From the NCBI RefSeq assembly GCF_023805295.1, contig NZ_JAMSHT010000001.1, positions 1,240,001-1,304,000 of the forward strand: a stretch of DNA of 64,000 nucleotides, written 5' to 3'. This document shows positions 1 to 64,000 of the stretch, piece after piece (positions within the stretch are counted from its first letter, which is position 1; each line of letters begins with the position of its first letter). The notes under the pieces are model-generated. The model saw only the letters and a list, made by a program, of their open reading frames with translations, searched no databases and had not been told where the DNA came from. Origin of the DNA: Sphingomicrobium sediminis (GTDB lineage Bacteria; Pseudomonadota; Alphaproteobacteria; Sphingomonadales; Sphingomonadaceae). Made by a program: the position numbers and the translations under genes.

Positions 1-463
1 CGGCCATCTGGAGCGCCAATTCGGGGCCCGCAACACGAGGGCCGCGCTGCGTGCCGCCAGCACCCGGCAGCAGGCCGAGATTGACTTCGGGGAAGCCCAG
101 CTTGGCCGAGCCCAGCGCCACACGATAATGACAGCCGAGAGCAATCTCGCAGCCGCCGCCCAGCGCCGTGCCGTGGATCGCGGCGACGACCGGCTTGGTA
201 CAGGCCTCGATGCGGTCGACCACGTCGGGCAGCCAAGGCATGACCGGCGGTTTGCCGAATTCCGAAATGTCCGCGCCCGCAAAGAAGGTGCGGCCCTTGC
301 AGGCGATAACCACCGCATTGACGCCGTCATCGGCCTCGGCGGCCTCGATCTCGCGGACCAGCCCCTGCCGGACTGCCGCGCCCAGCGCGTTCACCGGCGG
401 ATTGTCGCTCCAGATGATCCGGACATCGCCGTGATTCTCGCTGCTGATGGGATCGTCGCTCAT
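1..463 (-). CDS. Crotonase (enoyl-CoA hydratase) domain protein, N-terminal part, cut by window edge
   Basis: The first 154 codons are visible, starting at an ATG (461-463 read in reverse); the rest lies outside the window. The fold is crotonase: an AGADISEF stretch near residues 62-69 forms the oxyanion-hole region, [10 protein letters not shown] near 101-110 carries the first catalytic Glu, and [16 protein letters not shown] near 125-140 carries the second. Having both glutamates and this exact [10 protein letters not shown] motif is typical of hydratase domains in FadB/FadJ-type multifunctional beta-oxidation proteins, so a C-terminal 3-hydroxyacyl-CoA dehydrogenase part may follow outside the window (inference). 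It lies 15 bp downstream of an SDR gene in a run of minus-strand acyl-CoA genes. Confidence 0.85.
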
Positions 464-478
464 TGATAGTCTCTCCGT

Positions 479-1231
479 TTAACTTGCAGTGCGGCCGTAG
501 ACCTGCCGCGTATAGGGATGGGAACTGGAAAGCCCGCCGTCGACGACCAACGCATGGCCGTTGACGTAGGATGCCTCGTCGGAGGCGAGAAATAGGGCGG
601 CGGCGGCAATTTCTTCGGGCTCGCCGCCACGGCGGAGCGGATTGAGTTTGCCGATCTCGCCTTCATTGCCCTTGGCGCGGGCATGGTCGTAGATGAATTG
701 CGTCATCCCGGTCTCGATGAGGCCAGGGCAGATGGCGTTGACGCGCACATTGGCGCCGGACATTTGCTGCGCCGCAATCTTCACGAGATTGATCACGCCC
801 GCCTTGGACGCCGTATAGGCCGGCCCGCCCGCGCCCGAGCGCAAGCCCGCTACGCTCGCCGTGGCGATGATCGAGCCGCCGCCCGATTTCTTCATCGCCG
901 GCGCGGCATGCTTGATCGCCATGGCCGGGCCGATCAGGTTGACGCGCAGGATTTCGGCCCAGGTGTTTTCATCCTGGTCGAAGATACCGTCGAAACCGCC
1001 GGACACGCCGGCATTGGCGAACATGACGTCGAGGCGGCCATGCTGCTCGACCACCTCGTCGATCAGCGCCTTGACCGCTTCCTCGCTGCCCGCATCGCAT
1101 TCGACGTCGGCCCCCTTGAGGTCGGCACCAACCACTGTCGCGCCATGCCCTCGAAACAAGTCCACGGTTGCGCGCCCGATGCCCGAGCCCGCGCCCGTGA
1201 CGATGGCGATTTTACCGTCGAGACGACTCAC
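479..1231 (-). CDS. SDR family oxidoreductase
   Basis: A 250-residue classical short-chain dehydrogenase/reductase. It has the NAD(P)-binding TGAGSGIG motif at residues 12-19, NAG at 73-75, and the catalytic Ser126, Tyr139 and Lys143 (YTASK). Asp at the end of the second strand (VVGAD) suggests NAD rather than NADP preference (inference). It starts at GTG, whose bases overlap the TGA of the upstream SDR gene (GTGA), so the two are translationally coupled. Two SDRs, a crotonase and acyl-CoA dehydrogenases in one run point to a beta-oxidation-like pathway, with this enzyme probably oxidising a hydroxyacyl-CoA or alcohol intermediate. The substrate cannot be read from sequence. Confidence 0.9.
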
Positions 1232-2004
1232 AACCCCGCGCCCACGGTCGCACCGCCATCGACGACGATCGACTGGCCGGTCATGTAGCTGGAGGCGGGC
1301 GAGGCGAGGAATACCGCTGCCCCCGCAATTTCGTCAGGCTCGCCGATGCGCTTCAATGGCATGGGCGCGACGATCTTCTTCAACAGGTCGGGATTTTCCC
1401 ACAGCGCCTTGGCGAAATCGGTCTTGATCAGACCCGGCGCGATGCAATTGACGCGCACCTTCTTGGGCCCGAATTCGGCCGCGAGGTTGCGCGCCAGCTG
1501 GAAGTCTGCCGCCTTCGACACATTGTAGGCACCGATGGTCGTCGACGCGGTCATGCCGCCGATCGAGCTCACGATGATGATCGAGCCATCCTCGCGCTCG
1601 AGCATGCCGGGGGCGCACATCTGGATGAGCCAGTGGTTGGAAATAACATTGTTCCGCAGGATCTTTTCGAACTGCTCGTCGGTAATCCCGCCCATCGGCC
1701 CGAAATAGGGGTTGGAGGCGGCATTGCAGACGAGGATGTCGACCTTGCCGAACGCTTCCTTGGCCTTGTCGACCATCGCCTGCAGCCCGGCCTTGTCCGA
1801 GATGTTCGCCGCCACGGCGATGGCATTGCCGCCGCCACGCGCATTGATCGCCTCGGCCACCTCGTCGCACTTTTCCTGCGTCCGGCTCGAAATGACGACG
1901 TTGCAGCCGCGCTGCGCCAGTTGCTCCGCAATGGCCTGCCCGATGCCGCGCGAGGAGCCGGTGATGATGGCGCTCTTGCCGGCAAGGTCGAAGGGATCGG
2001 TCAT
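1228..2004 (-). CDS. SDR family oxidoreductase
   Basis: A 258-residue classical SDR with TGSSRGIG at residues 15-22, a CNAAS cofactor motif near 93-97, and a catalytic Ser near 147, Tyr160 and Lys164 (YNVSK). Arg41 after the second strand (ISSRT) suggests NADPH binding (inference). It is close in kind to the next gene but not a recent duplicate, differing through the middle of the protein. The stop codon overlaps the next gene's GTG, and the start is 4 bp after the acyl-CoA dehydrogenase stop, so all three are one transcription unit. Confidence 0.9.
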
Positions 2005-2007
2005 CGC

Positions 2008-3249
2008 TTAAATCTCCGCATGTTTGGCATATTCGAGGCGCGCGATTGAACGCGCATGCACCTCGTCGGGCCCGTCGGCCAGCCGCAGCGTGCGAATGCC
2101 CGCCCAGCTATGCGCGAGCGGCGCATCCTGGCTGACACCCGCGCCGCCAAATGCCTGGATCGCATCGTCGATCACCTGCAGCGCCATCTTGGGCGCCTTC
2201 ACCTTGATCATCGCGATTTCGGCCTTGGCTTCCTTGTTGCCGACCTTGTCCATCATGTCGGCGGCCTTGAGGCAGAGGAGGCGCGTCGCATCGATCTCGA
2301 TCCGCGCATCGGCGACGCGCTGCTCCCAGATCGAATGTTCGGCGATCGTCTTGCCGAAGGCGACGCGGCTGTTGAGCCGTTTGACCATCAGCATCAGCGC
2401 TTCTTCGGCGGCACCGATGGTGCGCATGCAGTGATGTATGCGGCCCGGGCCGAGGCGACCCTGAGCAATTTCGAACCCGCGCCCCTCGCCCAGCAATATG
2501 TTGCTGGCCGGCACGCGGACATTGTCGAGCTTGATCTCCATATGGCCGTGCGGCGCATCGTCATAACCATAGACATGGAGCGCCCGCTCGATCGTCACGC
2601 CCTCGGCATCCAAGGGCATCAGCACCATCGATTGCTGGCGGTACTTATGCTCTTCCGGGTCGGTCTTGCCCATCAGGATGGCGATCTTGGCGCGCGGATC
2701 GCCCGCCCCGCTAGACCACCATTTCTTGCCGTTGATGACATAATCATCGCCGTCGCGTGCAATCGAACATTCGATATTGGTCGCGTCGGACGATGCCACT
2801 CCCGGTTCCGTCATCAGGAAGGCCGAGCGGATCTCGCCATTCATAAGGGGTGCGAGCCACTGATCCTTCTGCTCGCGCGTGCCGTAGCGATGCAGCACTT
2901 CCATATTGCCCGTATCGGGCGCCGAGCAGTTGAAAACTTCGCTCGACCACAGGATGCGACCCATTTCCTCGGCGCACAGCGCATATTCGAGGTTGGTGAG
3001 TTGCTCGCCAACGAATTCGAAGCTCTCGTCGACATGGCTGAGCGCGCCGCCGGGCGGCATGAAGAGGTTCCACAGACCCGCCTCGCGCGCCTTGGGTTTC
3101 AGCTTCTCGATCACCGGCAAAGGCTGCCAGCGATCACCGTCGGCAATCTGTCGATGATAGTCCGCGACTCGCGGTCGTACGTGCTCGTCGATGAAGGATT
3201 TCACCCGATCACGGAAAAAGGCCTGCCTTTCCGTAAGGTCAAAGTCCAT
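2008..3249 (-). CDS. Acyl-CoA dehydrogenase
   Basis: A 413-residue FAD flavoprotein that introduces the alpha-beta double bond in acyl-CoA. It shows [13 protein letters not shown] in the middle domain (FAD and substrate contacts), [11 protein letters not shown] in the C-terminal helical domain, and QAFGGAGVS near the end where the adenine of FAD is held. Length is normal for the larger ACAD11/FadE-like subgroup. The ATG is preceded by GGAGAG. It heads the minus-strand operon running through both SDRs, and is divergent from the next acyl-CoA dehydrogenase across about 80 bp that must hold both promoters. Substrate chain length is not readable. Confidence 0.92.
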
Positions 3250-3328
3250 TCACTCTCTCCCCTTCTTGCGCATCCTTAAGTTGCGCTTCAAAACGGGGCT
3301 AATGCACCCCACAGGAGAGGACAAGGGT

Positions 3329-4486
3329 ATGGCCGATCTGGAGAGCTTTGCGCGCGACGTACGACAATGGCTGGAGGACAATGTCCCCGCCTCGATGCGC
3401 GAGCCGATGACCAGCGAGAAGGATGTTTGCTGGGGCGGACGCGACTTCGTGTTCCAGTCGGACGACCAGAAGGCATGGCTGGAAGCAGCCGCCTCGCGCG
3501 GTTGGACCGTGCCCGACTGGCCCAAGGAATATGGCGGCGGTGGCCTGAGCCCTGAGGAGAGTAAGATCCTCAGGGCCGAGATGAAGAAGATGAACGTGCG
3601 CACGCCGCTCACGTCGTTCGGCATCTCGATGCTCGGCCCGGCATTGCTCAAATTCGGCACCGAAGAGCAGAAGAAGCGCTTCCTCCCGGAAATCGCACGC
3701 GGAGAGATCCGTTGGTGCCAAGGCTATTCCGAGCCGGGCGCCGGCAGCGACCTTGCCGGTCTCCAGACGAAAGCGGAGGACAAGGGCGACCATTATCTCG
3801 TCAACGGACAGAAGGTATGGACCAGCTATGCCGACGAGGCCGACTGGATCTTCTGCCTTGTGCGCACCTCGAAAGAATCGAAGCATGGCGGCATCAGCTT
3901 CCTGCTGTTCGATATGGCCAGCGAAGGCGTCACGACCAAGCCGATCAAGCTGATCAGCGGCTATTCGCCCTTCTGCGAAACCTTCTTCGACGATGTGAAA
4001 GTCCCCAAGGACCAGCTCGTCCATAATGAGAATGAAGGCTGGACCGTTGCGAAGTACCTGCTCGGCCATGAGCGCGAGATGATTTCGGGCATGGGCCTTG
4101 GCGGCGAGGCCGGGTCGAGCCTGATGAGCGAAGCGATTGCGGATGCCGATGCCATCCTCGCCGCCGACCTTGCCCGCTTCGATGTCGACGCCCTCGCCTT
4201 CCAGGCGATGAGCGAGCATTTCATCGACAAATTGAAGGCCGGCGAAGCGCATCCCGCCGAGCCGAGCCTCATGAAATATGCCGGCACCGAATTGAACAAG
4301 CGTCGCCACGAGCTGGTGATGATGGGTGGCGGCTCGAACGCGCTCGAATGGGAAAGCGAGCGGTCGAATAACGGGCAGACCCCGCGCGACTGGCTGCGCA
4401 CCAAGGCCAACTCGATCGAGGGCGGCACATCCGAAATCCAGCTCGGCATCGTCGCCAAGCATATCCTCCAGCTTCCGGGAGCCTGA
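3329..4486 (+). CDS. Acyl-CoA dehydrogenase
   Basis: 385 residues. I chose the ATG at 3329 because AGGAGAGG sits 8 bases before it; an upstream in-frame start at 3191 would overlap the divergent gene and has no conserved sequence. Motifs are GYSEPGAGSDLAGL in the middle domain and the C-terminal SIEGGTSEIQLGIVAKHIL typical of the family. The following acyl-CoA dehydrogenase starts 3 bp after this stop, suggesting that the two are expressed together and may form a heteromeric enzyme, as paired ACADs in actinobacterial and sphingomonad sterol or aromatic degradation do (inference). Confidence 0.92.
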   Translation: MADLESFARDVRQWLEDNVPASMREPMTSEKDVCWGGRDFVFQSDDQKAWLEAAASRGWTVPDWPKEYGGGGLSPEESKILRAEMKKMNVRTPLTSFGISMLGPALLKFGTEEQKKRFLPEIARGEIRWCQGYSEPGAGSDLAGLQTKAEDKGDHYLVNGQKVWTSYADEADWIFCLVRTSKESKHGGISFLLFDMASEGVTTKPIKLISGYSPFCETFFDDVKVPKDQLVHNENEGWTVAKYLLGHEREMISGMGLGGEAGSSLMSEAIADADAILAADLARFDVDALAFQAMSEHFIDKLKAGEAHPAEPSLMKYAGTELNKRRHELVMMGGGSNALEWESERSNNGQTPRDWLRTKANSIEGGTSEIQLGIVAKHILQLPGA

Positions 4487-4489
4487 TCC

Positions 4490-5611
4490 GTGCTTAAACT
4501 CAACGAAGACCAGGTCATGCTGCAGGACAGCGTCCGCCCGTTCATGGCGGACGAGGGCAAGATCGAAACACAGCTCCGCCACTGGCGCGACATTGGTTGC
4601 AAGGATGGGTTCGGCCATGACCTGTGGAAGCAGTTCGCCGAACTCGGCCTGACCGGCATCCTCATTCCCGAGGAGCAGGGCGGATCGGGGCTCGGCCAGA
4701 TCGAAGCCAATGTCGTGCTCGAGGAAATCGGGCGCAACCTCACCCCCTCGCCCTTCCTGACAACTGCCGTTGCCGCTGTCCGCGCGATGGAAGGCACTGC
4801 GCACGCCGACAAGTGGTTCCCGGGCATCGTTGCAGGCGAGACCGTCGCCGCGCTCGCCATCGACGAGGGCAAGCATCATGATCCGGCCGCCGTCGCGCTC
4901 GAGGCCAAGCGTTCGGGCAACGGATTTTCGCTATCGGGCAAGAAGCAGTTCGTCGTCCACGCCGCCAGCGCCGACGTCATCCTTGTCGCAGCGCGCACCG
5001 GCGGGTCGAAGGGCGAGACGGAAGGCCTGACTCTCTTCGCGATTTCCAAGGGCGCCAAGGGTCTCGAGATCGACAATCTTGCCATGGCGGATTCATCGAA
5101 GGCCGCGCGCCTCCAGTTCGACAATGTCGAGGTCGACGCCGATGCGGTTGTCGGCGAAGTCGATGGCGGCTGGGATGTCCTCAAGCGCACGCTTGCGGCC
5201 GGCAGCTCCGGCGCAGCGTCCGAACTAACCGGCGTCGCTGCCGGCGCGTTCGGGATGACCAACGATTATCTCAAGGAGCGCAAGCAATTCGGCACCGAAA
5301 TCGGTCGCTTCCAGGCGCTGCAGCATCGCGCTGCGCACCTTTATGGCGAGATCGAGATTGCCCGTGCCGCCACCCTCAAGGCCGCACAGCTCCTCGACGA
5401 AGGCAGCCCCCAGGCCGACCTGTTCGTCTCGGTCGCCAAGGCCAAATCGGGCGCGGTCAGCCGCCTCGCGGTCCAGGAAGCGATCCAGATGCATGGCGGC
5501 ATCGGCATGACAGACGAGCATGACATCGGCTTCTACATGAAGCGTCAGGCAGTCGTGGACGAACTGTTCGGCTCGCCCAACTATCATGCGTTGAAGGTGG
5601 CCGGCCGCTAG
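4490..5611 (+). CDS. Acyl-CoA dehydrogenase
   Basis: 373 residues starting at GTG, with GGGAG 8 bases upstream inside the end of the preceding gene. Family marks are EEQGGSGLGQIEANVVLEEIG in the N-terminal helical domain, FGTEIGRFQALQHRAAHLYG in the C-terminal domain and MHGGIGMTDEHDIGFYMKR near the end. It is more divergent than its upstream partner, consistent with being the second subunit of a paired dehydrogenase (inference). The last 4 bases overlap the stop of the convergent thioesterase gene. Confidence 0.9.
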   Translation: MLKLNEDQVMLQDSVRPFMADEGKIETQLRHWRDIGCKDGFGHDLWKQFAELGLTGILIPEEQGGSGLGQIEANVVLEEIGRNLTPSPFLTTAVAAVRAMEGTAHADKWFPGIVAGETVAALAIDEGKHHDPAAVALEAKRSGNGFSLSGKKQFVVHAASADVILVAARTGGSKGETEGLTLFAISKGAKGLEIDNLAMADSSKAARLQFDNVEVDADAVVGEVDGGWDVLKRTLAAGSSGAASELTGVAAGAFGMTNDYLKERKQFGTEIGRFQALQHRAAHLYGEIEIARAATLKAAQLLDEGSPQADLFVSVAKAKSGAVSRLAVQEAIQMHGGIGMTDEHDIGFYMKRQAVVDELFGSPNYHALKVAGR

Positions 5612-6000
5612 TCGGACTGGCGATCGAGCAGGAAGTTCATCCGCGCGCTGGCGATCGGCGTGTCGCGGCTGTCCTGCCATGCGAAGGCATCGACATTGGC
5701 CATGCGCCTTCCCAGCCGCTCGATGACGGCATCGGCGTAGGTGGGCTTGGGCCGTCCCCCACGCATGAAATCGACCGTCACGGTGATCGGTTTCATCTCG
5801 ATTTGCTCGTCGGCCAATGCGAGGCGTAGCGTTCCGAAAGCCGCGCTTTCCAAAAGGCCGGTAATCGCACCGCCATGCAGGAAACCGGGGCGTCCCACGA
5901 CATCATCCGTGAAGGGCATTACGAGCTGCAAGCGGTCGTCGACCAGCTTGGGCTCGATCCGGAGCAATCGGGCGTAAGGCGGTAGGTTTGCGGCGTCCAT
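5608..6000 (-). CDS. PaaI/YbgC-like hotdog thioesterase
   Basis: 130 residues from the ATG at 6000. The hotdog signature is GRPGFLHGGAITGLLE near residues 36-51, matching the HGG turn and the following acidic residue of PaaI-type acyl-CoA thioesterases. The later TVDFMRGGRP strand is also typical. It probably hydrolyses short or medium acyl-CoA formed by the neighbouring beta-oxidation enzymes (inference). It ends tail to tail with the plus-strand acyl-CoA dehydrogenase, overlapping by 4 bp, so it is a separate transcript, perhaps shared with the small membrane-protein gene 19 bp upstream. Confidence 0.85.
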   Translation of the reverse strand: MDAANLPPYARLLRIEPKLVDDRLQLVMPFTDDVVGRPGFLHGGAITGLLESAAFGTLRLALADEQIEMKPITVTVDFMRGGRPKPTYADAVIERLGRRMANVDAFAWQDSRDTPIASARMNFLLDRQSD

Positions 6001-6019
6001 CGCCGCTCGCGCTAGCAGA

Positions 6020-6172
6020 TCAGCCGCGCGTCTTGTAGCCGGCAAGAATGCCGAGCGCGAAGGCTGCGAACAGTGCCGCCTGGACCTTCCCGTCCGGATC
6101 GGACCAGCCGAAATAGATATTTCCCCACCCGAACAGGGCGATGAACAATACGGATGCAAGACCGACGATCAT
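6020..6172 (-). CDS. Small membrane protein, 50 residues
   Basis: A 50-codon frame starting at ATG with AGGGAG 6 bases upstream. The protein begins MIVGLASVLFIALFGW and continues with a short polar turn containing SDPDGK, then a second hydrophobic stretch (AALFAAFALGILAGY) ending in KTRG. This predicts two membrane helices with a short loop between them. I do not recognise the family. The good ribosome-binding site, hydrophobic pattern and position directly upstream of the thioesterase gene support it as a real gene. Confidence 0.6.
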   Translation of the reverse strand: MIVGLASVLFIALFGWGNIYFGWSDPDGKVQAALFAAFALGILAGYKTRG

Positions 6173-6217
6173 GCGATTCTCCCTCGTGGCGGAGCCTAGA
6201 AATCCGCCAAATACACA

Positions 6218-6266
6218 ACTTTTCCAAAAGGCGCCCCTTCCCTGCCGGGCTCGCCTTGGGAAAAGT
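6218..6266. promoter_or_regulatory. Inverted repeat upstream of purS
   Basis: ACTTTTCC (6218-6225) pairs with GGAAAAGT (6259-6266), and inside it AAGGCG (6228-6233) pairs with CGCCTT (6252-6257), leaving an 18-base loop and a small bulge. No T-run follows on either strand, so it does not look like a simple terminator. It lies between the divergent small membrane-protein gene and purS and could act as an RNA structure or a protein-binding site. Function unknown. Confidence 0.45.
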
Positions 6267-6369
6267 GTCGGAGAATAAGGTTAGCAAATGGTAAAGCTTG
6301 TCCTTCGCGCGGGCATGCGATAGCCGCTGGCCTGACCATCCTTTCCAGCCACAAAGAGGCCCCGAACCC

Positions 6370-6600
6370 ATGAAAGCGCGCATCTTCATCACGTTGAAAC
6401 CGGGCGTCCTCGACCCCCAGGGCAAGGCGATCCACCACGCGCTCAACGGATTGGGCTTCGATGGCGTGTCCGACGTGCGCGCCGGCAAGGTGATCGAAAT
6501 GGATGTCGCCGACGGCACCGATGACGAGACGCTGAAGGCGATGTGCGAAAAGCTGCTCGCCAACACGGTGATCGAAAATTACCGGATCGAGACCGAATGA
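6370..6600 (+). CDS. purS: Phosphoribosylformylglycinamidine synthase subunit PurS
   Basis: 76 residues, beginning [20 protein letters not shown], with the conserved DPQG and the GF-x-V-DVR-x-GK core of PurS. PurS is the small dimeric subunit that joins PurQ (glutaminase) and PurL in the FGAM synthase complex, the fourth step of purine synthesis; organisms with PurS have a short PurL. I chose the ATG at 6370; the longer upstream frame is not conserved. The stop overlaps the purQ start (ATGA). purL is not in the window on the downstream side. Confidence 0.95.
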
Positions 6601-7262
6601 CCGCCGCCGTCATCATCTTCCCCGGCTCCAACTGCGACCGCGACCTTGCGGTTGCGTTCGAGGCAGTGACCGGAAAGGCGCCGCACCTCGTCTGGCATGG
6701 CGAGACCGACCTGCCCGCCGACACCGACCTGATCGGCCTGCCGGGCGGCTTTTCCTACGGCGACTATTTGCGCTCGGGCGCGATCGCTGCGCGTTCGCCG
6801 ATCATGCGCGCCGTCGCTGCCGCAGCCGAGAAGGGCGTTCCCACCATCGGCATCTGCAACGGCTTCCAGCTGCTCACCGAAGCCGGGATGCTGCCGGGCG
6901 CGCTGATGCGCAACGCCTCGCTCCACTATATCTGCCGCACCGTTCGCCTGAGCGTCGAGAATGACAGCAGCGTTTTCACGCGCGACTATCGCAAGGGCGA
7001 GGAAATCGGCATCCCGATCGCCCATCATGACGGCAATTACCAGGCCGACGAGGATGTGCTCGACCGGCTCGAGGGCGATGGGCGCGTCGCGTTCAAATAT
7101 CTGGACAAGGTCAATGGATCGGCCCGGAACATTGCCGGCATCCTCAATGCCAAGGGCAATGTCCTCGGCATGATGCCCCACCCCGAACGCGCCTTCGAAA
7201 CCGCACATGGCAATAGCGACGGTCGCCGGCTGTTCGAGGGCCTCGTCGAGACGGTCGCTTGA
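6597..7262 (+). CDS. purQ: Phosphoribosylformylglycinamidine synthase subunit PurQ (glutaminase)
   Basis: 221 residues, a class I glutamine amidotransferase. The nucleophile Cys is in [13 protein letters not shown], and the His/Glu of the triad are in MMPHPERAF near the C-terminus. It supplies ammonia to PurL within the PurSLQ complex in the cytoplasm. The start ATG overlaps the purS stop by 4 bp, so translation is coupled. The length matches the family. Confidence 0.96.
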
Positions 7263-7388
7263 CGGCTCACTAGCTGACAGGACTGCCGGTGCCCTTCGGT
7301 CAGCCGACAGTTTTTCCTGAGCACGCGATGCGAAGCGCACGAAGAATGTTCGCAGAGTCGCGAAAAGCGGTTAGAGAGGCTGGCGGGG

Positions 7389-7465
7389 GCGCCCGTAGCT
7401 CAGTTGGATAGAGCACGAGACTTCTAATCTTGAGGCCGGAGGTTCGAATCCTCCCGGGCGCACCA
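7389..7465 (+). tRNA. tRNA-Arg (anticodon TCT)
   Basis: Full cloverleaf of 77 nt: acceptor GCGCCCG pairs with CGGGCGC, D stem GCTC/GAGC, anticodon stem CGAGA/TCTTG with loop CTTCTAA (anticodon TCT), T stem GGAGG/CCTCC with TTCGAAT loop, discriminator A and an encoded CCA. It reads AGA codons, which are rare in this high-GC genome. A GTG-started gene follows only 20 bp after the CCA end, so the tRNA may be processed from a longer transcript. Confidence 0.97.
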
Positions 7466-7485
7466 CTGTTTTAGGGGGAAGAAAC

Positions 7486-8538
7486 GTGTCGAAGTCCAAG
7501 TCCGCCAAGAACCAGCGCACCGTGCCAATCCAAAAGGCGCTGCAAATGGCGATGAATGCTGAGCGCAACGGCCATCCCGACGCGGCATTGTCGGTCTACC
7601 GCAAGCTGGCAGCCGCGAAGGACATGACGACACCTTTCATGCGCGACGTGACGGCAGGCCTCTATCGCCTCGGCGATGTCGAGGCCGCGCAGAAACTCAA
7701 CGAACGCAGCATTGCCGAACGCGCCGCGCAAATGCCCGACAAGATCGAAACCGCGCTCGAAGGGCTTTGGAATCATGTCGACAAAGTCCGGCTCGATCCC
7801 GACATGCTCGACTGGGCCTGGGAAGCGCGTCCCGACGACCTCGACATGGATCGCGACGAATGGGAGCGTCATGCAAAATGGGGTGCGCTGGCCGACCGGG
7901 TGCTGCGCGACTGGTTCGAGGTGCATCCCGACGGCAAGGGCGCCGAAAACCTGTTTCCCGACCTCAAAGACTCCATCGCGACCTTGGAAGGCGCCAAGAC
8001 CAAGAACGGTCTCTGCGTCGCTGCCGCCCATATCGGACCGATCTTCAGCGGCCCGCTTTTCTGGGCGGTCGCCGACTATGACTGCCGCTATGTCGGGGCC
8101 TTTCCCGCGGTCCCCGGGTCGCCGCTGGCCAAACGCCTGATTTCGACTTCTACCCTCACCCCGGACCAGGTCCGCGACGCCGCGCGCGAAGCGCTCGAAG
8201 CGGGGCTCACGCTCTACAATGCCCCCGATGCCAGCCCGCGTGCCAATGTCGAAAGCGCCGACGGTCACAACCTCCCCATCCGCATCGCGCCTCTGCTGCC
8301 GCGCCTTGCCTTCCAGATGGGCACGCACAGCTACTACACGGCAGCCAAATGGCAGGGTCACCAAATCGTCTATGATCGCGTGCGCCTGCCCGATCCCGAG
8401 GAGGGCGAGAGCGAAGAGCAATTCATCGCCCGTTGGCGCAAGGCCTACTATGCCGAAGCGATGAAACAGGCGCGGACCCGGCCTGAAAATCTGCGCCTCC
8501 ATCGCGGTCTGTGGCGCAGCGCGAAGAAGCCGGTCTAG
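7486..8538 (+). CDS. Uncharacterised protein, TPR-like N-terminus and distant LpxL/HtrB-like C-terminus
   Basis: 350 residues from a GTG preceded by AGGGGGAAG. Residues about 20-75 look like one or two degenerate TPR helices (GHPDAALSVYRKL, LYRLGDVEAAQKL). The rest resembles the lipid A acyltransferase fold in layout: a hydrophobic strand ending in AAAHIGPIFSG where LpxL proteins carry HFGNWE, a later LAFQMGTHSYYTA, and a C-terminal PENLRLHRGLWRS like their terminal PEQYLWLHRR. The acidic residue of the H-x4-D/E motif is missing (Phe instead). I therefore call it only a distant relative; substrate unknown. It lies just upstream of a glycan-synthesis unit on the same strand, but 157 bp separate them. 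Confidence 0.5.
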   Translation: MSKSKSAKNQRTVPIQKALQMAMNAERNGHPDAALSVYRKLAAAKDMTTPFMRDVTAGLYRLGDVEAAQKLNERSIAERAAQMPDKIETALEGLWNHVDKVRLDPDMLDWAWEARPDDLDMDRDEWERHAKWGALADRVLRDWFEVHPDGKGAENLFPDLKDSIATLEGAKTKNGLCVAAAHIGPIFSGPLFWAVADYDCRYVGAFPAVPGSPLAKRLISTSTLTPDQVRDAAREALEAGLTLYNAPDASPRANVESADGHNLPIRIAPLLPRLAFQMGTHSYYTAAKWQGHQIVYDRVRLPDPEEGESEEQFIARWRKAYYAEAMKQARTRPENLRLHRGLWRSAKKPV

Positions 8539-8695
8539 CGCCGACCTTTCCTCCGAAACGGACCCGAGTTCGATTGCGCGAATCGGTTCCGATGTTCTTC
8601 CTTTGTCCCGCTACGGCGACCTGCCGGCAGCCGGACAAGCGGGAAGGACGCATCAATGGCCTGCGGTACGCATCATGCCCTGACGAGGTTTGCCG

Positions 8696-9319
8696 GTGGG
8701 TGAACCGCGGCGAATCCTTGCCGTCGGTGCCCATCCCGACGACCTCGAATTGGGCTGTGGCGGCACCTTGGCGAAGCTTGCTGCGTCCGGTGCACGGATC
8801 CGTGCCATCGTCCTGAGCCGCGGCGAGCGCGGCCTTCCATCCGGCAGCAATCTCGATCGCCTCGACGAGACTTGCCGCGCGCTGGGGCTCTTGGGTGTCC
8901 AGGACGTCGTCACTGCCGACTTTCCAGATACGCGCTTTGCCGAAGCGCTCACCGACATGATCGCCTTCCTCGAAAGCGAAATTCGCAGCTTCGTCCCTGA
9001 ACGCCTCTACACGATGGATGATGGCGACCGGCACCAGGACCATCGCACGGTCCACCGCGCCAGCCTCGTCGCTGCACGCAGCGTGCCGCAGGTCCTCACC
9101 TACGAGACGCCCTCCAGCGGTGCCGATTTCGTGCCCCATTATTTCGAGGAGCTCGGGCGCTGGCTCGATGTGAAGCTCGAGGCCATCGCCGCGCATGAGA
9201 GCCAGCGGCATCGCGAGTACATGCACCCCGACCGCCTTCGCGCCGCTGCTATGTTTCGCGGCCAGCAGGCGGGTACCGGCCCGAGCGAAGGCTATGCTGT
9301 GATGAAGTTGGTCGCATGA
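8696..9319 (+). CDS. PIG-L family deacetylase (YaiS-like)
   Basis: 207 residues. The GTG at 8696 has GAGG 7 bases upstream; a TTG two codons earlier is too close to that site. The zinc-binding AHPDD motif is at residues 12-16 and the HQDHRTVH motif at about 112. PIG-L enzymes remove acetyl groups from GlcNAc-type substrates. The stop overlaps the next gene's ATG by 4 bp, so it is coupled to the GT2 synthase, and a sugar-chain or lipid-linked amino-sugar substrate is likely (inference). First gene of the four-gene yaiS-yaiP-yaiX-yaiO-like unit. Confidence 0.88.
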   Translation: MGEPRRILAVGAHPDDLELGCGGTLAKLAASGARIRAIVLSRGERGLPSGSNLDRLDETCRALGLLGVQDVVTADFPDTRFAEALTDMIAFLESEIRSFVPERLYTMDDGDRHQDHRTVHRASLVAARSVPQVLTYETPSSGADFVPHYFEELGRWLDVKLEAIAAHESQRHREYMHPDRLRAAAMFRGQQAGTGPSEGYAVMKLVA

Positions 9320-10464
9320 AGACCGCGCTCTTCCTCGCGATGCTGGTCGGGCTCGTCCTGATGATGCTGACGCGCCCGTCGCGCCCCAGTCAGCGGCGAG
9401 GCTGCGTCGATGCGGTCCTGCCCGCCTATAACGAACAATTGTGCATTGCTGCTTCCGTCGAAGGGCTGCTCTCCCACCCGATGATCGATCGCGTCATCGT
9501 GGTGAATGACGGGTCGACCGATGGCACGCGCGCCGAGCTCGACCTTCTGGCGCGGCGACATGGCACGCGGCTGGTCGCCATCCATCAGGCCAACACCGGC
9601 AAGGGCGGCGCATTGATGCGTGGCATCGGCCATGTCCGTACCGAAGCGGTGTTTCTGACCGACGCCGACACGCTGATCCCGCATGATCTCGGCCTGGCGC
9701 ACCTGCTGGGCGAGATCGAGCGCGGCGCCGATGCGGTGGGCGGCATTCCTTCATCCAACCTGGTCGGCGCGGGGCTCCTCCCGCACATCCGCGCCACGGT
9801 GAAGCTGCCGATGATCGCGCTGCGCCGTACCTTCCAGCAGATGCTCGGCGGCGCGCCCTTCATCGTGTCCGGCGCCTGCGGCATGTTCCGCGTGTCCGCG
9901 TTGCGCGCCACCGGCTTTTGCGATCGTACCAAGGTCGAGGATCTCGATCTCAGCTGGACGCTGGTTGCGAGGGGCTATCGCGTGCGCCATTCCAACCGCT
10001 GCGTCGTCTTTCCGCAGGAATGCAATAATGTCGCCGACGAATGGCGCCGCTGGCGGCGCTGGATCGTCGGCTATGCGGTGTGCATGCGGTTGCACTGGCC
10101 GCTCTTGTCCAGCCGCTTCGGTCTCTTCTCGATCCTTCCCATGTTCCTGGTCGTCGCGGTCGGCATCATGGCCTATCTCACCGGCCTTGCCGTTGCTGCC
10201 ACCACACATTTCCCGGTCGCGCTGATCGCCTTCCTCTTTCCCTTGCTGTGGGTTGCGATCGTGTCGCTGATCGGCGCCTTTTCGGCATGGCATCATCGCT
10301 GCGCGGCGCTCATCCCGCTCGCCCCCTTCGCGCTATTCTACGTCCTGCTCTCCTATACGATCTGGGCCGTCCACGGCCTTGCCGGTCTCCTCACCGGACG
10401 CGAACCGAAACGCGACAAGCCGACCCGCTATGCGCCGCAGGAGGCCCGCAATGTGGTGGACTGA
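9316..10464 (+). CDS. Membrane glycosyltransferase family 2 (YaiP-like processive synthase)
   Basis: 382 residues. An N-terminal membrane helix (2-20) is followed by a GT-A domain with NDGSTDG at 64-70, DAD at 116-118 and the acid motif VEDLD at 207-211. Three more helices follow at about 271-292, 299-323 and 329-352. The layout is that of inner-membrane synthases for hyaluronan, chitin oligomers, cellulose and PNAG, which extend a beta-linked glycan from UDP-sugar while passing it across the membrane. The usual Q-x-x-R-W is replaced by R-W-R-R-W (about 245-249). The C-terminal tail (353-382) is basic and cytoplasmic. The 3' end overlaps the next gene by 14 bp. Confidence 0.88.
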   Translation: MKTALFLAMLVGLVLMMLTRPSRPSQRRGCVDAVLPAYNEQLCIAASVEGLLSHPMIDRVIVVNDGSTDGTRAELDLLARRHGTRLVAIHQANTGKGGALMRGIGHVRTEAVFLTDADTLIPHDLGLAHLLGEIERGADAVGGIPSSNLVGAGLLPHIRATVKLPMIALRRTFQQMLGGAPFIVSGACGMFRVSALRATGFCDRTKVEDLDLSWTLVARGYRVRHSNRCVVFPQECNNVADEWRRWRRWIVGYAVCMRLHWPLLSSRFGLFSILPMFLVVAVGIMAYLTGLAVAATTHFPVALIAFLFPLLWVAIVSLIGAFSAWHHRCAALIPLAPFALFYVLLSYTIWAVHGLAGLLTGREPKRDKPTRYAPQEARNVVD

Positions 10465-11062
10465 ACTCGACCGTATCGCCGGGGATTTGCGCGCACTGGA
10501 CGGCACCGACATCGCACCAAGCGCGATCATCCACCCCGAAGCGCTCCTCGAGGGGCCGGTCCGGATCGGCGAGCGGACACGCGTTTGCCGCGGTGCGCAT
10601 ATCATCGGCCCCGTCGAGATTGGCGAGGACTGCCTGATCGGCGACCAGGTCATGCTGCGCGGGGCGACACGGATCGGCGACCATGTCCGGCTCGGTTTCT
10701 GCGCCGAGGTGAAGGCGTCGATCCTCGCCGATCATGTCTCGATCGGCCCGCAATGCTTCGTGGCGGACTCGCTGCTCGATCGCGACGTCTATCTTGGTGC
10801 ACAGGTGCGCACCTCCAACCATCGCCTCGACAAGGCCAATATCCAGGTCCAAGCGAATGGCGGCACGCACGATAGCGGGCGCGACAAGCTTGGCACCCAT
10901 ATAGGCGCGCGGACGACGCTGGGTATCCAGTGCATCATTCTGCCCGGTCGCATCGTGCCCGCCGACAGCCTGTTCGGCCCCCGCATCACCATCGAGAAGA
11001 ACCTGCCGCCCGGCCGCTACCGGCTGGCCCAACAATTGATCGCAGAAGGAGCCGGAATATGA
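10451..11062 (+). CDS. Left-handed beta-helix acyltransferase-like protein (YaiX-like)
   Basis: 203 residues from the ATG at 10451, with AGGAGG 6 bases before it inside the GT2 gene. From about residue 20 to 120 it is a run of hexapeptide-like turns (AIIHPEALLEGPVRIGERTRV, then IIGPVEIGEDCLIGDQVML and IGDHVRLGFCAEVK), followed by a SNHRLDK loop and a second helical coil (IGARTTLGIQCIILPG). This is the LbetaH fold of acetyl- and nucleotidyl-sugar-type transferases. It probably O- or N-acylates the glycan or a precursor (inference). Its stop overlaps the next ATG by 4 bp. In E. coli K-12 the gene at the matching place, yaiX, is known as an interrupted pseudogene; here the frame is intact. Confidence 0.8.
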   Translation: MWWTELDRIAGDLRALDGTDIAPSAIIHPEALLEGPVRIGERTRVCRGAHIIGPVEIGEDCLIGDQVMLRGATRIGDHVRLGFCAEVKASILADHVSIGPQCFVADSLLDRDVYLGAQVRTSNHRLDKANIQVQANGGTHDSGRDKLGTHIGARTTLGIQCIILPGRIVPADSLFGPRITIEKNLPPGRYRLAQQLIAEGAGI

Positions 11063-11853
11063 CCATCCGACCCAAGACCCTCGCCCTCCTAGCCGGCCTG
11101 TCAATTTGCGTGCTTGCCAATCCGGCGCAGGCCCAGCAGATTTTCGGCGAGGCCTTCTATGCCGATTATAGCGATGATCGCGGCGAACGCGCCGAGCTGC
11201 TCCTGTCGAGCAAGTTCGACCTTGGCGCCGCCGACCTCGTCGTCGAGGGGCGCGCCGGTCGGCGCGAATATGGCAACGACGTCAGCTTCGACGGCAGCAG
11301 CGCACGCGCCAATCTGTGGATCGACTGGAATGACGTGCTCGCGACCCGTACCATCCTCGGCGTTTCGAGCGACGATCCCGTCTACGCCAATCGCCGTATC
11401 GGTCAGGAAGTCTTGCTTCGCCCGGGCGGCGGCCTGGTCCTGACCGCGGGGCTACGGCATCTCGAGTATTTCGGCGATGTCGGCGTGACCAGCTATTGGG
11501 GCGGCCCGGCATTCTATTTCGACGGCGGTTTCGTGCGCTACACCTATACGCGCTACGACATCGATGATGTCGGCGAGACGGACGGCCACCTCCTTACCCT
11601 GCGGATCGAGGATCGCCCCGGCTCACGTGCCTCGACCCAAGTCTGGGCCGGCACCGGCAGCAGTCTCGCTGAAGACGACTTCTTCGTCGGCCCCGTCATC
11701 GAAGGCGATCAGACCGGGGTGGCGATCCGCCGTGTCCAACCCGTCTCCGACACGGTCGACTTGCTGCTCGGTGCGGAATATCGCGACTATTCGACCGATC
11801 TTGGCGATTGGAACCGTACCGGCGTGCGCGTCGGGCTTCGCGTCAACTTCTGA
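11059..11853 (+). CDS. YaiO family outer-membrane beta-barrel protein
   Basis: 264 residues with a Sec signal peptide (MTIRPKTLALLAGLSICVLA, cleavage after NPAQA). The mature part alternates aromatic and polar residues in short strands (HLEYFGDVG, SYWGGPAFYFDGG, VRYTYTRYDID, LLLGAEYRDYS) and ends in VGLRVNF with a C-terminal Phe, the classic BAM-dependent barrel ending. The composition and its place as last gene after a GT2 synthase, deacetylase and acyltransferase match the YaiO outer-membrane domain. It is the likely outer-membrane outlet or partner of the glycan. No TPR region of the PgaA/BcsC kind is present. Confidence 0.82.
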   Translation: MTIRPKTLALLAGLSICVLANPAQAQQIFGEAFYADYSDDRGERAELLLSSKFDLGAADLVVEGRAGRREYGNDVSFDGSSARANLWIDWNDVLATRTILGVSSDDPVYANRRIGQEVLLRPGGGLVLTAGLRHLEYFGDVGVTSYWGGPAFYFDGGFVRYTYTRYDIDDVGETDGHLLTLRIEDRPGSRASTQVWAGTGSSLAEDDFFVGPVIEGDQTGVAIRRVQPVSDTVDLLLGAEYRDYSTDLGDWNRTGVRVGLRVNF

Positions 11854-11937
11854 CCTGCTTCGCGATGGTCGCCCACTTCCCCCGCTTAGCCCGGGCGACC
11901 GCCGCGATCCTGCCGAGACCGGTTTCGCAAACGCGCT

Positions 11938-13356
11938 TTAGGGGATCAGCTTCCCCGGATTGAGAATACGCTTGGGGTCGAGCGCCTGCTTAAGCGCGCG
12001 GAGCATGGCCAGGCGCGCAGGCTCACCCAAGCGCGCAAATTCATCGCGTTTCATCTGGCCGATCCCATGTTCCGCGCTGATCGAGCCGCCATGCGCGACG
12101 ATCATGTCGTGCACCTTGCGTTCGATCTCTGCCCCCTCGGTTGCTCGCCAATCATCCGAGGCGCGATCCATGGGCCGGACGTGAAGATGGATGTTGCCGT
12201 CGCCCAAATGGCCGTAGCCCGACACCCACGCACCGGGATAATCCGCCTCGATCCTGTCCCGAACCTCTTTCAGGAAAGCCGGCATCGCGTCGACCGGCAC
12301 CGATATGTCGTGACTGTTGGCCATGCCGTAATGCCGCTTTTCCGCATCCGAGAGGTGATGGCGGATCGACCAGAAGGCCTCGGCCTGCGCCTCCGACTGC
12401 GCCAGCACCGCGTCCTGCGCGAGACCTTGCTCGATCGCTCCAGCCAAGATCGAACCTAGCTTCTCGTTTAGCGTCCCAGCCTCGCTCTCGCCTTTGGCCT
12501 CGATCAGCACCTGCCAGTCATGATCGCCGTCCAATGGTGCGCGAAGGTCGAATACCGCTTCCGCCGCCGCCAAGGAGTCCTTGGGCAACAACTCGAAACC
12601 CTCGACTGCATCGCACTCCTGCTCGCAGAAGCGGAGCAGCTTGAGCGCGGCTTGCGGGCTTGCAACGCCAACCCATGCCGTCGCGCGATCGCTCGGCAGC
12701 GCGGTCAGTTGCAGGCGGACGGCGGTGATGACCCCGAACTGCCCCTCCCCGCCGATCATCATGCGATCGATACGCGGGCCACGATTATCCTTCTTCAACG
12801 GCGAGAGCGTGTCGATCACGCTCCCGTCGGCGAGCACGGCTTCCAGCCCCAACACCTGCTCGCCCATCGTCCCGTGACGAAGCACTTCGGTCCCGCCGGC
12901 ATTGGTGCTCACTAGCCCGCCAATGGTCGCGCTTCCCCGCGCCCCGAGATCGAGCGGCAGGCGGAGGCCTACCTCGGCCAATTCGTCCTGCAATGTCGCA
13001 AGGATCATCCCTGCCTCGACCACGCACTGTCGCGTCTCCGGGTCGATCGCGCGGATCTCCTTCATCCGGCGCAACGAGAGGATGACCATGTCACCGCTTT
13101 GGTCAGGCGTCGCGCCGCCGACCATCGAGCTGTTCCCCCCCTGCGGGACCAGCGGCACGCCTGCTTCGTTCGCCGCCGCCAAGATTGTCGAGACCTCTTC
13201 GCGGGTGCCGGGCTGGAGCATCGCCGCGGCCTTGCCCGTCCACCGCCCGCGCCAATCGGTCAGCCATGGAGCGATAAGGTCGGGATCGGTCACGACGACC
13301 GTCGCGCCCAGCTTTTCGCGCAATTCTGCGATCAATCGGTCGTGGCCTCGGCTCAT
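11938..13356 (-). CDS. FAD-binding oxidoreductase, GlcD/D-2-hydroxy acid dehydrogenase type
   Basis: 472 residues. The N-terminal PCMH FAD domain shows PQGGNSSMVGGATP and LGARGSATIGGLVSTNAGG; the C-terminal FAD-oxidase domain ends with GYGHLGDGNIHLHV and SISAEHGIGQMKRDE, the metal/substrate-binding marks of D-lactate, glycolate and D-2-hydroxyglutarate dehydrogenases. It likely oxidises a D-2-hydroxy acid to the 2-oxo acid in the cytoplasm; the exact substrate is open. The ATG has AGGAGGG upstream. It is divergent from folA over about 50 bp and convergent with the YaiO-like gene. Confidence 0.88.
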   Translation of the reverse strand: MSRGHDRLIAELREKLGATVVVTDPDLIAPWLTDWRGRWTGKAAAMLQPGTREEVSTILAAANEAGVPLVPQGGNSSMVGGATPDQSGDMVILSLRRMKEIRAIDPETRQCVVEAGMILATLQDELAEVGLRLPLDLGARGSATIGGLVSTNAGGTEVLRHGTMGEQVLGLEAVLADGSVIDTLSPLKKDNRGPRIDRMMIGGEGQFGVITAVRLQLTALPSDRATAWVGVASPQAALKLLRFCEQECDAVEGFELLPKDSLAAAEAVFDLRAPLDGDHDWQVLIEAKGESEAGTLNEKLGSILAGAIEQGLAQDAVLAQSEAQAEAFWSIRHHLSDAEKRHYGMANSHDISVPVDAMPAFLKEVRDRIEADYPGAWVSGYGHLGDGNIHLHVRPMDRASDDWRATEGAEIERKVHDMIVAHGGSISAEHGIGQMKRDEFARLGEPARLAMLRALKQALDPKRILNPGKLIP

Positions 13357-13409
13357 GAGAACCCTCCTAACCCTTCCAAAGTCCGCGCAAAACCCGCATA
13401 AATGCCTGT

Positions 13410-13907
13410 ATGGCCAGTCTACCCCCCATCAACATGATCGTGGCACGCGCCAAGAATGGCGTCATCGGCAAGGATGGCGACCTGCCCTGGCGCCTGCCCG
13501 CCGACCTCAAACGCTTCAAGGAGCTGACCATGGACGGCGCCATGATCATGGGGCGAAAGACGTTCGAAAGCCTGCCCAAGGTTCTGCCCGGACGCCGCCA
13601 TATCGTGCTCACGCGCAACGAGAAGTGGAAGCGAAAGGGCGCCGAAGTCGCACATGATTTCGCCGAGGCGTTCCAGCTCGCCAAGGAGGATCCGGTCTGG
13701 ATCATCGGCGGCGCCGAAGTCTTCGAGATTTTCCTGCCCTACGTCTCGCGGATCGAGCTTACCGACGTGCTCGCCGAACCCGAGGGCGACACCTTCATGC
13801 GCGATCCGTGCGAGATGCGCGATTTTGCGGTGACCGAGGCAAAGAATTATCCGGCGGAGGATGACCACCCCGCCTATCGCTTCGTGACGCTGGAGCGCGT
13901 TACCTAA
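13410..13907 (+). CDS. folA: Dihydrofolate reductase
   Basis: 165 residues. NGVIGKDGDLPWRLPADLKR (about 16-35) contains the family's Trp27 and active-site acid Asp32; MGRKTFESLP (47-56) and WIIGGAEVFEIF are the NADPH-binding marks. It reduces dihydrofolate to tetrahydrofolate with NADPH and so feeds one-carbon metabolism. Standard length. No thyA is adjacent. The stop overlaps the convergent SRPBCC gene's stop by 3 bp. No clear Shine-Dalgarno precedes the ATG. Confidence 0.96.
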   Translation: MASLPPINMIVARAKNGVIGKDGDLPWRLPADLKRFKELTMDGAMIMGRKTFESLPKVLPGRRHIVLTRNEKWKRKGAEVAHDFAEAFQLAKEDPVWIIGGAEVFEIFLPYVSRIELTDVLAEPEGDTFMRDPCEMRDFAVTEAKNYPAEDDHPAYRFVTLERVT

Positions 13908-14440
13908 CGGCGCGGCAATTGAGCGGCGCGCTCGCGAAAGCGCATCGCCTGTTCCCCGATCACATAATCGACCGCGGCCGACCATTGCTCGGCGTCATTG
14001 GCGACGAAGCCGGTGACCTTGAAGTCCATCACCAGCTGCGACCCGGTGCCGGTATTTTCGAGCGACCAGACAAGCACACCAGATGCGCCGGCTGCGCGTA
14101 GCGGCCCTAGCCCGCCCTCGAGAATGATGGATTCGCCCGGCGTCACCGCGACGACGCGCATATGCTCGACGAAATTGCCGTCCCAGCGCTCGCAGAAGCA
14201 GCCGCCCGGACGCAGGTCGAGCGAGAAATTGTCTGCGTTGAGGGAATAGCTATGCTCGCCATTCCACCAGCGCCGTGGCTCGGTCAGGAGCGTGTAGGCA
14301 CGCTCCGCCGGGACGACCAGCGGGACGGTGTGGCGAATATGGAAGGAGTTGGTCCCGACGCTGACAACGTCAGCCTTTGCGGGGGTCACGCTAGCAGCGA
14401 GCGCAATACCCGCAGCGGCAATCATGGTCAGGAAACGCAT
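13904..14440 (-). CDS. Exported SRPBCC (START-like) domain protein
   Basis: 178 residues with a signal peptide (MRFLTMIAAAGIALAASV, cleavage after TPAKA). The mature part is an SRPBCC/polyketide-cyclase-like domain: HIRHTVPLVVPAERAYTLLT at the start, WWNGEHSYS, LRPGGCFCERW, then alternating strands and a final long helix (SAAVDYVIGEQAMRFRERAA). Such domains bind hydrophobic ligands; a periplasmic location is unusual but seen. It has AGGGAGG before the ATG and a perfect palindrome just upstream of that, suggesting TetR-type control. Confidence 0.8.
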   Translation of the reverse strand: MRFLTMIAAAGIALAASVTPAKADVVSVGTNSFHIRHTVPLVVPAERAYTLLTEPRRWWNGEHSYSLNADNFSLDLRPGGCFCERWDGNFVEHMRVVAVTPGESIILEGGLGPLRAAGASGVLVWSLENTGTGSQLVMDFKVTGFVANDAEQWSAAVDYVIGEQAMRFRERAAQLPRR

Positions 14441-14452
14441 CGAAACCTCCCT

Positions 14453-14470
14453 CTTGAATGATCATTCAAG
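14453..14470. promoter_or_regulatory. Perfect 18-bp palindrome, probable TetR-type operator
   Basis: CTTGAATGATCATTCAAG reads identically on both strands. It lies 12 bp before the SRPBCC start codon, immediately upstream of its ribosome-binding site, in the space after adk. Perfect 16-20 bp palindromes of this form with a central GATC are typical binding sites of TetR-family repressors (family knowledge). No such regulator gene is in the window. Confidence 0.65.
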
Positions 14471-14504
14471 TAGGCGAGAATTTCGCGTCTGTCCAGATAA
14501 GGGC

Positions 14505-15146
14505 CTAGCTGTCGAGAATGGCGTCGATGGCCGCGGCGACTTCTTCGACCGTGCCCATGCCGTTCACTTCGCGGACCAGCCCCTGCTCTTCGTAGAAGGG
14601 AAGAATCGGCGCGGTCTTGGCGCGATATTCGGCCATCCGCTTGCGCACCGTTTCCTCATTATCGTCGGGGCGCTTCTTGAAGTCGTGGCTACCGCATACG
14701 TCGCAGGTGCGCTCGACCTTCGGCGGCTTGGCCGTCTCATGGTAGAGCGCGCCGCAATTGGCGCAGCTGAAGCGGCCGCAGATGCGCTCGACCAGCGCAT
14801 CCTCGTCGACCTTGAGTTCGATGACGTGGGAGAGCTTGCGACCACGATCGGCCAGCAGCATTTCCAGCGCTTCGGCCTGGTGCTGGGTGCGCGGATAACC
14901 GTCGAAGATGGCGCCCTTGTCGGCTTCTTCCAGATGCTCGCCGATCAATGCCGAGACGATGGCATCGCTGACCAGCTCGCCACGGTCCATCACGGCCTTG
15001 GCCTGCTTTCCGACTTCGGTGCCTGCCGCGATCGCGCCGCGGAGCATGTCACCGGTCGACAGCTGCTTCATGCCGCGCGTGTCTTCGAGACGATGCGCCT
15101 GCGTGCCCTTGCCGGCCCCTGGCGGTCCGAGAAGAATGATATCCAT
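14505..15146 (-). CDS. adk: Adenylate kinase (zinc-LID type)
   Basis: 213 residues. The P-loop GPPGAGKGT is at 7-15, and DGYPRT follows in the core. The LID carries CANC and CDVC pairs, so this is the structural-zinc form. It interconverts ATP+AMP and 2 ADP in the cytoplasm. It follows secY by 50 bp in the usual spc-operon order. In many alphaproteobacteria rpsM-rpsK-rpoA-rplQ come next; here they do not. Confidence 0.97.
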   Translation of the reverse strand: MDIILLGPPGAGKGTQAHRLEDTRGMKQLSTGDMLRGAIAAGTEVGKQAKAVMDRGELVSDAIVSALIGEHLEEADKGAIFDGYPRTQHQAEALEMLLADRGRKLSHVIELKVDEDALVERICGRFSCANCGALYHETAKPPKVERTCDVCGSHDFKKRPDDNEETVRKRMAEYRAKTAPILPFYEEQGLVREVNGMGTVEEVAAAIDAILDS

Positions 15147-15196
15147 GGCTGGGCCGAATCCCCTGTAACGTTACCCTTGGATGACAGGGCTAGCGC

Positions 15197-16573
15197 CTAG
15201 CGGCGGCGACCGCCACCCTTGAGCTTCGCCTTCTTGATCAAATCGCCATATTGGTGGGCGATCAGATGGCTCTGCACCTGGCTCACGAAGTCCATCGTCA
15301 CGTTGACGACGATGAGCAGGCTGGTGCCGCCGAGCAGGATGCTGGCCACCGGCAACGTCGTGAAGACGAATTCCGGAATGAGGCAGATCAGCACCAGGTA
15401 GGCCGCGCCAACGGTGGTGATGCGATTGAGCAAGTAATCGAAATATTGCTCGGTCGCCTTGCCCGGACGAATGCCCGGCACGAAGCCGCCAGCGCGCTTG
15501 AGGTTTTCAGCCGTTTCTTCGGAGTTGAACTGCACCGAGGTGTAGAAGAAGGCAAAGAAGGCGATGCCGAGACCGTAGAGCAGCAGGTAGAGCGGCGCGC
15601 CGCGCTGCAGGTAGGTCGAGACGGTGATGAGCACGTCGCTCGACGAGGCGCTCGGATCGGCCACGTTGCCGCCGGCAAACTGCAGCACCGTCAGCGGCAT
15701 CAGCAGGATCGACGAGGCGAAGATGGCGGGAATGACGCCGGCCGTATTCACCTTGATCGGCAGGTGACTGCGCTCTTGCTGCATCATTCCGCGCGCGGTG
15801 GCGCGCTTGGGATACTGCACCAGCACGCGGCGCTGGGCGCGCTCGACGAAGCAGATGAAGAGGGTGAGGACGACCAGCATGACCATGATGGTCACGACCA
15901 GGATCGGATCGATCGTGCCCTGGCGGCCCTGTTCGAACAGCTGCGCCAGCGTGGTCGGCATGACCGCGACGATGCCGGCCATGATGATCAGCGAAATGCC
16001 GTTACCGACACCGCGCGACGTGATCTGTTCGCCCAGCCACATGAGGAAGAGCGTACCGCCGACGAGGCTGATGGTGGCCGCGACGCGGAACAGCATGCCC
16101 GGATCGACGACTGCCTGGATGCCCTGGTTGGCACCGAGGCTTTCGAGACCGGTGGCAATGACATAGCCCTGCACGGTGGTCAGCGCGACGGTCAGGTAGC
16201 GCGTATACTGGTTGAGTTTCTTGCGCCCGACTTCGCCTTCCTTCTTGAGCTGCTTCCACGGTTCGTGGAGCGCAGCACCAAGCTGAACGACAATCGAGGC
16301 GGTGATGTAAGGCATGATGCCGAGCGCGATGATGCTCATGCGCTCCAGGCTGCCGCCCGAAAATGCGTTGAAGAAATCGAGGACGCCGCCGCGCTGCGTG
16401 TCGAACAGCGCCGACAAGGCGCGCGGATCGATGCCGGGGATCGGCACGAAGGAGAGGAAACGGAAGAGGACGAGAACGCCCAGCGTGAACCACAAGCGCT
16501 GCTTGAGTTCGGTTGCCTTCTGGAAGCTAGAGAAGCTGATGCCGGCTGCGATGTTATCGGCGGACGTCGCCAT
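15197..16573 (-). CDS. secY: Preprotein translocase subunit SecY
   Basis: 458 residues from the ATG at 16573 (AGGGA upstream); a longer frame has no conserved sequence. Ten membrane helices are visible as hydrophobic runs. Family marks are FFNAFSGGSLERMSI after helix 1, NGISLIIMAGIVA, and EFNSEETAENLK-like sequence in cytoplasmic loop 5 (QFNSEETAENLKRAGG), followed by GIRPG. It is the channel of the Sec translocon with SecE and SecG. A hairpin of GGGGTG/CACCCC lies in the 107-bp gap before it. Confidence 0.97.
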   Translation of the reverse strand: MATSADNIAAGISFSSFQKATELKQRLWFTLGVLVLFRFLSFVPIPGIDPRALSALFDTQRGGVLDFFNAFSGGSLERMSIIALGIMPYITASIVVQLGAALHEPWKQLKKEGEVGRKKLNQYTRYLTVALTTVQGYVIATGLESLGANQGIQAVVDPGMLFRVAATISLVGGTLFLMWLGEQITSRGVGNGISLIIMAGIVAVMPTTLAQLFEQGRQGTIDPILVVTIMVMLVVLTLFICFVERAQRRVLVQYPKRATARGMMQQERSHLPIKVNTAGVIPAIFASSILLMPLTVLQFAGGNVADPSASSSDVLITVSTYLQRGAPLYLLLYGLGIAFFAFFYTSVQFNSEETAENLKRAGGFVPGIRPGKATEQYFDYLLNRITTVGAAYLVLICLIPEFVFTTLPVASILLGGTSLLIVVNVTMDFVSQVQSHLIAHQYGDLIKKAKLKGGGRRR

Positions 16574-16680
16574 GTGCGGATCCCTTATACGTTTCGGGCG
16601 GCACTCACCTTGGCCACCCCCCCTAAGAAAGCCCGATATAGGAAGGGGTGAGCGATTGCCCACCCCTGTCCGTCAGCTTT

Positions 16681-17169
16681 TTAGGCGTCGGCCTTGTCGT
16701 CGGCCTTCTTCGGCGCGATCATTTCGATCGAGCCACCGGCCTTTTCGACCGCTTCGATGGCGCCCTTGGAGGCACCAGCGACGACGAACTTGGCCTTGGC
16801 CTTCAGTTCGCCCTTGCCGAGCAGGCGCACGCCGTCCTTGCCGCCGCGGGTCAGGCCCGCCGCGTTGAGCGCTTCCTGGTCGATGGTCTTCTTGCCGTCG
16901 AGCTTCTTCTCGTCGATGGCCTTCTGCACCATGCCGACATTGACGATGGCATAGTCCTTGCCGAACGGGTTGTTGAACCCGCGCTTCGGCAGGCGCATGT
17001 GGAGCGGCATCTGGCCGCCCTCGAAGCCATTGAGACTCACACCCGAGCGGCTCTTCTGCCCCTTCTGGCCACGACCGCCGGTCTTGCCCTTGCCCGAGCC
17101 GATACCACGGCCGACGCGCATGCGGCCCTTGCGGGCACCGTCATTGTCTTTGAGTTCGTTGATTTTCAT
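16681..17169 (-). CDS. rplO: 50S ribosomal protein L15
   Basis: 162 residues starting [14 protein letters not shown], with the [22 protein letters not shown] glycine-rich region split by the family's usual pattern and [10 protein letters not shown] in the middle. Late-assembly 50S protein. Its start lies 29 bp inside the end of an extra gene that separates it from rpmD. Confidence 0.97.
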
Positions 17170-17482
17170 GATTGCACTCGCTTTCGCTTTTGTTCGCGCT
17201 TTCCATCGGAAACCAGGCGAAGCCGCCTTGTTCGTCAGGAAATCTCTCTACTTCGTCTATCTCTTCGAAAGTGATCCGAGCTTCCGGATCGCTTCCGTCT
17301 CGAAGGTCTTTCAAGCTGGCCAGCAGCTCGTCAGTTCGAAGTTTCGCAAGGACATCTTGCTCGGCTTCGCCTTCATCTTCAGCTTCAGTCCATCGTGTGA
17401 CGTAGAAGCCTTTGAGCCGTTTCTCGCCGTCTTCGATCAGGGGGAAATTCTCCCCGAGAACGAGACAGCGAAAAACGGCCAA
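17141..17482 (-). CDS. Conserved-looking protein of unknown function inserted in the spc operon
   Basis: 113 residues from a TTG 5 bp after the rpmD stop, ending 29 bp inside rplO. The sequence ([39 protein letters not shown], a helix, then [15 protein letters not shown] and GFAWFPME) looks like a small alpha-beta domain of a type I recall as scattered hypothetical proteins in proteobacteria, not a ribosomal protein. No clear ribosome-binding site is visible, so it probably depends on translational coupling to rpmD. GC is lower than the neighbouring rp genes. The standard order rpmD-rplO is interrupted only by this gene. Confidence 0.65.
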
Positions 17483-17487
17483 ATGGG

Positions 17488-17682
17488 TTACGCGTCTTCG
17501 ACGGTGACGAGGTGCTGGACCTTCTTCACCTGGCCGAGGACTTCCGGGGTCGCTGCGACTTCAACAGTGCGATGCATCTTGTTGAGGCCGAGGCCGACGA
17601 GCGTGGCACGCTGGCTCTTGTCGCGGCGGATTGGCGAACCCGTCTGGGTGATCTTGATCTTCTTGGTGTCGTTCTTCGCCAT
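17488..17682 (-). CDS. rpmD: 50S ribosomal protein L30
   Basis: 64 residues with the L30 core [32 protein letters not shown] and the closing [11 protein letters not shown]. Small 50S protein, encoded between rpsE and the inserted gene. Length normal. Confidence 0.95.
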
Positions 17683-17687
17683 CTGAC

Positions 17688-18512
17688 TTACTCCGTCACT
17701 GCGTCGGCAGTGGCTTCGGCTTCAGCCTTGTCCATGCCGCCACGACCCAGCAGGTCCGCAACCTTCTTGCCGCGACGCTGCGCGACCGAGCGGGGGCTGG
17801 TCTGATCCTTGAGCGCCTCGAAGGTCGCACGGATCATGTTGAACGGGTTGGCCGTGCCATTCGACTTGGTCACGACGTCGGCAACACCCAATGCTTCGAA
17901 AACGGCGCGCATCGGACCACCGGCGATGATGCCGGTACCTGGAGGCGCGGTGCGAACCACGACCTTGCCGGCACCGAAGTGACCCTTGCCGTCATGGTGC
18001 AGCGTGCGGCCTTCCTTGAGCGGGACGCGGACCATTGCCTTCTTGGCAGCGGCAGTCGCCTTGTTGATCGCTTCCGGCACTTCGCGGGCCTTGCCCGAAC
18101 CGAAGCCGGCCTTGCCCTTGCCGTCGCCAACGACGACGAGCGCGGCGAAACCGAAACGCTTACCACCCTTAACCGTCTTCGAGACGCGGTTGATGTGGAC
18201 CAGCTTTTCGATCAGCTCTTCGCCATCGTCCTGACGATTGTCGCGACCACGGCCACGGCCACGGCCGCCACCACGATTGTCGCGGCCACCGCCACGCTGG
18301 TTCGAGCGACCACCCTTGCGGGCCTGCGCTTCGGCCTTTTCGCCGGCATTCTTGAGATTGGCTTCGGCCTGCGCGGCAGCAACCTCGGGGGTTTCCGCAA
18401 CGCCGGGAGCCTGCTCGCCATGCGCCGTGTCTTCGGTCGCCGGAGTTTCGGCCGCCGCTTCCGGAGCCTTGGTCTCTTCGACCTTTTCTTCGGTTTTCTT
18501 TTCGTCAGCCAT
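17688..18512 (-). CDS. rpsE: 30S ribosomal protein S5 with long acidic and RGG-rich N-terminal extension
   Basis: 274 residues, against about 167 in E. coli. The standard S5 starts near residue 97 ([20 protein letters not shown]) and continues through the [18 protein letters not shown] and [15 protein letters not shown] motifs. Before it come about 66 residues rich in Ala and Glu and then about 28 residues of RGGG/RGRG repeats (67-95). The ATG at 18512 is chosen because [10 protein letters not shown] begins right there and the upstream frame overlaps rplR. The extension has no stop or shift and uses the same codons as the rest. Its role is unknown; an RNA-binding tail is plausible. Confidence 0.95.
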
Positions 18513-18513
18513 A

Positions 18514-18867
18514 TTAGAACTCCAGCCCTTCTTCACGGGCGGCATCGGCCAGCGCCTTCACGCGGCCATGGAACAGGAATCCGCCACGGTCGAAGACGAC
18601 CTTGTCGACGCCGGCCTTCTTGGCCTTGGCGGCAACGGTCTTGCCGACGGTTGCAGCGGCATCGACGTTGGCGCCCGACTTGACCTTGACGTCCTTGTCG
18701 AGGGTCGAGGCGGCAGCGATCGTCTTGCCAGCGGCATCGTCGATGACCTGGGCGTAGATGTGCTTGCCCGAACGGTGAACCGACAGACGCGGCTTACCGG
18801 CGGAGCGCGCCTTGAGCGCCGTGCGGACACGACGACGGCGGCGATCGAAGAGGGACAGTTTAGCCAT
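18514..18867 (-). CDS. rplR: 50S ribosomal protein L18
   Basis: 117 residues starting [33 protein letters not shown] and [23 protein letters not shown] are the L18 marks. It binds 5S rRNA with L5. The start at 18867 is preferred over an upstream in-frame ATG that lies inside rplF. It lies directly between rplF and rpsE. Confidence 0.96.
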
Positions 18868-18868
18868 C

Positions 18869-19405
18869 TTACTTCTTCTTGCCTTCCTTGCGGAAAATAT
18901 ATTCCCCGCGATACTTGATGCCCTTGCCCTTGTAGGGCTCCGGCTTGCGCCACTTGCGGATTTCCGCAGCAAAGTGACCGACGAGCTGCTTGTCGATGCC
19001 CGAGACTTCCACCGTGGTGGCGTCCGGGGTCTTCACCTCGACACCTTCCGGCACGTCGAGATCGACATCGTGGCTGAAGCCGAGCTGAAGCTTGAGCTTC
19101 TTGCCCTGGGCCTGCGCACGATAACCGACACCGTTGATCTCGAGAGTCTTCGAGAAGCCTTCGGTGACGCCGTCGACGAGGTTCTGCACCAGCGTACGCT
19201 GCATGCCCCAGACCTGACGCGAACGCTGCGACATGTTGTGCGGCGTCACGGCAATCTGGCCGTCCTCGACATCGAACTTGATGAGGTCGTCCATCATTTC
19301 CATGGCCAGCTCACCCTTGGGGCCCTTGATCGAGAGCGTGCGGCCCTCGGTCTTGGCAGTCACCCCATCGGGCAGCGCGACCGGTTTTTTACCGATACGG
19401 CTCAT
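18869..19405 (-). CDS. rplF: 50S ribosomal protein L6
   Basis: 178 residues: [15 protein letters not shown] at the start and the C-terminal [14 protein letters not shown] motif. It binds 23S rRNA near the factor-binding centre. The ATG overlaps the rpsH stop by one base, the usual coupling in this operon. Confidence 0.97.
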
Positions 19406-19800
19406 TAGAACACCTCCGCCAGCACTTCGCCGCCGACATTGCTTTCGCGCGCTTCGGCGTCCGACAGGACACCGCGCGGGGTCGACACGATGGTGATGCC
19501 AAGGCCGTTGCGGATACGCGGCAGCTCCTGGCTACCCGAGTAGACGCGGCGGCCCGGCTTGGACACGCGGGCCAGATGCTGGATCGCCGGCTGGCCTTCG
19601 AAATATTTCAGTTCGATGCGCAGGCCTGCCTTACCCGCAAGCTCTTCTTCCGAATAGCCGCGGATGTAGCCTTCGCGCTGCAGCACGTCGAGGACGCGGG
19701 CACGAAGCTTGGAAGCGGGCGACAGGATCGAATCCTTGCGCGCCTGCTGGCCGTTGCGAATACGGGTGAGCATATCACCCAGGGGATCGGTCATTGCCAT
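19405..19800 (-). CDS. rpsH: 30S ribosomal protein S8
   Basis: 131 residues; [15 protein letters not shown] at the start, [10 protein letters not shown] in the middle, GGEVLAEVF at the end. S8 binds 16S rRNA helix 21 and in E. coli represses the spc operon. Two starts are possible (19800 or 19794, two codons apart); AGGGG upstream fits the first. Confidence 0.96.
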
Positions 19801-19812
19801 CCTATTTACCCC

Positions 19813-20118
19813 TTACCAGCTCGACTTGGTCACGCCGGGAATCAGGCCCTTGTTGGCCAGTTCACGGAGCATGATGCGCGAGAGACGGAATTTGCGATAA
19901 TAGCCGCGCGAGCGACCGGTCAGCTCGCAACGGTTGCGGATCCGGGTCGGATTCGCGTTGCGCGGCAGTTCGGCCATCTTCAGGCGGGCGATGAGACGCT
20001 CGGTATCGTCGAGCGACTTGTCGTTCGCTTGCGCCTTCAGCTTCGCATATTTCGAAGCATATTGCTTCGCGAGCTTCTTGCGCTTCTCGTTCTTGTTCAC
20101 GGAACTCAGTTTCGCCAT
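19813..20118 (-). CDS. rpsN: 30S ribosomal protein S14
   Basis: 101 residues, the long zinc-free form (no CxxC pairs), with [20 protein letters not shown] and the terminal KSSW. Assembly protein of the 30S head, between rplE and rpsH as usual. Confidence 0.96.
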
Positions 20119-20158
20119 GACTTAAGTTCTCTCTTCCTTCCGGGCGAGAGACTGCGAT

Positions 20159-20737
20159 TTACGCAGCCTCCGGCTCCTTGTTTTCCGCGGGGAACGGGAA
20201 GTTGAAGAGACGCAGCAGTTCGCGCGCTTCTTCGTCCGTCTTCGCAGTGGTGGTGACGATGATGTCCATGCCCCGGACCTTGTCGACATTGTCGTACGAG
20301 ATTTCCGGGAAGACGATCTGTTCCTTGATGCCCATCGCATAGTTGCCACGGCCGTCGAACGACTTCGGGTTCAGGCCACGAAAGTCGCGAACGCGCGGCA
20401 GCGCGATGGTCACGAGGCGGTCGAGGAATTCGAACATGCGGTCGCGACGAAGGGTCACCTTCGCACCGATCGGCATGCCTTCACGCAGCTTAAACTGCGC
20501 GATCGACTTCTTCGCCTTGGTGATGACCGGCTTCTGACCGGCAATCAGTTCCATTTCCTCGGCGGCGCTCTGGACCTTCTTCTTGTCCTGGGTCGCTTCG
20601 CCGACGCCCATGTTGATCACGACCTTCTCGATGGCCGGGACCTCATGCTTGTTCTTGTAGCCGAACTTTTCCGTCATCGCCTTGACGATACGGTCTTCGT
20701 AATCGGCCTTGAGGCGCGGGGTGTAATCCTTAGCCAT
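20159..20737 (-). CDS. rplE: 50S ribosomal protein L5
   Basis: 192 residues from the ATG at 20737 ([15 protein letters not shown]). [37 protein letters not shown] and [12 protein letters not shown] are L5 marks. It joins 5S rRNA to the 50S central protuberance. The start overlaps the end of rplX by 8 bp. The short Ala/Glu-rich tail ([10 protein letters not shown]) is a minor extension. Confidence 0.96.
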
Positions 20738-21050
20738 CAATCTTCTCCCCGGAACGCGTGGCAACGCGAACCTTCTTGCCGTCGACGGTCTCGAAACGGA
20801 CGCGGGTGGCCTTGCCATCCTTGGGATCGACCAAAGCAACCTTCGAGGCGAAAAGCGGAGCTTCGCGCTTCTCGAGGCCACCATTGGGGTCGACCTGCGT
20901 CGGCTTCTTGTGACGCGTGATGATGTTCACGCCGTCGACGATCAGCTTGCCTTCTTTCGGCAGGACCTGGGTGACTTCACCGGTCTTGCCCTTGTCCTTG
21001 CCCGACAGGACGACGACGGTGTCGCCCTTCTTGATTTTCGCGGCGGCCAT
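20730..21050 (-). CDS. rplX: 50S ribosomal protein L24
   Basis: 106 residues with the KOW motif [20 protein letters not shown] and the later [15 protein letters not shown]. It starts 50S assembly. Overlaps rplN by 1 bp and rplE by 8 bp. Confidence 0.96.
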
Positions 21051-21418
21051 TAGAGCACCTCCGGAGCCAGGCTGATGATCTTCATGTGCTTCTTGGCGCG
21101 CAGTTCACGCACGACCGGGCCGAAGATACGAGTGCCGATAGGCTCTTCATTCTTGTTGACGAGCACCGCAGCGTTGCCGTCGAAACGGATCACCGACCCG
21201 TCGGGGCGGCGAATGTCCTTGGCGGTGCGAACGATGACGGCGCGATGCACGTCACCCTTCTTCACCTTGCCGCGCGGTGCGGCTTCCTTCACCGACACGA
21301 CGATCGTGTCGCCGACGGTGGCGAAACGGCGCTTCGAGCCGCCCAGCACCTTGATGCACTGGACGCGCTTGGCACCGCTATTGTCCGCCACGTCGAGGTT
21401 GGATTGCATCTGGATCAT
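21050..21418 (-). CDS. rplN: 50S ribosomal protein L14
   Basis: 122 residues starting [18 protein letters not shown], the standard L14 N-terminus, with [15 protein letters not shown] and [10 protein letters not shown] at the end. It forms an intersubunit bridge. Normal length. Confidence 0.97.
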
Positions 21419-21435
21419 GTCAGACTAGTCCTTCC

Positions 21436-21705
21436 TTACGCTTCGGTGGGCACATCGGCGGGATCCGCCTTGGCCACGCGATCGAGCACTTTCCAGCTCT
21501 TGGTTTTCGAAATCGGCGTGCATTCTTCGATGCGCACCGTCTCGCCCTGACGGATTTCGTTCTTCTCGTCATGGGCGTGATACTTTTTCGACAGCTTGAT
21601 GATCTTGCCGTAGAGCGGGTGCTTGACCCGGCGCTCGACGAGAACAACGACCGTCTTGTCTCCCTTGTCGGAGACGACCGTTCCCTGAAGGATACGTTTC
21701 GGCAT
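21436..21705 (-). CDS. rpsQ: 30S ribosomal protein S17
   Basis: 89 residues; [27 protein letters not shown] is interrupted here only for brevity: key marks are [11 protein letters not shown] and the [20 protein letters not shown] end. It binds the 5' domain of 16S rRNA. Position after rpmC is standard. Confidence 0.96.
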
Positions 21706-21716
21706 TCTATCGTCTC

Positions 21717-21926
21717 CTATTCAGCTTTCGCCGCTTCGGCGGCGCGCTGGTTCTGAAGGGTCTTGATCTGCGCGATGCTGCGACGGACTTCGCGGACACG
21801 CGCGGGCTTTTCCAGCTGACCGGTGGCCGCCTGGAAGCGCAGGTTGTACTGCTCCTTCTTCAGGCTCGACAGCTCGTCGGCGAGCTGGTCGTCGGTCTTG
21901 GCTTTGAGATCGTCGATCTTGGCCAT
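21717..21926 (-). CDS. rpmC: 50S ribosomal protein L29
   Basis: 69 residues forming two helices; [20 protein letters not shown] and [15 protein letters not shown] are the L29 pattern. It sits at the nascent-chain exit near the trigger-factor site. Overlaps rplP by one base. Confidence 0.95.
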
Positions 21927-22360
21927 TACTTCTTCTCCTCGATCAGGCTCTCGCCGAGGCGGGCCACGACCTTGGTCTTGATCGGCAGCTTTTCCGCAGC
22001 GCGCTCGAAAGCGGCCTTGGCAAGCGGACCCGAAACACCGTCCAGTTCGAACAGGATCCGACCGGGCTTAACGCGGGCGACCCAGAATTCGGGCGAGCCC
22101 TTACCCTTACCCATGCGGACTTCGGCCGGCTTCTTCGAAACGGGCACGTCCGGGAAGATACGGATCCACAGGCGACCCTGACGGCGCATGTGGCGGGTGA
22201 TCGCACGACGGGCAGCTTCGATCTGGCGCGCAGTGATGCGCTCCGGCTCGAGAGCCTTGAGACCGTAGGCGCCGAAGTTCAGTTCGGTGCCGCCCTTGGC
22301 GTTGCCGTGGATGCGGCCTTTGAAGGCCTTACGGAATTTAGTGCGCTTGGGTTGCAGCAT
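21926..22360 (-). CDS. rplP: 50S ribosomal protein L16
   Basis: 144 residues starting [16 protein letters not shown], with [39 protein letters not shown] and [15 protein letters not shown]. It is needed for the aminoacyl-tRNA site. Standard position between rpsC and rpmC. Confidence 0.97.
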
Positions 22361-22372
22361 TGTTCAATTCCT

Positions 22373-23077
22373 CTAGCGACGGTCGCGCGCCGGGCGGACG
22401 CCCGAAGTCTGCGCTTCCATCATCAGCTTTTCCTGCGCCAGCGGGTCGTGGCCGAGAATCTCGCCCTTGAAGACCCAGACCTTGATGCCGCAGACGCCAT
22501 AAGCGGTGTGCGCTTCGGCTTCGGCATAGTCGACGTTACCGCGCAGCGTGTGCAGCGGGACGCGGCCTTCGCGATACCATTCGGTACGCGCGATTTCCGC
22601 ACCGCCGAGACGGCCGGCACAGGTGATACGAATACCTTCCGCGCCGAGACGCAGCGCCGACTGGACGGCACGCTTCATGGCACGACGGAAAGCGACGCGA
22701 CGCTCGAGCTGGTCGGCCACACCCTGCGCCACCAGGCGCGCATCGATTTCCGGCTTACGGATTTCGACGATGTTGAGGCTGACTTCGCTGTCGGTCATCT
22801 TCGAAAGCTGCTTCTTCAGCTTCTCGATGTCCGCACCCTTCTTGCCGATGATGACACCGGGACGGGCAGCGTAGACCGAGATGCGGCACAGCTTGGCCGG
22901 ACGTTCGATCACGACCTTCGAGATCGCCGCCTGCGGCAGTTCCTTCATGATGAACCGACGGATCTTGAGATCCTCGAGCAGCTGCTGACCATAGTCCTGG
23001 CCCTCGGCGAACCAGCGCGAGTCCCAGGTGCGGTTGATCTGCAGACGCAGGCCGATCGGGGAGCTTTTGTGACCCAT
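22373..23077 (-). CDS. rpsC: 30S ribosomal protein S3
   Basis: 234 residues with the KH domain ([17 protein letters not shown]) and the C-terminal [15 protein letters not shown] stretch ([18 protein letters not shown]). It lines the mRNA entry site. Coupled to rplV by a one-base overlap. Confidence 0.97.
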
Positions 23078-23454
23078 TAGGCTTCTTCCTGCTCGCGAAC
23101 GACGACACGCAGGCGGCTGAACGGCTTTTCGATCCGGGTCGAACGGCCGCGCGCGCGGGTCGCGAAACGCTTCATGGTGAGCGACTTGCCGACCGAGGCT
23201 TCGGCCACGATCAGTGCGTCGACATCGAGGTTGTGGTTGTTTTCCGCATTGGCCACGGCGCTCGCGAGCACCTTGTAGGCATCCTCGGCCATCGCCTTGG
23301 GCGAGAATTTGAGGATGTTGAGCGCGTCCTCGACCTTGCGGCCGCGGATGAGCCCGGCCACGAGGTTGAGCTTGCGGCTCGAACCACGGATCATGGTGCC
23401 GACGGCAATCGCCTCGTTATCGGCAACCTTGCGGGGGGATTTCGCCTTCGACAT
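23077..23454 (-). CDS. rplV: 50S ribosomal protein L22
   Basis: 125 residues; [36 protein letters not shown] and the tunnel loop region [19 protein letters not shown] ([18 protein letters not shown]) identify it. Its loop reaches the peptide exit tunnel. Standard place between rpsS and rpsC. Confidence 0.96.
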
Positions 23455-23729
23455 TAGCGCTTACCCTTCTTGTCGGCGGCGTGGCCCGGGAAGAAGCGCG
23501 TCGGCGCAAATTCACCAAGCTTCATGCCGACCATCTCTTCCGAGACGGCGACCGGCACGAATTTCTTGCCGTTGTAGACATTGAACGTGAGCCCCACGAA
23601 CTGCGGCAGGATCGTCGAACGACGCGACCAGGTCTTGATCGGCTTGGCGTTCGACTGCTCCTGCGCGGCTTCCGCCTTCTTCAGGAGCGACAGTTCGACA
23701 AAGGGACCTTTCCAAACGGAACGAGCCAT
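23454..23729 (-). CDS. rpsS: 30S ribosomal protein S19
   Basis: 91 residues starting [35 protein letters not shown] and [20 protein letters not shown] are S19 marks. It forms a complex with S13 in the 30S head. Overlaps rplV by one base. Confidence 0.97.
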
Positions 23730-23734
23730 ATCGA

Positions 23735-24571
23735 TTAGCCCTTCTTCTTCGCGTGACGCGAACGGATGATGTACTTATCCGTCGCCTTGTTCTTACGAGT
23801 GCGCGCACCCTTGGTCGGCTTGCCCCACGGGGTCACCGGATGGCGACCGCCCGAGGTGCGGCCTTCACCACCACCGTGCGGGTGATCGACCGGGTTCTTC
23901 GCGACACCACGAGTGAGCGGACGCTTGCCCATCCAGCGGGTACGACCCGCCTTGGCCAGCGTCGTGTTCGAGTTGTCCGGGTTCGACACCGCACCTACCG
24001 AAGCCATGCAGTCCGAACGGATGTAACGCTGTTCGCCCGAGTTCATGCGGACGATGACCATGCCCTTATCGCGGCCGACGACCTGGCAGTAAGTGCCGGC
24101 AGCACGCGCCACCTGGCCACCCTTGCCGGGCTTCAGCTCGATATTGTGGACGATGGTACCGACCGGCATCTGGCCGATCTTCATCGCGTTACCCGGCTTC
24201 ACGTCAACCTTCTCGCCAGCGACGACCTTGTCGCCGGGCGCGAGGCGCTGCGGCGCCAGGATGTAGGCCTGCTCACCATCGGTATAGGTGACGAGCGCGA
24301 TGAACGCCGAACGGTTGGGGTCGTATTCCAGACGCTCGACCGTGCCTTCGACGTCGTACTTGCGACGCTTGAAGTCGACGATGCGATACTTCTGCTTGTG
24401 ACCGCCACCGATACCGCGCGAGGTCACGTGACCCTTGTTGTTGCGGCCACCGGTCTTGGTCTTGCCTTCGGTCAGCGCCTTGACGGGCTTGCCCTTGTGC
24501 AGCGCCGAGCGATCCACGAGGATCAACCCGCGGCGCGCAGGGCTCGTCGGTTTATATGCCTTGAGTGCCAT
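23735..24571 (-). CDS. rplB: 50S ribosomal protein L2
   Basis: 278 residues: [19 protein letters not shown] at the start, [20 protein letters not shown], and the conserved [20 protein letters not shown] with the His needed for peptidyl-transferase assembly. Standard length and position after rplW. Confidence 0.97.
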
Positions 24572-24577
24572 GGTTCC

Positions 24578-24889
24578 TTAGACCCCGCTCGTATAGTCGA
24601 TCATCTGGCCCTCTTTCAGGGTCACGACCGCTTTCTTCTCGTCGGTGCGCTTGTAGGGGCGACCCCGCCAGCGCTTCGTCTTGCCCTTCTGGACAATGGT
24701 GTTCACCTTGGTGACTTCGACCTCGTAGAGGGCTTCCACCGCCGCCTTGATCTGCGGCTTGGTGGCGTCACCGGCGACCTTGAAGACAACCGCATTATGT
24801 TCGGCAGCCATGGTCGACTTTTCGGTGATGTGGGGCGCGAGGATCACGTCATAGTGACGGTTCTCGACCGCTTTCTTCTGCTTAGCCAT
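24578..24889 (-). CDS. rplW: 50S ribosomal protein L23
   Basis: 103 residues from the ATG at 24889 ([14 protein letters not shown]). [20 protein letters not shown] and [18 protein letters not shown] are L23 marks. It docks SRP, trigger factor and SecY at the tunnel exit. The start overlaps rplD by 8 bp. Confidence 0.95.
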
Positions 24890-25511
24890 TGAAGCGGGCC
24901 TCCAGTTTCTCGACGCCATCGCGGGTCAGGACCAGCGTGTCATGGCGCAGGATGTCGTAGACGTTGGCGCCGATCGCCGGCATCAGGTTGATGCCCTTGA
25001 GGTTGGCGCTGGCGCGGGCGAACCCGACGTTCAGCGCTTCGCCGTCAATGACCAGGTTGGTGGTGCCGAAACCGAGCTTCTCGAGCTTGGTCGCCAGCGC
25101 CTTGGTCTTGGCGTCGCCGTTCATGTCCAGATTGTCGAGCACGATGAGCTTGCCGTTCTTCGCCTTCGCCGACAGGGCCATTTTCAGGCCGAGGGCGCGA
25201 ACCTTCTTGTTGAGGCTCGAGGTGAAGGTGCGGGCACGCGCGCCGTGCGCCTTACCACCACCGATGAAGATCGGGGCCTTGCGGTCGCCGTGACGGGCCG
25301 TGCCGCCACCCTTCTGCTTGCCGTACTTCTTGCCGGTGCGGTTGACGTCCGAGCGCTCGCGGGTCGCACGCGCCGGGGCGCGGCGGTTGACGAGCTGCCA
25401 GGTGACAACGCGGTGGAGGATGTCCTCGCGCGGCTCGACGCCGAAAATCTCGTCGTTGAGCTGGATGTCGCCACCCGATTTGGCGTCGAGGGTCTGTACC
25501 TTGACCTTCAT
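24882..25511 (-). CDS. rplD: 50S ribosomal protein L4
   Basis: 209 residues with [27 protein letters not shown]-like [18 protein letters not shown] and the C-terminal [14 protein letters not shown]. In E. coli L4 also represses the S10 operon by binding its leader RNA. Starts 3 bp after the rplC stop. Confidence 0.97.
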
Positions 25512-25514
25512 CGC

Positions 25515-26381
25515 TTAGCCTTCCTTGCCTTCGTCGGCTTCGGGCTTGGCGCCCTCGTCCGAACCAGCTTCTTTCACTTCCGCGCCGGCTTCCTGCTCGG
25601 CCGCAATCTTTGCGACTTCAGCGTCGGAGGGCATCGGTGCGGCTTCCTGTTCGGCATTGCTTTCGATCATGCCGGCAGGTGCTTCTTCGGATGCCACTTC
25701 GTCGGCGTTGCGACGCATCGCAGCCGGGAACGGCACATTGTCGGGGGTCGGAACCTTGACCGCGTCGGTGATCATCAGCCAGCCACCCTTCGAGCCGGGC
25801 ACCGAGCCCTTCACGAAGATGAGGCCGCGATCGACGTCCGTGCGGACGATCATGAGGTTCTGCTGCGTACGGGTGCGGGCACCCATGTGACCGGCCATCT
25901 TCTTGTTCTTGAAGACGCGGCCCGGATCCTGGCGGTTACCCGTCGAACCGTGCGAACGGTGCGAGATCGAGACGCCGTGCGTGGCGCGCAGACCACCGAA
26001 GCCCCAACGCTTCATCGCACCGGCAAAGCCCTTACCCTGGGTCACGCCCTGGATATCGACCAGCTGGCCGGCGACGAAATGGTCGGCGGTGATGTTGGCA
26101 CCAACGTCGAGCAGCGCGTCTTCATCGACACGGAACTCGGCGACTTTCATTTTCGGTTCGACTTCGGCCTTGCCGAAGGCTTCACGCTGCGGCTTGTTGA
26201 CGTTCTTGGACTTGGCCTTGCCAGCACCCAGAACAACCGAATTATAGCCGTCACGTTCTTGTTCGCGGCGGGCGACAACCTGGAGGCCGTCCACGTGGAG
26301 GACGGTAACCGGCACGTGCCGACCGTCTTCCTGGAACAGGCGGGTCATCCCCATTTTCTTCGCGATCACGCCAGTGCGCAT
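25515..26381 (-). CDS. rplC: 50S ribosomal protein L3 with acidic C-terminal extension
   Basis: 288 residues, about 80 longer than E. coli L3. The body has [20 protein letters not shown], the [33 protein letters not shown] region (given in two parts) and [12 protein letters not shown]. After about residue 230 comes a tail rich in Glu, Ala and Asp with few basic residues. The tail is in frame with normal codon use and stops 3 bp before rplD. S5 in this operon also has an acidic Ala/Glu extension. Function of the tail is unknown. Confidence 0.95.
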
Positions 26382-26624
26382 GATCTCATACTCCCATCAG
26401 AGGCACGCATCACCTCGTGTGACACGTGCTTGGACCCATCAATGTATGCGAACCCCCGCTTCGGGTCGTTCCTTCCGATGGGAAGGAGGCGGGGGACGCA
26501 GCCCACGGCATGGCCGTGCGGTATCCCTATACTTTCCTCCGGCCGAAACCGGCTGTGGCGGTAATGACCCGAGGGGCCAAAACAACCAGAATCAAATCAA
26601 CCAAGTGGCTGAGTTGGTGGCCCT
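26382..26624 (-). promoter_or_regulatory. Structured intergenic region between rpsJ and rplC
   Basis: This 243-bp gap is far longer than other gaps in the operon and has no convincing gene. It holds a nested hairpin: CCCCCGC (26453-26459) with GCGGGGG (26489-26495), enclosing CCTTCC-GATG-GGAAGG (26471-26486). Two smaller ones follow, CACGGC-ATG-GCCGTG and GCCG-AAAC-CGGC. No T-run follows the stems. It may be an autoregulatory leader for rplC and later genes, or hold an internal promoter. Confidence 0.5.
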
Positions 26625-26936
<312 letters not shown>

Positions 26937-27128
26937 GTCCGTATACCGATGCGAAAGAGCCAAGCTCCTTCCAGGCGCGTATCGCCCTTGGGAGCCAACA
27001 AGTTAAAACTGACAAAGTGAAGACCCTGTTCTTCTGATTGCGTTTCATAGCGCAACCTAGCTGAACCGGGCCTTACTGGACCTTCCCGCTTCTGGTTCGC
27101 TCCTGGCGAACCGGCCTCGGGGGGCCTC

Positions 27129-27170
27129 TTAAAAAATGCGGGGGCCGATGAACCGAATCACCGGCCCCCG
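27129..27170 (-). terminator. Rho-independent terminator after tuf
   Basis: On the minus strand, CGGGGGCCG (27170-27162) pairs with CGGCCCCCG (27147-27139) around a 14-base loop, then a run of six T (27136-27131) follows. It ends the rpsL-rpsG-fusA-tuf transcript just before the S10 operon. Confidence 0.9.
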
Positions 27171-27187
27171 AATTGTTGACGCCTATA

Positions 27188-28378
27188 TTACGCCGTGATC
27201 TTGCCGACAACCCCCGCGCCGACGGTACGACCGCCTTCACGGATGGCGAAGCGAAGACCCTGGTCCATAGCGATCGGAGCGATCAGCTTGACACCCAGCG
27301 AAACATTGTCGCCCGGCATGACCATTTCCGTACCTTCCGGAAGGGTGATTTCACCCGTCACGTCGGTGGTGCGGAAGTAGAACTGCGGACGATAGTTCGC
27401 GAAGAACGGCGTGTGACGGCCGCCTTCGTCCTTTGACAGGACGTAAACTTCGGCTTCGAAGTCGGTGTGCGGGGTGATCGAACCCGGCTTGGCCAGAACC
27501 TGGCCACGCTCGACTTCTTCACGGCCGACGCCGCGGATCAGCGCACCGATGTTGTCGCCAGCCTGGCCCTGGTCGAGCAGCTTGCGGAACATTTCGACGC
27601 CGGTGACGGTCGTCTTGGTAGTGTCCTTGATGCCGACGATTTCGACTTCGTCGCCAACGTTGACGATGCCGGTTTCGACACGGCCGGTGACAACCGTGCC
27701 GCGACCCGAAATCGAGAACACGTCTTCGATCGGCATCAGGAAGTCCTTGTCGAGCGGACGATCCGGCTCGGGGATCCACTCGTCGACGGCAGCCATCAGC
27801 TTGAGGATGGCGTCCTGACCGATTTCACGGTTGCTGTCTTCGAGGGCAGCAAGCGCCGAACCGGCGATGATCGGAATGTTGTCGCCGTCGAAGTCGCGCT
27901 TCGAAAGTTCTTCGCGGATTTCGAGCTCGACGAGTTCGAGAAGCTCGGGATCGTCGACCTGGTCGACCTTGTTGAGCCACACGACCATGGTCGGAACGCC
28001 GACCTGCTTGGCGAGCAGGATGTGCTCCTTGGTCTGCGGCATCGGGCCGTCAGCGGCCGACACCACGAGGATCGCGCCGTCCATCTGGGCGGCACCGGTG
28101 ATCATGTTCTTCACATAGTCGGCGTGACCCGGGCAGTCGACGTGCGCATAGTGACGGTTCTCGGTCTCATACTCGACGTGTGCCGTCGAGATGGTGATGC
28201 CGCGCTCGCGCTCTTCCGGAGCCTTGTCGATGTTTGCGAAATCGACAGCTTCCGACGTGCCGGCTTCCGCCAGGGTCTTGGTGATCGCCGCGGTGAGCGA
28301 CGTCTTACCATGGTCGACGTGACCGATGGTGCCGATGTTAACGTGCGGTTTGTTCCGCTCGAATTTTGCCTTCGCCAT
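27188..28378 (-). CDS. tuf: Elongation factor Tu
   Basis: 396 residues. The GTPase P-loop GHVDHGKT is at 19-26, [20 protein letters not shown] is switch II, NKVD and the SAL-type motif follow, and domains 2 and 3 are complete through the C-terminal [13 protein letters not shown]. It carries aminoacyl-tRNA to the ribosome. AGAGGCG precedes the ATG. Last gene of the str operon, with a terminator 18 bp after it. Confidence 0.98.
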
Positions 28379-28479
28379 TATACGCCTCTTTTCAGTCTTC
28401 TTCTTTTGATGTTCCGGGCGGGCTCCGCCCTAGGAGACGGAGCGCCCTTAACGAGTATTTTGCAGGAACGCTAGTCCCG

Positions 28480-30573
<2,094 letters not shown>

Positions 30574-30599
30574 GGAAACTTCTCCGGAATTTAGTGGGT

Positions 30600-30617
30600 G
30601 GCCGCCCCATGGCGGCC
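30600..30617. promoter_or_regulatory. Hairpin between rpsG and fusA
   Basis: GGCCGCC-CCAT-GGCGGCC, a perfect 7-bp stem with a 4-base loop, fills part of the 66-bp rpsG-fusA gap. No T-run is adjacent. It may affect mRNA stability or fusA translation. Confidence 0.45.
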
Positions 30618-30639
30618 GCCCGTTACATTTGAATGTCTG

Positions 30640-31110
30640 CTACCAGCGATAGTGGCTGAAGGCGCGGTTCGCTTCGGCCATGCGGTGCGTGTCCTCGCGC
30701 TTCTTCACGGCATTGCCGCGGTTCTGCGACGCGTCCATCAGCTCACCCGAAAGACGGGCGGCCATGGTCTTCTCGCTGCGGGCACGCGCGGCGCCGATGA
30801 GCCAGCGGATCGCGAGGGCCTGGGCACGATCGGGGCGAACCTCGACCGGAACCTGGTAGGTGGCACCACCAACACGACGCGAACGCACTTCGACGCCCGG
30901 CTTGATGTTGTTGAGAGCCTCGTGGAACAGCGCGAGCGGGTCGGTCTTCATGCGCGCTTCGACATTGTCGAGGGCGCCGTAGACGATGCGCTCTGCGACC
31001 GACTTCTTGCCGTCCAGCATGACGCTGTTCATGAATTTCGAGAGAACCAGATCACCGAACTTGGGATCGGGCAGGATGACGCGCTTTTCGGGGCGACGAC
31101 GACGGGACAT
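30640..31110 (-). CDS. rpsG: 30S ribosomal protein S7
   Basis: 156 residues starting [20 protein letters not shown], with LVSKFMN-like [18 protein letters not shown] and the [18 protein letters not shown] region. It nucleates the 30S head. In E. coli S7 represses the str operon. Standard position after rpsL. Confidence 0.97.
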
Positions 31111-31176
31111 ATTCTTATCCTTTAATAGAGCGGGGCGCGTGCCTCATTGCGGGCCGCGCACGTCCGACGATCCAGC

Positions 31177-31548
31177 TTACTTGGGACGCTTGGCGCCGTA
31201 CTTCGAACGGCTCTGGCGGCGATCCTTGACGCCCTGCGTGTCGAGCACGCCGCGCAGCACATGGTAACGCACACCCGGAAGGTCGCGCACACGGCCGCCG
31301 CGGATCAGCACGACGCTGTGCTCCTGCAGGTTGTGGCCTTCACCCGGAATATAGCTGATGACTTCGCGGCTGTTGGTGAGGCGCACCTTGGCGACCTTAC
31401 GCAGCGCCGAGTTCGGCTTCTTCGGGGTGGTGGTGTAAACGCGCGTGCAAACGCCGCGCTTCTGGGGATTCGCGTCCATCGCAGGGACCTTCGATTTGGC
31501 CTTCTGGATGGTACGACCCTTGCGGATCAACTGGTTAATCGTCGGCAT
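31177..31548 (-). CDS. rpsL: 30S ribosomal protein S12
   Basis: 123 residues from [27 protein letters not shown] holds Lys near position 43, and [27 protein letters not shown] holds the second Lys/Arg region tied to streptomycin sensitivity; both look wild-type. First gene of the str operon, with a promoter about 170 bp upstream. Confidence 0.97.
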
Positions 31549-31718
31549 GAAGCCTTCACCTTTCATCGTGCCGGGCAGCCCCCGGCGGTTACTTTTGACA
31601 TACGCAAAAGGAAGGCTCCTCCCCCGGTCGTTCCGGGCGAAAACCCTTCGCGGCGCATGCCAATGTTCAGCTCTTGTCGGTCATCCTTCGGATTTCTCGG
31701 AGGAATCGGACAGGCGCG

Positions 31719-31747
31719 CCATTAGAGGTTGAGGCGCGCGAGGTCAA
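31719..31747 (-). promoter_or_regulatory. Sigma-70-type promoter of the str operon
   Basis: On the minus strand, TTGACC (31747-31742) and TAATGG (31724-31719) are 17 bases apart, close to the housekeeping consensus. Transcription would start near 31712, giving a leader of about 160 nt before rpsL. The leader contains a GCCGGG/CCCGGC hairpin (about 31570-31586). Confidence 0.65.
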
Positions 31748-31774
31748 CCACATGTAGGATCAAGCGTTGCCGCT

Positions 31775-32506
31775 TCAAGCGCGAAGGGCGCGTTCCTGCA
31801 GCCACGCATAGTCGTCGGCACATGCCGCCGCGACATCGGCATATTCGCCTTCCAGCGCGGGCGCTTCTCCCGGCGACCCGGCGAACCCCGTCGACGCATT
31901 GACCTTGTCATACCAATGTGCCCCCCAGACACCGTCCTCGGGGTGAGGCCCCTGCTCCCATGACAGCATGGCCGGGTCCCAGCCGATGCCGAGCGCGCCG
32001 CAAAGGCGGCGCAGCATGGTTTCCGGATCGGCCAGAATGTCATCGCTATCGACGATTGGCGGCGTGGTGCCGGTGGCACTCTCGACGGCTTCGACATAGT
32101 GCCTGAGCTGCGCGAAGCCGAGCATCTCAGGCGTGCGCAGCTCGTTTTTCTTACGATAGGAATTCACCACCCGCTCGGGCGCGCGAATAAGAAAGGCGTT
32201 GATGTGGCTGTCGAGGAGGTCCTCGATCCCCACCGGACCGACCATGTGGTGCGGCATCTGCTTCTGGTACCAGACCGGTTTCCCGCCCGGCGCCTCGCCT
32301 TGCTGCTCGGCAAGGACGGCCTGCCAGTCGGTTTCCATGTCGGCGATCGTTTCCGCTGCCATCGGATGCGGTTCGCCGGATTCCTCGAGAAAGGCACCGT
32401 AGAAGGGCTCGTCGCTGACGGCGCAGTCGCTCCGGCTCGAGAAACTTCGCATCATCGCGGTCGAGATGTTGCGCGGCCCCGACCACATGGCGATGCGCAG
32501 GGTCAC
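31775..32506 (-). CDS. Sulfotransferase-like P-loop protein
   Basis: 243 residues. The start TLRIAMWSGPRNISTAMMRSF carries the PAPS-binding-loop-like SGPRNIST, followed by SDEPFYGAFL. ADPETMLRRLCGALGI is the conserved helix of sulfotransferase-fold proteins. Whether it transfers sulfate is not certain. Its ATG overlaps the stop of the class IV aminotransferase by 4 bp; this pairing hints at a joint job on an amino-acid-like or branched-chain substrate. Confidence 0.75.
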   Translation of the reverse strand: MTLRIAMWSGPRNISTAMMRSFSSRSDCAVSDEPFYGAFLEESGEPHPMAAETIADMETDWQAVLAEQQGEAPGGKPVWYQKQMPHHMVGPVGIEDLLDSHINAFLIRAPERVVNSYRKKNELRTPEMLGFAQLRHYVEAVESATGTTPPIVDSDDILADPETMLRRLCGALGIGWDPAMLSWEQGPHPEDGVWGAHWYDKVNASTGFAGSPGEAPALEGEYADVAAACADDYAWLQERALRA

Positions 32507-33429
32507 GGGCGGTCCTGCCCCGCGACGTCTTCACCGATGCGTTTGAGATACAGCTGCTGCAGCCGCTCGACCATCGCCCCTCGCTCGGTGCCGATGACGC
32601 GGCCGTCGATCGTGCCGACGGGCGCGACGCCCGCAAAGGTGCCGGTCGTGAAGGCCTCGTCCGCGCCATAGACTTCGGTCAACGAGAAATTCTTCTCAAA
32701 TGCCGGAATGCCGGCCTCGCGGGCAATTTCCAGCACGATCCCGCGGGTGATCCCGTCGAGGCAATAATCGCCACTCGACGTCCACACCTCGCCATCGCGC
32801 ACGATGAAAAAGTGGGTCGAATTGCAGGTCGCGACAAAGCCTTGCGGATCGAGCATCAATGCCTCGTCCGCCCCGGCCTCGGCGGCCTGGATGCAGGCGG
32901 TAATGCAGTTCAATTTGGAATGCGAGTTGAGCTTGGGATCCTGCACTGCCGGATCGCCGCGCCGCACATGGACCGTGAAGAGGTCGAGCATGCGCGTAGC
33001 CGTTTCGGGCGCGGCGCGTTTCCATTCGGGAATGATGACGATGGTCGCATCGCCGACAACCACGCGCGGGTCCTGATAGGGCGTCGAGCGGACGCCCCGC
33101 GTCACCATCAGCCGCACATGCGCGCCCTCGTCGGTCATGTCATTGGCATCGAGCACGGCATAGAGCCGCCGCTCCATCTCCTGTGGAGAAATGCCGATGT
33201 CCATGTGGATCGCCTTGGCCCCACGATAGAGCCGCTTCAGATGCCGATCGAGAAAGGCCAGCCTCCCGCCATGCAGGCGAATGCCTTCCCACACCCCGTC
33301 GCCCAGCATGAAGCCTGAGTCGAACACGCTGACCATCGCCTGGTCACGCGGCACATGCGCGCCATTCACATCGATCAGGACAGAGGCGTTGCGCTCGTCA
33401 GGGACGTAATGATGGGTGCCCTTGGCCAC
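32503..33429 (-). CDS. Class IV aminotransferase (branched-chain/D-amino acid type)
   Basis: 308 residues from a GTG. PLP fold type IV marks: MLGDGVWEGIRLHGGRLAFLDRH, PKLNSHSKLNCI with the PLP-binding Lys, ADEALMLDPQGFVATCNSTHFF and TGTFAGVAPVGTIDGRVIG. The length is between IlvE (about 300) and DAAT. Substrate (branched-chain 2-oxo acid, D-amino acid or aminodeoxychorismate) is not decidable. It starts 4 bp after lpdA stops and overlaps the sulfotransferase-like gene. Confidence 0.88.
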   Translation of the reverse strand: MAKGTHHYVPDERNASVLIDVNGAHVPRDQAMVSVFDSGFMLGDGVWEGIRLHGGRLAFLDRHLKRLYRGAKAIHMDIGISPQEMERRLYAVLDANDMTDEGAHVRLMVTRGVRSTPYQDPRVVVGDATIVIIPEWKRAAPETATRMLDLFTVHVRRGDPAVQDPKLNSHSKLNCITACIQAAEAGADEALMLDPQGFVATCNSTHFFIVRDGEVWTSSGDYCLDGITRGIVLEIAREAGIPAFEKNFSLTEVYGADEAFTTGTFAGVAPVGTIDGRVIGTERGAMVERLQQLYLKRIGEDVAGQDRP

Positions 33430-33432
33430 GTG

Positions 33433-34848
33433 CTAGATGTGCAGCACGCGCCCGTAGGCGCTCAGCACCGCCTCGTGCATCATCTCGCTCAGCGTCGGGT
33501 GCGGGTAGACCGTGTTGATGAAGTCCGTCTCGACCAGTTCCGCCTGCTTACCGACCGTATAGCCCTGGATGAGCTCGGTCACTTCCGCGCCGATCATGTG
33601 CGCGCCCAGGAGTTCTCCCGTATCGGCGTCGAACACGGTCTTGATGAAGCCCTGCGTTTCGCCAAGCGCAATCGCCTTGCCGTTGCCGATGAAGGGGAAC
33701 TTGCCGACCTTCACCTTGTGGCCGGCTTCCTTGGCCTTGGCCTCGGTATAGCCCACGCTCGCGACCTGTGGGTGGCAGTAGGTACAGCCCGGAATGTTGC
33801 GCACGTCCATGGCATGCGGATGGACGTCCTTATTGCCGGCTTCCTGCGCGATCGCTTCGACGCAGATAATGCCCTCATGGCTGGCCTTGTGCGCGAGCCA
33901 GGGCGGCGCGGTCACGTCGCCGATCGCCCAGATGCCCTTCACGTTGGTGCGGCACATGGCGTCGGTGTCGATATGACCCTTGGTCGTCTTCACGCCCAGT
34001 TTCTCGAGCCCGATATTCTCGGTGTTGGGGACGATGCCGATGGCGACGATGCAGTGCGAGAAGCTCTTTTCCTCGACCTTGCCCTTCTCGTCCTTGATCT
34101 TGGCTTTGACGCCCGATTTGTCGGCCTTGAGGCTCTCGACACCGGCCTTGGGCATGATGGTCATGCCCTGATTCTTGAGCTGCTTCAAAAGCTCCGCCGA
34201 AATGTCCTCGTCCTCGACGGGGACGATGCGGTCCATCATTTCGACCACGGTCACGTTAGCGCCCATGTCGTTATAGAAGCTCGCAAACTCGATCCCGATC
34301 GCGCCCGAGCCGATGACCAGCAGGTCCTTGGGCATTTCCTTGGGCACCATGGCGTGGCGATAGGTCCAGATCTTCTCGCCATCGGCCGGCGCGAAGGGCA
34401 GGTCGCGCGCCCGCGCGCCCGTTGCGACGATGATGTTCTTGGCGGTTAGCTGCGTCTTCTTACCGTCCTCGGCAGTGACGGTCATCTTGCCCGCCGCATC
34501 GATCGCGCCATTGCCCATATGCACGTCGATCTTGTTCTTCTTCATGAGGCCGGTGACGCCCTGGTTGAGCTGTTTCGCGACCCCGCGCGAGCGTGCCACG
34601 ACCTTGTCCAGGTCCATGCCCACATTGTCGGCCTTCAGCCCGAAGCTGTCGGCATGCTTCATGTGGTGCAGGATCTCGCCCGAGCGCAGCAGCGCCTTGG
34701 TCGGGATGCAGCCCCAATTCAGACAGATACCGCCCAGGCTCTCGCGTTCGACGATCGCCGTCTTCATGCCGAGTTGGCTGGCGCGGATCGCGGCGACATA
34801 GCCGCCGGGTCCCGAACCGAGGACGATGAGGTCGTAATTATTGGCCAT
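33433..34848 (-). CDS. lpdA: Dihydrolipoyl dehydrogenase (E3)
   Basis: 471 residues. FAD motif GSGPGGYVAA at 11-20, redox cysteines C42 and C47 in ICLNWGCIPTK, NAD motif IGSGAIGIEFASF, and the C-terminal YPHPTLSEMMHEA with the catalytic His. It re-oxidises the lipoyl arm of 2-oxoacid dehydrogenase complexes, giving NADH. Closeness to pdhC marks it as the pyruvate dehydrogenase E3. A second E3 gene ends the window at 63.7 kb. Confidence 0.97.
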   Translation of the reverse strand: MANNYDLIVLGSGPGGYVAAIRASQLGMKTAIVERESLGGICLNWGCIPTKALLRSGEILHHMKHADSFGLKADNVGMDLDKVVARSRGVAKQLNQGVTGLMKKNKIDVHMGNGAIDAAGKMTVTAEDGKKTQLTAKNIIVATGARARDLPFAPADGEKIWTYRHAMVPKEMPKDLLVIGSGAIGIEFASFYNDMGANVTVVEMMDRIVPVEDEDISAELLKQLKNQGMTIMPKAGVESLKADKSGVKAKIKDEKGKVEEKSFSHCIVAIGIVPNTENIGLEKLGVKTTKGHIDTDAMCRTNVKGIWAIGDVTAPPWLAHKASHEGIICVEAIAQEAGNKDVHPHAMDVRNIPGCTYCHPQVASVGYTEAKAKEAGHKVKVGKFPFIGNGKAIALGETQGFIKTVFDADTGELLGAHMIGAEVTELIQGYTVGKQAELVETDFINTVYPHPTLSEMMHEAVLSAYGRVLHI

Positions 34849-34919
34849 GGGGCACCCTTTCGCGTCGCGTCTCTATTCGAGATGCGAGGTAGCGCGGGGT
34901 GCCTAGAGCGACAAGCCCC

Positions 34920-35132
34920 TCAGCCCGAATGCCACTCGAAGAAGCTGCGCAGGCCGAATGCCGCCACCCCGAAAATGGGCAGCGAGAAAAGCAAGCCCGG
35001 CGAATTGCTCACCGGCCGCACCGTTCCCCAGGCGAACCAGCTGTCGAGCCACGGCCCGCCCGCACCGCCGAAAAATAGCGGCAAGGCCATCGCCAGCACC
35101 CCGGCAATCAGGATCGCAGACGTCCATTTCAT
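34920..35132 (-). CDS. Small membrane protein, 70 residues
   Basis: Starts at the ATG 35132 with AAGGGAG 8 bases upstream. MKWTSAILIAGVLAMALPLF forms one membrane helix, a Gly/Trp-rich middle (GGAGGPWLDSWFAW) follows, and LLFSLPIFGVAAFGLRSF forms the second; it ends FFEWHSG. Family not recognised. It lies between lpdA and the SH3-like protein gene in the pdh region. Confidence 0.6.
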   Translation of the reverse strand: MKWTSAILIAGVLAMALPLFFGGAGGPWLDSWFAWGTVRPVSNSPGLLFSLPIFGVAAFGLRSFFEWHSG

Positions 35133-35192
35133 ACCCAAAACTCCCTTCCCCAAGAGAAAGGCGATGATGGGCCTTAAGTATGAAGAAGGCGT

Positions 35193-35735
35193 TTAGCCGG
35201 CCACCTGCACATATTTGGCGTAGACCCAGCCCGACTGACACTGGCCGTCATAGGCACGCGTCGCGGGCACACGGTCCATCACACCGCACCGGTCGCGACC
35301 GCGAAACAGCGAATTATCGTTGGTGTAGACGATGCCGATCCAGGTGCCGGCATCATTCTGGTCGCAGATGATGATGGGATGGCCCTGTCCCAATTTGTCG
35401 ACCTGCGTGGCGCGCGACGACGGTGCCTCGCGCACGGCAAGGAAGTCGTTATCGCCCCCGGTCATCGGCAGATTGGCGACCAACGCGCCCGAGCGGCAGG
35501 CAGTCGACCCCGGCCCATCCAGCCCGACCCGCACGGCGCGGCGTGCAGGTGTCGGCGGCGGCGCGGGCTCGGCTTGCGCCGTGGTTTCCTCCGTCTCGTT
35601 AGCGCCGTCGGTCTCGGCCGCATCCTCGTCGCCCGACAGGAACGGCAATTCCGTATCCCCCCGTCCCAGCATGAACGCGATCACGGCAACCAAGATGACG
35701 ATGATGGCGATCAGCCCGCCATTACCCTTTTGCAT
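35193..35735 (-). CDS. Membrane-anchored SH3-like domain protein
   Basis: 180 residues. An N-terminal helix (about 8-24) anchors it, followed by an acidic and Pro/Ala-rich linker (about 28-65). The C-terminal part has an SH3b layout: FLAVREAPSSRATQVDKLGQGHPIIICDQN, given as strands FLAVREAP and GHPIIICD, then GTWIGIVYTN and GWVYAKYVQVAG. Four cysteines may form disulfides in the periplasm. Bacterial SH3 domains of this sort often bind cell-wall peptides. Function unknown. Confidence 0.75.
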   Translation of the reverse strand: MQKGNGGLIAIIVILVAVIAFMLGRGDTELPFLSGDEDAAETDGANETEETTAQAEPAPPPTPARRAVRVGLDGPGSTACRSGALVANLPMTGGDNDFLAVREAPSSRATQVDKLGQGHPIIICDQNDAGTWIGIVYTNDNSLFRGRDRCGVMDRVPATRAYDGQCQSGWVYAKYVQVAG

Positions 35736-35810
35736 AAGACCCCCGTCTCAAACCCCTTATGTCGGGTAGCAGACTAAGCGGGCAGATGATGGCGTCAAGC
35801 GGGCCAAGGA

Positions 35811-36593
35811 CTAGGGCTTGATCGGGCGCTTCTTGTTGTCGGCCGTGGTGGCGACGAAGGTGAAGGTGCCGCTGGCGACGTCGAATTCGCGTTCGCCGTC
35901 GCGCTCGCGTCCCTTGGCAGTGGCGCGGATGGTCATGCTGGTCGTGCCTTCGCGGACCAGTTCGGCATAGACGCTGAGTTCGTCCCCAACCTCCATTGCG
36001 CCGGGAAAAGCGAGGTCGGTGGCCGCGACCACGACCGCCTTGCCCTTCGAATGACGCGAGGCAAGCGAGCCCGCCGCGAGCGCCATCTGGCTCATCAGCC
36101 AGCCGCCGAAAATGCCGCCATAAGGATTGGTGTCCGACGGCATGGCGGTGACGCGGATGAGGGGTACGTCAGGCTGAGCTTCAATCAGCTCACCCGGACG
36201 CACTCCCAAAGCATCGGAAAGTCTCGCCATCCAATCTTGAGTAAGCCGCCTATCTCCGGCCTCCAGCATTGAAATCTGGCTATGGGTAGTTCCCAACAGG
36301 TTGGCCAACTCAACCTGCGTTAGGCCCCGTGTATGACGCAATTCCGCGATGCGATTGCCGCGATCACTGTCGGCCGAAGCTCTACCCGGTGTCGGATGAC
36401 GATCCAAAATGTCCCCCGGACTACAATCGAGGGCAGTTGCGAGCTTTCGCAACCAAGATTCCGAAAGTTTTCGTCTGCCCGTTTCTAGATATCCAATCGT
36501 CGCCTGCGTAGTGCCGACTTTATCGGCAAGTTGCGACTGAGTTAGACACCGGTGATTGCGCCATTCTCGCAAGAAACCATTAGTTGTTGGCAC
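35811..36593 (-). CDS. Tandem XRE helix-turn-helix / YciA-like hotdog fusion protein
   Basis: 260 residues from a GTG that shares its G with the pdhC stop codon (TAGTG). Two Cro/CI-type HTH domains occupy about 6-62 (LTQSQLADKVGTTQATIGYLE) and 79-137 (LTQVELANLLGTTHSQISMLE), followed by a hotdog domain (about 144-260) with MPSDTNPYGGIFGGWLMSQM, the YciA signature. YciA enzymes have Asp in GDIFGGW and Asp in SQMD; here they are Gly160 and Ala171. So it probably binds rather than hydrolyses acyl-CoA (inference). The HTH-coding DNA is about 50-55% GC, the hotdog part about 67%. Position suggests control of pyruvate dehydrogenase. Confidence 0.85.
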   Translation of the reverse strand: MPTTNGFLREWRNHRCLTQSQLADKVGTTQATIGYLETGRRKLSESWLRKLATALDCSPGDILDRHPTPGRASADSDRGNRIAELRHTRGLTQVELANLLGTTHSQISMLEAGDRRLTQDWMARLSDALGVRPGELIEAQPDVPLIRVTAMPSDTNPYGGIFGGWLMSQMALAAGSLASRHSKGKAVVVAATDLAFPGAMEVGDELSVYAELVREGTTSMTIRATAKGRERDGEREFDVASGTFTFVATTADNKKRPIKP

Positions 36594-37903
36594 TAAGCCA
36601 CCAACCCCATCGGGTTTTCGACCAGCTTCTTGAACGCCTGCATCAGGCGCGCGCCGTCGGCGCCGTCGATGGCGCGGTGGTCAAAACTGCCGGTGGCGCT
36701 CATGACGGTCGCGATCTGCAAGCTGTCGTCGATGACGTGGGGGCGCTTTTCGCCCGCGCCGACCGCCAGGATCATCGCTTGGGGCGGATTGATGACGGCG
36801 TCGAACTGCTTGATGCCGAACATGCCCATGTTGGAGATGCTCGCCGTGCCACCCTGATATTGGTGCGGTTGCAGCTTGCCTTCCTTGGCGAGCCCGGCCA
36901 GCTCCTTCATCGCGGTCGAGATGCTCGACATGCTGCGCTCATTGGCATTCTCGATGATCGGGGTGATGAGCCCGCCATCGATACTGACCGCGACCGAAAT
37001 ATCGGCGCGCGAATATTTGATGAGGTCGGTGCCGGCGAACGATACGTTGCACTCGGGCACTTCGATGAGCGCCAGCGCAAGCGCCTTGATCAGCATGTCG
37101 TTGACGCTCAATTTGATGCCGCGATCCTCTAGGCTCTTGTTCAGCTGGCTGCGCAGCTTGAGCAGTTCGTCGAGTTGGCAGTCGACCGTCAGGTAGATAT
37201 GCGGGATCTGCTGCTTCGCCTCGGTCAGGCGACGCGCAATCGTCTTGCGCATGTTCGAGAGCTTCTCGACCTCGTGCGGGATTTCCAGCGGTTCGACGTC
37301 CGCAGGCGCAGCCGCCGGTGCGGGCGCACTGGCCGGGGCCGCAGCAGCCTGCGAAGCCGGTGCCTTGCCAGCCGCCGCGTCAATGTCGGCACGCACGATG
37401 CGGCCATTGGGGCCGGTGCCCGTCAGCGTGGTGAGATCGATGCCCTGCGCTTCGGCAAGGCGGCGCGCCAGCGGCGAGGCCTTCACCCGCTCGCCATCCT
37501 TGGTCGGCGCGGCGGGGGCCTTGGTCTCGGCAGGCGCGGGTGCTGAAGCAGGTGCAGGCGCGCTGTCGCGGCCATAGCCCTTGTCGGGCGTCGGCGCGGC
37601 TTCGGGTGCGCTCTTGGCTTCGGGTGTGGGCGCGTCGGCGGACGGCGCGGAAACTTCCTCGCCTTCCTCGCCGACCATCGCGATCACGGTGCCGACCGCA
37701 ACATTGTCGGTGCCTTCCTCGACGAGGATTTTCAGGAGCACCCCCTCGTCCACGGCTTCGAATTCCATGGTCGCCTTGTCGGTCTCGATCTCGGCGAGAA
37801 GGTCGCCCGAACTGATCGTATCGCCTTCCTTGACCAGCCACTTGGCCAGCGTGCCCTCTTCCATCGTGGGCGAAAGCGCGGGCATTTTCAGTTCGGTTGC
37901 CAT
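36593..37903 (-). CDS. pdhC: Pyruvate dehydrogenase E2, dihydrolipoamide acetyltransferase
   Basis: 436 residues. One N-terminal lipoyl domain with the lipoylated Lys43 in [12 protein letters not shown], an Ala/Pro-rich linker, a peripheral-subunit-binding domain near 130-170 ([19 protein letters not shown]), a second linker, and the catalytic acetyltransferase core ending with [15 protein letters not shown] (His409, Asp413). It makes acetyl-CoA from acetyl-lipoyl. AGGAGG precedes the ATG. The E1 genes are not in the window; the upstream neighbour is divergent. Confidence 0.96.
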
Positions 37904-38003
37904 GATTCCTCCTGTCTTGCCCGCCTCAAAGCCGATGCACCCGGAACCGTCAAGACTTGCGATTATCGTTACGGCGGGGCAGCCTCCCCGTCAGGAGAGA
38001 GAC

Positions 38004-38462
38004 ATGCCGCAAACCTATCTCGTGATCGTGAACGAACGCGACGAGGCAAAAGTGTCGCTGCGCTTTGCCGCCAAGCGCGCGCTGAAGACCGATCGCAGCG
38101 TCGATGTGCTGGCCATCGTCGAGCCGCAGGAGTTCGTCTCCTGGGGCGGCGTACAGGCGGCGATCGAGGAAGAAGACATGCTCCGCGTCGAGGCCGCCAT
38201 CGCCGCAACGGTCGGCGAAATCGTCGAGAGTTCGGGATTGAAGCCCAACATCATCATCCGCCAGGGCGACCCCATCAAGGTGATCAAGGAAATCATCCAC
38301 GAGCGTGATGACCTCGCCTCGCTCGTCCTCGGCGCCGCGCCGGGCAAGAATCCCGGCCCCATTGTCAAACATTTCACGGGCGAAGGCGCAGGCGATTTGC
38401 CCTGCCCGGTCCTGCTGGTCCCGGGCGGGTTGGATGATGAACGGATTGAGCTGCTGGCCTAA
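38004..38462 (+). CDS. Universal stress protein family protein
   Basis: 152 residues from the ATG at 38004 (AGGAGAG upstream). UspA fold: TYLVIVNERDEAKVSLRFAA at the start, an Asp/Glu-rich middle helix, IRQGDPIKVIKEIIHE, then LVLGAAPGKNPGPIVKHFTG and a closing CPVLLVPGG strand. LGAAPGKN resembles the ATP-binding G-2x-G-9x-G loop. Role in stress survival is inferred from family only. Ends 4 bp inside the convergent fRMsr gene. Confidence 0.85.
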   Translation: MPQTYLVIVNERDEAKVSLRFAAKRALKTDRSVDVLAIVEPQEFVSWGGVQAAIEEEDMLRVEAAIAATVGEIVESSGLKPNIIIRQGDPIKVIKEIIHERDDLASLVLGAAPGKNPGPIVKHFTGEGAGDLPCPVLLVPGGLDDERIELLA

Positions 38463-38938
38463 ATGGCGTCGGTGAGGATCGCCGCGAGCTTCTCGCAACC
38501 CGCCTGATCTTCCGCATCGAAGCGATTGGGGCTCGGGCTGTCGAGGTCGAGCACGGCGACCAGTTCGCCGTTCCGCACGATCGGCACGACCAGTTCGCTC
38601 CGGCTCGCCGCATCGCAGGCGATGTGGCCGGGGAAGGCATGCACATCCTCGACCCGCTGTGTTTCAAGCGTTTCGGCGGCTGCACCGCACACGCCCTTGC
38701 CGAATGGAATGCGGATGCAGGCCGCGCGCCCCTGGAACGGTCCCAGCACCAGCTCGCCATCGACATTGCGATAGAAACCGGCCCAGTTGAGATCGTCCAA
38801 CTGTTCCATGATGAGGCTGGCCGCATTGGCCATGTTGGCGATGCCGTCGCTCTCGCCCGCGACGAGGCTTTCCAGCGCGGCGGCCAGCTCGTCATAAAAG
38901 GCGCCCTTGTCGCCTGCCTCGATCTTGAAGTCGTACAT
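38459..38938 (-). CDS. msrC: Free methionine-(R)-sulfoxide reductase (GAF domain)
   Basis: 159 residues. The sequence WAGFYRNVDGELVLGPFQG, ACIRIPFGKGVCG and VEDVHAFPGHIACDA matches the fRMsr type of GAF domain, with the conserved cysteines C74, C84 and C108 that carry out reduction and disulfide exchange. It reduces free Met-R-sulfoxide with thioredoxin. The symbol follows the E. coli name for this family. The gene stands 12 bp upstream of arfB on the same strand order (arfB is downstream). Confidence 0.9.
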   Translation of the reverse strand: MYDFKIEAGDKGAFYDELAAALESLVAGESDGIANMANAASLIMEQLDDLNWAGFYRNVDGELVLGPFQGRAACIRIPFGKGVCGAAAETLETQRVEDVHAFPGHIACDAASRSELVVPIVRNGELVAVLDLDSPSPNRFDAEDQAGCEKLAAILTDAI

Positions 38939-38949
38939 GTCGGTTCCCG

Positions 38950-39369
38950 TCAGTGCTTGCGTAGATCGACCTTGCCGCGCAGCGCCTTTTTCTGCCCGCG
39001 CTTCACCTTGCGGTCGACGCGCTTCTGCTTGGCGCTCCAGCTCGGCTTGGTCTTCTTGCGTTTCTTGGGAACCAGATGGGCCTTGGCGATCAGCTCCGCA
39101 AGGCGTGTCCGCGCTTCCTCGCGATTGCCCTTGCGGCTACGCGAGCCCTTCGCGGTGATGATCAGCTCCTTGCGGTCCTTGGTGACCTTGGAGCCCGCCA
39201 GATGACGCAGTCGGTTGAGCACGCGCCCATTGAGCCCCAACGCCATCAGATCGACGCGCAACTGCACCCCCGTCTCCGACGTATTGGCATGCTGGCCGCC
39301 CGGGCTGGAGCCGGCGAGGAAGGTCTCGTCCAGCGCCTCTTCGGGAATATCGACCTCTTCAGGCGACAT
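38950..39369 (-). CDS. arfB: Alternative ribosome-rescue factor ArfB (peptidyl-tRNA hydrolase)
   Basis: 139 residues from the ATG at 39369. GSSPGGQHANTSETGVQLR holds the GGQ (24-26) that releases peptides, and the tail is strongly basic (KKRKKTKPSWSAKQKR) to fill the empty mRNA channel. It has no codon-recognition domain, as in ArfB/YaeJ. It overlaps the RluA-type gene by 11 bp. Confidence 0.94.
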   Translation of the reverse strand: MSPEEVDIPEEALDETFLAGSSPGGQHANTSETGVQLRVDLMALGLNGRVLNRLRHLAGSKVTKDRKELIITAKGSRSRKGNREEARTRLAELIAKAHLVPKKRKKTKPSWSAKQKRVDRKVKRGQKKALRGKVDLRKH

Positions 39370-40021
39370 GGGCTTTCCAGTCGCCAAAATGGTCGGGAAG
39401 CGGCGCGCTGACTTTGAGCATCTTGCTCTTGGGCCGCGGCACGGCGAGCCGCTCGGCGTGGAGCAGCATCGGTCCGCCGGGGAAGCCGTAGACACGGTCG
39501 CCGACAATGCCGTGGCCCAATCCCTCGCGCGCGTGCACGCGAATCTGGTGCGTCCGCCCCGTCTCGGGCACGAACTCGACCATCGTCTTGCCGTCCACGA
39601 CCGCCAGCTTCTTCCAATGGGTGATGGCGGGCTTGCCATTCGGGTCATGCGTCATGCGCCAGCCCGCCGCCTCGCTCGATATCTTGCCCAAAGGCAGGTC
39701 GATCGTGCCTTCCTCGCCCTCGACTTCGCCGCCGACGACCGCGAGATAGCGCTTGCGCACCTCATGCGCCTCGAAGGCGGCCTGCACCCATTTGCGCGCC
39801 GGCGGGTGACGCGCCAGCAGCAGGCAGCCCGACGTATCCTGGTCGAGCCGGTGCATGATCGCGGGCAGGCGTTTGTAATTCTGCCTCAGCTGCGGCAGCC
39901 GCCCTTCGAGCGAATCACCGCCGCGACGCGGCGTATCAACCGGCAGGCCGGCCGGCTTGTCGAGCACGAGCACGTCGGCATCGATGAAAATTATGCGCTT
40001 TTCCAAATCCATCGCGCTCAC
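39359..40021 (-). CDS. RluA family pseudouridine synthase
   Basis: 220 residues from GTG (a more usual ATG lies three codons in, at 40012). HRLDQDTSGCLLLA holds the catalytic Asp60, GRTHQIRVH is the second family motif. No S4 domain is present, as in RluA or short RluC/TruC types. Target is probably a 23S rRNA or tRNA uridine. Divergent from ctrA. Confidence 0.9.
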   Translation of the reverse strand: MSAMDLEKRIIFIDADVLVLDKPAGLPVDTPRRGGDSLEGRLPQLRQNYKRLPAIMHRLDQDTSGCLLLARHPPARKWVQAAFEAHEVRKRYLAVVGGEVEGEEGTIDLPLGKISSEAAGWRMTHDPNGKPAITHWKKLAVVDGKTMVEFVPETGRTHQIRVHAREGLGHGIVGDRVYGFPGGPMLLHAERLAVPRPKSKMLKVSAPLPDHFGDWKAHVA

Positions 40022-40068
40022 CTAGCCAAGCGGCCGCGCCAGCGATAGCCCCGCAGATCCGCCAGAAT

Positions 40069-40201
40069 GAGTCTTTCGAGTCACAGTCCGGCATGAAAAT
40101 CGCCCGCGTTAACCTTTATTACTTTGTTAACCTTTTGGCTTCAGATAGCAGAATGGTTAACGGGCGCTTCAAACAGATGAAGAAGCGTTAGAAGAGATTA
40201 A
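40069..40201 (+). promoter_or_regulatory. ctrA promoter region with GANTC and GTTAAC sites
   Basis: The 242 bp before ctrA hold two CcrM methylation sites, GAGTC at 40069-40073 and 40078-40082, and three GTTAAC half-sites at 40108-40113, 40126-40131 and 40156-40161, with another TTAA at 40198-40201. In Caulobacter (known), ctrA is controlled by CcrM methylation of GANTC through GcrA and by CtrA itself at TTAA-type boxes. The spacing here is not the classic TTAA-N7-TTAA. Confidence 0.6.
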
Positions 40202-40263
40202 GACGACGTTGCACAAGGCAAAGTGAACAGCCCCAAGCAACGGCGCCATCGGGGAAGAAGAAC

Positions 40264-40971
40264 ATGCGGGTACTCTTGATCGAAGACGAAGCCACGATCG
40301 CCAAAAGCATCGACATGATGCTCTCGACCGAAGGCTTTAATGTCTACACCACCGATCTTGGCGAAGAAGGCCTCGATCTGGGCAAGCTCTACGATTACGA
40401 CATCATCCTTCTCGACCTCAACCTGCCGGACATGCACGGCTATGACGTCCTGAAGAAGCTGCGCACCGCCAAGGTGCAGACGCCGGTCCTGATCCTGTCG
40501 GGTATCGGCGAAATGGATTCGAAGGTCCGCGCGCTGGGCTTCGGCGCCGACGATTATGTCACCAAGCCGTTCCACCGCGACGAGTTGGTCGCCCGCATCC
40601 ACGCCATCGTCCGTCGTTCGAAAGGCCACAGCCAGTCGGTCATCCGCACCGGCAAGCTGGCCGTGAACCTCGATGCCAAGACGGTCGAAGTGGACGGCAA
40701 CCGCGTCCACCTCACGGGCAAGGAATATGCGATGCTGGAGCTGCTTTCGCTCCGCAAGGGCACCACGCTCACCAAGGAAATGTTCCTCAACCACCTTTAT
40801 GGCGGCATGGACGAGCCCGAACTCAAGATCATCGACGTCTTCATCTGCAAGCTGCGCAAGAAACTCTCGCTCGCTTGCGGCGGTGAAAATTACATCGAAA
40901 CCGTCTGGGGCCGCGGCTACGTGCTGCGCGATCCGGAAGAAGGCAAGGACGGCGCCGAAGCGGCGGCCTAA
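40264..40971 (+). CDS. ctrA: Cell-cycle response regulator CtrA
   Basis: 235 residues. Receiver domain with acidic pocket (LIEDEA), phospho-acceptor Asp51 ([12 protein letters not shown]), Lys in [12 protein letters not shown]; OmpR-type winged helix with [16 protein letters not shown] and [13 protein letters not shown], the near-invariant CtrA recognition helix. It is a DNA-binding master regulator of cell cycle, motility and development in alphaproteobacteria. Terminator follows at 41003. Confidence 0.96.
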
Positions 40972-41002
40972 CACCGAACAGGCGAGAGCCTTTGGGGCAA
41001 TG

Positions 41003-41038
41003 GGGCGGTGGCGCAAGGGAGGCGCCGCCGCCCTTTTT
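41003..41038 (+). terminator. Rho-independent terminator after ctrA
   Basis: GGGCGGTGGCGC (41003-41014) pairs over its whole length (one G-T pair) with GCGCCGCCGCCC (41022-41033), 7-base loop, then TTTTT. It ends ctrA just before the convergent HD-GYP gene. Confidence 0.92.
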
Positions 41039-41040
41039 GT

Positions 41041-42339
41041 TTAGCGCGTTACCGCCACCAGCGCCTCGTAGCAGGCCCCATCGACAGCTTTCCCGACCTC
41101 GTTGCCGATAATCTCCAGCGCTTTTGCGCGGGGCATGGCAGCGCGATAGGGGCGGTCGGCAGTGAGCGCGTCATAAAAATCGCAGGCCGTGATGATTCGC
41201 GTCTCGACCGAGATAGTGCGTTCGTCCAATTGTAGCGGATAGCCCCTGCCGTCGAGCCGCTCGTGGTGGGCGGCGGCGACCGGAGCCATGTCGGCCATGC
41301 AGCCGATGCGGCTCAGAATGGCATGGGTCTGCGCGGCATGGTCGCGCATTTCCACCCATTCGTCATCGCCAAGTTTGCCCGGCTTCTCGAGCACCAGGCT
41401 CGACACGCCCAATTTGCCGATATCGTGTAGCAATGCGGCGCGGTGGAGCCAGCGGCCCTGCCCCGCATCGAGCCCCATGATCCGGCCCATCGAGCCGGCA
41501 AAGTCGGCGACACGGGTCGAGTGGCCGCCCGTATAGGGGCTCTTGGCATCGACGACCGCGCCGAAAGCGGCGGCGATGTCGTCGAGATAATCGTCATCCA
41601 CATCGACACGATCCTCGAGCCCGACCATCGCCGTCGACAGCGTATCGACGTGCGGGCTTTCAAGGTCGCGCCAGAATTGCGGATCGCGCGAAATGTCCGC
41701 GAACAAGCGGACAAGTTGCGGATCGAGCCAGCTGCCACTGCGATGCGCCAATTCCGCGAGGACCGCCTCTCGCCCGGCATGCTGGTGGAATACATCGGCG
41801 ACCTGGCACAGCAGCGCGATGCGCGCGAACAGCGGAATCGCATCCCCGCTCAGTTTCTCCGGCCGACCCGACCCGTCCCAATGCTCGTCAAGACTGAAGA
41901 TCGCCTCGGCTACCTCCTCGCCAAAGCGAAGCTGTCTCGAAATATCGGCACCGCGCGTGCAGCGCGTCTCGATCATCTCCTGCGCGATATCGTCGCCATT
42001 CTTGAGGATGTTGGCGATCTTGGCGATCTTGGTGCCCATCGGACCGCCCTCGCCCGTCTTCGAAAAGACGAACTTCAGCGTTGCCGGCAGGCCGGTCGGA
42101 ATGGTCTTCCAGCTCTGTTTGAAGTCGCGATCGTCGGTCGCATAAAGCTCGGCAATCCGCGCCGCATTGCTCGAACAGCCAAGATCCTTGAGCAGCACCG
42201 CATAATGGAGCGCCCGGCGATCCTCGGCATTCAGGCCCAATGTCGCGCCCATTCGCCCGGCAATATAGGCGCAGCGCACGCTATGCCCGGCCGGCTGGCC
42301 TTCGGTCAGGTCGAGGGCATAGGAGAAGGCGCCGAGCAA
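41041..42339 (-). CDS. HD-GYP domain phosphodiesterase with two HD-like halves
   Basis: 432 residues from the TTG at 42339. The C-terminal half is a complete HD-GYP: GHSTRVADFA, LLHDIGKLG (H305, D306), then HHERLDGRGYP at 358-368. The N-terminal half repeats the pattern in decayed form: GHSVRCAYIAG, LLKDLGCS (HD replaced by KD) and DEHWDGSGRP. It likely hydrolyses c-di-GMP with the C-terminal half. The TTG has no ribosome-binding site; reading on upstream in frame gives an ATT at 42397-42399 with AGGAG at ideal spacing, so the true protein may be 20 residues longer. Confidence 0.87.
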   Translation of the reverse strand: MLGAFSYALDLTEGQPAGHSVRCAYIAGRMGATLGLNAEDRRALHYAVLLKDLGCSSNAARIAELYATDDRDFKQSWKTIPTGLPATLKFVFSKTGEGGPMGTKIAKIANILKNGDDIAQEMIETRCTRGADISRQLRFGEEVAEAIFSLDEHWDGSGRPEKLSGDAIPLFARIALLCQVADVFHQHAGREAVLAELAHRSGSWLDPQLVRLFADISRDPQFWRDLESPHVDTLSTAMVGLEDRVDVDDDYLDDIAAAFGAVVDAKSPYTGGHSTRVADFAGSMGRIMGLDAGQGRWLHRAALLHDIGKLGVSSLVLEKPGKLGDDEWVEMRDHAAQTHAILSRIGCMADMAPVAAAHHERLDGRGYPLQLDERTISVETRIITACDFYDALTADRPYRAAMPRAKALEIIGNEVGKAVDGACYEALVAVTR

Positions 42340-42502
42340 CTCGGCGAGACTGGTGGTTGCGCCGGTCGTGACGGGCGCGCTGGGATGGCCTTGGTAAATG
42401 CCGCGTCTCCTATTCGGAAACGTCGGGCATTAGCCGCGAGGCGATAATTCGCTCTCAACGATCATGGTAAACAGCGCTTAAGGATGTTGGCGGTGCGACC
42501 GC

Positions 42503-43318
42503 CTATTTCATCGGCAGCTTTCGCGTCGTCATGTGACGGACAGGCGGGGTGCGGCGGCGTGCCGCGACATCGTCCTCGCCGGTGCCGTCCATCGGGCCCC
42601 AGCCCTCGCGGCCCAAGCGCTCCAGCGGGCGGAACTTGGCCTTGTAGGCCATGCGGTCCGACCCCTCGACCCAATAGCCGAGATAGACATAGGGCAGGCC
42701 CGCCTGCTTGGCGCGCATGATGTGATCGAGGATGATGTAAGTGCCGAGCCCCTTGCGCGCGTCGGGCCCCGTATCGAAGAAGCTGTAAATCATGCTCAGC
42801 CCGTCCGACTGCTGGTCGGATAGGCAGGCACCGATCAACCGGCCCGGGCGGCCATATTCATCGTCGGGCTCGCGATATTCGACAACATAGGTACGCACCG
42901 GCGTCTGCTCCACCATGTCGGCATAATCATGCTCGTCCATCTCGGCCATGCCGCCACCAGGATGACGCGCCGAGAGATATTGGCGAAGCAGGTCATATTG
43001 CTCGTCCGTGGTCCACGGCTTGCAGGCAGTGACGTCGATATCCTGGTTATTCTTGATCAGGCGGCGCTGCGAGCGGCTCGGCTCGAAATCCTCGGTCCGC
43101 ACGCGCACCGACACACAGGCCGAACAATCGACGCAGGACGGACGATAGGCGACGGACTGCGAGCGGCGAAAACCGATCCGCCCCAACGCTTCGTTGAGGT
43201 CGGCGGCATTGTCGCCGTTCAATTCCGTAAACACCTTCCGCTCGACCTTGTCCGGCAGATAGGGACAGGGCGCGGGATTGGTGACGAAAAATTTGGGGAA
43301 GCGGAATGGTGCGCTCAC
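42503..43318 (-). CDS. bpt: Aminoacyl-tRNA-protein transferase (Bpt/Ate)
   Basis: 271 residues. N-terminal [13 protein letters not shown] and the [16 protein letters not shown] cysteine cluster, then [20 protein letters not shown] and [20 protein letters not shown], the ATE family core. It adds Leu (Bpt) or Arg (Ate) from tRNA to N-terminal Asp/Glu of proteins, marking them for degradation through ClpS/ClpAP. The family split between Leu and Arg transfer is not decided by sequence. Confidence 0.93.
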
Positions 43319-43447
43319 CCGTCTCTCTCCTTCGTCGAATCCTTACCAACGTCTTTATGCGACGGGTTAACGGATTTGAAAAGGATCGGGTTTCGCGCCA
43401 ACTGCCCGAAACTGAATCAAAATGTGCCGCGCTGGAACGCTTTGTAG

Positions 43448-44683
43448 TTAATGCCCCTCGGCCGCGCTGAGGCGATCGGCACGCTCCACATTGAAGCCGC
43501 ATTCCTCCAGCGCATCGACCAGCCGGTCGATCGCCGCCGCGTCGCGCGCCTCGCACTCCACCTCGATCAACGTGTCCTTGGCGGGCAACGCATTGAAGAT
43601 GCGATGATGGTTGGTCTCGAGGATGTTGACGCGATGCTCGTGGAATTTCGCCGTGATCGCCGCAAGCGCGCCGGGGCGGTCTTCCGCAGCAATCTTGAGC
43701 CGTGCGATACGCCCCGCGCGCACCAGTTCGCGCACCAGCACGTTGGACAGGAGGTGCGGGTCGATATTGCCGCCGCACAGCACGGTGCCGACCTTCTTGC
43801 CCTTGAATGCGTCCGGTTGGTCGAGCAACAGCGCGAGGCCAGCGGCCCCTGCTCCCTCGACCACCGTCTTCTCGATCCCCACCAGCAAAGCGACCGCATG
43901 CTCGATGGCCGCTTCGGGGACTAGTTCGATCCGGTCGACCAGGTCGGCGATGATCGCTCGGGTGATCTTGCCGGGCTCCTTGACCGCAATGCCCTCGGCC
44001 AGCGTATCGCCGCCCGTAATCGTGCCCTTGCCTTCGATGATGCATTTCATCGCCGGAAACATCTCGGCCTCGACGCCGACCAGTTCGATGTCGGGATTGA
44101 TCGCCTTGGCCGCAATCGCGATGCCGCTCATCAGCCCGCCGCCACCGATCGGCACAACCAGCACGTCGAGATCGGGCACGTCGCGCAGCATTTCGAGGCC
44201 GACCGTCCCCTGCCCGGCAATGACGTCGGGGTCATCGAACGGGTGGACGAAAACATAGCCCTTCTCGTCGGCCAGCGCCTGCGCATGGGCATAGGCATCG
44301 TCGAACACCTTGCCTTCCAGCACGCAATGCGCGCCATGACCCTCGGTCTGCTCGACCTTGATGGTGGGGGTGGGCGCGGGCATCACGATGGTGACGGGAA
44401 TGCCGAGGCGCGCGCCGTGATAGGCGACCGCCTGCGCATGGTTGCCCGCGCTCGCGGCAATCACGCCGCGCTTGCATTCCTCGGGGCTCAGCTGGCGCAG
44501 CTTGTTGAGTGCGCCGCGCTCTTTATAGGCCGCGGTGAATTGCAGGTTTTCGAACTTGAGCCAGATGTCGGCACCGACAATCTCGCTCAGCGTCCGGCTC
44601 TTCGACATGGGCGTGTCGACGACAGCGCCCTCGATCCGCGCAGCAGCGGCGCGGATATCTTCAATAGAAATTTCCCTCTCCAT
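43448..44683 (-). CDS. ilvA: Threonine ammonia-lyase (threonine deaminase)
   Basis: 411 residues from the ATG at 44683 (MEREISIEDIR). PLP-binding Lys54 in FTAAYKERGALN, ASAGNHAQAVAYHG, and the Gly-rich phosphate loop PIGGGGLMSGIA. After residue 330 there is one ACT domain (IAAEDRPGALAAITAKFHE), the layout of short TdcB-like/alphaproteobacterial IlvA. It turns threonine into 2-oxobutyrate for isoleucine synthesis. Divergent from the amidohydrolase across 41 bp. Confidence 0.92.
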   Translation of the reverse strand: MEREISIEDIRAAAARIEGAVVDTPMSKSRTLSEIVGADIWLKFENLQFTAAYKERGALNKLRQLSPEECKRGVIAASAGNHAQAVAYHGARLGIPVTIVMPAPTPTIKVEQTEGHGAHCVLEGKVFDDAYAHAQALADEKGYVFVHPFDDPDVIAGQGTVGLEMLRDVPDLDVLVVPIGGGGLMSGIAIAAKAINPDIELVGVEAEMFPAMKCIIEGKGTITGGDTLAEGIAVKEPGKITRAIIADLVDRIELVPEAAIEHAVALLVGIEKTVVEGAGAAGLALLLDQPDAFKGKKVGTVLCGGNIDPHLLSNVLVRELVRAGRIARLKIAAEDRPGALAAITAKFHEHRVNILETNHHRIFNALPAKDTLIEVECEARDAAAIDRLVDALEECGFNVERADRLSAAEGH

Positions 44684-44724
44684 GGGCTCATCGCCTAGCC
44701 CTTCCCGCCGCCGCAAACAATGCT

Positions 44725-46392
44725 ATGCGTGAGCGCATGATCAAGATCCGCCTCATCGCTGCCCTGCTCAGCGCCACCGCCCTTCCCGCCACCGCCTTCG
44801 CCGACACGCTCGTGCATAATGTGAACGGCATCCAGGCCAGCAAAGACGGCAAGATCGAACGCTTCACCGCATTCGTGATCAGCGATGACGGGCGGATCGT
44901 GGCAATCCTGCAGGCTGGCGAGGCCCATCCCCGCACCGATTATGCCATCGACATGCAGGGTGCCGTCGTGATGCCCGGCCTCATCGACGCGCATGGCCAT
45001 GTCATGGGCCTCGGCCTCGCCGCGCTCCAGCTCGACCTCACCGGCACCAGCTCGATCGCCGAGCTGCAGCAGCGCGTGAAGGCCTATGCCGACGCCAATC
45101 CGGGCCTGCGCTGGATTCAGGGCCGCGGCTGGAACCAGGAAATGTTCGCCGAAGGGCGCCTGCCCACCGCCGCCGATATCGACGCGGTGGTGAGCGACCG
45201 TCCCGTCTGGCTCGGCCGCGTCGACGGCCATGCTGCGGTCGGCAACACACTGGCGATGGAATTGGCAGGCGTGACCGCCGCCACCGAGGACCCCGACGGA
45301 GGCAGCTTGATTCGCGATGCCGCGGGCAATCCGACCGGTGTCTTCATCGACACCGCCGAAGGCTACGTCACCCGCGTCATCCCGCGCACCCAGCCGCTAT
45401 TGCTCGACAAGGCCCTGGGCGAGGCACAGCGTTTCCTCCTGTCCGAAGGCATCACCGCCGTGGCCGACATGGGGACCTCGAACGAGGATTGGCACACGAT
45501 GCGCCGCGCCGGCGATGCGGGCCGGCTCCAGCTGCGTATCATGAGCTACGCCAATTCGATCGAGACGCTCACCAATGTGGCGGGCACGGGCCCGACGCCG
45601 TGGCTCTACGACGGCAAGCTTCGCATGGGCGGCATCAAGCTCTATTCGGACGGTGCGCTGGGCTCGCGCGGCGCGTTGCTCAAGCAGCCCTACGAAGACG
45701 CGCCCGACACGGTCGGCCTGCCGGTCACTGACGAACTGGCGATCAAGAACCGCGCCAGCCGCGCCGCGATCGACAATTTCCAGGTCGCCATCCACGCCAT
45801 CGGCGATCTCGCCAACGAGCAGGTCATCGCGACCTTCGAGGAGCTTGGCGACGCCTATGAGGGCGAGCGCCGCTGGCGCATCGAGCATGTCCAGATCCTC
45901 GATCCCGCCGACCTGCCGCGTATCGCCGAGGCCGGCATCATCGCGTCGATGCAGCCGGTCCACCAGACCAGCGACTGGCAGATGGCCGAAAAGCGCCTTG
46001 GCGAGGAACGTCTGGGCGCGGCTTATGCCTGGAACAGCATCGACCAGTCGGGCGCGCTGCTGGCCTTCGGGTCGGACTTCCCGGTCGAACATCCCAATCC
46101 ATTCGTCGGCCTCAAGGTCGCGATCAGCCGCGAGGATGCCAATGGCAATCCGCAGGGCGGCTGGATCGCGGAGGAAAAGGTGGATCTCGGCACGGCGCTC
46201 GCCGCTTTCACCATCGGTGCGGCCTATGCCGGTTTCGCCGAAGACCAGTTTGGTCGCCTCGAACCCGGCCTTTATGCCGACTTCATCGTGATCGACCGCG
46301 ATCCGACGGCGGTCAGCCCGACCATGCTGGCGGAAACCGACGTTCTGGAAACCTGGATCGGCGGCAAGCGCGTCTATCGCGCTGCGGACTGA
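44725..46392 (+). CDS. Exported amidohydrolase, YtcJ-like
   Basis: 555 residues. It has a signal peptide (IKIRLIAALLSATALPATAFA, cleaved about there). Metal-site marks are GLIDAHGHVMGLG near the start, a long insert ending GAVVMPG before it, AIHAIGDLAN and RRWRIEHVQILD in the middle, and LAFGSDFPVEHPNPF near the C-terminus. YtcJ-type amidohydrolases have broad or unknown substrates. The 3' end overlaps the convergent DsbD-type gene by 19 bp. Confidence 0.88.
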   Translation: MRERMIKIRLIAALLSATALPATAFADTLVHNVNGIQASKDGKIERFTAFVISDDGRIVAILQAGEAHPRTDYAIDMQGAVVMPGLIDAHGHVMGLGLAALQLDLTGTSSIAELQQRVKAYADANPGLRWIQGRGWNQEMFAEGRLPTAADIDAVVSDRPVWLGRVDGHAAVGNTLAMELAGVTAATEDPDGGSLIRDAAGNPTGVFIDTAEGYVTRVIPRTQPLLLDKALGEAQRFLLSEGITAVADMGTSNEDWHTMRRAGDAGRLQLRIMSYANSIETLTNVAGTGPTPWLYDGKLRMGGIKLYSDGALGSRGALLKQPYEDAPDTVGLPVTDELAIKNRASRAAIDNFQVAIHAIGDLANEQVIATFEELGDAYEGERRWRIEHVQILDPADLPRIAEAGIIASMQPVHQTSDWQMAEKRLGEERLGAAYAWNSIDQSGALLAFGSDFPVEHPNPFVGLKVAISREDANGNPQGGWIAEEKVDLGTALAAFTIGAAYAGFAEDQFGRLEPGLYADFIVIDRDPTAVSPTMLAETDVLETWIGGKRVYRAAD

Positions 46393-48383
46393 GCCGCTTC
46401 GACCCTCTGGGTCAGCATGCCGGGGGTGAGGAGCTGCGGCAACTCTTCCGGCTCGTTCGAACCCGGCGCGTACCAGAGATAGAGCGGCACACCCGCACGC
46501 CCGCGCCCTTCAAGGAAACGCGTGATCTGCGCATCGCCGTCGGTCCAGTCGGCCACGAACACCGCGACATCCGCCTCGTCGAAGGCCTGCGTGACGCTGT
46601 CGCGCGATATCGCGACGCGCTCGTTGGCCTTGCAGGACAGGCACCAGTCCGCGGTGAAATAGACGAAGACCGGGCGCCCTGCCGAGGCCGCCGCGTCGAC
46701 CGCCTGCGGCGTCCAGGCAATCGCGCCCGGCACGCTCACCTCGCGCTTGATCGGCTCATTGGGCAGAAAGATTGCACCCAGCACGCCGATGCCGAGCACC
46801 AGCGCGAAGGCGGTCCGCATCATGCCGACGCGCCGCCCGAATAATGCCAGCGCAGCCGCCGCAAGCCCAAGGCCGAGAACGCCGCTAGTGACACCAATCG
46901 GCCCGGCCAACCGCCACAGCAGCCACAGGCAGGCGATGACGGTCAGGCCCATCGGCAGCGCCAGCCAACGCTTCAATGTCTCCATCCACTTGCCCGGCTT
47001 GGGCATGCGGTTGCGCAGCGCCGGAATGAAGCCGATGGCGAGAAACGGCAGGGCAAGCCCCAGCCCGAGCGAGGCAAAGACGGCGACAGCAGCCAATGGC
47101 GGCAGGATCAATGCGGTCCCGAGCGCGGTCCCGAGAAACGGTCCGGCGCAAGGCGTCGCCACGAAAGCGGCAAGCGCGCCGGTCGCGAAACTGCCCTTGG
47201 CTTCAAACCCGCCTGCCAGCACGGGCAATTCGAACAGGCCGAGCAGGTTCAAGGTGATCGCCCAGGCCAGCAGCAAGAGGATGAAGATGGTGCGCGGGTC
47301 CTGGAGCTGGAATGCCCAGCCGACCGCGTCGCCTCCCGCACGAATGCCGAGCAGGACGAGACCCAGCGCCGCCGTGCCGACGACAGCGCCTGCCGCATAT
47401 CCGAGCGCATCGCGCCGCGCATAGGCCTCGCTCGATCCGGCCTTGGCAAGATGCAGCGCCTTCATCGCGAGCACGGGAAAAACGCACGGCATGAGGTTGA
47501 GGATGAGGCCGCCCAGTAGCGCCCCGAGGATTGCATAGAGGATGGCGCCTGAGCCCTTGTCGGCGACGATCTCGCCGCCGCTCGGTACGTCACCCGCACG
47601 CGCCACGAACTCTAGGCCCTGACCAGTGCCGAGCTTGATGAGACCGGCTACCCGGTCCGGCTCCGCGCCATCGCGCAGGGCGAGGTCCGCGATGAGCCAT
47701 TCGCCGCTGCGGCGGAAACGCTGCGGTTCGCCATAATCGATCAGATGGGTCTGCCCGTCCTCAGCCCGTTCGAGGATGAGGTCGGGGCTGCCCACGCCAA
47801 CGCTTTCCGGGATGGGGAGCGCCACCGAAAGCGTGCTGCCGGAGACATCCCAGCGCGCCTCGCTTTCGAGCGGGCGCGGCAAATCGCGACGATACTGGTC
47901 GAATTCGTCGGCCCGCTCGGCCCCCTCGCCTACCGGCAGCAGCAGCTTCACCTCGCCGCGTTCGGGCACGCACAGCCGGTCGGTACAGGCCAGCCAGCGC
48001 ATTTCGGCACCGATGGGCAGCACCGTCGCCCCCGTCGCGGGAGTCTCGACCTCGACGAGCACAGCATGCGTGTCGCGGTAGATATAGCTCATCAGTCCCG
48101 CCGCCTCGTAGCGCATCGGCGTCGGGAAACGCATTTCGCCCACTTCGACCCCGTCGGGCAGGTCCCACTGGACATTAAGCGGCAGCCCCGCATCGCCGGG
48201 ATTCTTCCAATATCCGTACCAGCCGGGCTTGCCTTCGAAGCGGATCGCCAGCGTCACCGTCCCGCCATCGGGGTCGGCGGGCGTCTCGGCCACCAGGCTG
48301 GGTAAGAGGTTTGTCTGCTGCGCCCGCGCCGGCAGCGCGGCGGCAAACAGAATCGCGATCAGAAGAAGCAGGCGCTGGAGCAT
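46374..48383 (-). CDS. DsbD/ScsB-type thiol:disulfide interchange protein
   Basis: 669 residues from the ATG at 48383. Signal peptide (MLQRLLLLIAILFAAALPARA), a periplasmic N-terminal domain of about 270 residues (WYGYWKNPGDAGLPL), eight membrane helices with the redox cysteines in NLMPCVFPVLAMKAL and ATPCAGPFLGTALG, and a C-terminal thioredoxin domain with WCLSCK (C581, C584). It carries electrons from cytoplasmic thioredoxin to periplasmic thiol proteins. The partner substrate is not in the window. Confidence 0.93.
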   Translation of the reverse strand: MLQRLLLLIAILFAAALPARAQQTNLLPSLVAETPADPDGGTVTLAIRFEGKPGWYGYWKNPGDAGLPLNVQWDLPDGVEVGEMRFPTPMRYEAAGLMSYIYRDTHAVLVEVETPATGATVLPIGAEMRWLACTDRLCVPERGEVKLLLPVGEGAERADEFDQYRRDLPRPLESEARWDVSGSTLSVALPIPESVGVGSPDLILERAEDGQTHLIDYGEPQRFRRSGEWLIADLALRDGAEPDRVAGLIKLGTGQGLEFVARAGDVPSGGEIVADKGSGAILYAILGALLGGLILNLMPCVFPVLAMKALHLAKAGSSEAYARRDALGYAAGAVVGTAALGLVLLGIRAGGDAVGWAFQLQDPRTIFILLLLAWAITLNLLGLFELPVLAGGFEAKGSFATGALAAFVATPCAGPFLGTALGTALILPPLAAVAVFASLGLGLALPFLAIGFIPALRNRMPKPGKWMETLKRWLALPMGLTVIACLWLLWRLAGPIGVTSGVLGLGLAAAALALFGRRVGMMRTAFALVLGIGVLGAIFLPNEPIKREVSVPGAIAWTPQAVDAAASAGRPVFVYFTADWCLSCKANERVAISRDSVTQAFDEADVAVFVADWTDGDAQITRFLEGRGRAGVPLYLWYAPGSNEPEELPQLLTPGMLTQRVEAAQSAAR

Positions 48384-48393
48384 CGCTACCGCC

Positions 48394-50991
48394 CTAGCTT
48401 GCCGCCGCCGCCTCGTCGAGATTGGGCGACAACCGCTTTTTGGCCGTAGCGTGGTCAAGGCCCATACGCTGCGCATAGTCCGCAAGCTGGTCCGGCCCCA
48501 CCCGCGCAACGCCGAAATAAGCGGCATCTTCATGCCCGAAATAGAAGCCCGACACCGCGCTTGCCGGCCACATGGCGTTGTTCTCGGTCAGCGAAATCCC
48601 AGCAGGATCGCGGCCCAGCAGGTCGAACAGGATCGGCTTCAATCCATGGTCGGGGCAGGCCGGATAGCCGGGCGCCGGACGAATGCCGCGATAGCCTTCG
48701 GCGATGAGCTGCTCGTTGCTGAGCTTCTCGTCGGGCGCATAGCCCCACACGTCAGTCCGGACATGCTGGTGCAGCCGCTCGGCAAAAGCTTCGGCAAAGC
48801 GGTCGGCCAGCGCCTTTAGCAGGATCGCGTTATAATCGTCGCCCGCAGCCTCATAGGCCTTGGCGCGCTCGTCCGCGCCGTGGATCGCGACGGCGAAGCC
48901 ACCGACATGGTCGCCTGCCTCGGCGATGAAGTCGGAAAGGCAGAAATTGGGCCGCCCCTCGCGCTTCTTCACCTGCTGGCGCAGCATCGGCACGCGGACC
49001 TCATCGACGATGATGTCATCGCCATCGCGATGCGCCGGCCAGATTTGCGCCACGGCGCGCGGCTGAAGCCATTTTTCCTCGACGATCTTGTCGAGCATCG
49101 CCTGCGCGTCGGCATAAAGCGCACTTGCCGCATCCCCGACGATGTCATCCTCGAGGATGGCCGGGAAGGTGCCCGCAAGCTGCCAGCTGCGGAAGAACGG
49201 GGTCCAGTCGAATGTCGCGCGCAGGTCGGCAAGGTCCCAGTCGTCCCAGACATGCCGCCCCGGCTTGGCCGGTGCCGGCGCGATACCCGCCGGATCGAAG
49301 GGCGCGGCATTGGCGCGCGCTTCCTCAAGCGTTGCGATGCCCCCCTTGCCCTTGCCGGCGCGAGCGGCACGCACCTTGGCATAATCATCGGCGATCTCGC
49401 CGACATAGGCGGCTTTCTCCTCGCCCATCAGCTTGGATGCTACGCCCACGGCGCGGCTCGCATCGGTGACGTGGATGACCGGTCCCGAATAGGCCGGCGC
49501 AATCTTCAAGGCGGTATGAACACGGCTTGTTGTTGCGCCGCCGATCAGCAGCGGCAGTTTAAGCTTCTCGCGCTCCATCTCGCTCGCATTATGCACCATT
49601 TCGTCGAGGCTGGGCGTGATGAGGCCCGACAGGCCGATCATGTCGACCTTGTTCGCCCGCGCCGCATCGAGAATGTCGGGCCAGCCGACCATGACGCCGA
49701 GGTCGACCACTTCGTAGCCGTTACATTGCAGCACGACGCCGACGATATTCTTGCCGATGTCGTGCACGTCGCCCTTTACGGTCGCCATGAGGATTCGGCC
49801 CTTGGCGCTGTTCGCCTCGCCCGCATTTTCGGCCTCGATGTAGGGGAGCAGCTGCGCGACGGCCTTTTTCATGACCCGCGCCGACTTCACCACCTGCGGC
49901 AGAAACATCTTGCCCGACCCGAACAGGTCGCCGACGCGGTTCATGCCATCCATAAGCGGGCCTTCGATGACGTGCAGCGCACGCTCCGATCCCACGCGGG
50001 CTTCCTCGACATCCTCGATGATGTGCGCGTCGAGCCCCTTGATCAGCGCATGGGCGAGCCTTTCGGCCACCGGCTGCTCGCGCCAGGTCTCGTCCTTCTC
50101 CGACGCCTTGGCGCCCTGCCCTTGGTAGCGCTGCGCCAGCTCGATCAGTCGGTCGGTCGCGCCCTCATCCTTGTCGAACAGCACGTCCTCGCACGCCTCG
50201 CGCAATTCGGGATCGATTTCGTCATAAACGTCCAATTGCCCCGCATTGACGATCGCCATGCCGAGGCCGGCAGGGATCGCATGGTAGAGAAAGACGCTGT
50301 GCAGCGCGCGGCGCACCGTCTCGTTGCCGCGGAAGGAGAAGCTTAGGTTGGACAGCCCGCCCGAAATATGCGCGTGCGGGCATTGCTCGCGGATTTCCTT
50401 CGCCGCCTCGATAAAATCGAGGCCGTAACGCCGATGCTCGTCGATCCCGGTCGCCACTGCGAAGATGTTGGGGTCGAAGATGATGTCCTGCGGCGGGAAG
50501 CCATCTGCGACCAGCAAATCGTAAGCCCGCTTGCAAATCTCGACCTTGCGCGCCTTGGTGTCGGCCTGCCCCGTCTCGTCGAAGGCCATGACCACCGTCG
50601 CCGCGCCATAATCGCGGATCTTTCGCGCGAGCCGGAGGAATTCGTCCTCGCCTTCCTTGAGGCTGATCGAATTGACGATCGGTTTGCCCGGCACGCATTT
50701 CAGCCCCGCCTCGATCACCTCCCATTTGGACGAATCGACCATGACCGGCACACGGGCAATGTCGGGCTCGGCGGCGATGCGCTTGAGGAAGGTCTCCATC
50801 GCGGCGACACCGTCCAAGAGCGCCTCGTCCATATTCACGTCGATGATCTGCGCGCCATTCTCGACCTGTTGGCGCGCGACCTCGACTGCGGTCTCGTAAT
50901 CGTCGTTGAGAATGAGCTTCTTGAAGCGCGCGGAGCCGGTGACGTTGGTCCGCTCGCCGATCATGACGAAGCGACTGGCAATATCGTTCAC
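48394..50991 (-). CDS. metH: Methionine synthase, cobalamin-binding half (split MetH)
   Basis: 865 residues from a GTG at 50991. Domains in order: pterin-binding barrel ([16 protein letters not shown] near 8-23, ending near 290), cobalamin cap and Rossmann domain with [13 protein letters not shown] (His410 as cobalt ligand), and the C-terminal SAM-binding activation domain ([12 protein letters not shown]). It lacks the N-terminal homocysteine domain, which is the preceding gene. The start overlaps that gene's stop by 4 bp, so the two halves are made in step and probably act together as one methionine synthase. Confidence 0.95.
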
Positions 50992-52031
50992 GCGCGCACC
51001 TCGAGCGGTTCGAGCCCGGCCAAGACCATATCGGTCTCCACTGCAGCCGCCTTGCGCGGTGCGGCCCCCTCGACCGTATCGGCAATCGCCTTGATATGCG
51101 CAGGCGTCGTCCCGCAACAGCCGCCGACAATGTCGACCAGCCCCTCGGCCAGCCATTCCTCGACCTGCCGCGCCGTTTCCTCCGGTCCCTCGTCATATTC
51201 GCCCAAATCGTTGGGCAGCCCCGCATTGGGGTAGGCCATGACCAATGTCTCGGCGCGCGCATGGAGGGCCTTCAAAGCCGGCCGGAGCGCCTCCGCGCCG
51301 AAGCTGCAGTTGAGGCCGATGGTCAGCGGCCGCGCATGGCGAATGCTCGCCCAGAAGGCCTCGACCGTATGGCCCGACAGGTTGCGCCCCGACAGGTCGG
51401 TGAGCGTCATCGACATCATGATCGGCAGTTCGCGTCCCAATTCGCGCTCGACATTGCGCACTGCCATCACGCCGGCTTTGGCATTCAGGGTATCGAACAC
51501 CGTCTCGATCAGGATGAAGTCCACTCCGCCCTCGGCCAAAGCGCGCACTTGTCCCTCGTAGACCTCGACCACATCGTCGAAGCTGACCTCGCGAAAGCCG
51601 GGGTCCGCAACGTCCGGCGAGAGCGACAGCGTCTTGTTAGTCGGCCCCACCGCGCCCGCCACGAAGCGCTGCTTGTCTTCGGTCGAATACTTGTCCGCAA
51701 CACCCCGCACGATCCGCGCCGCCGCGACGTTGATGTCTTCGACTAGGTGCTCCGCGTCATAATCGGCCTGGCTGATCGCATTGGCATTGAACGTGTTGGT
51801 GGCGAGCACGTCGGCGCCCGCTTCTGCAAAGGCCGAGCAGATCTCCTCCACCGCCTGCGGATGCGTAAGATTGAGTAGGTCGTTATTCCCGCGCTGCTCG
51901 CGCTCCAGCGCGACATTACCGCGAAACTGCGCCTCGCCGAGCCCCAATTTCTGGATGGCGGTGCCATAAGCTCCGTCTTTAACGAGAACCCGCTCGGCAG
52001 CGAGCGCGCGCAGCTGATCGGCCTTGCTCAT
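50988..52031 (-). CDS. Homocysteine S-methyltransferase (N-terminal module of split MetH)
   Basis: 347 residues from the ATG at 52031. It matches the first module of Met[32 protein letters not shown], and the zinc-binding cysteines in [12 protein letters not shown] and [12 protein letters not shown]. It binds homocysteine and takes the methyl group from methylcobalamin on the other half. The frame ends at a clean TGA with a GTGA overlap into metH; not a frameshift, as the downstream gene has its own start and the domain border falls at this point. Confidence 0.94.
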
Positions 52032-52924
52032 TGCGGCTTCACCCCCAGCAGGCGGCAAATCGCGTAGGACAGGTTCGCGCGATTGAGCGTGTAGAAATGG
52101 AAATGCCGTACCCCGCCGGCGTAAAGCTGCCCGCACAATTCGGCGGCGATGGTCGCGGCGACGAGCTCGCGCGCCTGCGGTGTGTCATCCAGCCCCTCGA
52201 ACCGCTCGGCCATCCACTCGGGAATTTCCGCCCCGCACATGCCGGCAAACTTGCGCGTCTGCGCAACATTGCTGACCGGCAGGATGCCCGGCACCAATTC
52301 GATTTCGCGTCCCCGCGCTGCCAGCGCATCGCGCAGGCGGAAGAAGGGCTCGGGATCGAAGAAGAATTGGCTGATCGCCCGGCTCGCGCCCGCATCGATC
52401 TTGCGCAGCAGGTGATCGAGATCGGCTTCGAAGGACAACGCCTCGGGATGGCATTCCGGATAGGCCGCGACCGAAATATCGAAGTCGGCTACTTCCTTCA
52501 GCCCCGCCACCAATTCGGCGGCATTGGCATAGCCACCCGGATGCGGCGCGAAACATTGCCCCTCGCCCGGCGGATCGCCCCGCAGCGCGACGATGTGCCG
52601 CACGCCAGCGTCCCAATACTCGCGCGCCACTTCCTGCACTTCCTCGCGCGTCGCATCGACGCAGGTGAGATGCGCGGCAGGCGTCAGCGAGGTTTCCTCG
52701 ACGATGCGCTTCACCGTCTCGTGCGTGCGTTCGCGCGTGGAACCGCCAGCTCCATAGGTCACCGAGACGAATCGCGGGCCGAGCGGTTCGAGCCGCTCGA
52801 TAGAGGACCAGAGCTTTTCGCTCATCTTCTCGGTCTTGGGCGGAAAGAATTCGAAACTGACGTCGATATCGCCCTTGGGACCGGCAAAGAGCGGCGCGGG
52901 GGCGTGGGGCTGGATTTCGCTCAT
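52028..52924 (-). CDS. metF: Methylenetetrahydrofolate reductase
   Basis: 298 residues. VSFEFFPPKTEKMSE, VSVTYGAGGSTRERTHE, HIVALRGDPP and the AISQFFFDPEPFFRL barrel strand are MetF marks. It reduces 5,10-methylene-THF to 5-methyl-THF for MetH, with FAD. Its stop overlaps the homocysteine methyltransferase start by 4 bp, and its ATG overlaps the regulator's stop by 4 bp. Confidence 0.96.
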   Translation of the reverse strand: MSEIQPHAPAPLFAGPKGDIDVSFEFFPPKTEKMSEKLWSSIERLEPLGPRFVSVTYGAGGSTRERTHETVKRIVEETSLTPAAHLTCVDATREEVQEVAREYWDAGVRHIVALRGDPPGEGQCFAPHPGGYANAAELVAGLKEVADFDISVAAYPECHPEALSFEADLDHLLRKIDAGASRAISQFFFDPEPFFRLRDALAARGREIELVPGILPVSNVAQTRKFAGMCGAEIPEWMAERFEGLDDTPQARELVAATIAAELCGQLYAGGVRHFHFYTLNRANLSYAICRLLGVKPQ

Positions 52925-53880
52925 GCCGCTACCTTTCGTGCCTTGCCGGGCCGGTCGGCGGCCCAGATCGTGACCGTCAGCTCGCCGCCATCGAGCCTTA
53001 CCGGCCGCGCCGGCTTCAATCCTGCCAGCTTCACCATGTCGGCGATTGCAGCGTCGGTAAAACCGAGCCGCTGATGCCCATGCTGGCGGCGCAAATCCTC
53101 GCGGTCATGCGCGGCAAAGTCGACCAGGACCAAACGCCCCCCTGGTGCCAGGATGCGCGCGGCTTCGTCGATCGCGGCACGCGGCTGGTGCGCAAAGTGC
53201 AACACCTGGTGCAAGATCACCGTATCGGCAGCGCCATCGGCCAGCGGAAGCGCAAACATGTCGCCCTGCCGCAAGCTCGCAGCGATGTCGCCCGCAGCTT
53301 CCAACCGCACGCGCGCGAGGCGGAGCATGTCCGGCGATCGGTCGATCCCGATCGCTTCGCTCGCGCCCGGTGCAAAGAGTTCGAGCATGCGGCCGGTCCC
53401 GGTCCCCACATCGACCAGTCTCCCGAGCGGACGGCCTTCCAATGCTTTCGCCGTCGCGGCCTCGACTTGTTCTTCCTCGATATGCAGGCTGCGCAACTCA
53501 TCCCAGCGCTCGGCGCGCGAGGCGAACCATTGCGACGCGGTCTCCGCCCGCTCGATCCGGATTGCATCCAAACGCTGCGCATCGCCGTCGCAGGCCTCGG
53601 CAATCGCGCCCTCCATCCGCGAATCGATGATCTCGAACAGCGGCGAATCGACGGGCAATGCAGGCTCTACGAAGGTCCAGCTGCCTTCCTTGCGTCGCCG
53701 CGCGATGCCGGCTTCGGCCAATATGCGGACGTGACGCGAAATTCTCGGCTGTGATTGACCGAGCGCCTGCGCGATCTCGCCGACGGTCAATTCCATCGAG
53801 CGAATGACCATCAGAATGCGCAATCTGCTCTCGTCCCCGAGCGCGTGGAAGAAATTTGTCAGTTCCATAGGTGCAACCAT
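52921..53880 (-). CDS. ArsR-type HTH / SAM-dependent methyltransferase fusion, probable regulator of the met operon
   Basis: 319 residues. The N-terminal winged helix (about 8-85: NFFHALGDESRLRILMVIRS, SQPRISRHVRILAEAGI) is of ArsR type without the usual metal-binding cysteines. The C-terminal part is a class I methyltransferase fold with LVDVGTGTGRMLE and an SAM-pocket acid (IGIDRSPDML). First gene of the metF-metH operon. It probably senses SAM or S-adenosylhomocysteine, as the SahR family does (family knowledge, assignment inferred). I chose ATG 53880; ATG 53868 is an alternative. No ribosome-binding site precedes either. Confidence 0.85.
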   Translation of the reverse strand: MVAPMELTNFFHALGDESRLRILMVIRSMELTVGEIAQALGQSQPRISRHVRILAEAGIARRRKEGSWTFVEPALPVDSPLFEIIDSRMEGAIAEACDGDAQRLDAIRIERAETASQWFASRAERWDELRSLHIEEEQVEAATAKALEGRPLGRLVDVGTGTGRMLELFAPGASEAIGIDRSPDMLRLARVRLEAAGDIAASLRQGDMFALPLADGAADTVILHQVLHFAHQPRAAIDEAARILAPGGRLVLVDFAAHDREDLRRQHGHQRLGFTDAAIADMVKLAGLKPARPVRLDGGELTVTIWAADRPGKARKVAA

Positions 53881-53882
53881 CG

Positions 53883-53916
53883 CATAAAGGCATAAAGAAA
53901 CCTTTATGACCGTCAA
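53883..53916 (-). promoter_or_regulatory. Promoter and palindromic operator of the met regulator operon
   Basis: On the minus strand TTGACG (53916-53911) and TATGCC (53894-53889) lie 16 bases apart. The 18-bp palindrome CATAAAG-AAAC-CTTTATG (53891-53908 on plus) lies over the spacer and -10, and an extra half-site CATAAAGG is at 53883-53890. A protein bound there would block RNA polymerase. Transcription should start within a few bases of the ATG at 53880, so the mRNA would be leaderless. Confidence 0.7.
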
Positions 53917-54065
53917 GCGAGAACGATATTGCCTCGTGAAAATTTGACGATTGCGTGACGGGCCAGACCTTTGTAAGTCTCACCACAGGCCTGCCTTAAG
54001 CGATTAGGGCAGGTCGTGCCTTGTGCGCGCGGTGAGCGGGCACGCAAAGCAAGGAATATTTGAAC

Positions 54066-54314
54066 ATGAAGAAAGTTGCTCTGACTGCTGCGGTTCTGGC
54101 CTTCGCCCTGACCGCTTGCGAAAACACTGCCGAAGGCGTGGAAGAAGATGCCGCCAACGCTGAAGCTGCCGTCGAAGAAGGCGCTGCCGAAGCTGAAGAA
54201 GCTGTTGAAGCTGCTGGCGACGAACTCGACGCTGCTGGTGACGAAGCCATGGGCGAAGTCGCTGAAGCTGCCGGCGAAGTCGAAGAAGAAGCTGCTGAGG
54301 AAGCTGCCGAGTAA
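54066..54314 (+). CDS. Small acidic Ala/Glu-rich lipoprotein
   Basis: 82 residues from ATG 54066 (AAGGA 10 bases upstream). MKKVALTAAVLAFALTAC is a lipoprotein signal with Cys18. The remaining 64 residues are almost only Ala, Glu, Gly, Asp and Val in a repeating pattern (AAEAEEAVEAAGDE), predicting a long acidic helix. No known domain. Strong hairpin terminator follows, so it is monocistronic. Confidence 0.8.
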   Translation: MKKVALTAAVLAFALTACENTAEGVEEDAANAEAAVEEGAAEAEEAVEAAGDELDAAGDEAMGEVAEAAGEVEEEAAEEAAE

Positions 54315-54348
54315 TTCTCGCACTCCTCTGCTTTTTCGAGCAGACTTT

Positions 54349-54387
54349 GAAGGGTCGTCCACCATGTGTGGGCGGCCCTTCTTTTTT
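54349..54387 (+). terminator. Rho-independent terminator after the acidic lipoprotein
   Basis: A 14-bp stem, GAAGGGTCGTCCAC (54349-54362) against GTGGGCGGCCCTTC (54368-54381) with two G-T pairs and a 5-base loop, then TTTTTT (54382-54387). Confidence 0.93.
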
Positions 54388-54403
54388 GCGCTATGATGCG
54401 GGC

Positions 54404-54592
54404 ATGCGGTTCGCGTTTCCCCTTGTCGCGCTGACGCTTCTTACGGCCTGCGGTCGCGCCGATCCGCCTGTCGCCGAGCAACCGGACGAAGTCGCCAATG
54501 ATCGCCTGGATTCGATCGAGCTGCGACTTGACGAGGCCCGCGACCTCGCGCCGCCGGACCTGGAATCTGTCGAGGCTGCGGCAGCGATCTAG
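54404..54592 (+). CDS. Small lipoprotein, 62 residues
   Basis: ATG 54404. MRFAFPLVALTLLTAC is a lipoprotein signal with Cys16, followed by a short polar acidic tail (ADPPVAEQPDEVANDRLDSI) that predicts a helix. No recognised family. It lies right after the terminator of the other lipoprotein and ends 4 bp before the convergent DUF2235 gene. No clear ribosome-binding site, so I am less sure of expression. Confidence 0.55.
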   Translation: MRFAFPLVALTLLTACGRADPPVAEQPDEVANDRLDSIELRLDEARDLAPPDLESVEAAAAI

Positions 54593-54595
54593 ACG

Positions 54596-56026
54596 CTACC
54601 AACCAACCACTTCGATACAGGTCTGATCGGCTTTGAGGTGCCAATCGCGCACATCGCCCGTCAGTTCGGCCTCACGGTCGATACCCTCCACGCACCCCTC
54701 CCGACGCAATTCCTGCCGGAAGCCGCGATTGCGCAAGAGTTCGTGGCAAAGGAGCCGCGGCGTCTTGATCGCGTCCTCTCCGCAATGATCGTCATAGCGC
54801 GCCTGCATATCGGAGGCGCGCTCCAGCCGCTGGACCACCGAATAATGGATCTTCGGCTTGCCCCCCAACCGCCGCGCATAGTCGATCGGATCGCGATAGA
54901 CCCGATCCACGTCGAAATAGGCCCACGTATATTTCTGCGCGTCATGGAGCGGGCCGTAGCGATCCTCCTTCACGCGCGGCGCCAAGGCAAAGAGATCGCG
55001 TTCGGCGGCCAAGCGGTCGAGCATCCAGTTGAGCGACACGCCAGGAATGAGGCCGACGATCAAATCGTCGCCATCGACATAATTGCCGCCGACATCGGCA
55101 TGCGCACCTGAAAACCAGACTTCCTCGATCTCGGTTCGATCGAGCCCCTTCGGACAGGTTGCGGGCATCTGCGGTTGCTCGGCCATGACCAGCGTGAAGG
55201 CCTTGGACCGGTTGTCGTCCAGCGCCATGGCGTGGAAAAGATGCCCTGCCCCGCACGGTTGGACCCAATAATAGGGATCGCTGAAGAAAGGATCGGGATT
55301 GCCGTCTCGCCCGCCGAGCTCTGCAACCACGTCGAACAAGGCGAGTGTATCGACATTGCGGCTGGCGTCGCGTCGTGCGGACCAATCATGGTCTTTCATA
55401 CCGGCTGCTCCGTTGCGCTCCGCAATGTCCGCGAGCACGCCATCACGGATGAGCTTTTTCTCGCGCCGGTCATAATCCGCGAGCGCGTCCAGACCCGCAT
55501 CGTTCGGGGACCGATAGGCGTCCCAGATGTCATGCACCTTGCTGCGCCGCGCGCTGCGATCCCAATGCTCCCCGCTCATGTCCGGGATGCCCGCGACCGC
55601 GATCATGCCTGTGAGCAGACGCTGCGCGTAGGCGCCGCGCGAAAAGCCGGCAAGGATGATGCGATCGCCGGGCCGATAGACGCGCGTCAGGAAACGATAA
55701 GCCTCGCGCACATCCTCGCCCGTCCCCTTGCCCAGCAAGGCCCCGCGAAACTCGCCTTTGCCCGCGCCGACGCCCTCGGCGTAATAGGTGACCAGCGGCC
55801 GGTCGGACACGCTGCCCAGCGTCTCGGCAATCTCGTACATGCGCACCGCATTGGTCCGCGAGACGCTGTTGTTCGCGGTGCCGTCGATGACGATCAGGAT
55901 GTCGCTGGGCGGCCGGTCGCGATCTTCGAACGCGTAGCGGGAATCGAGATGGACGGTGCCGACACGCGTGACCTGGCACGCCGACAGCGCGAGCATGGCA
56001 GAAATCAGGACCAGAAAACGAAACAC
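54596..56026 (-). CDS. DUF2235 (Tle1-like) alpha/beta-hydrolase lipoprotein
   Basis: 476 residues from a GTG with GGAGA upstream. It has a lipoprotein signal (FRFLVLISAMLALSAC, Cys17). The catalytic domain shows IVIDGTANNS (46-54), the nucleophile elbow AGFSRGAY (Ser129) and VWFSGAHADVGGNY further on, all marks of DUF2235. Related proteins (Tle1) are phospholipases delivered by type VI secretion; here there is a lipid anchor and no secretion genes nearby, so a periplasmic or outer-membrane lipase/esterase role is more likely (inference). Confidence 0.85.
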   Translation of the reverse strand: MFRFLVLISAMLALSACQVTRVGTVHLDSRYAFEDRDRPPSDILIVIDGTANNSVSRTNAVRMYEIAETLGSVSDRPLVTYYAEGVGAGKGEFRGALLGKGTGEDVREAYRFLTRVYRPGDRIILAGFSRGAYAQRLLTGMIAVAGIPDMSGEHWDRSARRSKVHDIWDAYRSPNDAGLDALADYDRREKKLIRDGVLADIAERNGAAGMKDHDWSARRDASRNVDTLALFDVVAELGGRDGNPDPFFSDPYYWVQPCGAGHLFHAMALDDNRSKAFTLVMAEQPQMPATCPKGLDRTEIEEVWFSGAHADVGGNYVDGDDLIVGLIPGVSLNWMLDRLAAERDLFALAPRVKEDRYGPLHDAQKYTWAYFDVDRVYRDPIDYARRLGGKPKIHYSVVQRLERASDMQARYDDHCGEDAIKTPRLLCHELLRNRGFRQELRREGCVEGIDREAELTGDVRDWHLKADQTCIEVVGW

Positions 56027-56081
56027 GATTTTCTCCGGCTCTACGTTACGCGACCCAGCCTAGCGCGGCATCCGCCGATGA

Positions 56082-57401
56082 CTAGGCTTCGCGCGGCGGT
56101 TCATCGAAAAACACTTCGGCCGCATCGGCTGGCTGGCTGCGGGTGATGAGGTTAAGCCCAAAGCCCAATACCATCATCCCCGCGCCGATCAGCCACGCCC
56201 GCTCCGGCGCCTGCCACAAGGCGGCGACATTGAAGGCCGACGCCACCACGATGATGGCCCACCAGTTGAGCGTCATCCCCTCGACGATGCCCTCATGCCC
56301 CCGGGTGCGAAACGCCACGAAAGCGGCATAAGCGGCGAGGCCGACAAGCTGCGAGAATACCGAGCTGACGATGGCAAGGAATTCGAACCCGCCGGTCAGC
56401 GAGACCAAGGCCACCAGCGCCGAGAAAAAGAGGATCGACGCCATCGGCGTATGCGACTTGCTCGACAGCGGGAGCAGCCAGTGAGGCAACAGTCCGCGCC
56501 GCGCCATCCCGTACATGATCCTCGGGCCGCCAATGTAGAAAGTGAGCTGGTTGGTTGCGATCGAGAAGATGGCTGCCAGCGTGAGCAGCAGCGCGCCCGT
56601 CTCGCCCATCACCGCACGGGCAGCAGCGGTCAGCGGGGTGAGGTCTTCGTCGGGGTTCGGCGCGGCGGCAATATAGGCCCACTGCACCACCATGTAGAAA
56701 ATGATAATGATCGCGAGCGAGAGCAGCATGGTTTTGGGGATGGTGCGGCGCGGGTTCTTCACTTCGCCAGCCGCATAGCTGTTCGCGATGGTGCCCGAAT
56801 AGGCATAGAAAATGAGGAGTATCACGGCCTCCGCCTCGCTGAAGGTCGGTAGCTCGACCTCGGTCGCGATGCCCCCCTTGGCCAAGGCCACCACGCACAG
56901 AAGCAGGATCGGGCTGAGTTTGAGGATCGAGCCGACCACGAGGCCTGCGGTCGCCTTGCGCATGCCGGAAATGGTGAGCCAGGTCATGGCGACCAGCAGG
57001 AACAGGATCGCACCGCGCTGCCACAAGGGATCCTCGAGCGCGGGTAACAACACGGCCATGTAGCTCGTGAGGACGTAGAAATTGGCGGCGCGCGAGGAAA
57101 TGATGGCGATGAGCAGCATCCAACCGACCTGGAAGCCGGCTTGCTTGCCGAACGCGGCCTCCGCATAAAGCTGCGGCCCGCCCGACTGGCGGAACATGGC
57201 GGCGAGCCGCGCCATGACGATCACGCCCGCGCCGACCAGCAGGCCAACGATCATGATCATCCACGGCGCGAAGGCCCCGATGGCCGCATAGAGCAAGGCG
57301 GGCATGGCGAAGATGCCGGCACCGACCATCGCGTTGACGCTCATCAGCGTCGACCCGAGCTTGCCCATTTCGCGTGGCGGCTTGATCGCATCCGTCATCA
57401 A
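56082..57401 (-). CDS. APC family amino-acid permease
   Basis: 439 residues with 12 hydrophobic helices. The first helix shows STLMSVNAMVGAGIFAMP, the unwound GAGIF motif of the APC transporters. NSYAAGEVKNPRRTIPKTM is the conserved loop after helix 6. Substrate (amino acid or polyamine) is not readable. It stands alone between the DUF2235 gene and the groEL terminator. Confidence 0.9.
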   Translation of the reverse strand: MMTDAIKPPREMGKLGSTLMSVNAMVGAGIFAMPALLYAAIGAFAPWMIMIVGLLVGAGVIVMARLAAMFRQSGGPQLYAEAAFGKQAGFQVGWMLLIAIISSRAANFYVLTSYMAVLLPALEDPLWQRGAILFLLVAMTWLTISGMRKATAGLVVGSILKLSPILLLCVVALAKGGIATEVELPTFSEAEAVILLIFYAYSGTIANSYAAGEVKNPRRTIPKTMLLSLAIIIIFYMVVQWAYIAAAPNPDEDLTPLTAAARAVMGETGALLLTLAAIFSIATNQLTFYIGGPRIMYGMARRGLLPHWLLPLSSKSHTPMASILFFSALVALVSLTGGFEFLAIVSSVFSQLVGLAAYAAFVAFRTRGHEGIVEGMTLNWWAIIVVASAFNVAALWQAPERAWLIGAGMMVLGFGLNLITRSQPADAAEVFFDEPPREA

Positions 57402-57488
57402 TTTCTCCCCCCAGAGATAAGACGCAACTCGATTGACGACTTAACACAGTTTAGTCGAATTGCACGCAGCCCGTGAACAATCGAGATG

Positions 57489-57527
57489 AAAAAGGCCGGA
57501 GCGCATCGCTGCGCCCCGGCCCTTTTT
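57489..57527 (-). terminator. Rho-independent terminator after groEL
   Basis: GGCCGGAGCGCA pairs with TGCGCCCCGGCC (small bulge), loop TCGC. On the minus strand a TTTTT run follows the stem, and on the plus strand TTTTT also follows, so it may end transcription both ways. Confidence 0.85.
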
Positions 57528-57553
57528 GTTCAGCGTTGCTGAGCGTTCGGGAC

Positions 57554-59215
<1,662 letters not shown>

Positions 59216-59282
59216 CTAATTTGCTCTGTTGGAAGCTGAATAAGTTTACGAATTTAATGGTGGGTCGCCCCACTCATTCAGC

Positions 59283-59570
59283 TCAGCTGACGATCCCGAG
59301 GATGTCGCTTTCCTTCATGATGATCAGGTCTTCGCCGTCGATCTTGACTTCGGTGCCCGACCACTTGCCGAACAGGATCTTGTCGCCAGCGCTGACGTCG
59401 AGCGGCGTGACCTTGCCGTCTTCGCTCTTAAGGCCCGAGCCCACGGCGACGACTTCGCCTTCCTGCGGCTTTTCCTTGGCGCTGTCGGGGATGATGATGC
59501 CCCCGGCGGTTTTTTCATCGGCCTCGACACGGCGGACGAGGACACGGTCGTGAAGCGGTTTGAAACCCAT
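59283..59570 (-). CDS. groES: Co-chaperonin GroES
   Basis: 95 residues from ATG 59570: [20 protein letters not shown], the mobile loop [16 protein letters not shown], and the C-terminal [12 protein letters not shown]. Caps GroEL. The longer upstream frame covers the CIRCE element and is not coding. A CIRCE element lies 44 bp before the start. Confidence 0.98.
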
Positions 59571-59613
59571 GGTTCCCTCTGCTTTCAATAGTTGATGTTC
59601 GTTCATGCGACGT

Positions 59614-59640
59614 CTGGCACTCCCATCAAGAGAGTGCCAA
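59614..59640 (-). promoter_or_regulatory. CIRCE element (HrcA operator) before groESL
   Basis: TGGCACTC (59615-59622), 9-base spacer, GAGTGCCA (59632-59639): the 8-base arms pair perfectly, and the ninth pair is lost. Consensus is TTAGCACTC-N9-GAGTGCTAA. HrcA binds it to repress groESL until heat stress. It lies between groES and the MATE gene. Confidence 0.92.
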
Positions 59641-59670
59641 GTCGCTGCGCATTTGGGATGCGCGTTCCTA

Positions 59671-61086
59671 CTAGTCAACAGGTGCGGGGGAAGATTCTTT
59701 GCTCGGTTCGTCCGACATGAGGCCCAACCGCTCGCGGCGCATCCAACGCTGCAGCATCAGCACCCCGACAATGGCGAGCCCGATGGCCAGCCCGGACCAG
59801 ATCCCGACGCCTTCCCAGCCTGCCTCGAAGGCCAGCCAGGCGCCTGCGCCGATGCCGATCAGCCAGTAGCCGACGAAGGTGAAGATCATCGGGATCTTGG
59901 TGTCGTGCAACCCGCGCAGCACACCCGCGCCGACGACCTGCGCGCCATCGACGATCTGGAAGATGGCAGCGATGACGAGGAAGCTGGCGCCCAAGGCAAT
60001 AACTTCGGTATTTTCAGGCGTGTCGGCAAGGAACAGGCCGATCAGTTCTTCGGGGAAGGTCCAAAGGAAAATGGCCATGCAGCTCATGAAGCCGACACCC
60101 AGCATCCAGGCGGTCCAACCGGCGCGGGCAATGCCATCCTTGTCACCGCGTCCGTGCATAAGGCCAACGCGCACGGTCGAGGCCTGCGCAATGCCCCAGG
60201 GCACCATGAAGGAAAGCGCAGCAATCTGGAGCGCAATGGCGTGCGCGGCCAGCGCCTGCTCGCCGACCAGGCCCATGAGATAGGCCGCTGCCGAAAAGAC
60301 GCCGCCTTCGAAGCCCATGGCGAGCCCGATGGGCAGGCCCAGCTTCCACATGTTGCGGTATCGCTCCCAGTCCGGACGCCAGAAGCGCGCGAACAGTTGG
60401 AAGCGCTTGAATTGCCGGTCGGTCAGGATCACCGCGAACATTGCCACCGCCATGATCGCCCAGGTGATCGTGCTGGCGATTCCGGCCCCGAAGACGCCCA
60501 ATTCGGGCGCGCCCAGTTCGCCGAAGATCAGCGCATAATCGAGCAGGCTGTTGATCGGGATGCTCGAGGCCGAGATGAGCAGGATCCAGCCCGGCCGTTC
60601 CAGTGCGGCGAGGAAGTTGCGCATCGCGTTGAACAGCAGGAAAAGAAAGGTCGACCAGAGATAGCCCCAGAGGAAGACTTGCGCGTTGACCGCCAGCGCC
60701 GGGTCCTGCCCGAGCCAGCCGATCACCGTTTCGGCATTCATCAGGATCGCCCAGAGCGGAATGGTCACCGTGATGGCCAGCCAGACCGATTGGCGGAAGC
60801 TGCGACGGACATCCTTCACCCGCCCCTTCCCGCGCCCCAGCGCGGTCGCCATCATCGGGCTGGCCGCCGTGATCACGCCGAGCGCGATGAGGTTGAGGGC
60901 GAAGGTGAGGTTGAGCGCCAGCGCCACCGCCGCCAACTCGCTCGTCCCGTAACGACCGATGAAAAAGGTATCGATCGCCTGCACCGAGGCCATGGTGAGG
61001 TTGGTGAGGATGAGCGGCCAGGCGAGCTTCAGCGTCGCGCGAAATTCGCGACGCCAGCTTCCGGGTTCGTGTGCTTCAATGGCCAT
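59671..61086 (-). CDS. MATE family efflux transporter
   Basis: 471 residues with 12 hydrophobic helices in two repeated halves. [25 protein letters not shown] and [24 protein letters not shown] are typical starts of the two MATE halves (shown in part). Exports drugs or metabolites in exchange for Na+ or H+. Substrate unknown. Ends just before the CIRCE region; it is on the same strand as groES but upstream of it. Confidence 0.92.
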
Positions 61087-61192
61087 GGCCGGCTGCGGCT
61101 AGACGCGAAGTGGTGCAACAGTCCAGCGAATAAGGCTGGCATCGCAGCCAACGGGACCTATCTTCGTTCCTAAGCACAAGAGAGGAATTTCG

Positions 61193-63040
61193 ATGAGTTT
61201 CGCCCGTTCGCTTTGGAAATTGCTGGTCGGCATCAAGGACCTGCTGGTCCTGATCTTCATGCTGCTCTTCTTCGGGATGCTGTTCGCAATCCTGCGCGGC
61301 ACGCCTGATCCGGTGGTCGGCTCGGGCGTTTTGGTGCTCGACCTTGACGGGATCGTGGTCGAGGAAGCCGCGCCTGGCGATCCGTTGGCGGCGCTGACCG
61401 GCACCCCGGTCATGGGACAGTGGCAGCTTGGCGACCTGCTGGCTGCACTGGAAAGCGCCGAGACGGACGACCGGGTCGAAGCGGTCGCGCTCGATCTCGA
61501 CGGTTTCCTCGGCGGCGGCCAGGCGGCGATGACCGAATTGGGCGATGCGATTGCCGACGTGCGCGCCGCGGGCAAGACGGTGAGCGCCTATGCCACCGGC
61601 TATACCGGCGATGGCTACCAGCTGGCCGCGCATGCCGACGAAATCCACCTCAACCCGTTGGGTCTCGTCGCCTTCGCAGGGCCTGGCGGCTCGAACCTCT
61701 ATTATGCCGAATTTTTCGACCGCATCGGGGTGACCGCCAACATCTATCGCGCCGGCGAGTTCAAGTCGGCGACCGAGCCCTACACGCGGTCGGGCATGTC
61801 GGATGAGGCGCGTGAAAATGCCCGCGCGCTGGTCGATGGCCTGTTCGACCAATGGCAGGACGATGTCCGCGCGGCGCGGCCCGCGGCCGATATCGACAGC
61901 GTGCTGTTCGAGCCCGAAGCCACCTTCACTGGTGCCGACGATCTGTCGCAGCTGGCGCTCGACTTGGATCTTGTCGACGCCGTCTCGACCCGCGACGAAT
62001 GGCATGCACGCCTTGCTGAGCTTGGCGGGGAGGATAAAGGTGCCGAAGGCGGGTTCGACCGAATCGAGATCGAAAATTATATCGGCGACATCGACCCGCG
62101 CGAACAAGGCGGCGATATCGGCATCGTCACCATTGCCGGCACCATCGTCGACGGCGAAGGCCCGCTCGGCTCGGCCGCAGGCGAGAGCATCGCCAAGGCG
62201 ATCGAGAAGACCATCGAAGACCGCGAGCTCGATGCGCTGGTCCTGCGCATCGACAGCCCCGGTGGCTCGGTGCTGGCGAGCGAGCGCATCCGCCTCGCCG
62301 TCGAAAAGGCCAAGGCGAAGGACATCCCGGTGGTCGCCAGTTTCGGCAATGTCGCGGCGAGCGGCGGTTATTGGGTCGCCACCCCTGCCGATGCCATTTT
62401 CGCGCAACCTTCCACGCTCACCGGGTCGATCGGCGTGTTTGCCATCCTGCCGAGCTTCGAGGGAACGATGGACAAGTTGGGGATCGGCACCGACGGCGTG
62501 ACGACCACGCCCTTGTCGGGCGAACCCGATATCCTTGGCGGCATCTCGCCGGCGGCCGATGCGGTGCTGCAGGCCGGGGTCGACGACACGTATCGCCGCT
62601 TCCTCGCGCTCGTTGCGGAGAGCCGCAACATGGATGTGGCGCGCGCCCGCGAACTGGCAGAAGGACGCGTCTATGTCGGCGGCACCGCGCAGCAGCTCGG
62701 TCTTGTCGACCGGTTCGGCAGCCTCGACGATGCCATCGCCCATGCCGCGGAACTGGCGGACATCGAGGGCGAGCCCAGCCTTCACTACATCCAGCGCGAC
62801 GAACCCTTCCCCGGCCTTCTCGGCCTCCTCAATGCGCAGCATCAGGAAGTCCAAGCGATCGACCCGTTCGAACGCCTGACCGGGAATCCGGAAGCGCGCC
62901 TGCTGCAGGCGATCGCGGACGTCGAAGGCCTGCTCCAGGGACCGCGCATGCAGGCCCGCTGTCTCGAATGTGCAGGCGCGACGCCGCGTCCGGTGGAAGC
63001 GGCACCAAAAGGTTGGTTGGCGAGACTTCTGGGAGTCTAG
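61193..63040 (+). CDS. sppA: Signal peptide peptidase SppA, 67K long form
   Basis: 615 residues. N-terminal membrane anchor (about 15-38), then two tandem S49 protease domains: the first has the catalytic Lys in YRAGEFKSATEPYTR, the second the nucleophile Ser in GNVAASGGYWVATPADAIF. Cuts leftover signal peptides in the periplasmic face of the inner membrane. AGAGGAA precedes the ATG. Overlaps the convergent PepSY gene by 4 bp. Confidence 0.94.
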   Translation: MSFARSLWKLLVGIKDLLVLIFMLLFFGMLFAILRGTPDPVVGSGVLVLDLDGIVVEEAAPGDPLAALTGTPVMGQWQLGDLLAALESAETDDRVEAVALDLDGFLGGGQAAMTELGDAIADVRAAGKTVSAYATGYTGDGYQLAAHADEIHLNPLGLVAFAGPGGSNLYYAEFFDRIGVTANIYRAGEFKSATEPYTRSGMSDEARENARALVDGLFDQWQDDVRAARPAADIDSVLFEPEATFTGADDLSQLALDLDLVDAVSTRDEWHARLAELGGEDKGAEGGFDRIEIENYIGDIDPREQGGDIGIVTIAGTIVDGEGPLGSAAGESIAKAIEKTIEDRELDALVLRIDSPGGSVLASERIRLAVEKAKAKDIPVVASFGNVAASGGYWVATPADAIFAQPSTLTGSIGVFAILPSFEGTMDKLGIGTDGVTTTPLSGEPDILGGISPAADAVLQAGVDDTYRRFLALVAESRNMDVARARELAEGRVYVGGTAQQLGLVDRFGSLDDAIAHAAELADIEGEPSLHYIQRDEPFPGLLGLLNAQHQEVQAIDPFERLTGNPEARLLQAIADVEGLLQGPRMQARCLECAGATPRPVEAAPKGWLARLLGV

Positions 63041-63711
63041 CGGCGCTTGCGCCGCCACGTCGCCACGGGCAGCAGGACCAACGCCATGAGGGTCGTGAGC
63101 ATCGCCAGCAGCGCGAAAATACGGACCCAATTGTTGGAAATATGCTCGCGTGTCTGGAGGTCCATGATGTGGATGCCCCACATGAAATCGAAGGCGCGCC
63201 ACCAGCCAGTGCGGACGGCGGCAATGCGCCCGCTATCCCGCTCGACATAGAAGCGCGTGCCGTCGTCCATCTCGACCTGCCAGGCCGGCGTCGCGCGGCG
63301 CCAGTCGGTCGGCGGATCGGCGGGAACTGTTGCCCTTACCGACGCGATCTTGCTTTCGCCAACATAGCGCGCCTCGACCTCGGCGACCGCGTCGGCTGCA
63401 CCCCACGGCGAGCGCCATTCCCCACTTGCGGGATCTGCGGTCCGGACACCGTCCGGCGAGGGAATGACCCATACGGGGCCCGATGCGCGCTGTTCGAGAC
63501 TGATGGTGCCCAACGGCACATCTTCAAGGCCGTCGGGCAAGCGAGGCGGCGCCGCTAGCCGGATTTGTTCGGCAGCGGAAAGCAGGTCGTTTCCGCGCAC
63601 TTCCTCAATCGGCTTCAACACCATGAAGAAGCCGCTCGCCGTCCAAAGAAGGATCGGCACCCCGACCAGCCAACCGAGCCAGATATGCCAGCGGCGGAGG
63701 GTCTTGCGCAA
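63037..63711 (-). CDS. PepSY domain membrane protein
   Basis: 224 residues from a TTG, 10 bp after the stop of the upstream dehydrogenase gene. N-terminal WHIWLGWLVGVPILLWTASGF is a membrane helix typical of PepSY-associated TM proteins; a periplasmic PepSY-like domain follows (ending VEMDDGTRFYVERDSGRI), then FDFMWGIHIMDLQTREHI and a second helix (IFALLAMLTTLMALVLLPV). Family members are linked to iron or ferric-reductase functions, but this is not shown here. Confidence 0.82.
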   Translation of the reverse strand: MRKTLRRWHIWLGWLVGVPILLWTASGFFMVLKPIEEVRGNDLLSAAEQIRLAAPPRLPDGLEDVPLGTISLEQRASGPVWVIPSPDGVRTADPASGEWRSPWGAADAVAEVEARYVGESKIASVRATVPADPPTDWRRATPAWQVEMDDGTRFYVERDSGRIAAVRTGWWRAFDFMWGIHIMDLQTREHISNNWVRIFALLAMLTTLMALVLLPVATWRRKRR

Positions 63712-63721
63712 TGTGTTGGAC

Positions 63722-64000
63722 CTAGATGTGGATCGGCTTGCCCTGCACCGCCATCGCCGCTTCCTTGATCGCTTCGGCGTGCGTCGGGTGGGCGTGGCAG
63801 GTGTAGGCGATATCCTCTGAGGTCGCGCCGAATTCCATGGCCTGCGTGACCTGCGCGATCAGCGTGCCGGCGAGCGAGGAGATTATCCAGCAGCCCAGCA
63901 CGCGGTCGGTCTTCGCGTCCGCAATCACCTTCACCAGGCCGTCCGTGTCGCGGTTGGTCTTTGCGCGGCTGTTGGCCATGAAGGGGAACTTGCCGATCTT
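63722..64000 (-). CDS. lpd: Dihydrolipoyl dehydrogenase, C-terminal part (second E3 copy, cut by window edge)
   Basis: 93 codons visible, ending at the TAG; the start lies outside. [31 protein letters not shown] and [18 protein letters not shown] are the dimerisation domain with the catalytic His-Glu of E3. It differs from lpdA at 33.4 kb (HPHPTLSE), so it is a paralogue, probably the 2-oxoglutarate dehydrogenase E3 (inference; sucA/sucB not visible). The upstream neighbour is outside. Confidence 0.92.

Follow-up and report, generated by a model that had tools for sequence, protein, structure and literature searches.

A gene between pdhC and lpd encodes two XRE domains joined to a hotdog

The window, meaning the whole stretch of 64,000 nucleotides from Sphingomicrobium sediminis that was analyzed, carries genes of a PDH operon on its reverse strand. 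Two of them flank a gene whose product joins two helix-turn-helix (HTH) domains of the XRE type to a YciA-type hotdog. The hotdog belongs to a class without either of two aspartates known from YciA thioesterases, here called acid-less; hotdogs with both are called D/D. The features are as follows.

33433..34848, reverse strand: lpd, for dihydrolipoamide dehydrogenase (E3), assigned by eye from the translation; in relatives it adjoins the hotdog gene
35193..35735, reverse strand: gene that separates the fusion gene from lpd; its small product matches SH3_3 weakly (25 bits; cut-off, 27)
35811..36593, reverse strand: XRE-XRE-hotdog fusion gene, 260 amino acids; its GTG start overlaps the pdhC stop codon by one common base (TAGTG)
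35814..36164, reverse strand: YciA-type hotdog of the acid-less class, residues 144 to 260 (alignment, Pfam, model, and fold search)
36030..36032, reverse strand: Val188 (in the alignment, all 46 D/D rows have Thr here, and all 171 acid-less rows have Val or Leu)
36081..36083, reverse strand: Ala171, where HI0827 YciA has the catalytic Asp44 (alignment; extracts from PMC2698920)
36114..36116, reverse strand: Gly160, where GDIFGGW has Asp (translation and alignment)
36126..36128, reverse strand: Asn156 of the hotdog (in the alignment, kept in 170 of 171 acid-less and 46 of 46 D/D rows)
36180..36359, reverse strand: HTH domain 2, residues 79 to 138 (Pfam HTH_31)
36411..36572, reverse strand: HTH domain 1, residues 8 to 61 (Pfam HTH_3)
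36593..37903, reverse strand: pdhC, dihydrolipoamide acetyltransferase (E2), upstream of the fusion gene
37904..38003, no strand: 100-bp leader between pdhC (reverse) and a universal-stress-like gene (forward, named by eye), with no inverted repeat above shuffles

E1 is encoded outside the window, since none of the seven Transket_pyr matches in the genome lies inside it. An earlier note on this DNA had proposed two Cro/CI-type HTH domains followed by a YciA-like hotdog at residues 144 to 260, and both parts were borne out. HTH_3 and HTH_31 score 86 to 87 bits for the whole protein (Pfam cut-offs, 23 and 27), which marks the HTHs as XRE (Cro/CI) domains, and 4HBT matches residues 159 to 227 with 43 bits (cut-off, 20.6). 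The AlphaFold2 model for which the note had called has a mean pLDDT of 88.7 and shows two five-helix HTH domains and a hotdog; the HTH assignment comes from Pfam and this model, while the fold search covered the hotdog and, with the alignment, gives it the YciA/ACOT-type fold. Among the closest solved relatives of the hotdog is 3bjk, the Asp44Ala mutant of HI0827. With the fusion protein minus its first residue as the query, the NCBIfam YciA model NF007970 scored 70.1 bits against the hotdog, below its equivalog cut-off of 162 bits. The YciA string at residues 154 to 165, DTNPYGGIFGGW, as well as Gly160 and Ala171, are where the note had placed them. The net charge is +3 for HTH 1 and -2 for HTH 2. 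The architecture is beyond chance: in-frame XRE-hotdog fusions in ten other organisms, together with the AlphaFold2 model, support it, and those fusions rule out chance or misassembly as its origin.

Two classes of hotdog without intermediates

Asp44 of HI0827, with which Ala171 aligns, was shown to be catalytic by mutagenesis (extracts from PMC2698920) and lies in a depression lined by K52 and residues 58 to 61 and 125 to 131 of one subunit and residues 29 to 35 of the other (extracts from PMC10560148). It is the only residue named as catalytic in the extracts from these two papers. The search yielded 263 hotdog loci (179 plus 84), of which 262 were long enough to compare; leaving out one hotdog shorter than 100 amino acids, and duplicates, gave 216 distinct hotdogs. 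Neither acid was present in 171 of these, both were present in 45, and no hotdog was mixed. With HI0827 added, the alignment set 46 D/D rows against 171 acid-less rows, and every acid-less row had Ala (132 rows), Gly (38 rows), or Val (1 row) in place of Asp44. Besides position 188, further positions switched between the classes include 199, 227, 240, and 242. FGGW, Asn156, Arg147, Arg229, Arg231, and Arg256 are kept almost throughout both classes, Gln169 is present in all 171 acid-less and in 42 of 46 D/D rows, and 140 of the 171 acid-less rows have Asp or Glu at position 193. Judged from these alignments, the acid-less hotdogs look like a coherent class, not like products of decay. An active acid elsewhere in the hotdog, which the earlier note had named as a finding that would tell against its reading, did not appear; no newly invariant acid is peculiar to the acid-less class in the alignment of 171 acid-less and 46 D/D rows.

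The earlier note had regarded Asp in both GDIFGGW and SQMD as typical of YciA thioesterases. This stands for the second, the catalytic Asp44 (extracts from PMC2698920), but does not hold throughout for the first, as Cj0915 of C. jejuni keeps Asp44 and has Asn in GDIFGGW. A second YciA-like paralogue (L266 to L285) likewise reads GHIFGGW...QMD in 20 of 20 Sphingomicrobium copies fetched, with His for the first Asp and the equivalent of Asp44 kept. The eight other 4HBT matches of the window genome proved not to be YciA-like in tblastn (E value, 0.01).

The acid state requires two changes on a 196-row FastTree, where no branch divides all the D/D rows from the rest, two rows being astray; a single loss of the acids is not established, because of these two changes and the split of the D/D rows. 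Nor did acid loss prove to be a trait of the fusion, as the earlier note had implied, because 160 of the 171 acid-less hotdogs carry no fused HTH. For the same reason, acid loss very probably preceded HTH acquisition, and the idea that acid loss made the regulator is ruled out.

Unlike HTH domains are fused to the hotdog in eleven organisms

An in-frame N-terminal XRE HTH was found in 11 of the 171 acid-less and in none of the 45 D/D hotdogs (Fisher P = 0.13), so that its restriction to acid-less hotdogs is not significant. The fused proteins come from the window genome (two HTHs), G011, G018, G030 (S. nitratireducens), G007 (S. astaxanthinifaciens), G325, G185 (MAG PRO20), G103, G114, Erythrobacter vulgaris (two HTHs, of different types), and one uncultured Erythrobacter, whose contig begins inside the HTH. 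In one Pfam test of eight fusion proteins, seven showed HTH and 4HBT and the cut one showed 4HBT only; the G114 HTH scored 24.4 bits (cut-off, 23), and the G103 HTH was assigned from its 84% identity to that of G185. The count of at least 11 is a lower bound, and the class proportions given here are not frequencies: at least 200 of the 397 family genomes searched had a match, the better-scoring part was fetched, hence the few D/D forms, and the best 80 of 549 further hotdog matches were kept. A six-frame HMM scan of the 263 loci (some genomes twice; in the 84-locus set, from 2,500 bases before to 1,500 after the hotdog) found no standalone XRE gene near unfused hotdogs; the home-made XRE HMM missed the weak HTH of one fused protein (L081) and could have missed other weak HTHs. 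Of 14 in-frame extensions of hotdogs, the 13 other than that of L081 looked on inspection like translation out of frame.

A tree of 56 rows was built for PdhC plus hotdog from the fused rows, the five nearest to each, 14 random rows, and six D/D rows, without L018 and L172. Its 10 fused rows require at least seven changes of fused state, either gains or losses; the 196-row FastTree gave six changes with nine rows marked, G114 not yet among them. The window and G007 sequences are sisters (support, 99/93), as are those of G011 and G030 (99/87). Within these pairs, hotdog identity is 91% and 96% and the HTH parts are not recognizably alike; across them, HTH identity is 42% between the window and G011 and 58% between G030 and G007. 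HTHs exchanged among species, or lost differentially from an ancestor with two of them, would account for this crossed pattern as well as four independent captures. In all nine fused genes measured (all but G114 and the cut Erythrobacter gene), GC3 is 50 to 63% in the HTH part and 80.7 to 94.8% in the hotdog. The hotdog is under purifying selection (dN/dS of 0.10 to 0.20 in three close pairs), and so is the HTH in the one unsaturated close pair (0.27), dS being saturated in two of the four HTH pairs; for G011 and G018, at high divergence, the values are 0.33 (HTH) and 0.40 (hotdog).

With middling confidence, we read the fusion protein as a DNA-binding regulator of the one-component kind that was assembled at this locus, in which XRE heads sit on an acid-less YciA-type hotdog that is possibly responsive to CoA. 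The sequences suggest that XRE-hotdog fusions across related bacteria may be a new, putative class of regulator.

The HTH domains resemble those of phage repressors, and the pdhC leaders show no repeat above shuffles

When the HTH pair of the window protein was compared with the 397 family genomes (at most 10 candidates scored per genome), 15 had a match at an E value of 1e-9, including the window genome and the fused G185. The closest relatives found for HTH 1 were small standalone XRE proteins (44 to 56% identity), and for HTH 2 the HTH of an XRE-S24 (CI-like) repressor (57 to 58% identity). The G011 HTH gave 15 matches in the same genomes at an E value of 1e-7, the best at 47% identity. HTHs of eight fused proteins match PHROG families, mostly phage transcriptional regulators and repressors, and tblastn with the window and S. 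nitratireducens HTHs found 11 and 8 phage records, with repressor annotations on several. Chromosomal regulators commonly have XRE domains of this type too, and because these are so widespread, the phage similarity shows the type of the HTHs and does not prove a phage origin.

These relatives are what one would expect if phage-repressor heads had been domesticated, with an inert hotdog in place of the CI dimerization domain, to confer superinfection immunity against phages or prophages with a matching operator and no metabolite sensing. The unlike HTHs of sister species, as an arms race would give, and their low GC3 also favor this explanation. Against it, the phage similarity is weak evidence in view of the many chromosomal XRE regulators, the PADLOC matches of the window protein fall in the HTHs only, among the matches listed (25 of 27), and the placement in a central metabolic operon is left unexplained. 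We consider it rather unlikely.

The DNA around pdhC also bears on the favored reading, a one-component regulator. Inverted repeats were sought in 110 bases of the leader of 13 pdhC genes, and between 22 and 100 of 100 shuffles did as well as the best repeat. If a feedback loop on PDH were conserved, the HTH and the operator should be conserved with it, and neither was seen in the HTH comparison or the 13 leaders. The unlike HTHs of sister species, and the lack of a repeat above shuffles in these leaders, make it less likely that the protein has a conserved role at pdhC. The turnover of the HTHs argues against a conserved PDH autoregulator.

The fusions occupy a variable slot in the pdhC-lpd operon

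In the stretches examined, pdhC lies upstream of 168 and lpd downstream of 159 of the 171 distinct acid-less hotdogs; each adjoins 36 of the 45 D/D hotdogs. The acid-less form lies between pdhC and lpd mostly in Sphingomicrobium and Erythrobacter-type genera, and the D/D form takes that position in Sphingomonas, Novosphingobium, Sphingobium, and Stakelama. All 71 Sphingomicrobium genomes had some match to the query, the best match in about ten, including the near-complete G031 and G047, being only the second paralogue or an HTH. A class-wide sample of 385 genomes gave 15 with a match; apart from the window, the 14 hits were all D/D, three of them in the same family beside pdhC and lpd and 11 outside it. 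No lpd was seen with those 11, and one (L310) had a weak E2-like match (29%). At three loci of one genus (L136, L159, and L169), D/D and acid-less hotdog genes lie side by side, in both orders, which suggests tandem duplication.

The slot between pdhC and the hotdog is hypervariable in an otherwise conserved PDH operon (e.g., L005, L021, L038, L093, and L163). In 195 distinct loci taken as unfused, L081 included before its fusion was recognized, the gap was shorter than 90 bases in 54 and held an open reading frame (ORF) in 139; one of the two loci without a slot ORF must be L081, and a few of the ORFs, which came from a mechanical caller, looked by eye like out-of-frame artefacts. The slot ORFs are varied, many being membrane- or lipoprotein-like with hydrophobic stretches. 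In the acid-less class their median GC3 is 62.7%, as against 81.9% in the hotdog (105 ORFs), and 13 ORFs of one small membrane family have 78.6%, as against 76.7%. Ten of 126 slot proteins called "other" were tested with Pfam; nine had no match, and the tenth was below the cut-off. Known defense genes were rejected as the cargo, a weak Csn2 match (E value, 0.007) being the only one among nine proteins tested. At L093, a partial copy of the hotdog start (about 2372 to 2491) lies upstream of a slot ORF and an intact hotdog, a possible footprint of insertion.

Fusion is thus one outcome among several in a slot with much traffic, and this is the main reason for caution. XRE genes landing there might simply be read through into the hotdog, which would keep a PDH-related function, with no regulatory role for the fusion. 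The varied or empty slots of the loci taken as unfused fit such a passenger origin, as do slot proteins that Pfam does not recognize and the fused state of E. vulgaris beside an unfused row 98% identical to it on the 56-row tree. However, all 11 XRE cases share the reading frame of the hotdog, and no unfused case was found; at one-third each, chance would give this with a probability of about 0.04 if three broad HTH types are each counted once and 5e-5 if nine events are counted, start-site bias being ignored. The purifying selection on the HTH in the pair tested also speaks against a passenger, which we judge unlikely.

A candidate regulator built on a YciA-type hotdog

The regulator reading draws support from the domains and the AlphaFold2 model, from two hotdog classes without intermediates whose positions switched together, from the operon position, and from eleven in-frame fusions, with at least seven changes of fused state and no standalone XRE gene found in the scan of 263 loci. 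Low HTH GC3, purifying selection, phage-repressor relatives, and the precedent of FapR add to it. On the other side are the charge of -2 on HTH 2, an HTH turnover too fast for a conserved metabolic regulator, the lack of a palindrome above shuffles in the leaders, and the unrelated small genes of low GC3 that the slot also takes, which makes chance cargo possible; weighed with these are the fusion not being significantly confined to the acid-less class and the single acid loss not being established.

In the regulator reading, the YciA thioesterase gene that has its home in the pdhC-lpd operon has an acid-less relative, kept by selection, that probably no longer hydrolyzes acyl-CoA; the residues, the operon position, and the conservation are observed. 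XRE modules, some of the phage-repressor type, would have been fused in frame into the gap before this hotdog and been gained, exchanged, or lost repeatedly, leaving two in the window protein; the fusions and their turnover are observed, the direction of the changes is not. The hotdog probably oligomerizes as YciA does, as a trimer of dimers, and would so present paired HTHs to DNA. It may have retained CoA binding, and occupancy of the pocket by CoA or acyl-CoA may alter the spacing or flexibility of the HTHs and hence DNA binding, comparable to malonyl-CoA in FapR. The DNA targets are probably lineage specific, and not one conserved pdh operator, because the HTHs differ between sister species. 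That the protein is an acyl-CoA sensor, as the earlier note had put it, is something that we infer; the DNA-binding pair on a YciA-type hotdog without the catalytic Asp, adjoining pdhC, is supported. A bolder and quite doubtful extension is that a conserved, catalytically dead thioesterase in the PDH operon serves the Sphingomonadaceae as an oligomeric CoA-gated chassis, repeatedly fitted with phage-repressor heads that can be exchanged, and so links the supply of acetyl-CoA to lineage-specific silencing of genes or phages.

That the hotdog is a thioesterase with another catalytic residue, localized or regulated by the HTHs, is very improbable, since the residues kept nearly throughout (Asn156, Gln169, and Arg147, -229, -231, and -256) and the frequent Asp or Glu at position 193 must be set against the replacement of a residue shown to be catalytic in HI0827 (extracts from PMC2698920) in all 171 rows, the loss of Thr188 alongside, and the lack of a new class-specific acid.

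The one-component regulator that we favor has its nearest functional precedent, as the earlier note had suggested, in FapR, the malonyl-CoA repressor of Bacillus and Staphylococcus, which carries an N-terminal HTH on a noncatalytic hotdog effector domain (extracts from PMC516016 and PMC2698920) and is described as a rare hotdog that has lost enzymatic action and regulates (extracts from PMC2698920). The window protein has the same plan of HTH plus a hotdog without the catalytic acid. FapR, however, has one DeoR-like HTH and is described as confined to firmicutes in extracts from PMC516016, whereas the window fusion has two XRE HTHs, its relatives have one or two that vary between sister species, and the YciA-type hotdog is found in Alphaproteobacteria. 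From the YciA thioesterases (HI0827, Cj0915, and y2039), the window protein differs in the replaced equivalents of Asp44 and Thr61, in the added HTHs, and in its score below the NCBIfam YciA cut-off. With CI/S24-type phage repressors it shares XRE HTH modules, including the nearest relative found for HTH 2 and the phage records matched by the S. nitratireducens HTH, but it has no S24 domain; its C terminus is 4HBT instead, with no S24 match listed by Pfam. RamB and PrpR (ScfR) are XRE regulators of acetate and propionate metabolism that also combine an XRE HTH with an acyl-CoA-responsive domain, although that effector domain is not known to be a hotdog; the RamB model matched the window protein in the HTH only, with 31.8 of 700 bits.

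The earlier note knew of no described tandem-XRE/YciA regulator, and among the matches listed, the open-access literature likewise gave no description of an XRE-hotdog or XRE-YciA protein. Hotdog domains as regulators are rare, with FapR the named example (extracts from PMC2698920 and PMC516016), and the XRE-YciA fusion would be a variant of such regulators with an unusual evolutionary pattern: an acid-less YciA relative with XRE domains in eleven organisms, the DNA-binding part differing between near-identical backgrounds. If this holds, it offers a natural experiment on building regulators from enzyme and phage-type parts. Among the open-access matches listed, no study dealt with the conserved, apparently noncatalytic protein itself, which a large bacterial family has in its PDH operon.

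Other genes of the slot

Slot genes of about 87 amino acids (LESVGLGGDGDE...WVTVGDVW) are conserved in several genomes (L096, L102, L105, and L114); the two checked, one full and one a fragment, had no Pfam match. The SH3-like protein at 35193 to 35735 has, by eye, a G.DGP/GLEGP...AC motif in common with proteins encoded upstream of the hotdog in other genera (L086 and L097), as if its gene had moved between slots upstream and downstream of the hotdog.
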